Source: Pseudomonadota bacterium
GTDB taxonomy: Bacteria > Pseudomonadota > Gammaproteobacteria > Burkholderiales > Thiobacillaceae
Reading direction: 5' to 3'
DNA: 64,000 nucleotides
NCBI GenBank assembly: GCA_021802555.1
Contig: JAJZRU010000013.1
Location: forward strand, 1-64,000
This document shows, piece by piece, positions 1-64,000 of the stretch; within the stretch, counting starts at the first letter, position 1; each line of letters opens with the position of its first letter. Made by a program: the position numbers and the translations under genes. A model generated the notes under the pieces. That model was not told the DNA's origin. It saw nothing but the letters and a program-made list of their open reading frames with translations, and did no database searches.

Positions 1-142
1 CGACGAGGAAGCCGGCCAGCGCCCCGGCCAGGGCCAGGATCCGCGCCAGCGGCGCGTTGCGGTCCGATCCGGTCGCCAGCACCAGCGCCCCCGCCGCGAT
101 CGGCACCCAGATCACCAGGCTCAGCAGTATTCCCTGAAACAT
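1..142 (-). CDS. nuoM: NADH-quinone oxidoreductase subunit M (N-terminal part, cut by window edge)
   Basis: Only the first 47 codons lie in the window. They begin MFQGILLSLVIWVPIAAGAL, a hydrophobic first membrane helix like that of NuoM, a proton-pumping antiporter-like subunit of complex I. The ATG at 142-140 is preceded by AAGGAACCGC, a good ribosome binding site. It follows nuoL on the same strand with a 23-base gap, the standard nuoL-nuoM order. The identity rests mainly on this position because so little protein is visible. nuoN would be expected beyond the left edge. Confidence 0.85.
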   Translation of the reverse strand, partial: MFQGILLSLVIWVPIAAGALVLATGSDRNAPLARILALAGALAGFLV

Positions 143-165
143 GCGGTTCCTTGTTGTTGGTTGTG

Positions 166-2121
166 TCAGCCGGCCAGACGCGTGAACAGGGTCACCAGGG
201 CGAAGGCGCCCACCAGCATGGCAAGCGCATAGTGGTAGATGTAGCCGGTCTGGAAATGGCGCAGCAGCCTGGAGGCCGCGCCCACGGCGCGGGCGGCGCC
301 GTTCACCAGCCAGTTGTCGATCACCGTCACGTCCCCGCGCCGCCAAAGTCCGCCGGCGAGCAGGCGCGCGCCGCGCGCGAAAAACCAGTCGTTGAACTCG
401 TCGAAGCCGTACTTGGCAACCAGCACGGCATAAAGCCAGGACAGACGCCGGCTGATCTTTTCCGGCAGATCGGTGCGCACCAGGTAAAGCCACCAGGCCA
501 GGGCCACTCCGGCCGCCGCCAGCCAGAACACCGGGGTTACCGGGGCGTGCAACGCCATGGCCACGGCGCCCTGAAAATGCTGCGCCATGTCGGCCAGCGC
601 CGGATGGGTGTCGGCGACGTAGATGGAATTGCCGAAATAACTGCCGTACAACAGCGGTCCGATGGTCATGTAGCCGATGGCCAGCGAGGGTGCGGCCAGG
701 GCCAGCAGGGGGATGGTGACGACCCAGGGCGACTCCTGCGGCATCTGGCCGTGCAGCAAGTCATGAAAACGCTCGCGGCCGTGGAAGACGAGGAAATAAA
801 GACGGAAGGAATAAAAGGCCGTGACGAACACGCCGGCCTCCAGCATGGGGTACACCCACTGCGCCACCCCCAGATTAGAGGCATGCACGGCCTCCAGGAT
901 GCTGTCCTTGGAATAAAACCCGGAGAAGAATGGCGTGCCGATGAGAGCCAGCGAGCCGATGAGAAAAGTGATCCAGGTGATGGGCATGTATTTGTAGAGC
1001 CCGCCCATCTTGCGGATGTCCTGCTCGTGGTGCAGGGCGATGATCACCGATCCGGCGGCCAGGAACAGCAAGGCTTTGAAGAAGGCGTGCGTCATGAGGT
1101 GGAAGATCGCCACCGAGTAGGCCGAAGCGCCCAGCGCCGCCGTCATGTACCCCAGCTGGGAGAGCGTTGAATAGGCCACCACGCGCTTGATGTCGTTCTG
1201 CACGATGCCCAGCAGCCCCATGAGCAGCGCCGTCAGGCCGCCCACCGCCATGACGGCGGCCAGCGCGGTATCGGAAAGCTCGAACAGGGGCGACATGCGC
1301 GCCACCATGAAGATGCCCGCAGTCACCATGGTGGCGGCGTGGATCAGCGCGGAGATGGGCGTGGGGCCTTCCATGGAATCCGGCAGCCACACGTGCAGCG
1401 GCATCTGTGCGCTCTTGCCCATGGCGCCCACGAACAGGAGCAGGCAGACCACGGTCAGGAGCGACCAGGGATGTCCGGGGAACAGACTGACGGTGACCTG
1501 CGTGTACATCGGGGCTCGCTGGAACACCGTGGCGTAATCGAGGCTGCCGAAATAGGCCAGCACCATGGCGATGCCCAGGATGAAGCCGAAATCGCCCACC
1601 CGATTGACGAGAAAGGCCTTGAGGTTGGCGTAGATGGCCGTGGGGCGCGTGTACCAGAAACCGATGAGTAGATAGGACAGCAGCCCCACCGCCTCCCAGC
1701 CGAAGAACAGTTGCAGGAAATTGTTGCTCATCACCAGCATGAGCATGGAGAAAGTGAACAGCGAGATGTAGCTGAAGAAGCGCTTGTATCCGGCATCGTC
1801 CGCCATGTAGCCGATGGTGTAGATGTGCACCATGAGCGAGACGAAGCTCACTACCAGCATCATGAGGGCAGACAGGGGATCGATCAGAAAGCCGACGGCA
1901 AACTCCACCCCGCCCACATGCATCCAGGTGTACAGGTTGGCATTGTAAGTGTGCCCTGCCAGGACATCCTGGAACACCAGCCAGGACGCCACCAGCGAGA
2001 CGGCCACGCTGCCGGTGGCCACCCAATGCGACAGACGGCGCCCCATGGCCCAGCCGAACAGGCCGGTGGCGAGGGCGCCGATCAGGGGCGCGAAGGGGAC
2101 GATGAGATAAGTAATGGGCAT
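166..2121 (-). CDS. nuoL: NADH-quinone oxidoreductase subunit L
   Basis: NuoL is the largest antiporter-like membrane subunit of complex I, with a long lateral helix at its C-terminus. The 651-residue product is close to the usual length and is hydrophobic throughout. It carries hallmark stretches such as FFGWEAVGLLSYLLIGFWY and a central segment around LPDSMEGPTPISALIHAATM, typical of Mrp/NuoL-type proton channels. It starts with ATG at 2121, 7 bases after nuoK ends, inside a colinear nuo operon, so co-transcription and probably translational coupling are expected. No truncation or frameshift is seen. Confidence 0.98.
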   Translation of the reverse strand: MPITYLIVPFAPLIGALATGLFGWAMGRRLSHWVATGSVAVSLVASWLVFQDVLAGHTYNANLYTWMHVGGVEFAVGFLIDPLSALMMLVVSFVSLMVHIYTIGYMADDAGYKRFFSYISLFTFSMLMLVMSNNFLQLFFGWEAVGLLSYLLIGFWYTRPTAIYANLKAFLVNRVGDFGFILGIAMVLAYFGSLDYATVFQRAPMYTQVTVSLFPGHPWSLLTVVCLLLFVGAMGKSAQMPLHVWLPDSMEGPTPISALIHAATMVTAGIFMVARMSPLFELSDTALAAVMAVGGLTALLMGLLGIVQNDIKRVVAYSTLSQLGYMTAALGASAYSVAIFHLMTHAFFKALLFLAAGSVIIALHHEQDIRKMGGLYKYMPITWITFLIGSLALIGTPFFSGFYSKDSILEAVHASNLGVAQWVYPMLEAGVFVTAFYSFRLYFLVFHGRERFHDLLHGQMPQESPWVVTIPLLALAAPSLAIGYMTIGPLLYGSYFGNSIYVADTHPALADMAQHFQGAVAMALHAPVTPVFWLAAAGVALAWWLYLVRTDLPEKISRRLSWLYAVLVAKYGFDEFNDWFFARGARLLAGGLWRRGDVTVIDNWLVNGAARAVGAASRLLRHFQTGYIYHYALAMLVGAFALVTLFTRLAG

Positions 2122-2128
2122 AGCGGCC

Positions 2129-2434
2129 TCAACCCCGGAGTTGATCCAGTTCTTCCACGTCCACGGTGCGCTTGTTGCGGAACAACACCACCAGGATGGC
2201 CAAGCCGATGGCCGACTCGGCCGCCGCCACAGTGAGGATGAAGAACACGAACACCTGGCCGGCCAGATCCCCCAGATAATGGGCGAAGGCGAGGAAGTTC
2301 AGATTGACGGCCAACAGCATCAGTTCGATGGCCATGAGCAGGATGATGACGTTGCGGCGATTGAGGAAAATGCCCAGCACCGAAAGGGCGAACAGCAGGC
2401 CGCCCAGTATCAGATAAGAAGAAAGCGTCACCAT
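2129..2434 (-). CDS. nuoK: NADH-quinone oxidoreductase subunit K
   Basis: This 101-residue protein has three transmembrane helices and is the normal size for NuoK (MrpC-like membrane subunit of complex I). It begins [20 protein letters not shown]. It contains two intramembrane glutamates in the helices around [17 protein letters not shown] and [11 protein letters not shown], the residues associated with proton translocation in this family. The frame is open further upstream, but the ATG at 2434 gives the family's N-terminus and overlaps the nuoJ stop region by the usual one to four bases. Confidence 0.97.
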
Positions 2435-2435
2435 G

Positions 2436-3101
2436 TCAGCGCTCCCCGGACGATGAGGCGGCGTCCGCGCCGCCGTGGGGCGCATCATGGTCGTGCATTT
2501 CCTCGCCGTAGCGCGATACTTTCATCTTCAGCACGCGCAGGCGATCCTCCTTGTGCACGCGCACCTGCCGCGCCGGGTCGATATACTTGCTGTCCTTGCG
2601 GCGCCGCATGGTAAGGGCGATGGCGGCCACGATGGCCGCCAGCAGAATCACCGCCGCCACCTCGAAGGCATACACATACTGGGTGTAGAGCACCTCGCCC
2701 AGCGCTTTGGTATTGCTGTAGCCGGCCGGCAGCGGCGCGGGCGCGGGCGCGGCGGCGAAATAGCGCGCGCCGAGGATCAGCACCATCTCCACCGCGATCA
2801 GCAGCGCAACCGGCAGCGCGACGGGAAGATAACGCCAGACGTTCTGCCGCAACCGGTCGGGGTCGATATCCAGCATCATGACCACGAAGAGAAACAGCAC
2901 CATGACCGCGCCCACGTACACCAGCACCAGAACGATGGCGAGGAACTCCGCCTCCAGCAGCATCCACAGGCTCGCCGCGGAAAAGAAGGCCAGCACCAGG
3001 TAGAGCGCAGCATGCACGGGATTGCGCGCGATGATGACGCGCAATCCGGCGCCGAGCAGGATGGCGGCGAAAAAATAGAACAGAGCGGCTTGAAAATTCA
3101 T
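2436..3101 (-). CDS. nuoJ: NADH-quinone oxidoreductase subunit J
   Basis: NuoJ is a five-helix membrane subunit of complex I (221 residues here). The start [16 protein letters not shown] at 3101 matches the family, although the frame stays open for 63 codons upstream. The motif [20 protein letters not shown] is the conserved pi-bulge helix region of NuoJ. The charged tail after about residue 170, ending in histidine- and acid-rich sequence, is longer than in enteric homologues but common in betaproteobacteria. The stop overlaps the start region of nuoK. Confidence 0.97.
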
Positions 3102-3144
3102 TTTTATGCGGCGGGCAGGCGCCCTTCGTTTTCCCTCGACGATA

Positions 3145-3636
3145 TCAGCGGTACCTCGCATCCGCCGCCCGGTCGGCGGCGATCTGCGCCTCGTACTTGT
3201 CACCCACGGCCAGCAGCATTTCCTTCGTGTAGTAGAGATCGCCCCGCTGCTCGCCGTGATACTCCAAAATGCGCGTCTCCACGATGGCATCCGTGGGGCA
3301 GGCTTCCTCGCAGAAGCCGCAGAAGATGCACTTGGTCAGATCGATGTCGTAGCGCGTGGTGCGGCGCGTGCCGTCCTCGCGCTGCTCCGACTCGATATGG
3401 ATGGCCAGCGCCGGGCAGACGGCCTCGCACAGCTTGCAGGCGATGCAGCGCTCCTCGCCGTTGGCATAACGCCGCTGGGCATGCAGGCCGCGGAAACGCG
3501 GCGACTGGGGGGTTTTTTCCTCGGGGAACTGTATGGTGATCTTGCGTGCGAACAAATGGCGCCCGGTAAGCGCCATGCCCTTCACCAGCTCGGTGAGAAA
3601 CAGGCTGGAGAACCAACGGCTGACGGGATTCTTCAT
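3145..3636 (-). CDS. nuoI: NADH-quinone oxidoreductase subunit I (8Fe ferredoxin-type)
   Basis: NuoI carries two 4Fe-4S clusters (N6a and N6b) that pass electrons from NuoG to NuoB. Both ligand sets are visible in the 163-residue protein: [12 protein letters not shown] at about residues 64-75 and [12 protein letters not shown] at about 103-114. The N-terminal amphipathic segment ([20 protein letters not shown]) is the usual membrane-contact helix. It lies 7 bases after nuoH and 43 bases before nuoJ in the operon. Length and motifs are normal. Confidence 0.98.
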
Positions 3637-3643
3637 GGCGTCC

Positions 3644-4663
3644 TCAATGCACCAGATAGGCGTAGCGCGTCTGCATCACCAGCCCCACCAGCACGATCCA
3701 GACGAGCGTGACGGGTATGAAAACCTTCCAGCCCAGACGCATGATCTGGTCATAGCGGTAACGCGGGAAAGTGGCGCGGAACCAGAGGAACAGGAACAGC
3801 ACGAAGGCGACTTTGAGCAGCCACCAGAGCAGCCCATCGGGCAGGAAAGGCAGGGGCGACAGCCAACCGCCCAGGAACATGAGGGTGGTGAGCGCCGAGA
3901 TGAGGATCATGTTGGCGTATTCCGCCAGGAAGAACATGGCAAAGGCCATGCCGGAATATTCGACATGAAAACCGGCGACGATTTCCGATTCCCCTTCCGC
4001 CACATCGAAGGGCGCGCGGTTGGTTTCCGCCACACCGGCGATGAGATACACGAGAAAGAGCGGAAACAGCGGCCACACGTACCAGTGCCAGAACCCTCCC
4101 GTCTGCCCCTCGACGATGTGGCTCAGGTTGAGGGATTGCGCGGCCATCAGCACGCCGACCAGGGCGAAACCCATGGCGATCTCGTAGGACACGATCTGCG
4201 CCGCGGAACGCAGGGCGCCGAGAAAAGCGTATTTCGAGTTGGACGCCCAGCCCGCGATCACCACGCCGTACACCCCCATGGACGTGATGGCCAGCACATA
4301 GAGCAGTCCGGCGTCGCTGTTGGACAGCACCCAGCCGGGCGCGAAGGGGATCACCGCCCACGCCGCCAGGGCCGGCGCGATGGACAGCACCGGGCCGAGG
4401 ATGAACAGCCCGCGGCTGGCGCCGGAGGGGATGATGATCTCCTTCATGAGCAGCTTCACCACATCGGCGATCGGCTGCAGCAGGCCTTTGTAGCCCACCC
4501 GATTGGGCCCCAGGCGCACCTGCATGTAGCCGATGATTTTGCGCTCGGCATAGGTCAGATAGGCCACCGAAAGCACCAGCGGGACGAGGATGAGGAGAAT
4601 GTACAGCAGCGTCCGCACTGCCGGCCATGCCGCCTCCCAGGCCAGTCCCAGATCCGCCATCAA
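3644..4663 (-). CDS. nuoH: NADH-quinone oxidoreductase subunit H
   Basis: NuoH is an eight-helix membrane subunit that forms much of the quinone-binding chamber at the junction of complex I arms. The 339-residue product has the conserved loops [21 protein letters not shown] and [20 protein letters not shown], the latter rich in acidic residues facing the quinone channel. The ATG at 4663 overlaps the end of nuoG by 4 bases (ATGA), indicating coupled translation. Confidence 0.98.
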
Positions 4664-7014
4664 GCTCCCTCCAGCGTGATCGTACCGAACAGCGAACCGA
4701 GTTCGGCAGTGAGTTCATGGCCGCCGGGCACGCGCACGCAATTGGGTGCCAGGGTTTCGTCGCGCTCCACCGGCAGCGCCGCCTGCCCGCCATCCTGGCG
4801 CACGCGCAGGATGCTGCCCGGAACCAGGCCCAAGGCGTCCATCATGGCGCCGGACAGGCCGATGCGCGGCCCGGCGCCGATGGCCGTGCGTTGCAGCGAG
4901 CCGGCGCGGCGCACGACGGCATCGCTTTGATAGAGGGGAATTTCTCCCAGGCGCTGCAATCCCGTCTCGGCCGCAAATTCCAGCGCCTGGGGCGCCACCT
5001 TGTTGCGGAGGAAAGCGGCCGCGCGCGCAGTGCCCTCTCCGCCCAACAGCTCGTCGCGCACGGCCGCGCTGTCGTCATAGTTGAAGCCGGGGATATCCAG
5101 CAGGGTGCCCAGCAGCCGCAGCACCTTCCAGGCCGGTCTGGCTTCGCCGTAAGGGCGCACGACCGCATGAAAGCCCTGCACCATGCCTTGCAGATTGACG
5201 AAGGTGCCGGCCGTCTCGGTAAAAGGCGCGACGGGCAGGATCACATGGGCGTAATCGGTCGCGCGATGGCGGTAGGGGCTCAGCGCAACCACGAAATCGC
5301 TCCGTTGCAGCGCGCGACTCGCCTGGCCCGGATTCTGGCAATCGAGCTCCGGCTCCAGACCCAGCAGCACATAAGCCCGGCGCGGCTCTTCCCACATGCG
5401 CCGCGCGTTCATGCCGACGCGGGCCGGTGCGCCCAGCGGGCCCCGGTAAGGCACCGCACCGGCAAGCTGGGCGCCCAGGCCGTTGGAGGCATCGAGGATG
5501 ACGCCCCAGCCAGCGCCCGCCAGGGCCGCGATTTCCTGCGCCAGCCACAGGATTTGCGCATAGGCGGGATGTTGCTGGGCCTGGTTGCCCAGCAACACGG
5601 CGCTGGGGTGGCGCATGAGATTCTGCGCCAGCGTGGTTTCCTCGGCCGCCGGCTGCAAGTCCTTGCCCCATTCCGGAACGGCCACGCCGCGCAGCGCGCA
5701 CAACGCGGCATGGACCTTGGCCAGGCGCACCACCCAGCCCGACGGCGGCGTGACCATGTGCGGGCGAATGTTGCACAGATAATCCTCTTCGGAGGCCGCG
5801 AGCACCGCAAACAGGCTGTGGCGGCGGCAGGTTTCGCGCAGGCGGTGCGCGATGAGCGGATGCTCCTTGCGCAAACGACTGCCGATCAGCAGCACCGAGC
5901 GCAGCTTGTCCAACTGCGCGACCGGCATGCCCAGCCAGAACGCCCCCTCGTGCTTGCCGTCCAGGCTGAAGTCGGCCTGGCGCAAACGGTAATCGACGTT
6001 GCCCGTGCCCAGGCCGCGCATGAGCTTCTGCAGCAGGTAATACTCTTCCAGCGTCTGATTGGGCGCCGCCAGCGCGCCGATGGCATCGGCACCGTGGCGC
6101 GCGCGGGTTTCCGCCAGGCCCGCTTTTACCCGCCCCAGGGCGGTCTGCCAATCCGTCTCCACCCAGCGCGCGCCGTCGCGCACCATGGGCCGCTCAAGGC
6201 GATCTGGGCTGTTCAATCCCTCGTAGCTGAAGCGGTCCCGATCCGACAGCCAGCATTCGTTGATGGCTTCGTTCGCCAGCGGCAGCACGCGCATGACGCG
6301 GTTGTCCTTCACGTGCACCTGGAGGTTGGAGCCGAGGCTGTCGTGCGGACTCACCGACTTGCGGCGCGCCAGCTCCCAGGTGCGCGCGCTATAGCGGAAC
6401 GGCTTGGAAGTGAGCGCGCCGACCGGGCAAAGGTCGATGATGTTGCCGGACAGCTCGGAGTCCACCGTCTGCCCAAGGAAAGGCATGATCTCGGCATGCT
6501 CGCCGCGGAACGCCTGCCCCAGCTCGGTCACCCCCGCAATCTCCTGGCAAAAGCGCACGCAGCGCGTGCAATTGATGCAGCGCGTCATGTCCGTCGCCAC
6601 CAGAGGGCCAAGCTCCTTGTTCTCGACCACGCGCTTGTCTTCCTGATAGCGCGATTTTCCCGCCCCGTAGCCCACGGCCAGATCCTGCAGCTCGCACTCG
6701 CCGCCCTGATCGCAGATCGGGCAGTCGAGCGGGTGGTTGATCAGTTGGAACTCCATCACCCCCTTCTGGGCCTGCACCGCCACGGCCGAGCGCGTCTGCA
6801 CCTTCATGCCGTCGGTGACCGGCGTGGCGCAGGCCGGCAGCGGCTTCGTGGCCTTCTCCACCTGCACCAGGCACATGCGGCAGTTGGCGGCAATGGAAAG
6901 CTTTTCGTGGTAGCAGAAATGCGGAATGTAGATGCCGGCCTTGTTGGCCGCATCCATGATGGTCGCGCCGGTTTCCACCTGCACCTGTTTGCCGTCGATT
7001 TCCACGGTCAACAT
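4660..7014 (-). CDS. nuoG: NADH-quinone oxidoreductase subunit G
   Basis: NuoG is the largest peripheral-arm subunit and carries several iron-sulfur clusters. The N-terminal 2Fe-2S ligands appear as [16 protein letters not shown] with a later PAC. A His/Cys set follows ([14 protein letters not shown]), then [11 protein letters not shown] with a distal CPVGAL, all within about the first 210 residues. The rest is a molybdopterin-oxidoreductase-like domain without catalytic function. At 784 residues it is in the shorter class seen in betaproteobacteria. It sits between nuoF and nuoH and starts with ATG, 4 bases after nuoF stops. Confidence 0.98.
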
Positions 7015-7018
7015 GTCG

Positions 7019-8293
7019 TCACACCATGCATTGCTTGTGGCGCACGTGATATTCGAACTCGGCGCCGAAATGTTTGAGAAAGCTCTTCACCGGTGCGGCC
7101 GCTGCGTCGCCCAGGCCGCAGATGGTGCGCCCGCCGATGTTGCCGGCCACGTCGTTGAGCAGCTGCAAATCCTCGTGACGGCCCTCGCCGTGCTCGATGC
7201 GGCGGATGATGCGGTAAAGCCAGCCGGTGCCCTCGCGGCAGGGCGTGCATTGGCCGCAGGACTCCTCGTAGTAGAAATAGGACAGCCGCTCCAGCGCCCG
7301 CACCATGCACATGCTGTCGTCCATGACGATGACCGACCCGGCGCCCAGCATGGAGCCCGCCTTGGCGATGGAGTCGTAGTCCATGGTGCAGCCCATCATG
7401 ATCTCGCCGGGCAGAACCGGCGTCGAGGAACCGCCCGGAATGACCGCCTTCAGCTTGCGCCCGCCGCGCACGCCGCCGGCCATCTCCAGCAATTCGGCAA
7501 AAGGCGTGCCCATGCCCACCTCGTAGTTGCCGGGACGCGCAACATGGCCGGACACGGAAAACACCTTGGTGCCGCCGTTGTTCGGCCTGCCCAGTTCGAG
7601 AAATTTCTGCCCGCCTTCACGCACGATGTAGGGAATGCTGGCGAAGGTTTCCGTATTGTTGATGGTGGTCGGCTTGCCATAAAGGCCGAAGGAGGCCGGG
7701 AACGGCGGCTTGAAGCGGGGCTGCCCCTTCTTGCCCTCGATCGATTCCAGCAGGGCGGTTTCCTCCCCGCAGATGTAGGCGCCATAGCCGTGATGGTTGT
7801 GCAGATGGAAGCTGAACTCCGAACCGAGGATGCGCTCGCCGAGGTAGCCCGCCGCCCTCGCCTCCTCGACTGCGCGCTCCATGTGCTCGTAGATGTCCCA
7901 GATTTCGCCGTGAATGTAGTTGTAGCCCCGCTCCGCGCCCAGGGTGTAGGCGGCGATGGCCATGCCCTCGATCAGCGCATGCGGGTTGTAGCGCAGGATG
8001 TCGCGGTCCTTGAAGGTGCCCGGCTCGCCTTCGTCCGAATTGCACACCAGGTATTTTTCGCCGGGAAACGCGCGCGGCATGAAGCTCCACTTGAGGCCGG
8101 TGGGAAAGCCCGCCCCGCCCCGGCCGCGCAGCGCCGAAACCTTGACCTCGTGGATGATGTCCTCGGGCGCAACCTTCTCCTGCACGACGCGCCGCAGCGC
8201 GGCGTAGCCGCCGACGCTTTCGTAGCTTGCCAGCGACGCAGGCTGCGGCAGATGCAGGGTGCTGAACAGGACGGGGCCGGGTTTCACGACCAT
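7019..8293 (-). CDS. nuoF: NADH-quinone oxidoreductase subunit F (NADH/FMN-binding)
   Basis: NuoF binds NADH and FMN and holds 4Fe-4S cluster N3, so it is the electron entry point of complex I. Visible signatures are the glycine-rich loop [15 protein letters not shown] near residue 55, the FMN segment around [18 protein letters not shown], and the cluster ligands [12 protein letters not shown] with a distal [10 protein letters not shown]. The 424-residue length is normal. It begins 1 base after nuoE ends, so translation is probably coupled. Confidence 0.98.
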
Positions 8294-8294
8294 T

Positions 8295-8783
8295 TCAATC
8301 GCCCTTCCTGTTCTTCAACTCGTCCAGCAGGGCATCGACCTTCTCGACGGTCAGGCCGCCTTCCATGCGATGGTTGTTCACCAGGCACAGGGGCGCATCG
8401 CCGCAGGCGCCCATGCATTCCCCCTCCTTGAGGGTGAACAGGTTGTCCAGGGTCGTCTCGCCGAAATCCACGTCCAGGCGCGCCTTGAGATGGGCGGCGA
8501 TTTCCGGCGCGCCCATGAGCATGCAGGAGATGTTGGTGCACAAGGTGATCTTGAAGCGCCCGACCGGGTCGGTTTCGTACATGTTGTAGAAGGTCGCGAC
8601 CTCGTACACCGAAACCACGGGCATGGCGAGATAGTCGGCGACGAAGCGCATGACGTCCCCGGACAGCCAGCCTTTCTCCGCCTGGGCGATGCGCAGCGCG
8701 GACATGACGGCGGACTGGGCGCGGCCGGGAGGGTATTTGACGATCTCGCGATCGATCTGGGTCAGGGCTTCGCGGGACAGCAT
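8295..8783 (-). CDS. nuoE: NADH-quinone oxidoreductase subunit E
   Basis: NuoE is a thioredoxin-fold subunit with 2Fe-2S cluster N1a beside NuoF. The ligands show as CTNISC (spacing CX4C) and, about 35 residues later, CMGAC (CX3C). I chose the ATG at 8783, which gives a 162-residue protein starting [14 protein letters not shown]. This start overlaps the nuoD stop (TGATG). The frame is open upstream but there it only reads through nuoD. Confidence 0.97.
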
Positions 8784-10039
8784 CAGCGGTCGATCTCCCC
8801 GAAGACGATGTCCTGGGTGCCGATGATGGCCACCACGTCGGCGATCATGTGGCCGCGCGACATCTCGTCCAAGGCAGCCAGATGCGCAAAGCCCGGCGCG
8901 CGGATCTTGAGGCGATAGGGCTTGTTGGCGCCGTCGGAGACGAGGTAGATGCCGAATTCGCCCTTGGGGTGCTCGACCGCGGCGTAGGCCTCGCCGTGCG
9001 GCACGTGCATGCCTTCGGTGAACAGCTTGAAATGATGGATAAGCTCTTCCATGTTGGTCTTCATGGAAACGCGGTCGGGCGGCGCGACCTTGTGGTTGCC
9101 GGTCATCACCGGGCCGGGGTTCTCGCGCAGCCACTCGATGCACTGGCGGATGATGTGGTTGGACTGGCGCATTTCCTCCACGCGCACCAGGTAGCGGTCG
9201 TAGCAGTCCCCGTGGCTGCCCACGGGCACGTCGAAGTTGATCTGGCCGTAAACCTCATAGGGCTGCTTCTTGCGCAAATCCCAGGCCACGCCCGAGCCGC
9301 GCAGCATGGGGCCGGTAAAGCCCAGCGCCTTGGCCCGCTCGGGGCTCACCACGCCGATGCCCACGGTGCGCTGCTTCCAGATGCGGTTGTCGGTCAGCAG
9401 CGTCTCGTAGTCGTCGACATAGGCCGGGAAACGGCGCGTGAAATCCTCGATGAAGTCGAGCACCGAGCCCTGTCGGCTGGCGTTGAGCTTGGCCACTGCC
9501 TCGGCATCATGGTACTTGGAGGGCTGGTAGTGCGGCATGGTCTCGGGCAGGTCCCGGTACACCCCGCCGGGGCGATAGTAGGCGGCGTGCATGCGTGCCC
9601 CCGACACCGCCTCGTAGCAGTCCATGAGGTCCTCCCGCTCGCGGAAGCAGTAGAGGAACACCGTCATGGCGCCGATGTCCAGGGCGTGCGCCCCCAGCCA
9701 CAGCAGATGGTTGAGGATGCGCGTGATCTCGTCGAACATGACGCGGATGTATTGCGCGCGCAGCGGAACCTCCAAACCGAGCAGTCTCTCGATGGCCATC
9801 ACATAGGCATGCTCGTTGCACATCATGGACACGTAATCGAGGCGGTCCATGTAGGGCACGGATTGCAGGAAGGTCTTGTGCTCGGCCAGTTTTTCCGTCG
9901 CCCGGTGCAGCAGGCCGATGTGAGGATCGGCGCGCTGGATGACCTCGCCGTCCAACTCCAGCACCAGGCGCAGCACCCCATGCGCCGCCGGATGCTGGGG
10001 GCCAAAATTCATCGTGTAGTTGCGTATCTCGGCGGCCAC
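8783..10039 (-). CDS. nuoD: NADH-quinone oxidoreductase subunit D (49-kDa type)
   Basis: NuoD, related to the large subunit of NiFe hydrogenases, forms the quinone-reduction site with NuoB and NuoH. The 418-residue protein has the conserved opening [20 protein letters not shown] and the ending DIVFGEIDR, both diagnostic. It is a separate gene from nuoC, unlike the fused nuoCD of enteric bacteria. It starts 1 base after nuoC stops. Confidence 0.98.
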
Positions 10040-10040
10040 G

Positions 10041-10640
10041 TCAGCTCACGTCCCCGTAGGCGTCGTCGCGCACGATGCGCGGCGTGACCTCGCGCGGCTC
10101 GATGCTCACGGGCTGGTAGATCACGCGGCGCTGCTCCGGGTCGTAGCGCATCTCCACCTCTCCGGAAAGCGGGAAATCCTTGCGGAAGGGATGGCCGACG
10201 AAGCCGTAATCGGTGAGGATGCGGCGCAGGTCGGGATGCCCCTCGAAGACGATGCCGAAGAGATCGAAGGCCTCGCGCTCGTACCAGTTGGCCGACGGCC
10301 AGGCGTCGCACACCGAGGCAAGCACGGGAAAATCATCGTCCGGGCAGAAGGTGCGCACGCACAGGCGCACGTTGTGGTGCAACGACAGAAGGTGATAGAC
10401 CACCGCGAAGCGGCGTCCGTCCCAGGCGCCGCCGCCATACTCCCGGTAATCCACGCCGCACAGGTCGATGAGCTGCTCGAAGCGCAGGTCGCCATGCTCG
10501 CGCAGGCTGTGCAGGAAAGCATGAGCGTCCGCGGCCGCCACCTCGACGGTGAGTTCGTCCAGCCGCTCGATGCGACGCGTGATCTGCTCGCCCAGCAGGC
10601 GGTCGAGCCGTTCCGAGAGGTCGTTGAGCGTCAGGCGCAT
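10041..10640 (-). CDS. nuoC: NADH-quinone oxidoreductase subunit C (30-kDa type)
   Basis: NuoC is a structural subunit of the peripheral arm that contacts NuoD. The 199-residue product has the family signature [20 protein letters not shown] at about residues 120-139 and the downstream [15 protein letters not shown] segment. It lies 1 base after nuoB in the operon. Length and motif agree with stand-alone NuoC of betaproteobacteria. Confidence 0.98.
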
Positions 10641-10641
10641 G

Positions 10642-11118
10642 TCAGCGGGCGATGGTATTGGTGCGGCGGATCTTGTTCTGCAACTGGATCACGCCGAAGA
10701 GCAGCGCCTCGGCGGTGGGAGGGCAGCCGGGCACGTAGATGTCCACCGGCACGATGCGGTCGCAGCCGCGCACCACGGAGTAGGAATAATGGTAATAGCC
10801 GCCGCCGTTGGCGCAGGAACCCATGGAGATGACCCAGCGCGGCTCGGCCATCTGGTCGTAAACCTTGCGCAGCGCCGGCGCCATCTTGTTGCACAAGGTG
10901 CCGGCGACGATCATGACGTCCGACTGGCGCGGGCTGGGCCGGAACACCACGCCGAAGCGGTCCAGATCGTAGCGGGCCGCCCCGGCATGCATCATCTCCA
11001 CCGCGCAGCAGGCCAGGCCGAAAGTCATGGGCCACAGGGAGCCGGTGCGGGTGAAATTGATGAGCTTGTCCGCCGTGGTGGTGACGAAGCCCTTTTCCAA
11101 TACGCCTTCGATGCTCAT
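10642..11118 (-). CDS. nuoB: NADH-quinone oxidoreductase subunit B (cluster N2)
   Basis: NuoB binds the terminal 4Fe-4S cluster N2, which reduces the quinone. The four ligand cysteines are recognisable: the tandem pair in [10 protein letters not shown] (about residue 36), one in [10 protein letters not shown] and one in [12 protein letters not shown]. Length is 158 residues, as expected. It follows nuoA after 28 bases. Confidence 0.98.
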
Positions 11119-11146
11119 GGATTCCTGCCGCGCAATGCGGCCACGC

Positions 11147-11503
11147 TCATTCCCATTCGAGCGCGCCCTTCTTCCATTCGTACACGAAGCCCACCACCAG
11201 GATGGCCAGGAACAGCATCATCGCCAGGAAGCCGATCAGACCGATCTTTTCCAGGACGACCGCCCAGGGGATGAGGAACGCGGTTTCCAGATCGAACAGA
11301 ATGAACAGGATGGCCACCAGGTAATAGCGCACGTCGAATTTCATGCGCGCATCCTCGAACGCCTCGAAGCCGCATTCGTAAGGCGACAGCTTTTCGCCGT
11401 CCGGGCGGTCCGGCGCCAGCAGTCGGCCCGCAAAAATCGCAATGCCGCCAAAGATCAGCCCTACTGCTATGAACAGCAGGACAGGCAAATAGTTCTCCAG
11501 CAT
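11147..11503 (-). CDS. nuoA: NADH-quinone oxidoreductase subunit A
   Basis: NuoA is a three-helix membrane subunit and the first gene of the nuo operon. The 118-residue protein starts [20 protein letters not shown] and has the conserved acidic loop [20 protein letters not shown]. The ATG at 11503 is preceded by GAGGAGGAGAAAGGCCCC, a very strong ribosome binding site. The frame remains open for another 117 codons upstream, but those codons run through the promoter and do not resemble protein. Confidence 0.98.
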
Positions 11504-11558
11504 GGGGCCTTTCTCCTCCTCAAATGACTGGCTCCGGGGACAGCCCGCGGACTGGTCG

Positions 11559-11587
11559 AGTGTATTGAGGCGCTCCATCCGGGTCAA
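11559..11587 (-). promoter_or_regulatory. Probable sigma-70 promoter of the nuo operon
   Basis: Reading the minus strand, TTGACC (11587-11582) and TACACT (11564-11559) are separated by exactly 17 bases and lie about 56 bases upstream of the nuoA start. This is a five-of-six -35 and a four-of-six -10 hexamer with ideal spacing, and no better candidate is seen nearby. No FNR-like box is visible beside it. Confidence 0.6.
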
Positions 11588-11613
11588 TCCGGCGGCGCCA
11601 TTTTCATTGTCGT

Positions 11614-11639
11614 GAACAAGGCATGGGAACAAGGCATGG
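11614..11639. repeat. Tandem 13-bp duplication
   Basis: GAACAAGGCATGG occurs twice back to back in the non-coding stretch upstream of the nuo promoter. The rest of 11640-11860 holds no gene that I recognise. A possible promoter for the truncated gene at 11883 is TTGTTT - 17 bases - TAAAAA near 11804-11832. Confidence 0.7.
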
Positions 11640-11882
11640 GGGGTTCCCGAAGATACCAGATGTGGCGCCGGCAACCTACTGCCAGCAATGGAAAAAAATT
11701 TATGGCCTGGCGCCGGATCGTTATGGGCGACACCGGCATCGCCACCGGGAGGCGGCCTGCGCTTCCGCCGCAAAGAGTCGCATCTCCCGCCTTTGGCCCC
11801 TTGTTTAAGCTGTCGCGCCGGATTAAAAATAACCATGAGGACGGAGGCACCCACGCCGCGTCAACTCTCGTACGGAGGGCCC

Positions 11883-11981
11883 ATGGACGATCTCCTGAAA
11901 CGCCTGTTGGATGCCGAATTGCAAGGCGAGGCGATCGCGGAGGAAGCCAACTGGGAGCGCGAGCGCATGGTGCAGCAGGCT
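11883..11981 (+). pseudogene. 5' fragment of a truncated gene of unknown function
   Basis: An ATG at 11883 with an upstream GGAGG opens a frame that reads MDDLLKRLLDAELQGEAIAE and continues through EANWERERMVQQA, a charged helical or coiled-coil sequence that looks like real protein. It resembles the N-termini of small coiled-coil subunits associated with V-type or Na+-type ATPases, but that is only an impression. After about residue 33 the composition changes abruptly to arginine-rich nonsense. At that point the opposite strand starts to show an integrase C-terminus, so the gene seems to have been cut at about 11981. Confidence 0.45.
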
Positions 11982-11989
11982 GCTGGACG

Positions 11990-12097
11990 AAGCCGGCGCC
12001 GCTTCTCGATCAGATCACCGCGCCGGCAAGCCGCCTCCACCTTGTCCGGCAGGCCGTGCGCCAGGGACCGCTCGGCCACTTCCCGCGGATAGTTCGT
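11990..12097 (-). pseudogene. 3' remnant of a tyrosine (P4-type) phage integrase
   Basis: On the minus strand codons from 12097 down to 11990 read TNYPREVAERSLAHGLPDKV then EAACRRGDLIEKRRRL. This is the very characteristic C-terminal stretch of P4-family integrases, which contains the last catalytic region and normally ends shortly after EKRRRL. Upstream of the threonine the frame no longer matches, and downstream the usual last residues are missing. About 36 codons survive, so the gene is dead. Confidence 0.7.
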
Positions 12098-12136
12098 AGG
12101 CGTACCGCTCCGAGGTGGAACGCCACTGCACGGCCG

Positions 12137-13087
12137 TTAGCTGGCGCCGACGCCGCGCCAGAACGCACTGCCGCGATCGAGAAATTCGTTCCAGCCCATG
12201 TAATGAGAACCGTCGCAGGAAAAGGTGAGGCTGATCATGCCGTTGAAAATGTTCATCGAGGCCGAGCGCAGATAGATGTTCTGGTCGGCCAGCCTCAGTT
12301 CACGCATGCCCGCGAGTATGTCGCGGATGCTCTCGCGCGGGATGAGGGCATCCTGCGGGTAAGGCTGGTGCGGCCAAGCCAGGCATATGTCGGGATCGGC
12401 CAATGCCTCGTGATCGAGGATGCGGTAGCGGTAAGGATCGTCGAGAAACCAGGCGGTCGTACGGCTGCTGGAAAAATGGATGACTGTTTGGAACATGCCG
12501 CGTTCGGTCGCCAATTCTTCGAGGATGGACATGGCCTGGGTAATGTTCCGGTCCATCGGGCTCTCCACCCGGCTTTGCAGGAACACCGTTTCGCGTATCG
12601 ACGGATCGCCGCGGATCTGGCGCCAGCCCAGCGGCTCGGTGCTTTCCGCGGGGGAGGCCGGCAGATCGCGCAGGTCGAAATCGGCACCGAGATAGCCGCG
12701 CACCTCGCCGTCGCGCCAGATGCAGTGCAAGGCGGTGAGCGACGGGCGTTGCCCCAGCAGGCTGATATAGGCGTCGGAAAGCAGGAACCCCCAAGGCGGC
12801 ATGGGCTCGCGCATGTAGGGGCGCTGGGAGCGGTCGCGCCCCTGGTGCCCGGCCACGATGCCATCGGGGCCGATGTTGTCCGATAACTGCACGCCCCGCG
12901 CATCCAGGACGTATAGCGAGGTGCAATAGGGAATGCTGGCAAAGCCCTCCAGCAGCAGCCGGTTGAGTTGTTCGCGCTCGTCGCCCGCCAACGCACAGAC
13001 TTGCGCAAGCCGGGTAAGCGGCTCATGCAGCATATTCGCGAGCTCGGTGCGTTGTCGGTGTATGGTGTTCTTCCAGCCTGCTTCCAT
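12137..13087 (-). CDS. PDC/Cache-type sensor domain protein without visible output domain
   Basis: The product (316 residues from the ATG at 13087) looks like a soluble Cache/PDC ligand-sensing domain, with segments such as TSLYVLDARGVQLSDNI, RDRSQRPYMREPMPPWGF and DAYISLLGQRPSLTALHCI in the order usual for that fold. No transmembrane helix, signal peptide, kinase, GGDEF or methyl-accepting domain is visible, so its output is unknown. I chose the internal ATG because AGGAAATCG precedes it. An upstream ATG at 13132 in frame lacks a ribosome binding site. It is transcribed away from the secreted-protein gene at 13353. Confidence 0.7.
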   Translation of the reverse strand: MEAGWKNTIHRQRTELANMLHEPLTRLAQVCALAGDEREQLNRLLLEGFASIPYCTSLYVLDARGVQLSDNIGPDGIVAGHQGRDRSQRPYMREPMPPWGFLLSDAYISLLGQRPSLTALHCIWRDGEVRGYLGADFDLRDLPASPAESTEPLGWRQIRGDPSIRETVFLQSRVESPMDRNITQAMSILEELATERGMFQTVIHFSSSRTTAWFLDDPYRYRILDHEALADPDICLAWPHQPYPQDALIPRESIRDILAGMRELRLADQNIYLRSASMNIFNGMISLTFSCDGSHYMGWNEFLDRGSAFWRGVGAS

Positions 13088-13352
13088 CGATTTCCTGCTT
13101 TCTATTTTCCGCTGCGCCCCAAAGGCGCCCATTCATGCATGAGACCATGACCGGAGGGTGACGCGTACTCCTGTCGGGAATCCGGCATTAAATTGGGGCG
13201 ATGCGCCACAAAACAAGCGGCCTCTGTCTCAGCGGACAAACAAAAGGCGCCTTCCGATTGTGCCGGTGCCGTATATATTGAAATTCGACAGGGCGTCGGC
13301 CAGGAAGTGCTTTTGCCAGCAGACTTTTCAGCGTCTTGGAAGGAGGCGCCCC

Positions 13353-13736
13353 ATGAAAAAAGCTCTCATCCTCTTCGCCGCCGCTGCCTTGCTTTCCCCC
13401 GCGCGGAATGTTTTAAGCGACGGCCCGCCCGTCAGCGTGGATGTGCAAATCGGGGTGCCGGCATATGTAGGGCCGCCGCCCGACATGGTCTGGGTGCCGG
13501 GCTTGCGCGTATATGTTGCCGTGGGTTCGCCCTACCCCATCTTTTTCCTCGACAGCTACTACTACCACCGGTATCGGGGAGACTGGTACCGGGGCCCCGG
13601 CTACAACGGCCCCTGGGCGCGGATCAGGAGGACGCCTCCGCCCGGCATACGCGCCCTGCGTGAACACCGTCTGCGGCAGGCTCCAGCCCCAATCGCAGAG
13701 CCGCCGCCCGGCAGCACTGCATCGAGCTCGCCGTAG
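13353..13736 (+). CDS. Small secreted/periplasmic protein, function unknown
   Basis: The ATG at 13353 follows AAGGAGG at good spacing and begins MKKALILFAAAALLSPA, a clear signal peptide. The mature part (about 105 residues) is rich in Pro, Tyr, Trp and Gly, with VGPPPDMVWVPGLRVYVAVG and later YYYHRYRGDWYRGPGY. This resembles the short YXXG/PDM-type exported proteins of unknown function found in many Proteobacteria. The last 12 codons overlap, on the other strand, the end of an imuA remnant, so the natural C-terminus may have been replaced when the neighbouring DNA was rearranged. Confidence 0.75.
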   Translation: MKKALILFAAAALLSPARNVLSDGPPVSVDVQIGVPAYVGPPPDMVWVPGLRVYVAVGSPYPIFFLDSYYYHRYRGDWYRGPGYNGPWARIRRTPPPGIRALREHRLRQAPAPIAEPPPGSTASSSP

Positions 13737-13828
13737 CCGCTGGCAATCGCCTCGCCCGCCATCTGCGCGCATAGGCCGCCGCGCCATAGGGCGGGGTGTT
13801 TGAGCAGAGTATCGAGGGCTGCGCTCAC
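13700..13828 (-). pseudogene. imuA: N-terminal remnant of an ImuA-like translesion-synthesis protein
   Basis: A GTG at 13828, overlapping the stop of the LexA-like frame, opens a sequence reading MSAALDTLLKHPALWRGGLC and then GYGELDAVLPGGG. This is the start of ImuA (SulA/RecA-like partner of ImuB and DnaE2). Homology stops abruptly after LPGGG, about residue 43, where the RecA-like core should begin. What follows is low-complexity arginine-rich sequence, so only the 5' end survives. Confidence 0.65.
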
Positions 13829-14241
13829 AGCGCCTTGTCCCTTCTCAAAACCCCTACCCCTATCCCTTCGATGACCAATTCACGCCGGCGCAAGTCCACC
13901 ACCAAGGGGGAAAAATCGGGGTTTTCCGGCAGCAGCTCGACGATGGGCCCGCGCCGGCGCAGGCGCTTCACGGTCACTTCGTCATCCAGCCTGGCCACCA
14001 CCACCTGGCCGTTGGCCGCCTGCGCGCTGCGATGCACTGCCAGCAGATCGCCGTCCAGGATACCGGCGTCCTTCATGCTCACGCCACGCACCCTGAGCAG
14101 ATAATCCGCGCGCGGCGCGAACAATTCCGGCTCGATGCGGTGCCAGGAATCGATGTGCTCCTGGGCCAGCATGGGGCTGCCGGCCGCCACGCGCCCGACG
14201 ACAGGCAGGCCGGCCGCCTGGCTATGGCGTCGCGGCCTCAA
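13825..14241 (-). pseudogene. lexA: LexA-like protein lacking the DNA-binding domain
   Basis: The frame (TTG at 14241) encodes 138 residues equal to the C-terminal self-cleaving domain of Lex[19 protein letters not shown] includes the Ala-Gly cleavage site, [15 protein letters not shown] the catalytic serine, and [13 protein letters not shown] the catalytic lysine. The N-terminal winged-helix domain of about 70 residues is absent, and a stop codon lies directly upstream in frame. Without it the protein cannot bind SOS boxes. I regard it as the decayed first gene of a lexA-imuA-imuB-dnaE2 cassette. A residual role as a RecA-responsive peptidase cannot be excluded. Confidence 0.8.
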
Positions 14242-14311
14242 GTTTTAGAAATTTCTGTCGAAAAATTGACAACCCGGCTAAGATAGCCCAGAAATAAATT
14301 GAGGAGTCCCC

Positions 14312-15742
14312 GTGAATCCGGTGCACCATCCCACTCTGCTGCTGGTCGACGACGATCCGCTGATTTCCGATACCCTGAGTTTCGTGCTCGGCAAGGATTT
14401 CGACGTCGTAGCCGCCGAATCGCGCGCCCAGGTCAAAAGCATCCTGACCCAGCGCAATGAGCCGCCCCAGCTCGCCCTGGTCGATCTGGGCCTGCCGCCG
14501 CAGCCGCACCGGCCGGACGAAGGCTTTGCCCTCATCGCCGATCTGCTGGGCATCTCCCCGAGCATGAAAATCGTGGTCCTCTCGGGCCAGACCGACGAAG
14601 CCAACGCCCGCCATGCGCGCGCCCTGGGGGCCATCGATTTCGTCTCCAAGCCCTGCGAGCCGGACCGCCTGAAGTCGCTGCTGTTCAACGCCCTCATGAT
14701 CCAGGACGCGGAAAAAAGCGCCGACCGCGCGCCCGCCACGCCCAAGGATCCCGGCATCGTCGGCGAGAGCGCCGCCATGGACAAGCTGCGCCAGCAGATC
14801 CGCCAATACGCCGGCTCGCCCTTCCCCGTACTGATCGAAGGCGAATCGGGCAGCGGCAAGGAAAAGGTCGCCGCCAGTCTGCACCAGCTCTCGCCGCGCG
14901 CCGCCAAGCCCTACCTGGCGCTCAACTGCGCGGCAATTTCACCGACGCTGGTGGAGCCCACCCTGTTCGGCTACGCCAAGGGCGCCTTCACCGGGGCAAA
15001 CAACGCCCGCGCCGGCTATTTCGAGGAGGCCGAGACCGGCACCCTGTTCCTCGACGAGATCGGCGAACTGCCCCTGGAACTGCAGGCCAAGCTGCTGCGC
15101 GTGCTGGAAAACGGCGAGTATCAGCGCGTGGGCGAAACCCAGCCGCGCTTCTCCAACGCCCGCGTAGTGGCGGCCACCAACCGCGACCTGCGCGCCGAAA
15201 TCAAGGCCGGGCGCTTCCGCGCCGACCTCTACCACCGCCTTTCCGTCTTCACCATCAATGTGCCGCCGCTGCGCGAGATGGGCGAGGACAAGATCAAGCT
15301 CCTGGAGCACTTTCGCGACTTCTACGCACGCGAGGCGCGCGTTGCGCCCTTCCAGTTCGATGCCCGCGCCCAGCGCTTGTGGGAGGACTACCACTTTCCC
15401 GGCAACGTGCGCGAATTGCGCAACATCACCATCCGGCTCACCACCAAGTACGCCGGACAGGCGGTCAGCGCCGAGCAACTGGAGGCGGAACTCGACACCG
15501 ATCTCGCCTTCCCGCAGGAAATCCCCATGCCCGGTGATGCCAAAAGCCTCATCGAAACCGCGCGCAAGCAATTGCAGACCCTGGCCAATTTCAATCTCGA
15601 CGCCACCCTGCGCCAATGGGAGAAGGCCTATGTGGAAGCGGCCCTCAACATGACGCACGGCAACCTCTCGCAAGCGGCCAAGATTCTGGGCATCAACCGC
15701 ACCACGCTGTACAGCCGCATGCAGACCTACGGCAGCGACTGA
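14312..15742 (+). CDS. Sigma-54-dependent response regulator (PrsR-like)
   Basis: The 476-residue protein has an N-terminal receiver domain (LLLVDDDPLISD; phospho-acceptor aspartate in ALVDLGLPP), an AAA+ sigma-54 activator domain with Walker A GESGSGKE (about residue 179), the sigma-54 contact loop GAFTGAN and Walker B LFLDEIGELP, and a C-terminal Fis-type helix-turn-helix (NLSQAAKILGINRTTLYSRM). The layout and sequence resemble PrsR, the regulator associated with PEP-CTERM/exosortase systems. A PEP-CTERM protein is encoded at 28743. The start is GTG after GAGGAG. No sensor kinase lies beside it. Confidence 0.88.
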   Translation: MNPVHHPTLLLVDDDPLISDTLSFVLGKDFDVVAAESRAQVKSILTQRNEPPQLALVDLGLPPQPHRPDEGFALIADLLGISPSMKIVVLSGQTDEANARHARALGAIDFVSKPCEPDRLKSLLFNALMIQDAEKSADRAPATPKDPGIVGESAAMDKLRQQIRQYAGSPFPVLIEGESGSGKEKVAASLHQLSPRAAKPYLALNCAAISPTLVEPTLFGYAKGAFTGANNARAGYFEEAETGTLFLDEIGELPLELQAKLLRVLENGEYQRVGETQPRFSNARVVAATNRDLRAEIKAGRFRADLYHRLSVFTINVPPLREMGEDKIKLLEHFRDFYAREARVAPFQFDARAQRLWEDYHFPGNVRELRNITIRLTTKYAGQAVSAEQLEAELDTDLAFPQEIPMPGDAKSLIETARKQLQTLANFNLDATLRQWEKAYVEAALNMTHGNLSQAAKILGINRTTLYSRMQTYGSD

Positions 15743-15775
15743 AGCGCCTTGCCCACAGCAGACGCGGCAGGCACA

Positions 15776-16651
15776 ATGCGGCCCTGCCCCCGTTTTGCTG
15801 CCCCTGCCTTGCTTACCGTCCAGGACCATGACCGCGCCGCGGTCGGCATGACCTATGTCTATCCCGTGGTTTCGCGCCGCGCGGGCGGCGTGTCGGTGGG
15901 CGTCAATCTCAACCCCAACAACGCCTGCAACTGGGCATGCATCTACTGCCAGGTGCCCAACCTCAAGCGCGGCGGGCCGCCGCCCGTCGATCTCGCGCGC
16001 CTGGAAGAGGAATTGCGCCACATGCTCGCCGACATCCTGGAAGGCGACTTCCTGAAGCGCGCAATCCCCGCCGCGGCGCGCCGCCTGAACGACATCGCGC
16101 TATCCGGCAACGGCGAGCCGACCAGCGCGCGAGAGTTTCCCGAGGTCGTGGAACTCATCGGTCGCATCATGAGCGAGCTGGGCCTGGTGGGAAAAATCAA
16201 GCTCGTGCTCATCACCAACGGCAGCCTGGCCGACCGCGCGCGCGTGCGCCAGGGCATCGCCCGCATGGCAGCGTTCGGCGGCGAGGTCTGGTTCAAGCTG
16301 GATGCCGCCACCGCCGCCGGCCTGCGCGCCATCAACCAGACGCGCACGGCACCGGAAAAACACCTCGCGCGTCTGAGGAGCGTCGCCGCCCTCGCGCCCA
16401 CCTGGGTGCAGACCTGCGTATTCGCCTACGACAGCCAGCCGCCGGCCGAAACCGAGCAGCAGGCCTATCTCGACGCGCTCGCGCAACTGGTGCGGGACGG
16501 CGTGCCCCTGCAAGGCGTGCTGCTCTACGGCCTGGCACGGCCCTCTTTGCAGCCGCAGGCACCGCATCTGTCTGCCCTGCCGGCCGCCTGGCTGGAGGTC
16601 TATGCCGAGCGCATACGCGCGCTGGGCCTGAGCGTGAAGGTCACGCCATGA
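15776..16651 (+). CDS. Radical SAM family protein
   Basis: The iron-sulfur motif is in [14 protein letters not shown] (CX3CX2C), close to the N-terminus, followed by a glycine/glutamate motif (ALSGNGEPT) typical of the SAM-binding barrel. It resembles the stand-alone radical SAM proteins of about 290 residues found in many Proteobacteria, whose substrate is not known to me. I start at the ATG at 15776. A TTG 27 bases upstream is also possible, and the strongly conserved part begins only at [11 protein letters not shown]. The stop overlaps acpS by 4 bases. Confidence 0.85.
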
Positions 16652-17031
16652 TCTACGGCATAGGCACCGACCTCACCAATACGGCGCGTTTCGAGCTGGG
16701 CCTGGAACGCTTCGGCGAAACTTACGCCGAGCGCCTGCTGAGCCCGCTGGAGCTGGCCGAATTCCGCGCCAGCACCATGCCCGGGCGCTTTCTCGCCAAG
16801 CGCTTCGCCGCCAAGGAGGCCTTTGCCAAGGCGGCGGGCACCGGCCTGCGCCCGCCGGTCACCCTGCACAATCTCACGCTCGCGCACGACGATCTCGGCC
16901 GGCCCCTGCTGTCCTTCGCGCCCGCCCTGGCGCAGTGGCTCGGCGCGCGCGGCATCGGCGCGCACCACGTGTCGCTGTCCGACGAAGGCCAGCACGTTCT
17001 GGCCTGCGTGGTGCTGGAGCGGGACGCATGA
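16648..17031 (+). CDS. acpS: Holo-[acyl-carrier-protein] synthase
   Basis: AcpS transfers the 4'-phosphopantetheine arm from coenzyme A to apo-ACP for fatty acid synthesis. The 127-residue protein starts [16 protein letters not shown], with the magnesium-binding aspartate in GTDL, and contains the second motif [16 protein letters not shown]. It overlaps the radical SAM gene before it and nagZ after it by ATGA junctions, so the three are probably co-translated. pdxJ, the common upstream neighbour, is absent here. Confidence 0.96.
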
Positions 17032-18104
17032 GCCTGGGCCCGCTCATGCTCGACGTGGCCGGCACGGAGCTCGCCGCCGCCGATCGCGTGCGCCTGGCCC
17101 ATCCCCTGGTCGGCGGCGTCATTCTCTTCGCGCGCAATTACCGCGACCCGGCGCAGCTCGCGCAGCTCACCGGCGAGCTGCGCGCGCTCAAGTCCCCTGC
17201 CCTGCTGATCGCCGTGGACCACGAAGGCGGGCGCGTGCAGCGCTTCCGCGCCGGCTTCACGCGCCTGCCGCCCATGCGCGCCCTGGGCGAGGTGTGGGAC
17301 CGCCACCCGCATCAGGCGCGCACGCTGGCGCGCCAGACCGGCTTCGTGCTGGCCGCCGAACTGCGCGCCCACGGCGTGGATCTGAGTTTTGCGCCCGTGC
17401 TCGATCTCGATTACGGCGTCTCCTCGGTGATCGGCGACCGCGCCTTGCATCGCAACGCCGCAGCGGTGACGGAGCTGGCGCACGCCCTCATGCTGGGCAT
17501 GAAGGAGGCCGGCATGGGCGCCTGCGGCAAGCACTTCCCCGGCCACGGCTACGTCGCGGCCGATTCCCATGTCGCCATCCCCGTCGACGAGCGCACTTAC
17601 GCCGACCTGGAGGCCGCCGACCTGCTGCCGTTTCGCGCCCTCATCGACCTGGGACTGCCGGCCCTCATGCCGGCTCACGTGATCTATCCCCGCGTCGATG
17701 ACCGCCCTGCCGGCTTTTCCCCGGTCTGGATCAAGGACATCCTGCGCGGCCGGCTGGGCTTCGAAGGCGCCCTGTTCAGCGACGACCTGACGATGGAGGG
17801 CGCCAGCGTGGCCGGCCCCATTACCGACCGCGTGGTCGCGGCGCTGACCGCGGGCTGCGACATGGCCCTCATCTGCAACCGCCCCGATCTGGCCGACCAG
17901 GCGCTCGCGGAATTGAAATTTCCTTGGCCGGCCGCCAGCCGCGCGCGTTTGGCCCGGCTGCACGGCCACGCCCACCCGCCCGGCCTCACGCAGCTGCGCG
18001 AGAACGCACACTACATGGCGGCGCTGCACGCGATTGCCGGGCTGGGCCTGGACAGCGGCAAGCTCGCGCTGGACGACCCCACGCAAGCCCATCTCAAAAG
18101 CTGA
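17028..18104 (+). CDS. nagZ: Beta-N-acetylhexosaminidase (cell-wall recycling)
   Basis: NagZ is a cytoplasmic family 3 glycoside hydrolase that removes GlcNAc from anhydromuropeptides during peptidoglycan recycling. The loop [15 protein letters not shown] carries the conserved KH(F/I)PG(H/L)GxxxxDSH signature with the catalytic His/Asp dyad. [10 protein letters not shown] holds the nucleophilic aspartate. Length is 358 residues, normal for the single-domain proteobacterial type. The ATG overlaps the acpS stop. Confidence 0.96.
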
Positions 18105-18105
18105 C

Positions 18106-19062
18106 ATGCCCCCTCATTACCACGACCACTCCGCGGCCGACCACAACCGCGCGCACCATCGCCACAGCCACGCGCATCGCACTTTCGCCTGGGCGCTCGT
18201 GCTGACGCTGAGCTTTTCCGTCGTCGAGGCCGCCGCCGGCTGGTGGGCCAATTCCCTCGCGCTGATGTCGGATGCCGGCCACATGCTCACCGACAGCTTG
18301 TCCCTGCTGCTCGCCGCCGTGGCGGCCTGGCTCGCGCGCAAGCCGCCCTCCGCGCGCCATTCCTACGGCCTGGCGCGCGCCGAGGTCTTGGCCGCGCTGG
18401 CCAACAGCCTGCTCATGCTGGCCATCGTGGCCTTCATCGTGTTCGAGGCATTGGAGCGTTTCCAGCGTCCGCCCCACGTCAACGGCGAGGTGGTCATGGG
18501 GGTGGCCTTCATCGGCCTGCTCATCAATCTCGGCATCGGCTGGCTGCTCGTGCGCGGCGAGGACAGCCTCAACCGCCGCGCCGCGCTCATCCACGTCGTC
18601 GGCGACGCCTTGGGCTCGGTGGCGGCGCTGGCCGCCGGCCTGGTCATTTATCTGACCGGCTGGATGCCCATCGACCCCATCCTTTCCGTCGTCGTCTCCC
18701 TGCTCATCCTCACCTCCACCATCAATCTGCTGAGGGAAGCCCTGCATGTCCTCATGGAAGGCGTACCGCGCGGGCTCGACCTCGACCAGGTGGGCGTCGC
18801 CCTGGCCAAGATCGAAGGCGTGCGCGAGGTGCACGATCTGCACATCTGGACCCTGGCGTCCGGCCAGGTCGCGCTTTCCGCTCATCTGAGCATCGCGCAT
18901 ATGGGCGAATGGCCGCGCATCCTGCACGGGGCGCGCCATCTGCTGCAGGACGATTTCGCCATCGGCCACGTCACCCTGCAGCCCGAAGCCGTCGAGCCGC
19001 AACCGCTCAAGCGCGGCGTCTACGCGCCCGCCCAGCACGGACAGCACGGCCATGCTCGCTGA
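18106..19062 (+). CDS. Cation diffusion facilitator (zinc-type efflux protein)
   Basis: This 318-residue inner-membrane protein has six predicted helices and the CDF metal-site pairs HxxxD: SDAGHMLTD in helix II and HVVGDALGS in helix V. Histidine-rich tails at both ends (HYHDHSAADHNRAHH and HGQHGHAR) suggest zinc or cobalt as substrate, as for ZitB/CzcD. The start is 1 base after the nagZ stop. The next gene begins inside its last codons (11-base overlap). Confidence 0.93.
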   Translation: MPPHYHDHSAADHNRAHHRHSHAHRTFAWALVLTLSFSVVEAAAGWWANSLALMSDAGHMLTDSLSLLLAAVAAWLARKPPSARHSYGLARAEVLAALANSLLMLAIVAFIVFEALERFQRPPHVNGEVVMGVAFIGLLINLGIGWLLVRGEDSLNRRAALIHVVGDALGSVAALAAGLVIYLTGWMPIDPILSVVVSLLILTSTINLLREALHVLMEGVPRGLDLDQVGVALAKIEGVREVHDLHIWTLASGQVALSAHLSIAHMGEWPRILHGARHLLQDDFAIGHVTLQPEAVEPQPLKRGVYAPAQHGQHGHAR

Positions 19063-19672
19063 CTGCCGCGCCTGCCCGCGCCTGGCCGGTTTCCTCGACG
19101 AGGTGCGCACGCGCCACCTGGACTACCATGCGCGCCCAGTCGCCCCCTTCGGCGACGCCGCGCCGCGCCTGCTGATCGTGGGCCTCGCCCCCGGCCTGCA
19201 CGGAGCCAACCGCACCGGCCGCCCATTCACCGGCGACCACGCAGGAATCCTGCTGTACCAGACGCTGCACGAATTCGGCTGGGCCAGCCGGCCGCATTCG
19301 GTAAGCCTGGACGACGGCCTCGAACTGCCCGGCTGCCGCATCACCAACGCGGTGAAATGCCTGCCCCCGGCGAACAAGCCGGAGCCCGTGGAAATCCGTC
19401 AGTGCAACGGCCATCTGCGCGCCGAACTGGACGGCCTGACCAGCACCACGGCCGTCCTCGCCCTGGGCCGCATCGCCCATCAGGCCGTGCTCATGGCGCT
19501 GGGTCTCAAGCCCGCGCAACACCCCTTCGCCCACGGCGCCGTGCATATCCTGCCCGACGGCAGGCGGCTCTACGACTCCTTCCACTGCTCCCGCTACAAT
19601 ACCCAGACGCGGCGCCTGACCGCGGACATGTTCCGCGCCGTGTTCGCGCGCATCCGATCCGACCTGGAGTAA
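19052..19672 (+). CDS. Uracil-DNA glycosylase, family 5 type (UdgB-like)
   Basis: The motif GLAPGLHGANRTGRPFTGDH is the active-site signature of family 5 uracil-DNA glycosylases, which lack the usual catalytic Asp/Asn of family 1. Cysteines suited to a 4Fe-4S cluster occur at the N-terminus (CRACPRL), in the middle (GCRITNAVKC) and near the end (FHCS). The 206-residue enzyme would remove uracil and hypoxanthine from DNA. It lies two genes upstream of uvrC, a small DNA-repair neighbourhood. Confidence 0.9.
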   Translation: MLADCRACPRLAGFLDEVRTRHLDYHARPVAPFGDAAPRLLIVGLAPGLHGANRTGRPFTGDHAGILLYQTLHEFGWASRPHSVSLDDGLELPGCRITNAVKCLPPANKPEPVEIRQCNGHLRAELDGLTSTTAVLALGRIAHQAVLMALGLKPAQHPFAHGAVHILPDGRRLYDSFHCSRYNTQTRRLTADMFRAVFARIRSDLE

Positions 19673-19675
19673 GCC

Positions 19676-19864
19676 ATGCCCGTCGTCACCATCAAGCTCG
19701 CCGGCAAACTGAGCCGGGCGCAGCGCAAGGCCATTGCCGAGGAAATCACTGCCACCCTGGAAAAACACGCCCACAAGCCGGCTTCATACACCTATATCGC
19801 GTTCGAGGAACTGCCCGACGAGAACTGGGCCATCGCCGGCAAGCTGCTGGACGAGGAGGCGTAA
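19676..19864 (+). CDS. 4-oxalocrotonate tautomerase family protein
   Basis: A 62-residue protein with proline directly after the initiator methionine (MPVVTIKLAGKLS), the catalytic base of this superfamily once methionine is removed. The length equals the minimal beta-alpha-beta subunit that assembles as a hexamer or trimer of dimers. The substrate is unknown. Its final codons (GACGAGGAGGCG) contain the AGGAGG that serves as ribosome binding site for uvrC. Confidence 0.85.
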   Translation: MPVVTIKLAGKLSRAQRKAIAEEITATLEKHAHKPASYTYIAFEELPDENWAIAGKLLDEEA

Positions 19865-19865
19865 G

Positions 19866-21659
19866 CTGTTCGACGCCACGGTCCTTCTTCAGTCCCTGCC
19901 CACCCTGCCCGGGGTGTACCGCATGCTCGATGCGGACGGGCAGATGCTGTACGTGGGCAAGGCCAAGGACCTGAAAAAGCGCGTCTCCAGCTATTTCCAG
20001 AAGACCGGCCACTCGCCCCGCATCAGCCTCATGCTCAAGCAGGTGGCGCAGGTGGAAACCACCGTCACGCGCACCGAGGCCGAGGCCCTGATCCTGGAAA
20101 ACAACCTCATCAAAGGGCTCAATCCGCGCTTCAACATCCTGTTCCGCGACGACAAGTCCTACCCCTACGCCCAGCTCACCGGCCACGCTTTCCCGCGCCT
20201 GGCCTATTACCGCGGGCCGCTCGCCAAGCCGCACCAGTATTTCGGCCCCTATCCCAACGCCTGGGCGGCCAAGCAGGCCATCACCCTCATTCAGCGCGTG
20301 TTCCGCCTGCGCACCTGCGAGGATACGGTGTTCAGCAACCGCTCGCGCCCCTGTTTGCTGTACCAGATCCGGCGCTGCAGCGGCCCTTGCGCGGGACTCA
20401 TCAGCGCCGAGGATTACGCGCGCGACGTACACAATGCCGCCCTGCTGCTGCAGGGCAAGGACAACGAACTCACGGCTGCCCTCACCCAGCGCATGGGCGA
20501 ACTGGCCGAACGGCAAGAGTATGAGGAGGCCGCCGCGCTGCGCGACCAGATCCGCAGCCTGGCACGCGTGGGCGAGCAACAGTTCGTCGATGCCGGGCGC
20601 GCCACCGATGCCGACGTTGTCGCCTGCGTAGTCGAACAAGGCCTGCTCGCGGTCAACCTCACCATGATCCGGAGTGGGCGCCATCTGGGCGATCGTACCT
20701 TCTTCCCCGAACACGGCGAAGGCTTCAGCCCGGCCGAGGCGCTGGCCGCCTTTCTGGCCCAGCACTATCCCGACCAACGCATCCCACCCACCATCCTGCT
20801 CAACCAGGCCATCGACGGCGCCGAGCTGGAAGCCCTACTGAGCGAGCAGGCCGGCCATGCCGTGCGCCTGGTGACGCAAACCAGCGGCGCGCGCCGGGTC
20901 TGGGTGGCCATGGCGGAAAAGAACGCACGCCTGGCGGCGCAGCGGCGCCTGCTGGACAAATCCAGCCAGAATCAGCGCCTGGAGAAATTGCGCGAGGCGC
21001 TCGACCTGCCCGCGGCCAGCCGCATCGAGTGCTTCGACATCAGCCACACCCTGGGCGAGGCCACCGTAGCGAGCTGCGTCGCCTTCGACGGCGAAGCGAT
21101 GCGCAAGAGCGACTACCGCCGCTACAACATCACAGGCATCACGCCCGGCGACGACTATGCCGCCATGGCCGAGGCGCTCGCGCGCCGCTACCGCCACACG
21201 GTCATTGGAGATGGCCCGCGCCCGGACCTCGTGCTCATCGACGGTGGCAAGGGCCAGCTCGGGCGCGCCGTCGCGGTGATGGCGGAGCTCGGCCTGAACG
21301 ACATCGCGCTGGTGGGCGTCGCCAAGGGCGAGGAACGCAAGCCCGGCCTGGAAACCCTGGTGTTTCCCGACGGGCGCGAGCTGCATCTGGCGAGCGACAA
21401 TCCGGGCTTCCATCTCATTCAGGCCATCCGCGACGAAGCCCATCGCTTCGCCATTACCGGGCACCGCGCGCGGCGCGCGAAAGCGCGCCTGAGCTCGACC
21501 CTGGAAGACATTCCCGGCATCGGCCCCAAGCGCCGCAAGGCCTTGCTGGAACGCTTCGGCGGCCTGCAAGGCGTCAAGCGCGCAGGCGTCGAAGAACTTG
21601 CGCGCGCACCGGGCATCAGCCGAGAATTGGCGGAAAAAATCTACCAGAGCCTGCACTGA
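19866..21659 (+). CDS. uvrC: Excinuclease ABC subunit C, apparently initiated at CTG
   Basis: UvrC makes both incisions in nucleotide excision repair. The 597-residue protein shows the GIY-YIG domain (LPGVYRML and MLYVGKAKDLKKRVSSYF), the UVR motif for UvrB contact (about residues 200-235), the RNase H-like second nuclease (ECFDISHT, LVLIDGGKGQLG), and C-terminal helix-hairpin-helix repeats (IPGIGPKRRKALLERFGG). Family proteins begin with M-F-D followed by a segment like LLxxLPxLPGVYRM. The only codon at that position is CTG (19866-19868), and it sits 6 bases after AGGAGG. No ATG, GTG or TTG lies in frame nearby except a GTG inside the GIY-YIG motif. Confidence 0.93.
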   Translation: MFDATVLLQSLPTLPGVYRMLDADGQMLYVGKAKDLKKRVSSYFQKTGHSPRISLMLKQVAQVETTVTRTEAEALILENNLIKGLNPRFNILFRDDKSYPYAQLTGHAFPRLAYYRGPLAKPHQYFGPYPNAWAAKQAITLIQRVFRLRTCEDTVFSNRSRPCLLYQIRRCSGPCAGLISAEDYARDVHNAALLLQGKDNELTAALTQRMGELAERQEYEEAAALRDQIRSLARVGEQQFVDAGRATDADVVACVVEQGLLAVNLTMIRSGRHLGDRTFFPEHGEGFSPAEALAAFLAQHYPDQRIPPTILLNQAIDGAELEALLSEQAGHAVRLVTQTSGARRVWVAMAEKNARLAAQRRLLDKSSQNQRLEKLREALDLPAASRIECFDISHTLGEATVASCVAFDGEAMRKSDYRRYNITGITPGDDYAAMAEALARRYRHTVIGDGPRPDLVLIDGGKGQLGRAVAVMAELGLNDIALVGVAKGEERKPGLETLVFPDGRELHLASDNPGFHLIQAIRDEAHRFAITGHRARRAKARLSSTLEDIPGIGPKRRKALLERFGGLQGVKRAGVEELARAPGISRELAEKIYQSLH

Positions 21660-22234
21660 TGCCCTTCAACCTGCCCAATCTGCTCACCTGGCTGCGCATC
21701 CTGCTGATCCCCCTGCTGGTGGGCGTGTATTACCTGCCGACCGGCTGGCTGGGCGCAGGCAGCGCCAATCTGTGGGCGGCGGCCTTCTTCGTCCTGGCGT
21801 CGATCACCGACTGGCTGGACGGCTGGCTGGCGCGCCGGCTCGGGCAGACCTCGGCCTTCGGCGCCTTTCTCGATCCGGTCGCCGACAAGCTCATGGTGGC
21901 GGCCGCGCTCATCGTCCTGGTCGATCTGCACCGCGCGCCCGCCGTCATCGCCCTCATCATCATCGGACGCGAGATCGCCATCTCCGCCCTGCGCGAATGG
22001 ATGGCCAAGATGGGCAAATCCGCCAGCGTGGCGGTGAGCTTCGTGGGCAAGCTCAAGACCGCCTCCCAGATGATCGCCATCGCCCTGCTGCTCTACCACG
22101 CCCCGCTCGCCGGCCTGCCCGTCGCCGCCGCCGGGACCGTGCTGCTGATGCTGGCCGCCGTGCTCACGCTCGTGTCCATGGCCTATTACCTCTACCTGGC
22201 GGCGCGCGCCTGGTCGGAACCGCGCCCAGGTTGA
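21659..22234 (+). CDS. pgsA: CDP-diacylglycerol-glycerol-3-phosphate 3-phosphatidyltransferase
   Basis: PgsA makes phosphatidylglycerophosphate, the first committed step to phosphatidylglycerol and cardiolipin. The CDP-alcohol phosphotransferase motif DG(x)2AR(x)8G(x)3D(x)3D is present in DWLDGWLARRLGQTSAFGAF followed by LDPVADK. Several membrane helices fill the 191-residue chain. The ATG overlaps the uvrC stop by 1 base, the common uvrC-pgsA pair. Two tRNA genes follow. Confidence 0.96.
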   Translation: MPFNLPNLLTWLRILLIPLLVGVYYLPTGWLGAGSANLWAAAFFVLASITDWLDGWLARRLGQTSAFGAFLDPVADKLMVAAALIVLVDLHRAPAVIALIIIGREIAISALREWMAKMGKSASVAVSFVGKLKTASQMIAIALLLYHAPLAGLPVAAAGTVLLMLAAVLTLVSMAYYLYLAARAWSEPRPG

Positions 22235-22273
22235 CACCGGGAGCAAAATTCTTCAGAATTCGCGGCCTTGAAT

Positions 22274-22349
22274 GCGGGAATAGCTCAGTTGGTAGAGCGC
22301 AACCTTGCCAAGGTTGAGGTCGCGAGTTCGAGACTCGTTTCCCGCTCCA
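22274..22349 (+). tRNA. tRNA-Gly (GCC)
   Basis: A 76-base cloverleaf starts GCGGGAATAGCTC and ends with an encoded CCA. Acceptor arms GCGGGAA/TTCCCGC pair, the anticodon stem AACCTT-GCC-AAGGTT presents GCC, and the T-loop TTCGAGA is standard. It lies 39 bases after pgsA. Confidence 0.97.
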
Positions 22350-22355
22350 ATTACC

Positions 22356-22381
22356 GGGGAAAGCGCACGCTTTCCCCTTTT
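22356..22381 (+). terminator. Rho-independent terminator after tRNA-Gly
   Basis: A perfect 9-bp stem GGGGAAAGC/GCTTTCCCC with a 4-base loop is followed directly by TTTT. It sits 6 bases after the tRNA-Gly gene and 36 bases before tRNA-Cys, so the two tRNAs may be separate or only partly linked transcripts. Confidence 0.8.
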
Positions 22382-22416
22382 CGTTGCGGGCTGGCGCCCG
22401 GCACGAAACCGTTTGC

Positions 22417-22490
22417 GGCGGGGTAGCAAAGTGGTTATGCAGCGGCCTGCAAAGCCGTCTACGCCGGTTCGATTCCGACCCCCGCCTCCA
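22417..22490 (+). tRNA. tRNA-Cys (GCA)
   Basis: A 74-base cloverleaf with acceptor arms GGCGGGG/CCCCGCC, anticodon loop CTGCAAA giving GCA, T-loop TTCGATT and encoded CCA. A tRNA-Leu that often follows in betaproteobacteria is not present. Instead an integrase 5' stub follows about 110 bases downstream. Confidence 0.96.
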
Positions 22491-22603
22491 TCCGCCCCTC
22501 CGCCTTCATCCGCAGCAATCCTCCGGAAAACGCCCACCTCAAGCGTCCCCCTGGGGCATCATTTGGGGTTCTTCGATGCTCCCCGCCGATGCCCAAACAT
22601 CGT

Positions 22604-22654
22604 GATGTCGGATACGAAGGTGCGAGCACTAAAGCCCAAGGGAAAGCCTTACAA
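22604..22654 (+). pseudogene. 5' stub of a tyrosine integrase next to tRNA-Cys
   Basis: An ATG at 22604 reads MSDTKVRALKPKGKPYK, the canonical first 17 residues of P4-type integrases (Arm DNA-binding domain). The frame then diverges within a few codons and stops at 22685. An integrase beginning just after a tRNA 3' end is the normal arrangement of an integrated element, so this is likely the scar of a lost island. Nothing else of the element is recognised before the toxin-antitoxin genes. Confidence 0.6.
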
Positions 22655-22681
22655 GGGGCATCTGCAGTACCGTCCCCCCGA

Positions 22682-22710
22682 TTGACAATATGTAGCCGTC
22701 AGACTACAGT
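22682..22710 (+). promoter_or_regulatory. Toxin-antitoxin promoter with overlapping inverted repeat
   Basis: A consensus TTGACA (22682-22687) and TACAGT (22705-22710) are 17 bases apart. Between and over them TGTAG (22691-22695) and CTACA (22704-22708) form an inverted repeat with an 8-base spacer, a likely operator for autorepression by the antitoxin. Transcription should start at about 22716-22717, which is the toxin's GTG codon itself. Confidence 0.65.
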
Positions 22711-22716
22711 TGTCTT

Positions 22717-23013
22717 GTGATCGAGATTCGGAAGACCGACGTTTTTGCCCAATGGCTCGACGCATTGCGGGACATTCGAGCTCGCGCGAAAGTTCAAGCC
22801 AGGATCGAGCGTCTTGCAGCCGGAAACCCGGGCGATGCCGAGCCTGTCGGCGAAGGTGTTTCTGAGTTGCGAATCGACTACGGCCCCGGTTATCGGGTGT
22901 ACTTCAAACAGCGAGGGCGTGAACTGATCATTCTTCTGGCAGGAGGTGACAAGAACACCCAAGCCGAGGACATCAAGGCAGCCATACGTCTCGCTCGAAA
23001 TCTGTCGGAGTAG
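22717..23013 (+). CDS. HigB/RelE-type addiction module toxin
   Basis: The 98-residue protein begins MIEIRKTDVFAQWLDALRDI and contains SELRIDYGPGYRVYF and ILLAGGDKNTQAEDI, the signatures of the small RelE/ParE-superfamily 'addiction module killer' proteins paired with HTH antitoxins. The start is GTG with no ribosome binding site in front. Toxin precedes antitoxin, as in HigBA. By family it would be a ribosome-dependent mRNA nuclease, but that was not shown here. Confidence 0.9.
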   Translation: MIEIRKTDVFAQWLDALRDIRARAKVQARIERLAAGNPGDAEPVGEGVSELRIDYGPGYRVYFKQRGRELIILLAGGDKNTQAEDIKAAIRLARNLSE

Positions 23014-23018
23014 CCGCC

Positions 23019-23318
23019 ATGACCAAAACCACCACCACTCGTTATGACGTTGCGGAGCACCTCAGAACCCCGGAGGAAATGGCCGCCTATCTCGAAGCCT
23101 GTCTTGAAGAGGCAGACGGCGATGCCGCCTTTATCGCCAAGGCGCTTGGCGACATCGCGCGTGCCAAAGGCATGGCCCAAGTGGCCAGGGATGCCGGCTT
23201 GTCCCGCGAAAGCCTCTACAAGGCGCTTTCCGGTGAGCGCAGCCCCGGCTTTGACACCATACTCAAGGTCATCGGCGCTCTTGGGCTCAAGCTCCATGCA
23301 GAGGCCAGTCACACCTGA
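23019..23318 (+). CDS. HigA-like antitoxin with helix-turn-helix
   Basis: This 99-residue protein starts 5 bases after the toxin. It contains a Cro/XRE-like helix-turn-helix at [20 protein letters not shown], followed by [18 protein letters not shown], the usual core of 'addiction module antidote' proteins. The N-terminal half ([19 protein letters not shown]) is the typical toxin-binding extension. It would neutralise the toxin and repress the promoter at 22682. Confidence 0.9.
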
Positions 23319-23510
23319 CAAGGCGCACCATTGTCCGGATCGACTGGATGGCCGAAGCACCCGCAAGACAGCCAGTCCACAATCTTGCTTGCGTTTCCCC
23401 GAAGGGCATCTCGCCGTGCCCCCCGTTGCCGACATGGCCTGCCGCAAACCGGCGCCATGAAAACCCGCCATGGGCGCATGAGCATTTCTCAACCTGCGGC
23501 CGCGGCGGCT

Positions 23511-23519
23511 TGATAAAAT
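23511..23519 (+). promoter_or_regulatory. glyA: Extended -10 element, probable glyA promoter
   Basis: TGATAAAAT fits an extended -10 (TGnTAAAAT) 27 bases upstream of the glyA start. No convincing -35 hexamer is visible, as is common with extended -10 promoters. The preceding 190 bases after the antitoxin hold nothing recognised. Confidence 0.4.
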
Positions 23520-23545
23520 CACAATTTTTCCAAGCCCTTGCCGCC

Positions 23546-24790
23546 ATGTTCCACACCCTGCCGCTAGCCAAGACCGATCCCGACCTGTGGGCCGCCATCC
23601 AGAAGGAGGCCCGCCGCCAGGAGGATCACATCGAGCTCATTGCCTCGGAAAACTACGCCAGCCCGGCGGTCATGGAGGCGCAGGGTTCGGTGCTCACCAA
23701 CAAATATGCCGAGGGCTATCCCGGCAAGCGTTATTACGGCGGCTGCGAGTACGTGGACATCGCCGAGCAGTTGGCCATAGACCGCGTGAAGAAGCTGTTC
23801 GGCGCGGAAGCCGCCAACGTGCAGCCCAATTCCGGCTCGCAGGCCAACCAGGCGGTGCTCATGGCTTTCTGCAAGCCGGGCGACACCATCATGGGCATGA
23901 GCCTGGCGGAGGGCGGCCACCTCACCCACGGCATGGCGCTCAACATGAGCGGCAAGTGGTTCAATGTGGTGGCCTACGGCCTCAACGCGCGCGAAGAGAT
24001 CGATTACGAGCGCATGGAGGCCCTGGCGCGCGAGCACAAGCCGCGCCTCATCATCGCCGGTGCGTCGGCCTATGCCCTGCGCATCGACTTCGAGCGCTTT
24101 GCCCGCATCGCCAAGGAAATCGGCGCCGTCTTCATGGTGGACATGGCGCACTACGCGGGACTGGTGGCGGCCGGCGTCTATCCCAATCCGGTGCCGCATG
24201 CCGACGTCGTCACTTCCACCACGCACAAGACCCTGCGCGGCCCGCGCGGCGGCATCATCCTCATGAAGGCGGAGCACGAGAAGGCCATCAACTCCGCGAT
24301 CTTCCCCGGCCTGCAGGGCGGCCCGCTCATGCACGTGATCGCCGCCAAGGCCACCGCTTTCCAGGAAGCGCTGAGCAAGGAGTTCAAGCATTATCAGGAG
24401 CAGGTGCTGGACAATGCCCTGGTGATGGCCAAGGTGTTCACCGAGCGCGGCCTGCGCATCGTCTCCGGGCGCACCGAGTCGCACATGTTCCTGGTCGATC
24501 TGCGGCCCAAGAACCTGACGGGCAAGGAGGCGGAAGCGGCGCTCGGCCGCGCGCACATCACGGTGAACAAAAACGCCATCCCCAACGACCCGCAGAAGCC
24601 CTTCGTCACCAGCGGCATCCGCATCGGCACGCCGGCCATGACCACGCGCGGCTTCAAGGAACTGGAGGCGGAGCAGCTCTCCCATCTCATCGCCGACCTG
24701 CTCGATGCGCCCAACGACGAAGCCGTCATCCACCGCGTCAAGGGCGAGGTGGCGAAGCTCACTGCGAAGTTTCCGGTGTATGGGGGGTAA
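23546..24790 (+). CDS. glyA: Serine hydroxymethyltransferase
   Basis: GlyA interconverts serine and glycine while loading one-carbon units on tetrahydrofolate, using pyridoxal phosphate. The 414-residue protein has the N-terminal signature [20 protein letters not shown] and the PLP-lysine segment [15 protein letters not shown]. The start [13 protein letters not shown] at 23546 is the family N-terminus. glyA is normally followed by nrdR in betaproteobacteria. Here a 450-base repeat-flanked module is inserted between them. Confidence 0.98.
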
Positions 24791-24793
24791 GTG

Positions 24794-24849
24794 AAGGGGG
24801 AAGGGGGAAGGGGGAAGGGGGAAGGGGGAAGGGGGAAGGGGGAAGGGAG
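24794..24849. repeat. 7-bp simple sequence repeat, (AAGGGGG)x7 plus one degenerate unit
   Basis: Seven perfect copies of AAGGGGG (24794-24842) and one variant AAGGGAG begin 3 bases after the glyA stop and end just before the start of the four-helix-bundle gene. The unit length is not a multiple of three and the tract is an obvious slippage site. A degenerate mirror copy (CCCTTCC units) lies on the far side of that gene. Confidence 0.95.
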
Positions 24850-24853
24850 GAAC

Positions 24854-25210
24854 GTGAGGCGAAATCATCGCTCACTCGATGCCTGGCGACAGGCAATGGA
24901 TCTAGTAATCTTGGTTTACCGGGCCACTTCAAGATTCCCCCAGAGTGAACAGTATGGGCTGACGAGCCAGTTGCGACGCGCGGCGGTGTCCGTTCCCGCC
25001 AATATCGCCGAAGGTGCGGCCCGTAATGGAAGCAAGGAATTTTTGCACTTTCTCGGCATCGCGAGCGGCTCGTTATCGGAACTGGATACGCTGACCGACT
25101 TATCCAGACAACTTGGCTATTTGGAAAACCCGGAGGAACTAGATGGGAAGATTGATAATGTATCTGGATTGGTAATGGGACTTGCGTCGTCCATACGCCG
25201 CAAGCTCTGA
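24854..25210 (+). CDS. Four-helix-bundle protein (23S rRNA intervening-sequence family)
   Basis: The 118-residue product has the hallmarks of this family: [40 protein letters not shown] and a C-terminal helix with [18 protein letters not shown]. Members occur inside rRNA intervening sequences, beside diversity-generating retroelements (Avd) or alone. Their cellular role when alone is unknown. I chose GTG at 24854 because the upstream in-frame GTG at 24791 would translate the repeat. The last purine-rich repeat units may act as ribosome binding site. Its GC content is visibly lower than that of glyA and nrdR, which suggests transfer. Confidence 0.85.
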
Positions 25211-25211
25211 A

Positions 25212-25246
25212 CCCTTCCCCCTTCTCCCTTCCCCCTTCCCTTCTCA
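25212..25246. repeat. Degenerate inverted copy of the AAGGGGG repeat
   Basis: Pyrimidine-rich units (CCCTTCC, CCCTTCT) directly follow the four-helix-bundle gene and run up to the nrdR start codon. They are the reverse complement of the repeat at 24794-24849, so the gene is bracketed by long imperfect inverted repeats. They leave nrdR without a purine-rich ribosome binding site. Confidence 0.85.
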
Positions 25247-25247
25247 C

Positions 25248-25703
25248 ATGAAATGCCCCTTCTGCGGCCACCCCGACACCCAGGTGGTGGACTCGCGCCC
25301 CAATGACGACGACACGGCGATACGCCGGCGGCGCCGCTGCACGGCCTGCGACAAGCGTTTTACCACTTTCGAGACGGCCGACATCCGCCTGCCGCAGATC
25401 GTCAAGAGCAACGGCCACCGCGAGGACTATTCCACCGAAAAGCTGCGCGAGGGATTTCGCCGCGCCCTGCACAAGCGCCCGGTATCGACCGAGCTGGTGG
25501 ATGAAGCCATCGCCCGCATCGAGCAGAAATTATTGGCTTTAGGCGAGCGCGAAATCCCCGCGCGCGAGATCGGCGAGCTGGTGATGGGAGAGCTGCGCAA
25601 GCTCGACAAGGTGGCCTACATCCGCTTCGCTTCGGTGTACCGCAGCTTCCAGGACGTGAACGATTTCCGCGACGTCATCAAGGATCTGGGCAAGAACCGG
25701 TGA
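25248..25703 (+). CDS. nrdR: Transcriptional repressor NrdR
   Basis: NrdR senses (d)ATP through an ATP-cone and represses ribonucleotide reductase genes. The 151-residue protein starts [18 protein letters not shown] and has the four-cysteine zinc finger (CPFC ... CTAC), followed by the ATP-cone ([20 protein letters not shown]). The bases before the ATG (CCCTTCTCAC) contain no ribosome binding site. The stop overlaps the ribD GTG start. Likely targets are the two boxes in front of nrdD at 29870-29916. Confidence 0.97.
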
Positions 25704-26821
25704 GCGAATTTTCCGCCGCCGATTACGGCCACATGGCACACGCCCTGCGGTTGGCGCGCAAGGGGCTGTACACGACCACGCCCAATCCGCGCGTGGGCTG
25801 CGTCATCGTCAAGGACGGCGCGATCGTCGGCACCGGCTGGCACGAGCGCGCCGGCGAAGCCCATGCGGAAATCCACGCCCTGCGTGAAGCCGGCGACGCC
25901 GCGCGCGGCGCGACCGTGTACGTAACGCTGGAACCCTGCGCCCATCATGGCAAGACTCCGCCCTGCGCCGATGCCCTGGTGCGCGCCGGCGTCGCGCGCG
26001 TGGTCGCCGCCATGCAGGACCCCAATCCCAGCGTGGCGGGCGAAGGCTTGGCACGCTTGGCCGCAGCCGGCGTGCAAGTCGAAAGCGGCCTGCTGGAGGC
26101 AGCTGCGCGCGAACTGAATCCCGGCTTCATCAAGCGCATGCTGCTGGGCCACCCCTATGTGCGCCTGAAAACCGCCGCCAGCCTGGACGGCAAGACCGCG
26201 CTCGCCAACGGCGCGTCGCAATGGATCACCGGGGCGGCCGCGCGCGCCGATGCCCAGCGCCTGCGTGCGCGCGCCTGCGCCATCCTCACCGGCTCGGGCA
26301 CCGTGCTGGCCGACGACCCGCGCCTGGACGTGCGCGACTTCGATATCGGCCGTCAGCCCCTCCGGGTGGTGGCGGATACGCGCCTGCGCACGCCGCCGCA
26401 GGCGCGCCTGCTCGCGGGCGGCAAGGCCCTCATCGTGTGCGCCGAGCCGGAGCCCAAGAAAATGGCGGCGCTGGAAGCCGCCGGTGCCAAGATTCTGTGC
26501 CTGCCGGGCAGCGACGGACGGGTGGATTTGGCCGCCCTGCTCGCCCATCTCGCACGCCAGGGCGTAAACGAATTGCACGTCGAAGCCGGCGCGAGGCTCG
26601 CCGGGGCGCTGCTGGCCGCCGGCCTGGTGGACGAATGGGTACACTACGCCGCACCCCTGGTGCTGGGCGAGCCGGGGCGCGGGCTGTTCGCGGGCCTCGA
26701 TCTCACCACCCTGGAGCAAGCGCGCGCCTTTCGCGTCGCGGACGAGCGCCGCGTGGGCCGGGACTGGCGCTTTACCTTGCGGCCGGACACGAGCGCCGGC
26801 CCTGCTACAATGCCGTCCTGA
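25700..26821 (+). CDS. ribD: Bifunctional riboflavin deaminase/reductase
   Basis: RibD deaminates and then reduces the pyrimidine intermediate in riboflavin synthesis. The N-terminal zinc deaminase shows [11 protein letters not shown] and [20 protein letters not shown] with the His/Cys/Cys ligands. The C-terminal reductase begins around [15 protein letters not shown] (about residue 154). Length 373 is standard. The start is GTG overlapping the nrdR stop (GTGA), the typical nrdR-ribD link. Confidence 0.97.
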
Positions 26822-26839
26822 CCCGTTTTTCCCCCGCCC

Positions 26840-27439
26840 ATGTTTACCGGCATCATCCAGGCCATCGGCCGCATCCACCGTTTCGAGGCAAAAGGCCCCG
26901 ACGCCCGCCTCGACATCGATGCCGGCGGCCTGGACCTGGATGACGTGCAAGTGGGCGACAGCATCGCCGTGAACGGGGTATGCCTCACCGTCGTGGCGCT
27001 CGCCCCCGGCCAGTTCAGCGTCGATGTCTCCGCCGCGACGCTGTCCTGCACCGCGGGCTTCGTGCCCGGCGCCGAAGTGAACCTGGAAAAGGCCCTGCGC
27101 CTGGCCGACCGCCTGGGCGGCCATCTGGTATCCGGGCATGTGGACGGCGTCGGCACCGTCACGCGCTTCGATCCGGTCAGCGCCTCCACCCTGCTGGAAA
27201 TCGAAGCGCCCCGCGAGCTGGCCCGCTACATCGCGCGCAAGGGCTCGATCACGGTGCAGGGCGTCTCCCTCACGGTCAACCGGGTGGACGACCAACGCTT
27301 CGCGGTCAATCTCATCCCCCATACGCTGGAACAAACCACTCTCAAGCATGTGCAGCCCGGTGCGCGCGTCAATCTCGAAGTTGATCTGATGGCGCGCTAC
27401 GCCGAGCGTCTTGCCACTTTCGACGATCAGCCGACATGA
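26840..27439 (+). CDS. ribE: Riboflavin synthase alpha subunit
   Basis: The enzyme dismutates two lumazine molecules to riboflavin. The 199-residue chain shows the internal duplication of the family: an N-terminal barrel starting [10 protein letters not shown] and a second starting near residue 97 ([14 protein letters not shown]). It lies 18 bases after ribD and overlaps ribBA by 4 bases. The gene is called ribC in some species. Confidence 0.96.
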
Positions 27440-28530
27440 GCCTCGCCCCCATCACCGACATCATTACCGACCTCAAGGCCGGCCGCATGGTCATCCTGGT
27501 GGACGAGGAAGACCGCGAGAACGAGGGCGATCTCGTGATGGCGGCCGAATTTGCCACGCCGGAGGCCATCAACTTCATGGCCAAATACGGCCGCGGCCTG
27601 ATCTGCCTCACGCTCACCGACGAGCGCTGTCGGCAACTGGGTTTGAAGCAGATGGTGGCGGACAACCAGACGCCGCACGGCACCGCCTTCACGGTTTCCA
27701 TCGAGGCCGCCGCAGGCGTCACCACCGGCATTTCGGCAGCCGATCGCGCGGTGACTATCCAGGCCGCGGTGGCCAGGAACGCCGGCCCCGCCGACATCAT
27801 CCAGCCCGGCCATGTCTTCCCTTTGCGCGCCCAGCCGGGCGGCGTGCTGGTACGCGCCGGGCACACCGAGGCGGGTTGCGATCTGGCGCGCCTGGCGGGC
27901 CTGGAGCCGGCCGCGGTGATCTGCGAAATTCTCAAGGACGACGGCACCATGGCGCGCCTGCCCGACCTGATCGAATTCGGCCAGCGGCACGGCCTCAAGA
28001 TCGGCGCCATCGCCGATTTGATCCACTACCGCAACCAGACCGAAAGCCTCATCGAGCGCGTGGCCGACCGCCTGATCCAGACCGTCTACGGCGCCTTCCG
28101 CCTCCTGGCCTACCGCGACCTGTCCAGCAACGACATCCATCTCGCCTTGGTGAAAGGCGAGATCGCGCACGACCGGGAAACCCTGGTGCGCGTACACGAG
28201 CCGCTGTCGGTGATGGATTTCCTCGACGTCACCAGCGGGCGCCACTCCTGGCCCGTGCTGGCCGCCCTGGAGGCCATCGCCGAGGCAGGCGGCGGCGTGC
28301 TGGTGCTGCTGCACCGGCCGGAAACCACCGAGGCCCTGCTCTCCCGCCTGGCCCCCGGGCCGCAGACGCCGCCGGCCGCGCGCAAAGTCGATTTGCGCGA
28401 TTACGGCATAGGCACGCAAATCCTGAAAGACCTCGGCGTCGGCAAGATGCGCCTGCTGGCCACGCCGCGGCCCATGCCGTCGCTGTCCGGCTTCGGCCTC
28501 GAAGTCGTCGGCCACCGCCAGCGCGACTGA
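27436..28530 (+). CDS. ribBA: 3,4-dihydroxy-2-butanone 4-phosphate synthase fused to a degenerate GTP cyclohydrolase II domain
   Basis: The N-terminal DHBP synthase domain (about residues 1-205) is intact, with [18 protein letters not shown] and the later [16 protein letters not shown]. The C-terminal domain has the size of GTP cyclohydrolase II, but the zinc site (CxxGDxxxSxxCDC type) is replaced by [19 protein letters not shown]. No zinc cysteines remain, so it cannot catalyse the cyclohydrolase step. Such proteins are known as RibB hybrids (RibBX type). ribH does not follow, although it usually does. A 210-base gap leads to the next gene. Confidence 0.93.
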
Positions 28531-28742
28531 CCCGCCCTTGCGGCGGACTTCGGACGCAACGGCCCCTCCGGCCGCAACGGCTCCCCCTCATCCGCGATCG
28601 GGAATACGCCCGCGTCAATCCGGCGCCCTCCGGAGCGCGCGCGTACACGATATTGTCAAATACTTATACTAGGCTTAAAGTCGTTTCCACGGCTGGGCGC
28701 AAGAGGATTGCGCACCCCTAATAAACCTTTTAGGAGACTCCC

Positions 28743-29687
28743 TTGAAGCTGAAAACCCTGGCCATCTTCGCCATCCTGTTCGCTGCCCCGCGGGCGTACG
28801 CCAATATCGACATCCAATTCGACTTCAGCTACGACACCCGTTATTTCTTCAATTCGAACTCGGCTGCGCTCAGCGCATTGGACGCTGCGGCCTCGGTATT
28901 CGAAACCCGTTTCACGGACTCACTCTCCGCCATCAACTCCGGCGGCGGCAACGACTTCTCGACCGAATTTTTCAATCCGGCGAACCCCAGTGGAGGCAAC
29001 ATCACGCTGTCCAACCAAAGCATCGGCATGAACGTGATTCGCGTCTATGCCGGCGGGGCCGATCTGGGGGGAAACACGCTGGGCGTCGGCGGCCCCGGGG
29101 GGTATAGCTGCTCCGGCTTCGGCAATTTCTGCGGCGCGTCCAATCTCGACCGCGGACAGGGCGCGACCAGCGGCGCAAACGCAGTGGACTTCGCCCCGTG
29201 GGGCGGCTCCCTCGCTTTCGACGACACGGCATCCACTAAATGGAATTTCAGCGCGGCGCAGGGTCCGTCTTCCGGCCAATCCGATTTCTATTCGGTGGCG
29301 GTGCATGAACTGGGCCACTTGCTCGGCTTTGGCACGGCCGACTCGTTTGACGCCTCAGTCAGCGGCAGCGGCTATTTCACGGGGGCGCACGCGGAGGCTG
29401 CCTACGGCGGGAGCCCCGTGCCCTTGTACACGACGGACAAAGCGCATTGGGCGGAAGGCGTCATGAGCACGGTCAACGGCACGCCGCAGGAAGCGGCCAT
29501 GGACCCCACGTTGACCATCGGCCAGCGCAAGTATTTCACCGCGCTGGACTACGCCGCCATGAAGGACATCGGCTGGCAGGTATCGGCGGTGCCGGAAGCG
29601 GAGACCTGGGTGATGATGCTGTCCGCGCTGGGGCTGCTCGCCCTGGCGGCCCGGCGCCGCGCCGCGCCGGCCGCGCGAACCACCTGA
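28743..29687 (+). CDS. PEP-CTERM protein with metalloprotease-like motif
   Basis: The 314-residue secreted protein has a signal peptide (MKLKTLAIFAILFAAPRAYA), a zinc-peptidase motif HELGHLLGFGTADSFD near residue 190, and a C-terminal PEP-CTERM tail (VPEAETWVMMLSALGLLALA then AARRR). In such tails an exosortase cleaves near the PEP-like motif, here PEA. It resembles the predicted PEP-CTERM metalloproteases of biofilm-forming Proteobacteria. The third zinc ligand is not in the usual metzincin position. The start is TTG 6 bases after AGGAG. A weak promoter TTGTCA - 17 - TAAAGT may lie at 28653-28681. Confidence 0.82.
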   Translation: MKLKTLAIFAILFAAPRAYANIDIQFDFSYDTRYFFNSNSAALSALDAAASVFETRFTDSLSAINSGGGNDFSTEFFNPANPSGGNITLSNQSIGMNVIRVYAGGADLGGNTLGVGGPGGYSCSGFGNFCGASNLDRGQGATSGANAVDFAPWGGSLAFDDTASTKWNFSAAQGPSSGQSDFYSVAVHELGHLLGFGTADSFDASVSGSGYFTGAHAEAAYGGSPVPLYTTDKAHWAEGVMSTVNGTPQEAAMDPTLTIGQRKYFTALDYAAMKDIGWQVSAVPEAETWVMMLSALGLLALAARRRAAPAARTT

Positions 29688-29869
29688 CATAGCCGCCCGC
29701 TGCCGTTCGGCAGCTCCGGCCGATGACGAGGCTCGCGGGGGGAGCACCCCTCGCCACCCGTCTCGCGCACTTTTTGCAATTCATCCGCGCCACGAAGCCC
29801 GTCATCCGACGGGGCAAGCAAATTTTTTGCATTTAAACAGGAAAAGCGTATCGTCTACTCCTTGCAATA

Positions 29870-29916
29870 AACACAATATGTTCTACACATAGAGTTGCTT
29901 TCAACAATATCTTGTG
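29870..29916 (+). promoter_or_regulatory. Two NrdR boxes upstream of nrdD
   Basis: ACACAATATGTTCTAC (29870-29885) and CAACAATATCTTGTGT (29901-29916) match the 16-base NrdR consensus ACACwATATaTwGTGT at about 12 and 13 positions. They are 31 bases apart centre to centre, three helical turns, which is the usual tandem arrangement. They lie 24-70 bases before the nrdD start, so NrdR binding should block transcription. Confidence 0.75.
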
Positions 29917-29939
29917 TAACACCTAAAGGAGACCACGGT

Positions 29940-31952
29940 ATGACCATCGCCCAACTGCCCACCCTGCCCGAGCACGTGATCAAGCGCGACGGCCGCCGCG
30001 CGCCGTTCGACGCCGGCCGCATCCGCGCCGCCATCCTCAAGGCCGGCCAGGCCGCCGGGGAGTTCGACGCTGGCGAGGCCGACCTGCTGTGCGCCCAGGT
30101 GGTGAAGATCCTGCGCCATCAATACCGCCAGCACGCGCCCGACATCGAGCGCATCCAGGACGCGGTGGAGCAGACGCTCATCGCCGCCAATCATTTCCAG
30201 ACCGCGCGCGCCTACATCGTCTATCGCGCAAGCCATGCCCGCCTGCGCGAAGACCGCAAGACCGTGGTGGACGTGGCCGCCTCGGTGAACGAATATCTCA
30301 GCGGCCAGGACTGGCGCGTGAATGCCAATGCCAACCAGGGCTATTCCCTGGGCGGACTGATCCTCAACGTGGCCGGCAAGGTGACGGCCAATTATTGGCT
30401 GTCGCACGTCTATCCCCCGGAAGTGGGCGCGGCGCACAGAAACGGCGACATGCACATCCACGACCTCGACATGCTGGCCGGCTATTGCGCGGGCTGGTCG
30501 CTGCGCACCCTGCTGGCCGAGGGCCTCAACGGCGTGCCGGGCAAGGTCGAGGCCGGTCCTCCGCGCCATCTTTCCTCGGCCGTGGGCCAGATCGTCAATT
30601 TTCTCGGCACCCTGCAGAACGAGTGGGCGGGCGCGCAGGCGTTTTCCTCCTTCGATACCTACATGGCGCCCTTCGTGCGCAAGGACCGCCTGTCCTATGA
30701 CGAAGTGCGCCAGTCCATCCAGGAGCTGATCTACAACCTCAACGTGCCCTCGCGCTGGGGCACGCAGACGCCCTTCACCAATCTCACCTTCGACTGGGTG
30801 TGCCCGGAAGATTTGCGCGAGCAGGTGCCGGTCATCGGGGGCGAGGAAATGCCCTTCCGCTACGGCGAGCTGCAGGCGGAAATGGACATGATCAACCGCG
30901 CCTACATGGACGTGATGACTGCCGGCGATGCCAAAGGCCGCGTCTTCACCTTCCCCATCCCGACCTACAACATCACCAAAGACTTCGCCTGGGAGAGCGA
31001 AAACGCCGCCCTGCTGTTCGACATGACTGCCAAGTACGGCCTGCCCTATTTCCAGAATTTCATCAATTCGGAACTCCAGCCCAACATGGTGCGCTCCATG
31101 TGCTGCCGGCTGCAGCTGGACCTCAGAGAATTACTGAAGCGCGGCAACGGCCTGTTCGGCTCGGCGGAGCAGACCGGCAGCGTCGGCGTGGTGACGCTCA
31201 ATTGCGCGCGCCTGGGCTATCTGCACCAAGGCGACGAGGCCGGGCTGCTCCAGCGCGTGGACGAGTTGATGGACTTGGGCAAGAACAGCCTGGAGATCAA
31301 GCGCAAGGTCATCCAGCGCCTCATGGATCAGGGCCTCTTCCCCTACACCAAGCGCTATCTGGGCACTTTGCGCAACCACTTCTCCACCATAGGGGTGAAC
31401 GGCTTCAACGAGATGATCCGCAACTTCAGCGCCGACCGCGAGGACATCACCACCGAGTGGGGCTACGCCTTTGCGCTGCGCCTGCTCGACCACATCCGCG
31501 CGCGCATCGTCGCCTTCCAGGAGGAAACCGGGCATCTCTACAATCTGGAGGCCACGCCCGCGGAAGGCACCACCTACCGCTTCGCCAAGGAGGACCGCAA
31601 GCGCTGGCCCGACATCCTGCAGGCGGGCACGCCCGAGCAGCCCTATTACACCAACTCCTCGCAACTGCCCGTGGGCTATACGGAAGATCCCTTCGAGGCG
31701 CTGGAGCGCCAGGAGGCCCTGCAATCGAAATACACCGGCGGCACCGTGCTGCACCTGTACATGGCGGAGCGCCTATCCTCGGGCGAGGCGTGCAAAAAGC
31801 TCGTGCGCCGGGCGCTGGAAAATTTCCGCCTGCCCTACATCACGGTTACCCCCACCTTCTCGATCTGCCCCAAGCACGGCTATCTGGCCGGCGAGCATCC
31901 CTACTGCCCGAAATGCGATGCGGAAATCCTCGCGCGCAAACAGGCGGCGTGA
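29940..31952 (+). CDS. nrdD: Anaerobic (class III) ribonucleoside-triphosphate reductase, large part without glycyl-radical domain
   Basis: NrdD reduces ribonucleotides to deoxynucleotides in the absence of oxygen. The 670-residue protein has an N-terminal ATP-cone (HVIKRDGRRAPFDAGRIRAA), the barrel core, and part of the C-terminal zinc site (SICPKHGYLAGEHPYCPKC). It then ends (AEILARKQAA) before the glycyl-radical segment. That segment is encoded by the next small gene. I start at the ATG at 29940, 8 bases after AAAGGAG. The combination is explained in the findings. Confidence 0.95.
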   Translation: MTIAQLPTLPEHVIKRDGRRAPFDAGRIRAAILKAGQAAGEFDAGEADLLCAQVVKILRHQYRQHAPDIERIQDAVEQTLIAANHFQTARAYIVYRASHARLREDRKTVVDVAASVNEYLSGQDWRVNANANQGYSLGGLILNVAGKVTANYWLSHVYPPEVGAAHRNGDMHIHDLDMLAGYCAGWSLRTLLAEGLNGVPGKVEAGPPRHLSSAVGQIVNFLGTLQNEWAGAQAFSSFDTYMAPFVRKDRLSYDEVRQSIQELIYNLNVPSRWGTQTPFTNLTFDWVCPEDLREQVPVIGGEEMPFRYGELQAEMDMINRAYMDVMTAGDAKGRVFTFPIPTYNITKDFAWESENAALLFDMTAKYGLPYFQNFINSELQPNMVRSMCCRLQLDLRELLKRGNGLFGSAEQTGSVGVVTLNCARLGYLHQGDEAGLLQRVDELMDLGKNSLEIKRKVIQRLMDQGLFPYTKRYLGTLRNHFSTIGVNGFNEMIRNFSADREDITTEWGYAFALRLLDHIRARIVAFQEETGHLYNLEATPAEGTTYRFAKEDRKRWPDILQAGTPEQPYYTNSSQLPVGYTEDPFEALERQEALQSKYTGGTVLHLYMAERLSSGEACKKLVRRALENFRLPYITVTPTFSICPKHGYLAGEHPYCPKCDAEILARKQAA

Positions 31953-31985
31953 CCCCGCCGCTTCATCAACCCCAAGGAGAGCGAC

Positions 31986-32186
31986 ATGAACGACCTATCC
32001 CAACCCTTCGGCACCCGCAACGCCCATCCGGACCTGCTCGACGAAGAGCGCCAGCCCTGCGAGATCTGGACCCGGGTCATGGGCTACCATCGCCCGGTGG
32101 CCAGCTTCAACGCCGGCAAGAAAGGCGAGCATGCCGAGCGGCGCTTCTTCCGCGAAGCCTGCACGCAGGTTCCCATGACACGCTAA
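31986..32186 (+). CDS. Stand-alone glycyl-radical domain of anaerobic ribonucleotide reductase
   Basis: The 66-residue protein contains QPCEIWTRVMGYHRPVASFN. The RVxGY motif is the glycyl-radical site that normally sits about 30 residues from the C-terminus of NrdD, followed by NAGKKGEHAERRFF as in full-length enzymes. It has its own ATG with AAGGAGAG upstream and a 20-residue leader not seen in NrdD, so it is a deliberate separate gene rather than a frameshift. It lies between nrdD (33-base gap) and nrdG (5-base gap). It may associate with NrdD and receive the radical from NrdG. Confidence 0.88.
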   Translation: MNDLSQPFGTRNAHPDLLDEERQPCEIWTRVMGYHRPVASFNAGKKGEHAERRFFREACTQVPMTR

Positions 32187-32191
32187 TCCGC

Positions 32192-32806
32192 ATGCCCAGG
32201 CTGCGCCTAGGCGGCCTCACGCCGCTCACCACCATCGACTTCCCCGGCCAGCTTGCGGCCGTGGTGTTCTGCCAGGGCTGCCCTTGGCGCTGCAGCTATT
32301 GCCACAACCGCCATCTGCAGCCCGGCTGTGGAGAGCAGATGCTTTCCTGGGGCGAGGTGATCAGCTTTCTGCACCGCCGCCGCGGCCTGCTGGACGCCGT
32401 GGTATTCTCCGGCGGCGAGCCCACGCTGCAACCGGACCTGCCCGCCGCCCTGCGCGAAGTCAAGGCCCTGGGTTTCCAGGTCGGGCTGCACACGGCCGGC
32501 ATTTACCCGGCACGCTTTGCCCGCCTGCTCCCCGATCTGTCCTGGGTGGGGCTGGACATCAAAGCGCCCTGGCCGCGCTACGACAGCCTGACCGGCATGC
32601 GCGGCAGCGGCGAACGCGCCCAGCATACCCTGCAATTGCTGCAGCGCAGCGGCGTGATCTACGAATGCCGCACCACCTGGCATTCCGGCCTGTTCCCGGA
32701 AAGCGAGCTGCGGGCCATGGGGGAGGATTTGGCGGCGCGCGGCGTAAAGCGCTGGGTGGTGCAGCCCTGCCGCGTGCCGGGCAGCGTGCCCGTCAGTCTG
32801 CCTTAG
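32192..32806 (+). CDS. nrdG: Anaerobic ribonucleotide reductase activating protein
   Basis: NrdG is a radical SAM enzyme that generates the glycyl radical on NrdD. The cluster motif [10 protein letters not shown] (CX3CX2C) is at about residues 30-39, and [12 protein letters not shown] is the SAM-binding glycine motif. The 204-residue length is in the range for the longer, PflA-like form. The start follows 5 bases after the glycyl-radical gene. Its 3' end overlaps the convergent obgE gene by 14 bases. Confidence 0.95.
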
Positions 32807-33857
32807 GCGCCGAGGCTTCGGCACCCGCTTCCTGTTCCGCCGGCGGGCGTTGCGCCTGCAGATAGTCCATCACGGCATAGCTCAGCGCCTGGCAGCCCGT
32901 ACCCTTGAGCGCGGAGATGGCATACACCGGACCGTCCCAGCCGTAGGCACGCACGAAATCCTCGATGCGGGCCGCACGCTCGTCCTCGGGCAGGAGGTCG
33001 ACCTTGTTGAGCACCAGCCAGCGCGGCTTCTGATAGAGCGTGAGATCGTACTTGCGCAGCTCCTCGACGATGGCACGCGCCCCCTGCACGGGATCGCTGC
33101 CCTCCCAATAGCTGCCGATGTCCACCAGGTGCAAAAGCAGCCTCGTGCGCTGCAGATGGCGCAGGAACTGGTGGCCCAGGCCCGCCCCCTCGGCCGCGCC
33201 CTCGATCAGTCCGGGAATGTCGGCCATGACGAAGCTGCGCTCGCTGTCCACCCGCACCACACCCAGATTGGGATGCAGGGTGGTGAAAGGATAGTCGGCG
33301 ACCTTGGGGCGCGCGGCCGACACCGCGCGGATGAAAGTGGATTTGCCGGCATTGGGCAATCCCAAGAGCCCCACGTCGGCCAGCACCTTGAGTTCCAGAT
33401 TCAGCTCGCGCTCTTCGCCCGGCTCGCCGCGGGTGAACTGGCGCGGCGCGCGATTGGTGCTGGACTTGAAGTGCAGGTTGCCCAGGCCGCCCTTGCCGCC
33501 GCGCGCCAATTGCGCGCGGGCGCCGTCGCGGTCGAGGTCGGCGATGAGATCGCCGCCCTGCGCATCGCGGATCACGGTGCCCACGGGCACGCGGATCAGA
33601 AGATCCTCGCCGCCGCGGCCGTTGCAGTCCGAACCGCGGCCGTTCTCGCCGCTCTCTGCGCGGAAAATGCGCGTATAGCGGAATTCCACCAGGGTGTTGA
33701 TGTTGCGGTCGGCCTGGGCGTAGATGCTGCCGCCGCGCCCGCCGTCGCCGCCGTCGGGGCCGCCCTTGGGCACGTACTTCTCGCGCCGCATGCTGGCCGA
33801 GCCGTCCCCGCCCTTGCCGGCCAGCACCTGTATGGTTGCCTCGTCAACGAATTTCAT
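32793..33857 (-). CDS. obgE: GTPase Obg (ribosome assembly)
   Basis: Obg binds the 50S ribosomal subunit and acts in its maturation and in the stringent response. The N-terminal glycine-rich OBG fold ([20 protein letters not shown]) runs to about residue 158, followed by the GTPase with GLPNAGKST (G1), DIPGLIEGA (G3) and NKVD (G4). Length is 354 residues with a short acidic tail. rplU-rpmA, its usual upstream neighbours, are not present. A TlpA-like gene lies there instead. Confidence 0.97.
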
Positions 33858-33918
33858 GCGGGTGGGGAAATGGACAAAGGCGCCATTATCCCCTGCGGCA
33901 GCGGGAAGATGAACCGCT

Positions 33919-34440
33919 TCAGAGCAGCGGCGTGACTACCTCCTCCAGCCGCGCTTCGTTCCAGGCCGGCTGCTTGGCCTGCCAGCCGTCGTAACGCAGC
34001 AGGCCCCGGCGGTCGATGACGAAGCTCACGGGGATGCGCCAGATGCGTCCATAGCCGCCGGCCCAGGGGCTGCCCAACAGGCCGACGGGGAAACTCAAGG
34101 TCGCCGCGACCGCGCGCACCTTGGGCAAATCGTCGGGACCGTCGAGACAAAACCCCAGCACGCGCAGGCCTTGTTGCGCGTGGCGCGCAGCATAGGCGGA
34201 AAGGATGGGCAGCTCGGTGCGGCAGGGGTCGCACCAGGTGGCCCAGAAAGTGACGATCACCACCTCGCCCAGCAGATCGCGCGTGGCGATGCCGGCGCCG
34301 TCCAGGGTGTGCAGCACCAGGGGCGGCGCCGGTGCGCCGACCCGCAAATCGTTTGCGCGCGCGATGCCTGGCACGGCCACCGCCGCCGCGAGCGCCGCGA
34401 CACGCTGCAGCCAGGCGCGCCGGCCGGGTTCAGAACGCAT
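33919..34440 (-). CDS. TlpA-like thioredoxin family protein, exported
   Basis: The 173-residue protein has an N-terminal export signal with a twin-arginine-like GRRAWLQRV and a hydrophobic stretch ending AVPGIARA. The thioredoxin fold has the active site [12 protein letters not shown] (CX2C) and a distal cis-proline region ([15 protein letters not shown]). It probably acts as a periplasmic disulfide reductase. The ATG at 34440 overlaps the end of the outer-membrane protein gene. A GTG 15 bases earlier is an alternative start. Confidence 0.85.
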
Positions 34441-35485
34441 AACTCGCGCCCGCACTGGCGGTCCAGTGCGGAAACAACTGATAGCCTTGCAGCCTGCTGT
34501 ACACCGGCAACTGGACGAAGCCGTAAACCTGCAAATCCGGCCGCAGGCTCATGGTGAGGCCCGGGCTCAAATAGGCGACCGTGCCGGCGGAATCCTCGCT
34601 GTCGGCGAGCGCGCCCTGGTCGTGGCTCTTGCGCGTGAGGTTCACCTGCAGCTGGGGCATGATCTTCGGGCTCGCCTCGTAGCGCAGACCGAAGCTCATG
34701 GTGGCGAGATTGCCGGGGCGGAAATTCTCGCCCGCTCGATCGAGCTTGTACATCACGGCGGCCTGGAATTGGCCATTGATGAAGGCGTCGAAATCCTGGC
34801 TCACCGCCTGATAGTAATACGCGCCCACAATGACATCGGTGCTGCCGGTGCCGGGCTGCAGGCTGGTGTCCAGCAATTGGCCGGCGCTGGGACCGCCGGA
34901 GAAATATACCGGATGATTGCCCACCGTGCCGGTGCCCGCGGCGTTGAGGCCGCCGTAGCGCCCGGTGGGCAGCTTCACGCCCAGTTGCAGGCCCAGGTTA
35001 TGGGTGGGCAGCCAACCCTGGTAGCTGCCGATCAGCCTCACGTCGCCCAGGCTGGCGCTGCGCGAGGAACTGAGGTTGGCCGGATTGAGTTGGGAGTTGT
35101 CGAAAGGCGCCGATGTGGTGTCGGTGTAGCTGCTGTGCGTGCGGACGAGATAAGGGATCAGCAGGTTGAGATTCCACTCGGCGTCCGGGCTGTAGCTCAG
35201 GCCCAGGGTGAGGAAGCGGCTCACGGTGTCGTGCTCCAGTTCGCCGGTGGTTGGACTATTGACCACTTGGGCCGGCGAAGCGGCGTGGGTCCCGCTGCGC
35301 AGCTGGTCCTGGTTGAGATAATCGTACTGCAGGCTCAAGCGCCAGCCGGCGCCGGCTGAATAGCCCATCGCGGCATCGGCGTTGAGGGTGCAGCCGCAGG
35401 TGGCGCAGGCGCGGGCGGCGCCAGTGGCCGCCAGGGCGCTGGCAGCGAGCAAGGGGACCAGGGCATTGCGGAAGGATGTTCTCAT
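34430..35485 (-). CDS. Outer-membrane beta-barrel protein (transporter-like), Cys-rich N-terminus
   Basis: The ATG at 35485 gives a 351-residue protein with a signal peptide (MRTSFRNALVPLLAASALAA), then a mature N-terminus with ACATCGCTLN, and a long series of alternating amphipathic strands ending in the aromatic SYAF typical of outer-membrane barrels. It resembles the 'transporter' or MetA/phenol-pathway outer-membrane family. The three clustered cysteines and the overlapping TlpA-like gene suggest a thiol- or metal-related role. Substrate unknown. Confidence 0.78.
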   Translation of the reverse strand: MRTSFRNALVPLLAASALAATGAARACATCGCTLNADAAMGYSAGAGWRLSLQYDYLNQDQLRSGTHAASPAQVVNSPTTGELEHDTVSRFLTLGLSYSPDAEWNLNLLIPYLVRTHSSYTDTTSAPFDNSQLNPANLSSSRSASLGDVRLIGSYQGWLPTHNLGLQLGVKLPTGRYGGLNAAGTGTVGNHPVYFSGGPSAGQLLDTSLQPGTGSTDVIVGAYYYQAVSQDFDAFINGQFQAAVMYKLDRAGENFRPGNLATMSFGLRYEASPKIMPQLQVNLTRKSHDQGALADSEDSAGTVAYLSPGLTMSLRPDLQVYGFVQLPVYSRLQGYQLFPHWTASAGASYAF

Positions 35486-35617
35486 TGGTTTTTCCCGATG
35501 ATCTTGCGGATGGCCCGGCATGATAACGTCGCGGCGACGGCGGCGCCTGCGACCAATGGCCGCAGGCAGCGCCGCGGCCGTCCTATAGTGAACCGACCAC
35601 AACCCCGGGAGACGCTC

Positions 35618-36109
35618 ATGAAGACCGCCCTGTTCCTTGCCCTCGCCGCCTGCAGCCTGAACGCCTTGGGCGCCGGCCCCGACCTGCTTCCGGTCAAGCA
35701 GATCACTCTCGATCTCGCAAATACCATCGCCATGAAAACCATCGAGGCCTGCCGCGCCGAAGGCTACAACGTCTCCGCCGTGGTGCTGGACCGCGCGGGC
35801 ATCGTGCAGGCCGCGCTGCGCGACACGCTGGCCTCGCGCTATACGCTGGAAATCGCCGAGCGCAAGGCCGGCACGGTAATCCTCTCGGGCGTGTCCTCGG
35901 GCGAGTTCGCCCAGGCGCGCCAGGACATCCGGCCGGAAATCGACCACATCAAAGGGCTCATCGTCATGGGGGGCGGCCTGCCCATAGAAGCTGCCGGCAG
36001 CCTGGTGGGCGCCGTGGGCGTGTCGGGAGCGCCGGGCGGCGACAAGGACGCCGAATGCGCCCGCGCCGGCCTCAAGGCCGTGCAGGAAAAACTGGGGTTC
36101 GCGGATTAA
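35618..36109 (+). CDS. GlcG/HbpS family heme-binding-like protein, exported
   Basis: A 163-residue protein with a signal peptide (MKTALFLALAACSLNALGAG) and the GlcG/HbpS (DUF336) fold: VSAVVLDRAGIVQAALR near the N-terminus and GGGLPIEAAGSLVGAVGVSG near the C-terminus. Family members bind heme or small organic ligands outside the cytoplasm. It is divergent from the outer-membrane gene at 35485, with a 132-base shared control region. Confidence 0.85.
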   Translation: MKTALFLALAACSLNALGAGPDLLPVKQITLDLANTIAMKTIEACRAEGYNVSAVVLDRAGIVQAALRDTLASRYTLEIAERKAGTVILSGVSSGEFAQARQDIRPEIDHIKGLIVMGGGLPIEAAGSLVGAVGVSGAPGGDKDAECARAGLKAVQEKLGFAD

Positions 36110-36130
36110 CAACCTGGAAACCGCATTTGA

Positions 36131-36203
36131 ACCACGGAGGCACAGAGACACAGAGGAAGAAACCAGGACTTGCGTCGCAACCGCTTCTCTGTGCCTCTGT
36201 GGT
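36131..36203. repeat. Long imperfect hairpin, REP/terminator-like
   Basis: ACCACGGAGGCACAGAG (36131-36147) and CTCTGTGCCTCTGTGGT (36187-36203) are inverted copies with a single mismatch, separated by 39 bases. The element fills the gap between two convergent genes (stops at 36109 and 36221). Similar 'accacagaggcacagag' elements recur between genes in many bacteria. It may serve as a bidirectional terminator. Confidence 0.75.
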
Positions 36204-36220
36204 GAGGAATCCAGGATCAA

Positions 36221-36619
36221 TCAACCCAGCGGCATGGCTTCGCCCTCGTGCAGGCGCAGCCAGCCGCGCACAATGCGGTAGATCACCCACAGGCCGGTGA
36301 CCACCACCAGCACCAGCGCGGCGGGGATGCCCACGAAGGTGAGCGCCATGAGCAAGGCGATGCCCAGCCACAGCAGGGCGAACCAGAAAGTGCGCCACTG
36401 CCAGATGAAGTGGCTTTCCAGCCAAGTGCCGCGCACCTGATCGCGCTTGAAGTAATTGAGCAGGATGGCGATGAGCGAGGGCCAGCCGGTCAGGAAGGCC
36501 GTCACCACGAAGGCGGGGCTCAATATCCCGGTCAAGGCCGACAGGCCGTGCAAGGCGTACATGACGTGGGTGAGGGTCACCCAGCCGTCCTTGGCGGGCG
36601 TTTGCGAGGGGGTGTTCAT
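36221..36619 (-). CDS. Small membrane protein, DUF4870-like
   Basis: A 132-residue protein with about four hydrophobic helices: LTHVMYALHGLSALTGI, FVVTAFLTGWPSLIAILLNY, WFALLWLGIALLMALTF and ALVLVVVTGLWVIYRIVRG. The order, the short polar N-terminus (MNTPSQTPAKDGW) and the ending IVRGWLRLHEG fit the DUF4870/Tic20-like family of uncharacterised membrane proteins. It lies 68 bases after ubiT on the same strand and may be co-transcribed. Confidence 0.75.
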   Translation of the reverse strand: MNTPSQTPAKDGWVTLTHVMYALHGLSALTGILSPAFVVTAFLTGWPSLIAILLNYFKRDQVRGTWLESHFIWQWRTFWFALLWLGIALLMALTFVGIPAALVLVVVTGLWVIYRIVRGWLRLHEGEAMPLG

Positions 36620-36686
36620 GCGGCCTCCGCGATGTGGGGGGCTTCATGATAGGCGAGCGCCGCGCCAAAACCCAAGCGCGCCGCCC

Positions 36687-37163
36687 TCAGCGCATTGCAG
36701 CGCCCCCGCCCAGGCGCGCGAGCAGATGCTTGATCCCCGGCAGCGGCAGATTGGCCAGGCGCTCGGGCAAGTCCAGGGCATCCAGGGTGTTCTTCACCAG
36801 CAGGCCCAATTCGGTGTCGCCCTCCGTCACCAGGCGGCGGCTGAAGAACAGCGTGTCGGGATCCTCGCGGCGCAGCGCCAGCGCCAGGAAATCGCGGCTC
36901 GCGGCGCGCAGCGTGAGGTCGGCGGCGCCGGGCGACTGGGCGACGAAGCCGCGCGGGCCGAGAGAGAAATGCAGCCGCAGGCCCAGATCGCGCACGTGCA
37001 GGCAATAGCGCCGGCCGGCCAGGCCCGAGATGCCATGCTCTTTGAGGGCCGGCCAGACGACGGCATTGAGCCCCAGGGTGAAGGCCAGCGCAGGCGGATA
37101 GGCGGGCAGGCGTTCCACCAGCCTCACCAGGGAAAAAGGCAGCAGAGTACGGGAAGTGTTCAT
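36687..37163 (-). CDS. ubiT: Oxygen-independent ubiquinone biosynthesis accessory factor UbiT
   Basis: UbiT is an SCP2-domain lipid-binding protein needed, with UbiU and UbiV, for ubiquinone synthesis without oxygen. The 158-residue product has an SCP2-like core (DLGLRLHFSLGPRGFVAQ, LTLRAASRDFLALALRREDP, DTLFFSRRLVTEGDTELGL). The ATG at 37163 overlaps the ubiV stop (ATGA). The context ubiU-ubiV-ubiT makes the assignment firm. Confidence 0.92.
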   Translation of the reverse strand: MNTSRTLLPFSLVRLVERLPAYPPALAFTLGLNAVVWPALKEHGISGLAGRRYCLHVRDLGLRLHFSLGPRGFVAQSPGAADLTLRAASRDFLALALRREDPDTLFFSRRLVTEGDTELGLLVKNTLDALDLPERLANLPLPGIKHLLARLGGGAAMR

Positions 37164-38056
37164 GGGTTCAGGCTCCATTCCATGCCCGGGCGGCCCAGCC
37201 AATAGCCGTCGCAGGAGGCTCCGGGCTGCCCCCGCTCGGCGCGGGCGAGCGCGTCGCCAGCCGGGATCGTCCCGTCCAGGCAGCCGCGGTACGCCAGCAC
37301 GACGTCTTCCATGGACTGCGAACGCGGACTCAAACGCAGGATGCCGACGCCCGCGGCACGCAACGGGTCGAGATGGGGTAAAAGATTGTAGACGCCTGCG
37401 GATTGCGTCTGAATGCCGTTCAAGGTGAGGAAAGAACGTCCCTCACGCGTGGCGAGCGCCAGTCCGTCGGGATGCTGCAGGCAACTGAAGCGGCAGTCGT
37501 CCTTGGGCAGGTTGTAGCGGCGCGCGGTGAAGCAGCGCGCGGAATAGGCGAGCGGCAGACGGCCGTAGGCGAACACCTCGGTTTCGGGCGGCGCCGCCAT
37601 CTGCGCCAGCAGAGCCATGAGATCGGCCTGGGCGATCTCCACCGGCGCCACCCAGCGCTTCGCTCCCAGCCCCTGCAGCCACGACAGCAGGGCCGGATTG
37701 TAGACATTGAGCGTGGCCCCAGCGACGAAGGGCAGGCCCTTGGCATGCAGCAGCCGCACCGCGGCCATGTCGTTGGCTTCCACGGCAAAGCGGCCGTTAT
37801 CCACCAGGCGGCGCAGCAGCTTGAGATCGGATTCCGATTCGACCAGCGGCTGGCTCGCCAGCACCACCTCCTTGCCCGCCGCCTGCAGGCGCTCCGCGAG
37901 TTCCAGCCAGTCGGGCAGGCGCAATTCATGGCGCCGGCTGCACACCGCCTCGCCCAGATAGACGGTCTCCAGGGGCCAGGCCGCCGCCGCCTCGTAAAAT
38001 CCCAGCACCTCGGCGCGCGGCCAGTAGTAAAGCAAGGGTCCCAGCGCAAGCTTCAT
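37160..38056 (-). CDS. ubiV: Oxygen-independent ubiquinone hydroxylation protein UbiV
   Basis: UbiV is a peptidase-U32-like protein that binds a 4Fe-4S cluster and works with UbiU in anaerobic ring hydroxylation of ubiquinone precursors. The 298-residue protein starts MKLALGPLLYYWPRAEVLGF and has the cysteine cluster ARCFTARRYNLPKDDCRFSC near residue 175, plus an early cysteine in GEAVCSRRHE. It follows ubiU by 7 bases. Confidence 0.94.
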   Translation of the reverse strand: MKLALGPLLYYWPRAEVLGFYEAAAAWPLETVYLGEAVCSRRHELRLPDWLELAERLQAAGKEVVLASQPLVESESDLKLLRRLVDNGRFAVEANDMAAVRLLHAKGLPFVAGATLNVYNPALLSWLQGLGAKRWVAPVEIAQADLMALLAQMAAPPETEVFAYGRLPLAYSARCFTARRYNLPKDDCRFSCLQHPDGLALATREGRSFLTLNGIQTQSAGVYNLLPHLDPLRAAGVGILRLSPRSQSMEDVVLAYRGCLDGTIPAGDALARAERGQPGASCDGYWLGRPGMEWSLNP

Positions 38057-38063
38057 GGCGCGA

Positions 38064-39074
38064 TCATTTCCAGGGCCGGTGATAGGCGCCCAGGGTGTGG
38101 GTCTGCCCCTCCGCCACCCGGTCGAGCTGGCCCTGCCACTGCGCCTTGACGGTGTAATCCTGCGGCGCGCTGCGGCAGGCGTCGATGGCGGCGCGCCATA
38201 CTTGGGTGACTTGGGCGACATAGGCCGGGCTGCGCTGGCGTCCCTCGATCTTGACGGCGGCGATGCCCATGGCCTGCATCTGCGGCAGCAGGTCCAGGGT
38301 GTTGAGGCTGGTAGGTTCTTCCAGGGCGTAATAGGTCGCCCCATCGACTTCGAAGCGGCCCTTGCACAGCGTCGGATAACCAGCTTTCTCGTCGGGCCCG
38401 TAGCGGTCCAGCAGCACGCCATTCAAGCGCGACTCCAGGCCTGCAGGCGTTTCACTCCAGCGCACCGCCTTGGCAGGCGAGCACACGCCGCAAGTGTTGG
38501 GGCCGTCGCCGGCGGTGTAGGACGACAGCAGGCAGCGTCCCTCCACCATCACGCACAGTCCGCCGAAGCCGAACACCTCGATCTCGACGTCGGTGTGCTT
38601 GACCACGTTCTCCACCTGGGCCAAAGACAGCACGCGCGGCAGCACGGCGCGACGGATGCCGAACTGTTCGCGATAGAGATTGATCGCCTCATAGCTGGTG
38701 GCCGAGCCCTGCACCGACAAATGCAGGGCAAGCTCGGGATGCGTGCGGCGGGCATAGGCCATGAGGCCCGCATCGGCGAGGATGACGGCATCCGCACCCA
38801 GGTCCGCGGCGCGGTCCAGCGCCGCCGTCCAGCGCTGCCAGTTGCCGGCGCGCGGATAGGTGTTGAGCGCCACCAGCACGCGGGCGCGGCGCGCATGGGC
38901 GTAGCGCACGCCTTCGCGCGCCGCCGCCTCGTCGAAGTTGAGCCCGGCGAAGGCGCGCGCGTTGGTCTCGTCGCGGAAGCCCATGTACACGGCATCGGCG
39001 CCGTGGTCGACCGCGGCCTTGAGCGCCGCCAGGCTGCCGGCCGGGCAGATGAGTTGCAGAGTCCGCTCAGGCAC
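38064..39074 (-). CDS. ubiU: Oxygen-independent ubiquinone hydroxylation protein UbiU
   Basis: UbiU is the U32-family partner of UbiV. The 336-residue protein begins with GTG (39074) after GGGAGGG and reads MPERTLQLICPAGSLAALKA. The family motif EVFGFGGLCVMVEGRCLLSS and the cysteines in GPNTCGVCSPAK and TLCKGRFEV fit the 4Fe-4S ligands of UbiU. The start overlaps the stop of the YhcC-like gene by 8 bases. Confidence 0.94.
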   Translation of the reverse strand: MPERTLQLICPAGSLAALKAAVDHGADAVYMGFRDETNARAFAGLNFDEAAAREGVRYAHARRARVLVALNTYPRAGNWQRWTAALDRAADLGADAVILADAGLMAYARRTHPELALHLSVQGSATSYEAINLYREQFGIRRAVLPRVLSLAQVENVVKHTDVEIEVFGFGGLCVMVEGRCLLSSYTAGDGPNTCGVCSPAKAVRWSETPAGLESRLNGVLLDRYGPDEKAGYPTLCKGRFEVDGATYYALEEPTSLNTLDLLPQMQAMGIAAVKIEGRQRSPAYVAQVTQVWRAAIDACRSAPQDYTVKAQWQGQLDRVAEGQTHTLGAYHRPWK

Positions 39075-40020
39075 AGTGCCGCCCTCCCAGGGCGAGCGCG
39101 CGGCTGCGCCGGCCCTGCCAACTGCCGCGCCGGGCGAGTTCGTTCTCAATGCCGTTGATGGCCGCCCATTTGCCGGCACACCAGTCGGGCGCCAGCAGCA
39201 CGTCGCGCGGCGCGGTCGCGGTGATGCGGTGCAGCAGCACCTCCCAGGGAATGCGCTCGATGAGGTCGGCGGCAATGCGCACGTACTCGAACAGGCTCAA
39301 AGCGGCGTATTCGCCGCGCTTCCAATCCAGCGCCAGGCGCGTGTGCTTGACCACATGCAGCGGATGCAGCTTGAGGCCGTCCACGCCCTCCTCCAGCACG
39401 GCATTGAGGGTGGCGTGGTAATGCGCCTCGTCCTCTCCGGGCAGGCCGATGATGAGATGGCAGCACACGGGAATGTTCAGTTCCCGCGCCGCGCGCAGGG
39501 TGGCAACGTATTCGGCGTAACCGTGGCCGCGGTTGACGCGCCGCAGGGTTTCATCGAAGGCCGATTGCAGGCCCAGCTCCAGCCACACTTCATGGCCCGC
39601 ACGGCGATAGGCGGCGAGCAGGTCCAGGACCTCATCCGCCACGCAATCCGGACGCGTACCGACCGACAGGCCGATCACGCCGGGCGTATCCAGCGCGCGG
39701 TCGTACAGCGCCTTGAGCACTTCCACCCGCTCATAGGTATTCGTATAGGCCTGGAAATAGGCGATGAATTTGCGCGCCCCGCTCACGCCGGCCGTCGCCC
39801 GGCGGCCCGCTTCCAGTTGCTCGTCCAGGGACGTGCGCCGCCGCGCATTGGGGCTGAAGGAAGCGTTGTTGCAGAAGGTGCAGCCGCCGATGCCGCGCGT
39901 GCCGTCGCGGTTGGGGCAGGTGAAGCCGGCGTCCAGGGCAATCTTGTGCACCGGCTCGCCGTACTTGTCGCGCATGGCGCGGCCGAAGCTGTGCAGGCGG
40001 GCGGCGCGATCCTGGTTCAT
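39067..40020 (-). CDS. Radical SAM protein, YhcC/TIGR01212 family
   Basis: A 317-residue protein with the extended radical SAM cluster motif in FTCPNRDGTRGIGGCTFCNN (first cysteine well separated from the CX2C pair, as in this family) and the family segment YFQAYTNTYERVEVLKALYD. Related Elp3-like proteins act on RNA, but the substrate of YhcC is not known. It lies between the nitronate monooxygenase-like gene (4-base overlap) and ubiU (8-base overlap), suggesting use under anaerobic conditions. Confidence 0.9.
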   Translation of the reverse strand: MNQDRAARLHSFGRAMRDKYGEPVHKIALDAGFTCPNRDGTRGIGGCTFCNNASFSPNARRRTSLDEQLEAGRRATAGVSGARKFIAYFQAYTNTYERVEVLKALYDRALDTPGVIGLSVGTRPDCVADEVLDLLAAYRRAGHEVWLELGLQSAFDETLRRVNRGHGYAEYVATLRAARELNIPVCCHLIIGLPGEDEAHYHATLNAVLEEGVDGLKLHPLHVVKHTRLALDWKRGEYAALSLFEYVRIAADLIERIPWEVLLHRITATAPRDVLLAPDWCAGKWAAINGIENELARRGSWQGRRSRALALGGRHCA

Positions 40021-41186
40021 GCCGCCACGGTCCCGGCGGGCATGATCCCGGTGAGCAGGTAATCCAGCAGTTCGCGCACGGGCCGGATGGCCTGACCGAA
40101 CGGCAGCGCCTCGCCGCCGCGGAAAAAAAGGCCCTTCTTCAGATCGCCCTTTAGGGCAGCGGCAAGCTGCTGATCGATGCAGAACTGGCCGCAGCGCGCC
40201 AGGCCGTCGCGCAGACCGCACTGGGTCAGGCAATGCAAGCCCACGGCACAGCGCTCGGGATCGGCGCGCGCGGCGCCCTGCAGCTTGGCCTCGCGGCGCA
40301 GATAGTTTTCCAGCCAGGGCGTGCGCACCGCGCGCGCGGGTAGGCCGGCCACGCTCATGAAAGTGACGATGTCCTCGGGCCGGGCTTCGGCCAACACTTT
40401 CTTGAACAGCGGATGGGCGTCCCCCTCCTCGGTGACGGCGAAGGGCGTGCCGAGCTGCACCGCCGACGCGCCCAGCTCCAGCAGGCGGCGGATTTTCTCG
40501 TGGCTGTTGATGCCGCCCGCCGGGATGAGGGGAATGCGCTCGCGCTCCAGGCCAAGCTCTTTGAATGTCTGCAGCACCCCTTCCAGCACCACGGCGAAAT
40601 CGAAACGGGGGTCCTGGATTTCCTCCTGGCGCGTGGCCCCCAGATGGCCGCCGGCATGGCCCGGATGCTCGATGACGATGGCATCGGGCAGGCGGTTCTT
40701 GCGCAGCCATTTTTTCAGCACCAGCGTGACGCCGCGCGCGTCCGAGAGGATGGGCATGAGGGCGACGTCGTAACCGGCGGCCAGATCCGGCAGATCGAAA
40801 GGCAATCCTGCGCCCATGACGATGGCCCCGGCGCCGGATTCGCAGGCCTGGCGCACGTAGGACGCATGATCGCTCACCGCCTTCATGACGTTGACGGCGA
40901 CCAGGCCGTGCCCCTGCGCGACATCCAGCGCCGCCCTCACTTCGCGGTCCAGAGCCTGGAGGTTGATGGCCTGCAATGCCTCGCGCTCGCGCACGTTCCG
41001 GCAACGCTCCATCAGATCGGCATGATGATGGCGCAAATCTATGCTGGCGATGGTGCCGACCGCCCCCGCGCACGCCACGGCGCCCGCCAGACGATGGGCC
41101 GAGATGCCCACGCCCATGCCCCCCTGGACGATGGGCAACAGGCGCCGCCCTTTCAGATGCAGGGCAGGAAGTTCGGAGACGGACAT
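40017..41186 (-). CDS. Nitronate monooxygenase family flavoprotein
   Basis: A 389-residue FMN barrel of the NMO/2-nitropropane dioxygenase type. It shows PIVQGGMGVGISAHRLAGAV at the N-terminus, a phosphate-binding motif region IPAGGINSHEKIRRLLELGA and GASAVQLGTPF, and the histidine segment IEHPGHAGGHLG. The C-terminal part has several cysteines (CAVGLHCLTQCGL). The start MSVSELPALHLKG at 41186 is the first sensible one. The frame is open upstream without support. It is the first gene of the operon that leads into ubiU-V-T. Physiological substrate unknown. Confidence 0.88.
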   Translation of the reverse strand: MSVSELPALHLKGRRLLPIVQGGMGVGISAHRLAGAVACAGAVGTIASIDLRHHHADLMERCRNVREREALQAINLQALDREVRAALDVAQGHGLVAVNVMKAVSDHASYVRQACESGAGAIVMGAGLPFDLPDLAAGYDVALMPILSDARGVTLVLKKWLRKNRLPDAIVIEHPGHAGGHLGATRQEEIQDPRFDFAVVLEGVLQTFKELGLERERIPLIPAGGINSHEKIRRLLELGASAVQLGTPFAVTEEGDAHPLFKKVLAEARPEDIVTFMSVAGLPARAVRTPWLENYLRREAKLQGAARADPERCAVGLHCLTQCGLRDGLARCGQFCIDQQLAAALKGDLKKGLFFRGGEALPFGQAIRPVRELLDYLLTGIMPAGTVAA

Positions 41187-41331
41187 GCGCGGGACGGCCA
41201 AATATGAGTATGCGCGAGATTTTAGTATGAAAAGATACCCATAACCTATTTTGTCCTGACCCGAGAAGATTGCGTCAGCGGAAAACCGGCCCGTGCGGGA
41301 AAGCTCAAACCCAAAGCCCCCCGCGCACCCT

Positions 41332-42528
41332 TCAACCCGGCTTGCCGTCCAGGCGCGGACGCAACAGGATGGGGAAGTACACCGCCAGAAAGACGGCGAA
41401 GGCAAACAGCCAGGCAAGCCCGCCCAGGAGCAGAGCTGCGCCGTAAGCCGCCGGCCACAGCAGGGGCAGGATCACCCGCAGCAGGGCCGCGGCGTTGACG
41501 GCGACGAACGCCGCCGTCATGACAGGTGCCGGAACCAACGGCCGGCCGCTATGCCCCAGCGAGACCCGTGCCATCATGCCCAGCGTAAGGCCGCCGATCG
41601 CGCCCACCGTGTAGGCGTGCAGCGCCAGGGAAACGGGCACCCTGCCGGCCGCCGCCAGCGCCGTCAGGGCAAAGCCCAGCACGATCCAGGCATAGCCCAG
41701 GTGCAGCACCCACAAGAGCGGCACCTGCCACAAGGCGCGCCGCTGCCAGCCGGCCAGGCGCAGCAGATTGATGCCCGCGGCCGCCGTCGCGGCCAGCGTC
41801 GTATACAGGCTGTGCGGTGCCAGCAGCACCCCGCCCGCGACCGCCGCCACCGAGGCGGGCGCCAGCCACTCCACGACCTGCCAGCGGCGCGTCTGCCCGC
41901 CCACGCGCGCATCGGTAAAGAAAGGGATGACGCGTCCGCCCATCATCACCATCATCAGCACGATCAAATAAACGGCCAGGGCCACCCCCGCAGCCGCCGT
42001 CGCCTGCGTGTATCCCAGCATTTGCAGGTCCATCAGCGCGGCGGCAACCGTGAGCGCACCCAGGATGAGGGGAAAGGCGTAATTGCGCGCCTGTTTCGTG
42101 CGCACGATGGGGCGTGCAAGGGCCACGGCCACGGCCGGCAGGAAGGCCAAATCCAACGCCAATACCAAGGCCGCCGGCAGGCCCGGCAGGAGGAAGGCGA
42201 TGCGGCCCAAAAACCACAGACCGAAGAGCAGCGCCAGCGGCGTTCCCTGGGGCGTCGGCAAGCCGGTCCAGTTGCGCGCCGCGGTCAGCAGAAAGCCGGC
42301 GATGACGGCCGCGCCAAAGCCGAAGAGCATCTCATGGGCGTGCCACAGCACGGGCGCGTAACGCCATGCCGGCGGCGCCAGCGTGCCCCGCAGCCAAAGC
42401 AGCCACAAGGCCATCAGCACCAGCGCGGCAGCGCCGGCGCCGAGAAAGAACGGCCGGAAGCCCAGGGCAAAAGGCGCCCAGCCTTTACGGGCCGGTGCGC
42501 GTCTTTCCTCGATGGTCAAAAGGCTCAT
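41332..42528 (-). CDS. nnrS: NnrS family heme-copper membrane protein
   Basis: NnrS is a membrane protein with about 12 helices induced by nitric oxide and thought to protect against nitrosative stress. The 398-residue product has the conserved N-terminal GFRPFFLGAGAAALV, the histidines in PVLWHAHEMLFGFGAAVIAG, and the late segment HAYTVGAIGGLTLGMMARVS, all typical of the family. The ATG at 42528 gives MSLLTIEERR. Its promoter carries a perfect FNR/DNR box (42612-42625). Confidence 0.94.
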   Translation of the reverse strand: MSLLTIEERRAPARKGWAPFALGFRPFFLGAGAAALVLMALWLLWLRGTLAPPAWRYAPVLWHAHEMLFGFGAAVIAGFLLTAARNWTGLPTPQGTPLALLFGLWFLGRIAFLLPGLPAALVLALDLAFLPAVAVALARPIVRTKQARNYAFPLILGALTVAAALMDLQMLGYTQATAAAGVALAVYLIVLMMVMMGGRVIPFFTDARVGGQTRRWQVVEWLAPASVAAVAGGVLLAPHSLYTTLAATAAAGINLLRLAGWQRRALWQVPLLWVLHLGYAWIVLGFALTALAAAGRVPVSLALHAYTVGAIGGLTLGMMARVSLGHSGRPLVPAPVMTAAFVAVNAAALLRVILPLLWPAAYGAALLLGGLAWLFAFAVFLAVYFPILLRPRLDGKPG

Positions 42529-42583
42529 GAATGTCGTCGCTGCGCAAAACCTGCCGCCGGCGGGATGCCGGCGTATATGGTGC

Positions 42584-42625
42584 AGTTTAGGAAACTCCGC
42601 CCGCTCCCGCATTGACGCAAGTCAA
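42584..42625 (-). promoter_or_regulatory. Class II FNR/DNR-type promoter of nnrS
   Basis: TTGACGCAAGTCAA (42612-42625) is a perfect TTGAC-N4-GTCAA palindrome. On the minus strand TAAACT (42589-42584) is a -10 hexamer whose centre is exactly 32 bases from the box centre, the geometry of an activator at -41.5. The predicted transcript starts near 42577. FNR, ANR, DNR and NnrR all bind this type of site. Confidence 0.8.
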
Positions 42626-42913
42626 ACGCTTGCAGCCGCAGCCGGCATACGCCTGGGTCCAGGCGTGCGGGTGGAGCGCAAGCGCCTAGCGTCCCGAGTT
42701 GGAAACTCCCTGCGGAAAAATGCCGAGTATCGCCGTCATACTTTTTGTCGCCGTGCGCGCGAGGTGTACAACCTTGCTGTGCGCGGCTTCGCGTCTGACG
42801 ACGATATCGCCATTTTTCGGGCACATTCCCCCACCCCACGAATATTCCGCAAACCTCCAACTCAGGGCGCTCGCGTTCTACCATCATATTGCCCGACTTA
42901 TCCTCTCGATTTG
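42626..42913. other. Remainder of the divergent nnrS-tamA intergenic region
   Basis: About 290 bases without a gene. GC content drops towards tamA. I see a possible GAGTTGGAAACTC hairpin near 42697, but no clear promoter hexamers or Shine-Dalgarno sequence for tamA. Confidence 0.5.
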
Positions 42914-44689
42914 ATGGAGCTTTCCCACCGCCTGCGGCCCCGCGCCGCCGCCTGCACGCGAGGCGTGATCGCCGCGCTGGTTCTGCCGCTGTGCGCCGCG
43001 CTGCAGGCACATGCCGACCGCCTCGAAATCGACGCTCCCGGCAGCCTCAAGCCCCTGCTGGAGAAGAATCTCGATCTGGCCTGGGGCCTGCGCCAGAAGG
43101 ACGCGCATTTCTCCGCCGACGGCTGGCGCGAGCTGTACGAAAAAAGCCGCGCCAGCGCGCGCGACTTGCTGGAGACCGAAGGCTATTTTTCCCCCCGCAT
43201 CGAGAGCAGCTACACCTCGACCGCACAGGGTTGGACGGCGCGTTTCCGGGTCGATCCCGGTCCGCGCACCCAGGTGGCGCACGTCGACCTGCGCCTTGCC
43301 GGCGCCGTAGCGCAAAGCCCGCAGGCGCAGCGCCTGCAGAAAACCCTCCTGCAAACCCTGCCTCTGCGGCCGGGCATGCCCTTCACCCAGCAGGCCTGGA
43401 GCGCGGCCAAGCACGATGCGGTGCTGCGCCTCGCCGCACACCGCTATCCCGACGCCCACCTCGCCGCGTCCGCAGCGCTGATCGATCCGCAAAAGCATGC
43501 CGCGCAGCTCAGCCTGACGGTCGACAGCGGTCCGGCCTACGTTTTCGGCGCGCTGGAAATCCAGGGCCTCAAACGCTATCCGCCCGCGCTGGTGCGGCGC
43601 CTGTGCGGCCTGCCGCAGGGCGAGCCCTATGAGCAAAGCAAGCTGCTGGAATGCCAGCGCAATCTGGAGTACAGCGGCTACTTCCAGAATGCGGCGGTGC
43701 AACTGGGCCGTGCGCCGGAAAGGGCGGCTGCCGCCCCCGTGCAGGTGCGTGTCGAAGAAGCCAAGCCCTATCGACTCACCCTGGGCGCCGGCTACGGCAC
43801 CGACACCGGCCCGCGCGCGCAGGCGCAGTGGCTGCAGCGCGACTTTGCCCGGCGCGCCATGCAGCTCAAGCTCGCCACGCTGGTGGAGAATACGCAGCAG
43901 CAGGCCAGCGCAGAACTGCTCTGGCCGCCCGATGCGGATCGCTATGTGTGGAGCCTGGGCAGCGCCGCCAAGCGCACCGACATCCAAGGCCAGGTAACCC
44001 GCGCTTTGCAGATCCTGGGCAAGCGCGCGCGCAAACAGGGCGCGGTGGAAACGGCCCTGGTCGCGCAATTCCAGGTGGAGCAGCAAAGCGTCGGCAACAT
44101 CCTGCAGCAAAGCAACCGCGCGCTCACCCTGAACTACATCTGGACCCACCATACCGCGCCGGCGACGGATTATCCGCGGCACGGCTGGGTCAGCACCGTG
44201 CAGATAGGCGGCGCGCTCAAAGCGCTGCTGTCCGACCAGAGTTTTCTGCGCCTGTACTGGCGCCATTTGCAGTTCTTCCCCGTAGGAAAGCGGGACCGCG
44301 TGCTCGCGCGCCTGGAGCTGGGCGCCACACTGGCCCCGAACACCCAGGGCATACCCACCGATTTCCTGTTCCGCGCCGGCGGCGCCAACTCGGTGCGCGG
44401 CTACGCCTACCAAAGCCTGGGCCCCGAAGTGGGCGGCAGCGTGGTATCCGGACGCTATGTGGCCACCGGCAGCGTGGAGTATGACCATTTCTTCACCCCC
44501 ACCTGGGGTGTCGCCCTGTTCGTCGATGCCGGCCAGGCCGCCGACAGCCTGGGCGCCCTGCATCCCCAGGTGGGCGTGGGGCCGGGCCTGCGCTATCGTT
44601 CACCCGTCGGGCCGGTGAACCTGGATGTCGCCTATGGCGTGGGCGTGCATCAGTGGCGCCTGCATTTCACCCTCGGGTTGAGCTTTTGA
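42914..44689 (+). CDS. tamA: Translocation and assembly module protein TamA
   Basis: TamA is an Omp85-family outer-membrane protein that, with TamB, inserts some outer-membrane proteins or moves lipids across the envelope. The 591-residue protein has a signal peptide ending near LQAHA, POTRA-like domains (about residues 35-265) and a C-terminal 16-strand barrel with the Omp85 signature FRAGGANSVRGYAYQSLGP. It ends in LHFTLGLSF with the terminal phenylalanine used for barrel assembly. The ATG at 42914 has no strong ribosome binding site. The stop overlaps the tamB start. Confidence 0.95.
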   Translation: MELSHRLRPRAAACTRGVIAALVLPLCAALQAHADRLEIDAPGSLKPLLEKNLDLAWGLRQKDAHFSADGWRELYEKSRASARDLLETEGYFSPRIESSYTSTAQGWTARFRVDPGPRTQVAHVDLRLAGAVAQSPQAQRLQKTLLQTLPLRPGMPFTQQAWSAAKHDAVLRLAAHRYPDAHLAASAALIDPQKHAAQLSLTVDSGPAYVFGALEIQGLKRYPPALVRRLCGLPQGEPYEQSKLLECQRNLEYSGYFQNAAVQLGRAPERAAAAPVQVRVEEAKPYRLTLGAGYGTDTGPRAQAQWLQRDFARRAMQLKLATLVENTQQQASAELLWPPDADRYVWSLGSAAKRTDIQGQVTRALQILGKRARKQGAVETALVAQFQVEQQSVGNILQQSNRALTLNYIWTHHTAPATDYPRHGWVSTVQIGGALKALLSDQSFLRLYWRHLQFFPVGKRDRVLARLELGATLAPNTQGIPTDFLFRAGGANSVRGYAYQSLGPEVGGSVVSGRYVATGSVEYDHFFTPTWGVALFVDAGQAADSLGALHPQVGVGPGLRYRSPVGPVNLDVAYGVGVHQWRLHFTLGLSF

Positions 44690-47600
44690 AGACGGTGTTG
44701 CGTGCCCTGCTGCTGACGGCTCTGGCCTTCGCCCTGCTGGCGGGCGCCGGCGCCTGGCTCATCACCCAGCCGCAAGGGGCGCGCGTAGCCGCCCGCACCG
44801 TCACCCTCCTGAGCGGCGGGCGCTTTGCACTGGAAGGTGTGCAAGGCCGCCTGACGGGGCCACTCGACATCGGCCGCTTCACGCTGCGCACGGCCGACGC
44901 GACGATCGAGGCGCGCAGCGTGTGTCTCGACTGGCAGGCCGGTGCGCTGTGGCAGGGCCGGCTGCACATCCGCAGCCTGGACATTGCGCGCCTGGCCGTG
45001 TACAGCCGCCGACCCAGCGCCGCAAAGCCGCACCCGCCGACATCGCTCAGGCTGCCGCTGGAGCTCGAGGTGGATCGCCTCACGGTGGGCGCAATCGCGT
45101 TCGGTGCGCCGCCCACCGTGCTGCGCGATCTGGTGGCCCGCCTGGCCAGCCGCAACGGGCGCTATCGGCTGCAACTGGGGTACCTTGCCACGCCCTGGGC
45201 GACCGTGCGCGGCGACGCTGCCCTGGGCGACGCCCCACCTTTTGCGCTCGCTGCGCGCATGCGATTCCAGCGCACCGCGCCGCAGCGGCTGGAACTGGAC
45301 GCCACGCTGACCGGCTCGCTGCTCGATCCGCGACTGCAAGCGCGGGCCGTCGGCGCCGGCCTAAATCTGGAGTTGTCCGGGGTCTTCCGCCCCTACACGG
45401 CGCTGCCCATTGCCGCCCTCGACCTGCATAGCCGCGCTCTCAATCTGCGCGCCCTTGCCGCCCAGGGCCCGGCGACACGGCTGGACATCACGGCGGTCTT
45501 GGCGAGCAGCGGACCGCACACCCTGGCGGGCAACGTCAGCCTGCGCAACGATCTCCCCGGTACGTTCGACCGCGGGCGCCTGCCGCTCATCTCCGCCCGT
45601 GCTGGACTGGACGTTGAGCCGGGGCTAGTCCGGATCACCGCCTTGCGGGCCGACCTCGGCGCCGCCGGGCAGGCCACGGGCAGCGCTCGTTGGCAGGGCG
45701 GCCGTTACGGCCTGCACCTGAATGCGCCGGCGCTGAACCTGGCCGGGCTGGACAGCCGCTTTTTCCCCACCCGCTACGCCGTCGCGCTGGCCCTCGACGG
45801 CGCCGGCCGGCAGCAGCACCTGCAACTCTCGGCGCGGCAAGGCAAGGACCATCTGGACGCCAGCCTGGAGCGCCGCGCAGACCGCATCACCCTCACAGCG
45901 CTTGCGGCCCGGCTGCGCGGCGCCCGCCTGGACGCCACGGGCCACCTCACGCTGGCGGCGGCGCGCGGCTTCGCGCTCGACGCCCGGCTGGCGCATTTCG
46001 ACCCGGCCGCGTTCGGGCGCTTTCCGCGCGGCAGCCTGAACGCGACCTTGGCCGCGACGGGCCATTTAGCTCCCCGCCTGGTCATGGCTGCCAACCTGAG
46101 CCTGCCCGCGGGCCAGCTCGCCGGCAGGCCGGTCAGGGGCCAGGCGCAACTGAACATAGATTGGCCCCGAGTGCCCAAGGTGCATGCCGATCTCGACCTG
46201 GCCGGCAACCGCCTCGCGCTCGCCGGCGCCTGGGGCGGCCCGCGCGACCGGCTCGACTGGAATGTGGACGCACCCCGGCTGGATCGTCTGGGCTTCGGCC
46301 TGGCCGGCCGCCTGCGCAGTACCGGCTGGCTGGCGGGGACCTGGCCGCATCCCGAGGCGGCGTTCAGCGCCGAAGGCAGCGGCCTCAGCCTGCCCGGCCC
46401 GCTGCACGCCGCGGCCCTGCACATCGATGCCCGCCTCGCACGCGGCCTGAAGGGGGCGCTGCAAATCGACGCCCAGGGGCAAGGTCTACGCTATGGGCGT
46501 ATCAACATCCAAGTGGCGCACCTGGCCCTGGCCGGCACGCTCGCACGCCATCGTCTGAGCGTGCGGGCGCAGCTGCCGCAAGCCCAGCTGCAACTCGCCG
46601 CCGCGGGCGGCTGGGCAAAGAACGTCTGGACGGGCGAGATCACGGCCTTCGACGCCCAAGGCGAGCCCCCGCTCAACGCGCGCCTGCTGGCGCCCGCCCG
46701 GCTCGCCCTCGGGCCGCAGGAACAGCGCCTGCAGGATGCACGCCTAGCCCTCGCGGGCGGCGAGGCCGACCTTGCCTTGCTGCAGCACAGCGCCGCCGGC
46801 TTCATCAGCCGCGGCCGCCTGCTGCACTTTCCCGTCGCGCCCCTGCTCGCGCTGGCGCCGCAACCGCTGCCCTTCAGCTCCGACCTGGTGCTCGATGGCA
46901 GTTGGAATCTCGATTACACAGGCATATGGCGGGGCGAGCTGCGGTTGGCGCGCAGCCAGGGCGATATCGCCTGGCACAAGCCGCGGCTGGCGCTGGGCCT
47001 CAGCACGCTGGAGGTCAAACTTGCCGGCGCGGGCGAGCGGTTGCAAGGCGCGCTGGCGGCCGACAGCAGGAATTACGGCCGCCTGAATATCGATGGTTGG
47101 ATCTCGCAAACGCGCGGTGCATTCTGGCCGTTGCCGCCCTCCACTCTCCTGGCGATACGCGCGCGCGGCCAACTGCCCACGCTGGCGGCCCTGCGTCCCG
47201 CCCTGCCCATGGGCGCGCAGTTGAACGCGCAAGCCGGGTTCGACTTGCGCGCCGAGGGCAGCCTGGCCGCGCCGGAGTTGTCCGGACACCTGGACGTGCA
47301 CAACATCACGGCGAACTTCCCCGATCCGGGCGTGCGTGTGAAAGACGGCGTGCTCGATTTGATCCTCGCCCACAACCGCATCCAGGTCAGCCAGGGCTGG
47401 CTCGCCGGCGAGCAGGGCCGCGTGCTCGTAAGCGGCGGCGGCAACTGGCAGGCCGGCGGCGCCTTGCTCAATCTGGATTTTGCCGATTTCGCCCTGCTCA
47501 CGCGTCCCGACGTTCAGGCCCAGGTCAGCGGCGCGACGCGCCTGGAGCTGCACGAGGGCAAACTCACCGTCGCGGGCCGGCTCAAGGTGGTGCGCGCGCG

Positions 47601-48399
47601 CGTCGCCACCATCGCCGCGAGTCGTCCGCGCCTGTCGAAGGATGTGGTGGTGCTGGGCCGTCCGCGCCGGGCCGCCCGGCCCGCCGCGACCGTGCCGGTC
47701 AACCTCGATCTCGCCCTCGATCTGGGAGACGATTTTCTGGTCCAGGCCTATGGCCTCGATGCCCAGCTGCTGGGCAGGCTGGAGCTCAAGGGCAGCGGCC
47801 TGCCCGCCGCCAGCGGCACCATCCGGGTCGGGCGCGGCACTTATACCGCCTACGGCCAGCGCCTGGACATCACGCGCGGCCAATTGAGCTTCTTCGGCCC
47901 GCTGGACGACCCCGCGCTCGACATCCTCGCCGTGCGCAGGACAGGCCAGGTCACGGCCGGGGTCACGCTCACCGGCACGGCGCAGCAGCCCAGGGTCGGC
48001 CTCTACTCCGACCCCGCCATGCCCGACAGCGAAGCCCTCTCCTGGCTGCTGTTTGGCCAAAGCCTGAACAGCGTCAGCAATGGGCAGTTTTCCCTGCTGC
48101 AGACCGCGGCAGCGGCGCTTCTGTCCCAGAGCGGCGGCGCCGGCGCGCAAGCCACCCTGGCGCAGAAACTCGGGCTGTCCAACATAGACGTCCGCGGCAG
48201 CGGCGGCACCCTGGCCGGGACGGTGGTCAGCCTGGGCAAGCAGTTCTCGCGCAGCTTCCGCGTGCGCTACGAGCGCAGCCTGGACGGCCTCACCCAGTTC
48301 GTGCGGGCCTACTACACCCTGAGCCCGACCTTGAGCCTGCAGGCCCAGACCGGCAGCCAGTCGGGCGTGGACGTGCTCTACAGCCGCGAATTCGAGTGA
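44686..48399 (+). CDS. tamB: Translocation and assembly module protein TamB
   Basis: TamB is an inner-membrane-anchored, very long beta-taco protein spanning the periplasm to TamA. The 1237-residue product has an N-terminal signal anchor (VLRALLLTALAFALLAGAG), a long repetitive beta-rich region, and the C-terminal DUF490 domain (LELKGSGLPAASGTIRVGRG, ...YALRLDITRG-like segment, LSWLLFGQSLNSVS). The start is probably TTG at 44686, overlapping the tamA stop as TTGA, so translation is coupled. Confidence 0.93.
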   Translation: MKTVLRALLLTALAFALLAGAGAWLITQPQGARVAARTVTLLSGGRFALEGVQGRLTGPLDIGRFTLRTADATIEARSVCLDWQAGALWQGRLHIRSLDIARLAVYSRRPSAAKPHPPTSLRLPLELEVDRLTVGAIAFGAPPTVLRDLVARLASRNGRYRLQLGYLATPWATVRGDAALGDAPPFALAARMRFQRTAPQRLELDATLTGSLLDPRLQARAVGAGLNLELSGVFRPYTALPIAALDLHSRALNLRALAAQGPATRLDITAVLASSGPHTLAGNVSLRNDLPGTFDRGRLPLISARAGLDVEPGLVRITALRADLGAAGQATGSARWQGGRYGLHLNAPALNLAGLDSRFFPTRYAVALALDGAGRQQHLQLSARQGKDHLDASLERRADRITLTALAARLRGARLDATGHLTLAAARGFALDARLAHFDPAAFGRFPRGSLNATLAATGHLAPRLVMAANLSLPAGQLAGRPVRGQAQLNIDWPRVPKVHADLDLAGNRLALAGAWGGPRDRLDWNVDAPRLDRLGFGLAGRLRSTGWLAGTWPHPEAAFSAEGSGLSLPGPLHAAALHIDARLARGLKGALQIDAQGQGLRYGRINIQVAHLALAGTLARHRLSVRAQLPQAQLQLAAAGGWAKNVWTGEITAFDAQGEPPLNARLLAPARLALGPQEQRLQDARLALAGGEADLALLQHSAAGFISRGRLLHFPVAPLLALAPQPLPFSSDLVLDGSWNLDYTGIWRGELRLARSQGDIAWHKPRLALGLSTLEVKLAGAGERLQGALAADSRNYGRLNIDGWISQTRGAFWPLPPSTLLAIRARGQLPTLAALRPALPMGAQLNAQAGFDLRAEGSLAAPELSGHLDVHNITANFPDPGVRVKDGVLDLILAHNRIQVSQGWLAGEQGRVLVSGGGNWQAGGALLNLDFADFALLTRPDVQAQVSGATRLELHEGKLTVAGRLKVVRARVATIAASRPRLSKDVVVLGRPRRAARPAATVPVNLDLALDLGDDFLVQAYGLDAQLLGRLELKGSGLPAASGTIRVGRGTYTAYGQRLDITRGQLSFFGPLDDPALDILAVRRTGQVTAGVTLTGTAQQPRVGLYSDPAMPDSEALSWLLFGQSLNSVSNGQFSLLQTAAAALLSQSGGAGAQATLAQKLGLSNIDVRGSGGTLAGTVVSLGKQFSRSFRVRYERSLDGLTQFVRAYYTLSPTLSLQAQTGSQSGVDVLYSREFE

Positions 48400-48540
48400 A
48401 GCGCGACACCGCGGCCCGGCGTGGTAAAACAACGGAATAAAACCGCGCCCGCCTCAGTCCTTACCCTCGTAGTGTGTGTAAACTACGCCCCGCCCCCGAT
48501 GGGGGAGACGCATCCATCTACTCTACGAGGAGACTTAAGC

Positions 48541-48972
48541 ATGATGTCCATCAAATCCGCCCTTCTGACCCTGGGCATGACCGCCACGCTGCTGGGAGGC
48601 CCGCTGCTGGCAGACGCTGCCCAGGCGGCCGAGCACAAGGTGGTGTTCCAGGTCAGCGACAACGACCCGGGCAAATGGAATCTCACCTTGAACAATGCTT
48701 TCAACGTGCAGAAGGTGTTGGGCAAGAACGACACCGAAATCGAGATCGTCGCCTATGGCCCCGGCATCAACATGCTCAAGATGGACTCCATCGTGGGCAA
48801 CCGCATCGACCAGGCGGAAAAGGCCGGCGTGAAGATCGTCGCCTGCGAGAACACCATGCACGCGCAGAAGCTCACCAAGGCCGACATGCTGCCGAGCATC
48901 GGCTACGTGCCGGGCGGCGTGGTCGAAATCATGAAGCGCGAAGGCGAAGGCTGGGCCTACATCCGCCCCTGA
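48541..48972 (+). CDS. DsrE/DsrF-like family protein, exported
   Basis: The 143-residue protein has a signal peptide (MMSIKSALLTLGMTATLLGG to about AQAAE) and a DsrE-like fold with KVVFQVSDNDPGKWNLTLNN and a single conserved cysteine in KIVACENTMHAQKL. Relatives occur near sulfur-oxidation genes and may carry persulfide, but soluble exported forms are uncharacterised. GAGGAG precedes the ATG. The leader contains a CCCCCGATGGGGG hairpin near 48493-48505. It overlaps convergent yjgA by 16 bases. Confidence 0.85.
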   Translation: MMSIKSALLTLGMTATLLGGPLLADAAQAAEHKVVFQVSDNDPGKWNLTLNNAFNVQKVLGKNDTEIEIVAYGPGINMLKMDSIVGNRIDQAEKAGVKIVACENTMHAQKLTKADMLPSIGYVPGGVVEIMKREGEGWAYIRP

Positions 48973-49490
48973 GCATCCCCCGCGCCTTCAAGGCCCTCGA
49001 TGGCCGCGCGCAGCATGCGGAACAATTCGCGTGAAGCGCGCGGCGGCTTGTCCAGAACCGCCTCTTGACGCGCGCTGCGCACGAGCTGGCGCAGGCGCGT
49101 CGAATCGAGGCCGGGCACATCCCGCAGCAATTCCGTCGCCGCATCATCGTCCGCCAGCAGGCGCTCGCGCCAGCGTTCCGCCCGGTGCAGGCGCGCCGTG
49201 GCCTGCGCGTTCTGCCCGTGAAGGGCTTCGAGCTGCACCCGTATGGGCTCGGCGTCCAGGCCGCGCATGAGGCGGCCGATGAACTGCATTTGCCGGCGTC
49301 TGGCTTCGTGCTTGGTGAAACGCCGGCAGTCGGCCACCGCCGCGCGCAAGTCCTCCGGCAGAGCGAGCTGTTCGAACTGGCTTTGCGGCAGCTTCACCAG
49401 GGCCTCGCCCAATTCCTGCAAATCCTCCATCTGGCGCTTGCGCCAGGTCTTGCTGACGGGTGCTGCCAGCGGCGCCTCGGGTTCGTTCAT
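48957..49490 (-). CDS. yjgA: Ribosome-associated protein YjgA/DarP (DUF615)
   Basis: This 177-residue protein belongs to DUF615, small alpha-helical factors that bind late 50S ribosomal intermediates (YjgA, also called DarP). Typical segments are KTWRKRQMEDLQELGEALVK, RRQMQFIGRLMRGLDAEPIR and LRQLVRSARQEAVLDKPPRA. It is divergent from pmbA, a conserved neighbourhood in Proteobacteria. Confidence 0.93.
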   Translation of the reverse strand: MNEPEAPLAAPVSKTWRKRQMEDLQELGEALVKLPQSQFEQLALPEDLRAAVADCRRFTKHEARRRQMQFIGRLMRGLDAEPIRVQLEALHGQNAQATARLHRAERWRERLLADDDAATELLRDVPGLDSTRLRQLVRSARQEAVLDKPPRASRELFRMLRAAIEGLEGAGDAQGRM

Positions 49491-49521
49491 GTAAGGTTAT
49501 GCGCGGCCAGGCCGCGGCGGG

Positions 49522-49537
49522 TAAAATCGTGATTTTA
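49522..49537. promoter_or_regulatory. Palindromic double -10 element between yjgA and pmbA
   Basis: TAAAATC-GT-GATTTTA places a TAAAAT -10 hexamer on each strand within 16 bases in the 66-base gap between the divergent genes. This suggests overlapping face-to-face promoters. No strong -35 hexamers are seen. Confidence 0.4.
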
Positions 49538-49556
49538 TCGCCCAAACCCACCCGTC

Positions 49557-50894
49557 ATGCCCAACCCTTTCAGCTACACCCGTGAACAACTGGCCGACCT
49601 CGCCCGCCAGGCCCTGGAATACGCGCGCGATTTCGGCGCCAGCGGCGCCGACACGGAAATCTCCGAGGCGCAGGGGCAAACCGTCACGGTGCGCAAGGGC
49701 GCGATCGAAACCATCGAGTACAACCGCGACAAGGGCATGGGCGTGACCGTGTACCTGGGCCGGCGCAAAGGCCACGCCAGCACCTCCGACCTCACGCCCG
49801 CGGCGATCAAGGCCACGGTGGAGAAGGCCGCCACCATCGCCCGCTACACCGCGGAAGACGAGGCGGCGGGCCTGCCCGACGCCGCCTGGCTGGCGCAGGA
49901 GCAGCCCGACCTCGATCTCTACCACTCCTGGGACATCGGCGTGGACGAAGCCGCCGAGCGCGCACGCGCCTGCGAAGCGGCTGCGCTGGCGGTAGACAAG
50001 CGCATCGAGAATTCCGAGGGCGCCAGCCTGTCCACCCACAGCTCGCACTTCGTCTATGCCAATACGCTCGGCTTTGTGGGCGGCTACGCCAGCTCGCGCC
50101 ACAGCCTGTCGGTGGCCGTGATCGGCGCCGAAAAAGGCCTCATGCAGCGCGACTACTGGTACACCACGGCGCGCCGTGCCGACGAACTGGACGCGGCGGA
50201 AAAGGTCGGCCGCATCGCCGGCGAGCGCACCGTGCGGCGCCTGGGCGGGCGCAAGCTGACCACGCGCCAGTGTCCCGTGGTCTTCGAGGCGCCCATCGCC
50301 GGCGGCCTCATCGGCAGCTTCGTCGGCGCCGTGTCGGGCAGCAATCTTTACCGCCGCTCGTCCTTTCTGCTCGACAGCCTGGGCAAGGAAATCTTCGCCC
50401 CCCACGTTCAGTTGCGCGAAGACCCCTTCATCCCGCGCGGCATGGGCAGCAGCCCCTTCGACAGCGAAGGCGTGCACGTGGCGGCGCGCGACGTGGTGAA
50501 GGACGGCGTGGTGCAGGGCTATTTCCTGTCCACCTATTCCGCGCGCAAGCTGGGCATGCCCAGCACCGGCAATGCCGGCGGCAGCCACAACCTGCTGCTG
50601 CAGTCCGGCGACAAGGATCTCTCCGGCCTGCTCAAGGAAATGGGCAGCGGCCTCCTGGTGACCGAACTGCTGGGCCACGGCGCCAACATGGTGACGGGCG
50701 ACTATTCGCGCGGCGCGGCCGGCTACTGGGTGGAAGGCGGCGAAATCCTATATCCGGTGGAGGAAATCACCATCGCCGGCAACCTCAAGGACATGTTCAG
50801 GAACATCGCCGCCATCGGCACGGATGTGGACCGCCGCGGCTCGCGCCAGACCGGCTCCGTGCTCGTCAGCCGCATGACCGTGGCGGGCAACTGA
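49557..50894 (+). CDS. pmbA: Metalloprotease accessory subunit PmbA/TldE
   Basis: PmbA (TldE) pairs with TldD in a protease that processes unfolded peptides such as microcin B17 precursors and CcdA. The 445-residue protein has the family features EISEAQGQTVTVRKGAIETI near the N-terminus and the C-terminal GAAGYWVEGGEILYPVEEIT. TldE lacks the zinc motif of TldD, and none is seen here. tldD is not in the window. Confidence 0.95.
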   Translation: MPNPFSYTREQLADLARQALEYARDFGASGADTEISEAQGQTVTVRKGAIETIEYNRDKGMGVTVYLGRRKGHASTSDLTPAAIKATVEKAATIARYTAEDEAAGLPDAAWLAQEQPDLDLYHSWDIGVDEAAERARACEAAALAVDKRIENSEGASLSTHSSHFVYANTLGFVGGYASSRHSLSVAVIGAEKGLMQRDYWYTTARRADELDAAEKVGRIAGERTVRRLGGRKLTTRQCPVVFEAPIAGGLIGSFVGAVSGSNLYRRSSFLLDSLGKEIFAPHVQLREDPFIPRGMGSSPFDSEGVHVAARDVVKDGVVQGYFLSTYSARKLGMPSTGNAGGSHNLLLQSGDKDLSGLLKEMGSGLLVTELLGHGANMVTGDYSRGAAGYWVEGGEILYPVEEITIAGNLKDMFRNIAAIGTDVDRRGSRQTGSVLVSRMTVAGN

Positions 50895-50911
50895 GCGCGC
50901 GCTGACATACC

Positions 50912-52519
<1,608 letters not shown>

Positions 52520-52546
<27 letters not shown>

Positions 52547-52679
52547 GCCGAGACGCGCACCCGGGCGCCGAGTGCGCGAAGCGAACCGTAGCCATAGCCG
52601 TAGCTATGGCGAGGATGAGCGACAAAGCAATCGGCGATGCGGGGCGTGTCGAACATAGCGAAATTTATGGGTCGGCGTA
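52520..52679. mobile_element. MITE-like element inserted at the 5' end of prfC
   Basis: A 160-bp segment has 19-bp terminal inverted repeats, TACGCCGACCCATAAGTTT (52520-52538) and AAATTTATGGGTCGGCGTA (52661-52679), with one mismatch. Flanking CTAG (52516-52519) and CCAG (52680-52683) could be a mutated 4-bp target duplication. An internal hairpin CCATAGC-CGTA-GCTATGG is at 52592-52609. It encodes no transposase. Deleting it restores a normal RF3 start, ATGTCCCTGGCCCGCGAA, on the minus strand. Confidence 0.8.
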
Positions 52680-52689
52680 CCAGGGACAT
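52543..52689 (-). CDS. Leader peptide created by the insertion, starting at the original prfC ATG
   Basis: From the old prfC start (ATG 52689, preceded by AGAGGA at 7 bases) the frame reads MSLVRRPINFAMFDTPRIAD and continues to 48 residues, mostly from the inserted element (including SYGYGYG). It ends in a TGA that overlaps the new prfC ATG as ATGA. The ribosome binding site is that of the original gene. The peptide itself probably has no function. Its translation may deliver ribosomes to prfC. Confidence 0.55.
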
Positions 52690-52799
52690 GGGGGATTCCT
52701 CTACTGCATGATGGCGGAACAGGGCGCAGCCAGCGCCGGGGCGCCCTGACGGCAAACGCGGAGGCCGAAACCAGGATTTTACGCCCTTGCGCCCCCAAG

Positions 52800-52820
52800 G
52801 ACGCGCATATAATGCGCGTC
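52800..52820 (+). promoter_or_regulatory. Palindrome around a consensus -10 upstream of pyrD
   Basis: GACGCGCA-TATAA-TGCGCGTC is a perfect 8-bp inverted repeat centred on TATAAT (52808-52813), 51 bases before the pyrD start. A weak -35 (TTGCGC, 15-base spacing) lies upstream. The symmetry suggests an operator, but the regulator is unknown. Confidence 0.5.
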
Positions 52821-52870
52821 TGCGGCCCGCGGACCCCGCTCAGGCCACAACGATATCCAACGAACCCGCC

Positions 52871-53947
52871 ATGCTGTATGCCCTGTTGCGCCCCGCGTTG
52901 TTCGCCCTCGACGGCGAAGACGCTCACCGCCTGAGTCTTGCGGCGCTGGATCGCGCCCACGCCCTGGGCCTGCTGCGCCTGGCGTGTCCCGCGCCGCCGG
53001 ACGCGCCGGTGGAAGTCATGGGCCTGCGCTTCCCCAATGCCGTGGGCCTGGCGGCGGGCCTGGACAAGAACGGCGAGCACATCGACGCACTGGGGGCGCT
53101 GGGCTTCGGCTTTCTTGAAATCGGCACCGTAACGCCGCGGCCGCAGCCCGGCAATGCGCGCCCGCGCCTGTTCCGCCTGCCCGCCGCCCAAGCCCTCATC
53201 AACCGCATGGGTTTCAACAATGCCGGCGTGGCCGCCCTGGTGGCCAACGTGCGCGCCAGCCGCCATCGCGGCATCCTGGGCATCAACATCGGCAAGAATT
53301 TCGACACCCCCCTGGCGCGCGCGGCGGAGGATTATCTGGCCTGCCTGGAGGCCGTGTATCCTTATGCCCGTTACGTCACGGTCAACATCTCCTCGCCCAA
53401 TACCCAGGGTCTGCGCGACCTGCAGCAAGAGGATGCACTGGATCATCTGCTGGCGGCCCTCAAGGCACGCCAGCGGGAACTGACCCAGCGCCATGGCAAG
53501 ACCGTGCCCCTGGCCGTGAAAATCGCACCCGATTTGCAGGAGGAGGACATCGCCGCCATCGCCGATCTCTTGCGCCGCCACCGCATCGAGGGCGTGATCG
53601 CCACCAACACGACGCTGGCGCGCGAGGGGGTGCAGGGCTTGCCCCATTCCGAGGAAACCGGCGGCCTCTCCGGCGCGCCGCTGCGCGCGCGCGCCACCGC
53701 GGTGGTGCAAAGCCTGGCGCAAAAACTCCAGGGCGAGATTCCCGTCATCGGCGTGGGCGGCATCTGCCATGGGGACGACGCGCGGGAGAAAATCGCCGCC
53801 GGCGCCCGCCTGGTGCAGCTCTACACGGGGCTCATCTACCGCGGCCCGGCCCTGGTGGCGGAATGCGTGCGCGCCCTCGCGCCATCGGCGGCACAAAGTG
53901 AACAGGCTACAATAAGCCCTCCCGATCCGGGCAAGCAGAAGCGATGA
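52871..53947 (+). CDS. pyrD: Dihydroorotate dehydrogenase (quinone), class 2
   Basis: PyrD oxidises dihydroorotate to orotate with quinone as acceptor, the fourth step of pyrimidine synthesis, at the inner membrane. The 358-residue protein has the class 2 N-terminal membrane-association helices ([20 protein letters not shown]), the FMN/substrate segments [18 protein letters not shown] and NRMGFNNAG, and [15 protein letters not shown] with the catalytic serine. The stop overlaps the kup start. Confidence 0.96.
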
Positions 53948-55845
53948 CAATGAATCCGGCGCCGGCTTTGGACGATCAAGCGCGCAAACGCAGCCTGGCC
54001 GCCATGGCAGTGGGCGCGCTCGGCGTCGTGTACGGCGACATCGGCACCAGCCCGCTTTACACCGTGCAGGAAATCTTCGCCGGCACCCATCCCCTGCCGG
54101 TCACGGCGGACAACATCCTGGGCACCCTGTCGCTCATCTTCTGGGCGCTGACCATCGTCGTCTCGCTCAAGTACGTGGTCTTCATCATGCAGGCCGACAA
54201 CAAGGGCGAAGGCGGCATCATGGCCCTGATGGCCCTGGTGCAGCAGGCGACGCGCACGCGGCCGCGGCTCAACTGGCTGCTGCTCACCCTGGGCCTGTTC
54301 GGCGCCGGGCTGTTCTACGGCGACGGCATGATCACGCCGGCGATTTCCGTGCTCTCCGCCGTGGAAGGCCTGTCCGCCGCGGATTCCGGCCTGAGCCCCC
54401 TGGTGGAGCCGCTGTCCATCATCATCCTGTCGCTGCTGTTCTTCATGCAGCGCAAGGGCACCCACAGCGTGGGGCGGCTGTTCGGCCCCGTCATGGCGTT
54501 CTGGTTCGTTGTCATCGCCCTGCTCGGCCTGTGGCACGTCGTCCATGCGCCGCAGGTGTTGCTGGCGCTCAACCCCATGTACGGGCTGCGCTTCTTCCTC
54601 GAACACGGCATCCTCGGCTTCATCATCCTCGGCACGGTGGTGCTGGCGGTGACGGGGGCCGAGGCGATCTATTCCGACATGGGACATTTCGGCAAGCAGC
54701 CCATCCGCCTGGGCTGGTTCGCCTGGGTCATGCCTGCCCTGGTGCTGAGCTATTTCGGCCAGGGGGCCCTGCTGATCCTGAATCCGCAGGCCATCAGCAA
54801 TCCCTTCTTCCTGCAGGCTCCGGCCTGGGGCATCCTGCCGCTGACCCTGCTCGCCACCATCGCCACCGTCATCGCCTCTCAGGCCGTCATCACCGGCGCC
54901 TATTCGCTCACCCGCGAAGCCATCCAGCTGGGCTACCTGCCGCGCCTGAACATCCTCCACACTTCGGTGCAGCAGATCGGCCAGATCTATATTCCGGCGG
55001 TCAACGCCGCCCTTTATGTGGGCGTGATCCTGCTGGTGCTGGGCTTCGGCTCCTCCAGCGGCCTAGCCGCGGCCTACGGCACGGCGGTGACCGGCACCAT
55101 GCTCATCAGCACCATCCTCGGCTTCGTCGTGGTGCGCTATCTCTGGCGCTGGAACCCCTATCTCACCTACGGCGGGCTGGCGGTCTTCCTCATCGTCGAC
55201 CTGGCCTTCTTCAGCGCCAACCTGCTGAAGATCCCCCACGGCGGCTGGTTCCCGCTGCTCATCGGCCTCGCGCTCTTCGTCATGCTCTCCACCTGGAAGC
55301 GCGGCCGCGCCCTGGTGCGCGACCGCCTGCAGCACCAGTCCATCGCGCTGGAACCCTTCCTCGCCAACCTGAACGAATATCCGCCCACGCGCGTGCCCGG
55401 CACGGCGGTGTTCCTCAGCTCGCACAACGACGTCGCCCCCCCCGCCCTGTTGCACAACCTGGCCCACAACAAGGTGCTGCACGAGCGCGTGGTCTTCCTC
55501 ACCTCGCGCACCGAGGACGTGCCTTTCGTGGCGACCAAGGAGCGCTACGAGGTCAAGGATCTGGGACACAACTTCCTGCAGCTCACGCTGCACTACGGCT
55601 TCAAGGACGAGCCTGACATTCCCGCCGCGCTGGCGGAATGCGACCACTGCGGCGAGCCCTTCAACCTGCTGGAGACATCCTTCTTCCTCAGCCGCGAGAC
55701 GCTCATTGCCACCAAACTGCCGGGCATGGCGCTGTGGCGCGAAAAGGTTTTCGTTTCCATGGCACGCAACGCCCAGCACACCATGAACTTCTTCAAGATC
55801 CCGCCCAACCGCGTCATCGAGCTGGGGACCCAGGTCGAACTCTGA
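53944..55845 (+). CDS. kup: Low-affinity potassium transporter Kup
   Basis: Kup is a 12-helix potassium-proton symporter. The 633-residue protein shows the family motifs [33 protein letters not shown] and [20 protein letters not shown], and a long soluble C-terminal domain after about residue 440. The first ATG overlaps the pyrD stop. A second ATG two codons later is equally possible. Together with the kdp operon at the window's end, the organism has both low- and high-affinity potassium uptake. Confidence 0.96.
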
Positions 55846-56341
55846 GGCAACTGAAAAACCTCCAGGACATCCAAGGGCGGCAATTCAAGTGGGGAGGAAT
55901 CGTCCAGCGCGGTTGCACACGGACGGCAGATCGGCCAGAGCCGTTCTTGGGTTATCTAAAGCGCAACGTCAGCAACATGCGGATAGCCACCGTCGCGATG
56001 TTGGGCTCGATGAATGGCGGCCTCCTGCTTCGGCAAAGTAAATCTGCAACTTCGCAGTAGAGTTGCCGTACGTTCGGGTTTGGCCGCACGCTTCAGTACC
56101 GGCCTTTATTTTGAGTGAGACAATGGCGCCCTGGAAACAGGACTGTCCCCCTAAGCCCTGTGATCATGCAGGTTTCATGGCGTCGGATACAATTGATTCC
56201 GGTAAGGCTTTGCCAGGGGTCGGTCGCATGCAAAAAATATTAATCAGACTGCGAGACCGAGTTGGGTTCGATAGCTTACTGTGAGCGGTGATCCGACACC
56301 AATATTAGTTCGTACAACGTCTCGGGGCTGCAAATTGGCCG
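55846..56341. other. Non-coding stretch between kup and the defence-gene remnants
   Basis: No convincing gene in about 500 bases. Short open frames here lack recognisable sequence and ribosome binding sites. Base composition falls below that of the core genes, which marks the start of the foreign segment reaching to about 58.6 kb. Confidence 0.6.
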
Positions 56342-56767
56342 ATGGAAATACTCGACAACATCAATCGTCTCCTCGGCGATGATCTGAAGCAGGTTGTTCG
56401 CCCTGGATCCAAGCTCAGGATTGCTGCTTCATGTTTCTCGATCTTCGCCTTCGAAGCGCTGAAAGCGGAGTTGGAGACCATTGATTCCCTCCAGTTTATT
56501 TTCACGTCGCCGACCTTCGTTCCAGACGATGCTACCGACCGCCTCAAAAAGGAGCATCGCGAATTTCATATTCCAAAGCTTGAGCGCGAGCGCAGCCTCT
56601 ACGGCAGTGAGTTTGAAGTGCGTCTTCGCAATGAACTCACCCAGCGGGCCATCGCCAAGGAATGTGCAGAGTGGATGCGGCAGAAAGCGATCTTCCGTTC
56701 GAATCGCAGCCGCGCCCCGATGCAGCAGTTTGCCGCAGTCAGTACGGACGGCAACGATTCCGTTTAA
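56342..56767 (+). pseudogene. N-terminal fragment of a helicase-type protein with PLD-like domain
   Basis: The 141-residue frame reads MEILDNINRLLGDDLKQVVR and then AASCFSIFAFEALKAELETI, SLQFIFTSPTFVP and LRNELTQRAIAKECAEWMRQ. This resembles the opening PLD-like domain of the long SNF2/DEAD helicases found in defence and conjugative islands. Such proteins run to roughly 900-1100 residues. This one ends after MQQFAAVSTDGNDSV, where the family continues into the helicase core. It is a truncated leftover, directly followed by fic. Confidence 0.7.
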
Positions 56768-56770
56768 CCG

Positions 56771-57829
56771 ATGCACACGCTACGGCTATTCGCCTCCGGA
56801 CAGTTGCAGGTTCCGGCCACGACCGCCTGGTATCTGTCGGACCTGGGCGAGTTTCGCGGCAAGCAGGCGCTTTTCACCCACCAGTCGCCGCAACGGCTGA
56901 AGGTGTTGCGCGAGCATGCCTTGATCGAAAGCGCCGTGTCGTCCAACCGCATCGAGGGTGTGGCGGTGGAAGCGTCGCGCATTCGTGAGGTGCTGGTGGC
57001 GCCCAAGCCGCTGTTCCGCGATCGCGACGAGGAGGAAGTGCGCGGCTATCGGGATGCTCTGGCATGGATTCATAGCCAGGCCGATGGCATAGGGGTCACG
57101 GAAGAATCGATCAAACAACTGCACGCCATGGCCCGGGGGCAGATATGGGATGCAGGCAAGTACAAGGAGAAAGACGGCGACATCATCGAGCGCCATGTCG
57201 ACGGCCGCGAGCGCGTGCGCTTCAAGACCGTGCCGGCGGCGGAGACCCCGCGCCACATGGCGACATTGGTATCCGAGTGGGCGTCTGGCATCGATCAGCG
57301 CTGGGCGCCACCTGTGATCTTGCTGGCGGCGTTCAATCTGGATTTTCTTTGCATCCATCCGTTCCGAGACGGCAACGGGCGCGTGTCCCGGTTGTTGTGG
57401 CTGCTGCAAAGCAGCCACCTGGGCTACGAGGTGGGCCGCTACATCAGCCTGGAGCGGCTGGTGGAGCAGAACAAGGACCGTTACTACGAGACCCTGGAGC
57501 AAAGCTCCCAGGGCTGGCACGAGGGCAGGCACGACCCCTGGCCGTTCATCAACTACGTGCTGTCGATTCTCAAGTCCGCCTACCGGGAGTTCGAGGAGCG
57601 GGTAGGGCAAACGGTTGCGCCGCGCGGCTCGAAGCGGGAACTCGTGCTGGCGAGCATCGAGCGGTTGACCGCAGTGCCCGGCAAGGGATTCGCCATCAGC
57701 GCGCTGGAACAGTCCTGCCCCGGCGTAAGCCGGGACATGGTCCGGCGCGTACTGCGCGAACAGCAGACAGCCGGCGTGTTGATTTGCCAGGGGCGTGGGC
57801 CTGCAGCAGTGTGGAAGAAGAAGGGGTAA
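56771..57829 (+). CDS. Fic family protein (AMP-transferase type)
   Basis: The 352-residue protein has the complete Fic motif HPFRDGNGRVSRLLW with the catalytic histidine near residue 194. It carries an N-terminal inhibitory helix SSNRIEG that fits [S/T]xxxE[G/N], as in self-inhibited class II Fic enzymes. The C-terminus looks like a winged helix (KGFAISALEQSCPGVSRDMV). It starts 3 bases after the helicase fragment. Three AGGGGTA direct repeats (57822-57859) follow the stop. Such Fic genes are often embedded in type III restriction operons, and a Res remnant follows here. Confidence 0.88.
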   Translation: MHTLRLFASGQLQVPATTAWYLSDLGEFRGKQALFTHQSPQRLKVLREHALIESAVSSNRIEGVAVEASRIREVLVAPKPLFRDRDEEEVRGYRDALAWIHSQADGIGVTEESIKQLHAMARGQIWDAGKYKEKDGDIIERHVDGRERVRFKTVPAAETPRHMATLVSEWASGIDQRWAPPVILLAAFNLDFLCIHPFRDGNGRVSRLLWLLQSSHLGYEVGRYISLERLVEQNKDRYYETLEQSSQGWHEGRHDPWPFINYVLSILKSAYREFEERVGQTVAPRGSKRELVLASIERLTAVPGKGFAISALEQSCPGVSRDMVRRVLREQQTAGVLICQGRGPAAVWKKKG

Positions 57830-57882
57830 TTACCTCCATATAGGGGTAATAGTAGGGGTACTAAGAAATCGCCGGGTTATCG

Positions 57883-58475
57883 ATGAAACTGAAATTCAAG
57901 CAACAGGCTTACCAAACAGACGCCGTCAGGGCGGTGGTGGATTGCTTTGCCGGTCAGCCGAAGAGCCGTGGTTTCAAGTACGCCATCGATCCGGGCCGCG
58001 CCGCGGCAGGCAGTTCCATGGCCCTCACCGGTTTTGAGGGCGACGGTTTTGCCAACGACAAGATTGCCCTGCCGCCCGCCCAGTTGCTGGAGAACCTGCA
58101 AGGCGTGCAGCGGCGGCAGAACCTCGCCACATCTACGACTACGTGTTCACCGATTCGACAAACGAACGAACGTTCGTCGGCGAACTCGATGCCAGTGCGG
58201 AAGTCGTCGTGTACGCCAAGCTTCCCCGTACCTTCTATATCCCCCCACCGGTGGGAAACTACAATCCCGACTGGGCAATCGCCTTCCAATCGGGCAAGGT
58301 GAAGCACGTCTTCTTCGTCGCGGAAACGAAAGGCTCCATGTCCTCCATGGAACTGCGAAAGATCGAAGAGGCCAAGATCGAATGCGCGCGAAAGTTCTTC
58401 GCCAAAATCACCTCGGAGCAAGTGAAGTACGACGTGGTGAACAGCTACGGGAGGTTGATGGAATTGGTGAAGTGA
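57883..58475 (+). pseudogene. Type III restriction enzyme Res subunit, internally deleted and frameshifted
   Basis: The 5' part (57883-58128) reads MKLKFKQQAYQTDAVRAVVD and continues to [15 protein letters not shown], the N-terminus of type III Res helicase-nucleases. From 58128, in another frame, the sequence reads [20 protein letters not shown] and ends with the C-terminal nuclease region [20 protein letters not shown] then [11 protein letters not shown] (PD...ExK motif intact). About 80 and 116 codons remain of a protein near 1000 residues, so the helicase motor has been deleted. No mod gene is present. Confidence 0.8.
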
Positions 58476-58654
58476 TTGGAAACTGGATTGCCGAGCGCAT
58501 TGTGGTCCTTCGGAATCGAACACTTGCCGAGGCGGCTTCCACTTTGACTGGGTTCGTAGGCGTATAGCGCTGAACAAGGTCATCCCAAGAACCGATTCGG
58601 CCGATTGCACACGTCGATTACCTGGCAAGTTTTCCGATGCGAAACCATGCTTTT

Positions 58655-59356
58655 TCAATCAACCTCGGGTAAAAAACGATAGCCGACGCCCGTCTCGGTG
58701 AGAAAAAATCTCGGCTGCGCCGGATCGTCCTCCAGCTTGTGGCGCAGGTGGCCCATGTAGATGCGCAGGTAGTGGCCGTGCTCCACATAGGGCGGCCCCC
58801 ACACTTCGCGCAGCAGTTGGCGGTGGGTGAGCACCTTGCCCGCGTGGCTGAGCAGGGTGAGCAGCAGGCGATATTCGCGCTGGGTGAGATGTACTTCCGT
58901 GCCGTTCTTGACGATGCGGCGCGCCGCCAGGTCCACGCTGACGTCGCCGAATTCCACCTTGGTCTCGGTTCCGCTCAGTTGCGGCTGGCGCCGCAGGGCG
59001 GCACGCACCCGGGCCAGCAGTTCGGCGATGCCGAAGGGCTTGCTCAAATAATCGTTGGCGCCGAGGTCGAGGGCTTCCACTTTGTCGCTCTCATCGATGC
59101 GGGCGGACAGGACGATGATGGGCAGGCCGCTCCAGGCGCGCACGCCGCGGATGAGATCCAGCCCGTCGCCGTCGGGCAGGCCCAGGTCCAGGATGATGAG
59201 TTCGGGCTTGCGGGTGCCGGCTTCGACAAGACCACGCGCCACGGTGTCGGCCTCGAACACGCGATAGCCCTGGCCCTCGATGGCGGTTTTGACGAAGCGG
59301 CGGATTTCCCGCTCGTCTTCCACCACCAGGATGCCGGGCTTGTGGTCGCTGGTCAT
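58655..59356 (-). CDS. kdpE: Response regulator KdpE
   Basis: KdpE activates the kdp potassium-uptake operon when phosphorylated by KdpD. The 233-residue protein has an N-terminal receiver domain (ILVVEDEREIRRFVKTAIEG; phospho-acceptor in LIILDLGLPDGDG) and an OmpR-type winged helix (HLTQREYRLLLTLLSHAGKV, ending TETGVGYRF). The ATG overlaps the kdpD stop (ATGA). Confidence 0.96.
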   Translation of the reverse strand: MTSDHKPGILVVEDEREIRRFVKTAIEGQGYRVFEADTVARGLVEAGTRKPELIILDLGLPDGDGLDLIRGVRAWSGLPIIVLSARIDESDKVEALDLGANDYLSKPFGIAELLARVRAALRRQPQLSGTETKVEFGDVSVDLAARRIVKNGTEVHLTQREYRLLLTLLSHAGKVLTHRQLLREVWGPPYVEHGHYLRIYMGHLRHKLEDDPAQPRFFLTETGVGYRFLPEVD

Positions 59357-62028
59357 TCTCCTTCCTCGATGGCCTCCGGCTGCGCCTCCAGCGGCAAAGT
59401 AAAGCGGAAGCGGGCGCCGCCCTCCGCTCTGTTGTCCGCACGTATGCGCCCGCCGTGAACCTCCACGATGGCTCGGCAGATGGCAAGTCCCAGTCCCACG
59501 CCGGGCACGGCCGTTTCCCGGTCGCCGCGCGCAAAGCGCTCGAAGATGGCCTCTTCCTGCCCAGGCGGTAGGCCGGGGCCGCCGTCCCAGACTTCCACCT
59601 CCAGCGCATCGTCGCTGCTGCGGGCGGCCACGCCCACCGTCGTCCCCTGTGGCGTATATTTCGCCGCGTTCTCCAGCAGGTTCACCAATACGCGCTCGAT
59701 GAGCAGCGCGTCGCAGCGCACCAGGGGCAGATCGGCCGGCAAGGCCACGCTCACTGGATGGCCGGCGAGCAGGCCGCTTGCCTCGCGCAGCGCGGCACTG
59801 GCGATTTCCTCCATAGACTGCCAGTCGCGCCGCAGCTTGACCTGGCCGGATTCCAGGCGGGCCATCTGCAATAGGTTGTCGACGATGCGGAAGGTGGCGC
59901 GCGCCTGACCCCCGATGGCCTCGACCTGGACACGCTGCTGGGGCGTGCCCTCGGCCATGCTCAACGACAGCGTTTCCGCGAGCCCGACCAGGGCGGTGAG
60001 CGGCGTGCGCAAATCGTGCGAAAGCGCCGCCAGGAGGGCGTTGCGCAGGCGTTCCGACTCCATCTTCACCAGGGTGTCGCGCGCCACGGTGACGAAATGG
60101 ATGCGTTCGAGCGCAATGCCGATGAGCGCCGCAAAGGCGTCCAGCAGGCGCTGCTGCTCGGGCGGCAGCGGCATCTGCGCGGCATCCTGATTCACCACCA
60201 GCACGCCGCGCACGCGCATGGGCGCAACGAGGGGGAGGTATTGGTGCGGATGGCCGGGGAGGCTGCCGGTGCCCGCGCCCGCCGGTTCCTTGTGATCGAA
60301 ACACCACTGGGCCACGCCAAGATCGATGTCGGCAGCGTGTGCGGGGTCGGCATGCAGCTTCCCTGCCTCATCGGGCAGGAGGATGCGCGTGCGGGTCTGG
60401 AAGCTGGCTTGCAGGCTGCGGGTGCTGATGTCGATGACCTGTTCCTCGGTCAAGGCCGAGGACAGCGCCTTGGCCAGCTCATACAGGTTGCGCGCCCGCC
60501 CTTCTCGATAGCGCGCCATGCGGGCCTCGTAGCGCAGGCTCGATGTCAAATGGCCGGTGATGAAGCCGACGATGAGCATGACCATGAAAGTGAGCAGGTA
60601 TTGCACATCGCTGACGGCAAAGGTGAAGCGGGGCGGCACAAAAAAGAAATCGAAGGACAGCACGCCCAGCACGGCCGTCAGGATCGAGGGGCCGCGGCCG
60701 AAGCGATAGGCCATCCCCACCACGCCAAGCAGAAACAGCATGACGATGTTGGCCCGGTCGATATAGGGCGGCAGCGGCGCGGCCACCAGCGTGATCGCCA
60801 CGCACACGGCTACGGCATAGGCATAGTGGCGCGGGGGGCTGCGCGGCGTGCGCGACGGCGCCATGCCCGGTGGCGGCGCAGCGGCGGCGGGCTGGCGGGC
60901 CACGGTGAGGATATCGACGTCGCTGGCGAGCTGCCCCAGGCGGCGCAGGAAAGACTGCCAGCTCCAACGCCCGCTGTGCGACCCGCGCCCCAGCACGAGG
61001 CGGCCGAGGTTGTGTTGGCGCGCGTAATCCAGCACCGCAGCAGGCGCGTCCCGTGCGGCGAGCACCGCGGTTTCGGCGCCCAACTGCTCGGCAAGCTTCA
61101 GGGTAGCCAGCACGGCCTCCCGGCGCGCGGCCGGCAGGCGTTCCAGGCGGGGCGTTTCCACATAGACGCAATGCCATTCGGCCTGGCGGCGGACAGCCAA
61201 GCGTGCTGCCGTCCGCACGACGCGGCCGTCCGTGTCTTCGGGGCCGACACAGGCGAGCAGGCTGTCGCCGGTCTGCCATACCGGGCTTTGGAAGATCGTG
61301 CGGCGCACCCCCTGCATCTGCTCATCGACCCGTTCCGCGGTGCGCCGCAGCGCCAGCTCGCGCAGGGCGATGAGATTGCCTTTGCGGAAGAAATTTTCCG
61401 CGGCATGGCGCGCCTGCTCGGGCAGATAGACCTGGCCGCGTTTGAGCCGGGCCAACAGGTCGTCGGCCGGCAGGTCCACCAGCAGGACTTCCTCGCAATG
61501 GTCGAACACGCGGTCGGGCACGGTTTCCTGCACGCGGATGCCGGTGACGCCGCCGACCACGTCGTTGAGGCTTTCCAGGTGCTGGACGTTGAGGGTGCTG
61601 TAGACGTCGATGCCGGCGTCGAGCAGCTCCGCCACGTCCTGCCAGCGTTTGAGGTGGCGCGAGCCGGCCGCATTGCTGTGCGCCAGCTCGTCCACCAGGA
61701 TCACTTCGGGACGGCGTTGCAGTGCCGCATCCAGATCGAACTCGCGCAGCGTGCTGCCGCGGTAGGCCAGCTCACGCAGGGGCAGCATTTCCAGGCCTTC
61801 GAGCAGGGCCGCCGTCTCGCTGCGGCCGTGGGTTTCGGCCACGCCCACCACCACATCGCGCCCCTGCTCGCGCAGTTGGCGCGCGGCCGACAGCATGCCG
61901 TAGGTCTTGCCGACGCCGGCGCAGGCGCCGAAGAAGATCTTCAGCTTGCCGCGCTTGGCCTGGGCCTCCTCTTGCTGGACTTGCGCCAGCAGGGCGTCGG
62001 GGGAGGGGCGTTGATCCGGCTCAGTCAA
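59353..62028 (-). CDS. kdpD: Sensor histidine kinase KdpD
   Basis: KdpD senses potassium limitation and phosphorylates KdpE. The 891-residue protein has the N-terminal KdpD domain with a Walker motif (FFGACAGVGKTYGML) and DELAHSNAAGSRH, a universal-stress-like domain (about residues 250-380), four clustered membrane helices (about 405-500), a GAF-like domain, the H-box ALSHDLRTPLTAL and an ATPase domain with NLLENAAKYTP and GLGLAICRAIVEVHGG. It overlaps kdpC by 8 bases. Confidence 0.97.
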   Translation of the reverse strand: MTEPDQRPSPDALLAQVQQEEAQAKRGKLKIFFGACAGVGKTYGMLSAARQLREQGRDVVVGVAETHGRSETAALLEGLEMLPLRELAYRGSTLREFDLDAALQRRPEVILVDELAHSNAAGSRHLKRWQDVAELLDAGIDVYSTLNVQHLESLNDVVGGVTGIRVQETVPDRVFDHCEEVLLVDLPADDLLARLKRGQVYLPEQARHAAENFFRKGNLIALRELALRRTAERVDEQMQGVRRTIFQSPVWQTGDSLLACVGPEDTDGRVVRTAARLAVRRQAEWHCVYVETPRLERLPAARREAVLATLKLAEQLGAETAVLAARDAPAAVLDYARQHNLGRLVLGRGSHSGRWSWQSFLRRLGQLASDVDILTVARQPAAAAPPPGMAPSRTPRSPPRHYAYAVAVCVAITLVAAPLPPYIDRANIVMLFLLGVVGMAYRFGRGPSILTAVLGVLSFDFFFVPPRFTFAVSDVQYLLTFMVMLIVGFITGHLTSSLRYEARMARYREGRARNLYELAKALSSALTEEQVIDISTRSLQASFQTRTRILLPDEAGKLHADPAHAADIDLGVAQWCFDHKEPAGAGTGSLPGHPHQYLPLVAPMRVRGVLVVNQDAAQMPLPPEQQRLLDAFAALIGIALERIHFVTVARDTLVKMESERLRNALLAALSHDLRTPLTALVGLAETLSLSMAEGTPQQRVQVEAIGGQARATFRIVDNLLQMARLESGQVKLRRDWQSMEEIASAALREASGLLAGHPVSVALPADLPLVRCDALLIERVLVNLLENAAKYTPQGTTVGVAARSSDDALEVEVWDGGPGLPPGQEEAIFERFARGDRETAVPGVGLGLAICRAIVEVHGGRIRADNRAEGGARFRFTLPLEAQPEAIEEGE

Positions 62029-62605
62029 TGGGTTTGGCGCGGAGCGCGTTCAGGGCGAGGTTCAATTCCAGCACATTGACCCGCGGCGTACCAAACAGGT
62101 GCAGCCACGGCCAGTGCGCATTTCTGGCAATCAAGGCCTCGACATCAGCCAGCGGCAAGTGCCGGGCGCGCGCCACCCGGGGCGCCTGATAATACGCGGC
62201 GGCAAGCGAAATCTGCGGATCCAGTCCGCTGCCCGAGGCGGTGACCAGATCCACCGGAATCGGCGCATGGTTGTCCGGGTCCGCCGCGCGCAAGGCGGCG
62301 ATGCGGGCCTGCACGGCGTCGATCAGCGCCGGGTTGGTGGGGCCCAGGTTGGAGCCGCCGGAGGCCTGTGCGTTGTCGGGGTAAGGCGAGGTGGCGGATG
62401 GGCGCCCCCAGAAATCGCCGGGCGTGGTGAAATTCTGGCCGATCAGGGCCGAGCCCACCGCGTGGCCGTCAACCGCCAGCAGCGAGCCGTTGGCGCGCCA
62501 GGGAAACAGTGCCTGGGCCAGGCCGGTGACGGCGAGCGGATAAATCAGGCCGGTCAATACGGTAAGCAGCAAGAACAAGCTCAAGGCGGGGCGCAAGTGT
62601 TTCAT
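62021..62605 (-). CDS. kdpC: Potassium-transporting ATPase KdpC subunit
   Basis: KdpC is a single-span subunit that stabilises the KdpFABC pump. The 194-residue protein starts MKHLRPALSLFLLLTVLTGL with one membrane helix, and has the conserved periplasmic features LIGQNFTTPGDFWGRPSAT and SGSGLDPQISLAAAYYQAPR. It lies 21 bases after kdpB. Confidence 0.97.
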   Translation of the reverse strand: MKHLRPALSLFLLLTVLTGLIYPLAVTGLAQALFPWRANGSLLAVDGHAVGSALIGQNFTTPGDFWGRPSATSPYPDNAQASGGSNLGPTNPALIDAVQARIAALRAADPDNHAPIPVDLVTASGSGLDPQISLAAAYYQAPRVARARHLPLADVEALIARNAHWPWLHLFGTPRVNVLELNLALNALRAKPID

Positions 62606-62626
62606 GGATTTCCTCGTGCGGTCGAT

Positions 62627-64000
62627 TCAGTACCAACCCATGGCAGTCAGCAGCAGGTCGATGAGCTTGATGCCGATGAAAGGCACCGCCACGCCGCCCA
62701 GGCCGTAAATCAGCAGATTGCGCGCCAGCACCGCATCGGCGCCCAGCGCCCGATAGCGCACGCCCTTGAGCGCCAGCGGAATCAGCGCGACGATGATAAG
62801 GGCGTTGAAGATCACCGCCGAGAGTATGGCCGAGTCCGGCGAGGTCAGATGCATGATGTTCAGCGCGCCCAACTGCGGATAGGTGGCGACGAAGGCGGCC
62901 GGAAGGATGGCGAAGTACTTGGCGACGTCGTTGGCGATGCTGAAGGTGGTGAGCGCACCGCGCGTCATCAGCATCTGCTTGCCGATTTCCACCACTTCGA
63001 TGAGCTTGGTTGGGTTGGAGTCCAGGTCCACCATGTTGCCCGCTTCCTTGGCCGCCTGGGTGCCGCTGTGCATGGCCACGGCGACGTCGGCCTGCGCCAG
63101 CGCCGGGGCGTCGTTGGTGCCGTCGCCGGTCATGGCCACCAGCCGGCCTTCGGCCTGGGTCTTGCGGATCAATTCGAGTTTGTTTTCCGGCGTGGCCTCG
63201 GCGAGGAAATCATCCACTCCGGCCTCGGCGGCGATGGCTGCGGCCGTGAGGCGGTTGTCGCCGGTGATCATCACCGTGCGTATGCCCATGCGGCGCAACT
63301 GGGCGAAACGCTCCTTGATGCCGCCCTTGACGATGTCCTTCAATTCGATCACGCCCAGCACGCGAGGCTTGCCCTGATAGACCTCGGCGACCACCAGCGG
63401 CGTGCTGCCGCGCCGCGATATCGTGTCCACGGCCTGCACCACGGCTTGCGGGTAGCTGCCGCTCTGGCTTTCCATCCAGGCGCGCATGGCATCGGCAGCG
63501 CCCTTGCGTATCTGGCGCTGCGGCAGATCCACGCCGCTCATGCGCGTGTGCGCGGAGAAGGCCACGAAGCTGGCCTCCAGCTCATGCACCTGGCGCTCGC
63601 GCAGGGCGAACCGCTTGGCCAGCACGACGATGCTGCGCCCCTCGGGCGTTTCGTCCGCCAGGGAGGCGAGCTGGGCGGCATCGGCCAGGTCCTTTTCATC
63701 CACACCCGGCGCCGGCAGAAAGGCAGTGGCCTGGCGGTTGCCCAGGGTGATAGTGCCGGTCTTGTCCAGCAGCAGCACATCCACATCGCCGGCGGCCTCG
63801 ATGGCGCGGCCGGAAGTAGCCACCACGTTGGCCAGCAGCATGCGCCCCATGCCGGCCACGCCGATGGCCGAGAGCAGCCCGCCGATGGTGGTGGGGATCA
63901 GGCATACCAGCAGCGCGACCAGCACCGTGAGGGTGACGGGCAGGCCCGCATGAGCCGCATTCACCGAGTAAACCGAAAACGGCAACAGGGTCGCGGTCAC
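62627..64000 (-). CDS. kdpB: Potassium-transporting ATPase KdpB subunit (C-terminal two-thirds, cut by window edge)
   Basis: KdpB is the P-type ATPase of the KdpFABC complex. The 457 residues in the window contain the phosphorylation motif [13 protein letters not shown], the nucleotide-domain segments [20 protein letters not shown] and [11 protein letters not shown], and the last membrane helices. The start codon and about 230 residues lie beyond the right edge, where kdpA and kdpF are expected. Confidence 0.97.

Follow-up and report, generated by a model that had tools for sequence, protein, structure and literature searches.

The window, which is the whole 64,000-nucleotide stretch of DNA that was analysed, comes from the genome of an uncultured member of the Thiobacillaceae (designated G000) that is available as an assembly of 48 contigs. 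The locus considered here consists of five genes that run in the same direction, in the order cation-efflux gene, uracil-DNA-glycosylase-superfamily gene, tautomerase-like gene, uvrC and pgsA, of which the last four are positioned as follows.

19052..19672, plus strand: uracil-DNA-glycosylase-superfamily gene (PF03167, 92.3 bits against a cut-off of 24.3)
19676..19864, plus strand: tautomerase-like gene, directly 5' of uvrC (PF01361, 46.6 bits against a cut-off of 22)
19866..21659, plus strand: uvrC, 597 codons plus stop
21659..22234, plus strand: pgsA (TIGR00560, 173.8 bits against a cut-off of 109.1), with an ATG that begins on the final base of the uvrC stop codon

In a profile search the tautomerase-like gene scored under the NCBIfam cut-offs. 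The uvrC frame, read from a CTG at 19866, comprises 597 codons with no internal stop, and its product belongs to the UvrC family, as judged by a whole-protein match to TIGR00194 of 593.8 bits against a cut-off of 285.45. Similarly, the GIY-YIG, UVR, RNase H-like and HhH domains that make up UvrC were all detected above their Pfam cut-offs. The features that bear on where translation of this gene begins are listed below, with codons numbered from the P of PGVYR, such that CTG 19866 is codon -14.

19734..19736, plus strand: TTG at codon -58, the closest canonical start in frame on the 5' side; rejected
19853..19886, plus strand: weak predicted hairpin in which AGGAGG pairs with uvrC codons and the CTG lies in the loop
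19854..19859, plus strand: AGGAGG, putative Shine-Dalgarno (SD) sequence within the last tautomerase codons
19866..19868, plus strand: CTG, putative uvrC start codon, at the position where relatives start and the same in a second species of the genus
19914..19916, plus strand: GTG encoding the V of GVY; rejected as start
19923..19925, plus strand: ATG encoding the M of GVYRM; rejected as start

The original prediction placed the CTG six bases past a perfect AGGAGG within the final tautomerase codons, and these coordinates recheck correctly. The AGGAGG also constitutes two glutamate codons, the tautomerase stop codon (TAA) occupies 19862-19864, and a single base separates it from the CTG. It should be emphasized that the window contains 40 copies of AGGAGG where 27.5 are expected, and that 4 of 100 shuffles reach 40. 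A scan of the window for SD-like motifs followed by any codon from which a long frame opens returned one case with CTG, at 727 on the minus strand, in a frame that by eye is nuoL; the scan demanded that there be no upstream canonical start, and uvrC, with its TTG at -58, was thus absent from it. An SD sequence plus CTG was rejected as sufficient evidence by itself, as the nuoL-like frame displays the same pattern. AGGAGG alone is within chance, and the case for a CTG start rests on homology and conservation.

Start codons were compared across the family and the order. The family search matched 109 of 117 genomes, and start regions were read in 106, two of which are from this genus; the set leaves out G015 and G110, whose matches are without the N-terminus, and G016, whose sole match is short and weak. 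A canonical start codon lies between -12 and -24 in 100 of the 104 family loci from other genera; of the remaining four, three have one at -32, -38 or -46, and the last is cut off by the end of its contig. Of the 54 loci in the family's largest genus, 44 have ATG, GTG or TTG exactly at -14 and nine have TTG at -15. None of the 104 loci has CTG at -14. One locus in another genus of the family (L154, genome G005) has a uvrC without a canonical start from -12 to -45, its nearest candidates being a GTG at -46 and a CTG at -34. The order search matched 387 of 399 genomes, and 43 loci outside the family, among the matches listed, were read; these are the listed matches that align from residue 1, which biases the set towards a start-like residue at codon -14. 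Codon -14 in these 43 loci is ATG in 27, TTG in six and GTG in five, and the other five have another codon at -14 and a canonical start at -18; among these listed matches from other families CTG was not found at -14. In all of the best 80 of 137 loci from genome contigs, the closest canonical start beyond -8 falls at -8 to -33. Since the motif search in relatives demanded a GVY-like pattern, conservation of the GVY motif is not counted as evidence. A close parallel is the uvrC of Sulfuricella sp. (L004, apparently the same contig as L204), in which the tautomerase stop, one base, the start codon and TTC GAY follow one another with the start at the same position; in contrast with the CTG and AGGAGG found here, that gene starts with TTG and has no SD match of at least four bases. 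The starts of the relatives, together with the alignment to L004, indicate that the CTG stands where orthologues start. Comparison with orthologues, which the original prediction had proposed, thus returned ATG, TTG or GTG at the homologous codon in relatives and CTG in the second species of the genus.

Three genomes of the genus were examined, the source genome included, and two of them have a uvrC match, the other one being that of the second species (G002). Around the junction the two are equal at 1758 of 1878 bases (93.6%), and G002 has the same CTG, AGGAGG, spacing and stop-to-start arrangement as G000 despite the 120 differing bases. Between TTG 19734 and the CTG five codons are changed in each frame; four of the five are silent in the tautomerase frame and one of the five in the uvrC frame. 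Two of the three changed codons between the CTG and GTG 19914 are silent for uvrC, as are 14 of the 15 after GTG 19914. Constraint, in these small numbers, switches from the tautomerase to the uvrC frame at the CTG. Conservation of the CTG in only two genomes of one genus may represent a single event.

Translation of uvrC thus very probably starts at the CTG in both G000 and the second species, as judged from the sequences compared. Taken jointly, the explanation that we consider highly probable is that CTG 19866 is the start codon, that it is presumably decoded as formyl-methionine, that an SD interaction holds the ribosome there and that a large part of initiation probably occurs by reinitiation. 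In this scheme the CTG would presumably be read by the ordinary initiator tRNA, giving MFDATVLLQSLPTLPGVYRM, with (M)FDATVLLQSLPTLPGVYR the N-terminal UvrC sequence expected; the AGGAGG six bases upstream would hold the ribosome in place, and ribosomes that have just completed the tautomerase would probably reinitiate at the CTG. The position of the start is supported by the comparison of genomes; the use of methionine, the use of the SD sequence, reinitiation and any effect on the UvrC level are what we infer.

An SD match was defined as at least four bases at a spacing of 4-11. Of the 101 relatives whose canonical start falls between -12 and -24, namely L004 and 100 family loci, 95 lack such a match, four have a four-base match and two a five-base match; the match in the uvrC described here is longer than in any of them. 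In the 43 order loci among the matches listed there is no match in 35, a four-base match in five, a five-base match in two and AGGAGG, at a spacing of 11, in one. The original prediction added that a CTG start would keep UvrC levels low, a proposal for which the sequences give no support. The strong SD sequence may offset the weak CTG codon, and its length relative to the 101 relatives points to compensation rather than to a low level of UvrC. As these six bases also belong to a pair of glutamate codons, however, their occurrence beside a weak codon in one lineage may be chance. The anti-SD sequence is assumed, since a search of the assembly with one exact pattern for the 3' end of the 16S rRNA found no match. 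A search for the initiator tRNA gene returned one exact and four one-mismatch matches; the stem, read in the exact match (the only one in the genome), is a normal GGG/CCC anticodon stem. The idea that a relaxed initiator tRNA of the M1 kind brought about the CTG start is accordingly unsupported; the likely aids to initiation are the AGGAGG and the termination one base upstream.

The layout of the junction (TAA, one base, CTG), which is the same in G002, is that of a coupled pair, and the tautomerase and uvrC are likely to be translationally coupled. Since a single base separates the tautomerase stop from the CTG, reinitiation probably accounts for a large share of uvrC initiation. In a stricter version of this proposal, nearly all UvrC would come from ribosomes arriving from the tautomerase, the genus having fixed the CTG together with a gained AGGAGG and the adjacent stop; independent initiation would then be blocked by the weak codon and by a hairpin that covers the SD sequence. 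We regard this as possible but unlikely. The predicted fold hides the SD sequence in G000 and does so less clearly in G002: its pairing was equally tight in 13 of 500 synonymous recodings in G000 and in 86 of 500 in G002, while the CTG is 0.88 unpaired in the predicted fold of G000 and 0.015 unpaired, and thus paired, in that of G002. The overall fold is ordinary in G000, where 325 of 500 recodings were at least as stable (z = -0.64), and stronger in G002 (21 of 500; z = -2.15). A conserved hairpin that hides the SD sequence is not established, as the predicted structures differ between the two species.

The other explanations place the start elsewhere or remove the need for it. The original prediction held that no ATG, GTG or TTG exists in frame at a sensible position. 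Indeed none occurs from -12 to -57 in either genome of the genus, leaving no workable canonical start in frame, and the TTG at 19734 (codon -58), which had been overlooked, is not a sensible start. The prediction also named the GTG in the GIY-YIG motif as the only nearby alternative; GTG 19914 does exist, but ATG 19923 had been missed, an omission that leaves the conclusion unchanged. Translation from either of these two in-frame canonical codons would yield a shortened UvrC, and the second has in its favour that ATG is generally the strongest start codon. We nevertheless consider a downstream start improbable. An SD match was found only at the CTG among the four candidate starts (the AGGAGG at six bases), neither the GTG nor the ATG having one of at least four bases. 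Furthermore, the residues before GVY resemble those of relatives and, from the few changes between the two species, are under constraint in the uvrC frame. Both starts would also cut into GVY, which the ATG would remove altogether. The motif tyrosine of the UvrC N-terminal domain has a catalytic role. The GVY of this uvrC aligns with the GCY or GVY of solved UvrC N-terminal domains, and one deposited UvrC chain, 1yd2, has F at the place where 1ycz has Y, in keeping with that role. The expectation that a GTG start would damage the GIY-YIG domain thus holds, as the residues before the motif tyrosine would go.

Initiation at TTG 19734, which would overlap the tautomerase gene and add 44 residues, is very improbable. 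In its favour, G000 and G002 both have this codon in frame, and uvrC reads open back to codon -66. The TTG, however, has no SD match of at least four bases, four of the five changed codons between it and the CTG alter the uvrC-frame protein while four of the five are silent for the tautomerase, and in many relatives an in-frame stop at -15 to -24 closes any such extension. There is equally little reason to believe that a sequencing or assembly error made CTG out of ATG, TTG or GTG: the 48-contig assembly makes an error possible, but G002, a separate genome that differs at 120 of 1878 bases, has the CTG as well, which renders error unlikely. Hardly any weight can be given to a +1 frameshift at the 3' end of the tautomerase gene that would yield a tautomerase-UvrC fusion with AGGAGG as a stimulator. 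The frameshift at prfB uses a CUU codon with an SD sequence three bases before it. At the tautomerase end there is an SD-like sequence just 5' of the stop and uvrC is in the +1 frame, but the last codon ahead of the stop is GCG in one species and GAG in the other, and in neither the CUU of prfB, the SD sequence overlaps that codon rather than lying three bases before it, and relatives start uvrC separately.

The CTG start therefore remains the preferred reading: relatives start there, the second species keeps it and there is no workable alternative. The original prediction described such starts as rare, with which the reported counts agree: switches to CUG were 2 of 61,358 from ancestral AUG, 1 of 5,080 from GUG and 1 of 2,468 from UUG (Belinky et al. 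2017, PMC5622118). Like those cases, the present one is an annotated-type gene whose start has moved to CUG; the published figures, however, are counts over genome triplets, whereas here one named gene is followed through its family and order. The same source reports that non-AUG starts tend to accompany stronger SD sequences and that, in the results given there, SD switches and start-codon switches are not significantly associated. The strong SD sequence beside the CTG fits the former trend; the latter result leaves compensation unestablished for a single case. In Escherichia coli, CUG initiation complexes are reported to be less stable than those with AUG, GUG or UUG, and an M1-type change in the initiator tRNA to weaken discrimination against CUG (PMC11497404). 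The same codon would meet the initiator tRNA in the P site in uvrC, although the reported work used the M1 variant in vitro and the initiator tRNA here has a normal stem. In a mycobacterial selection with an SD sequence, CTG was reported at 0.03% and was not enriched (PMC4633059). The weakness of CUG complexes and the 0.03% in this selection count against the CTG-start reading, as does the predicted pairing of the SD sequence in G000. An E. coli N-terminal survey reports, for 688 database starts, 628 ATG, 50 GTG and 10 TTG (PMC13245402). We recognised no paper on this uvrC CTG start in the literature among the matches listed, which does not prove its absence.

CTG starts are thus known and very rare, and this uvrC, a conserved repair gene, adds a well-supported example. 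As a clean, natural and conserved CTG start in a widespread repair gene, it would serve to test how a strong SD sequence and nearby termination offset a poor codon. Such a uvrC is likely to be missed by gene-finding programs, and those limited to ATG, GTG and TTG are expected to trim the nuclease domain or to add a false extension.

Other features of the window lie 3' of pgsA. A toxin-antitoxin-like pair at 22696-23315, just 3' of tRNA-Gly and tRNA-Cys genes, combines a Gp49/RelE-type toxin-like member (PF05973, 30.5 bits against a cut-off of 23.9) with an addiction-module antidote (PF21716, 104.2 bits against a cut-off of 27). Beside tRNA-Cys, at about 22590-22685, the sequence by eye resembles the N-terminus of a phage-type integrase; the frame that contains this stretch (22296-22682) had no match in a Pfam search at E 0.1. 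A gene for a 23S-rRNA-intervening-sequence-type protein (24791-25240; PF05635, 115.9 bits, cut-off 33.8) is flanked by heptamer repeats, with 8.4 copies of GAAGGGG at 24793-24852 and 4.1 copies of CCCTTCC at 25212-25240. Finally, a gene at 28743 starts with TTG after AGGAG, and its product by eye appears to be exported, with a PEP-CTERM-like end.
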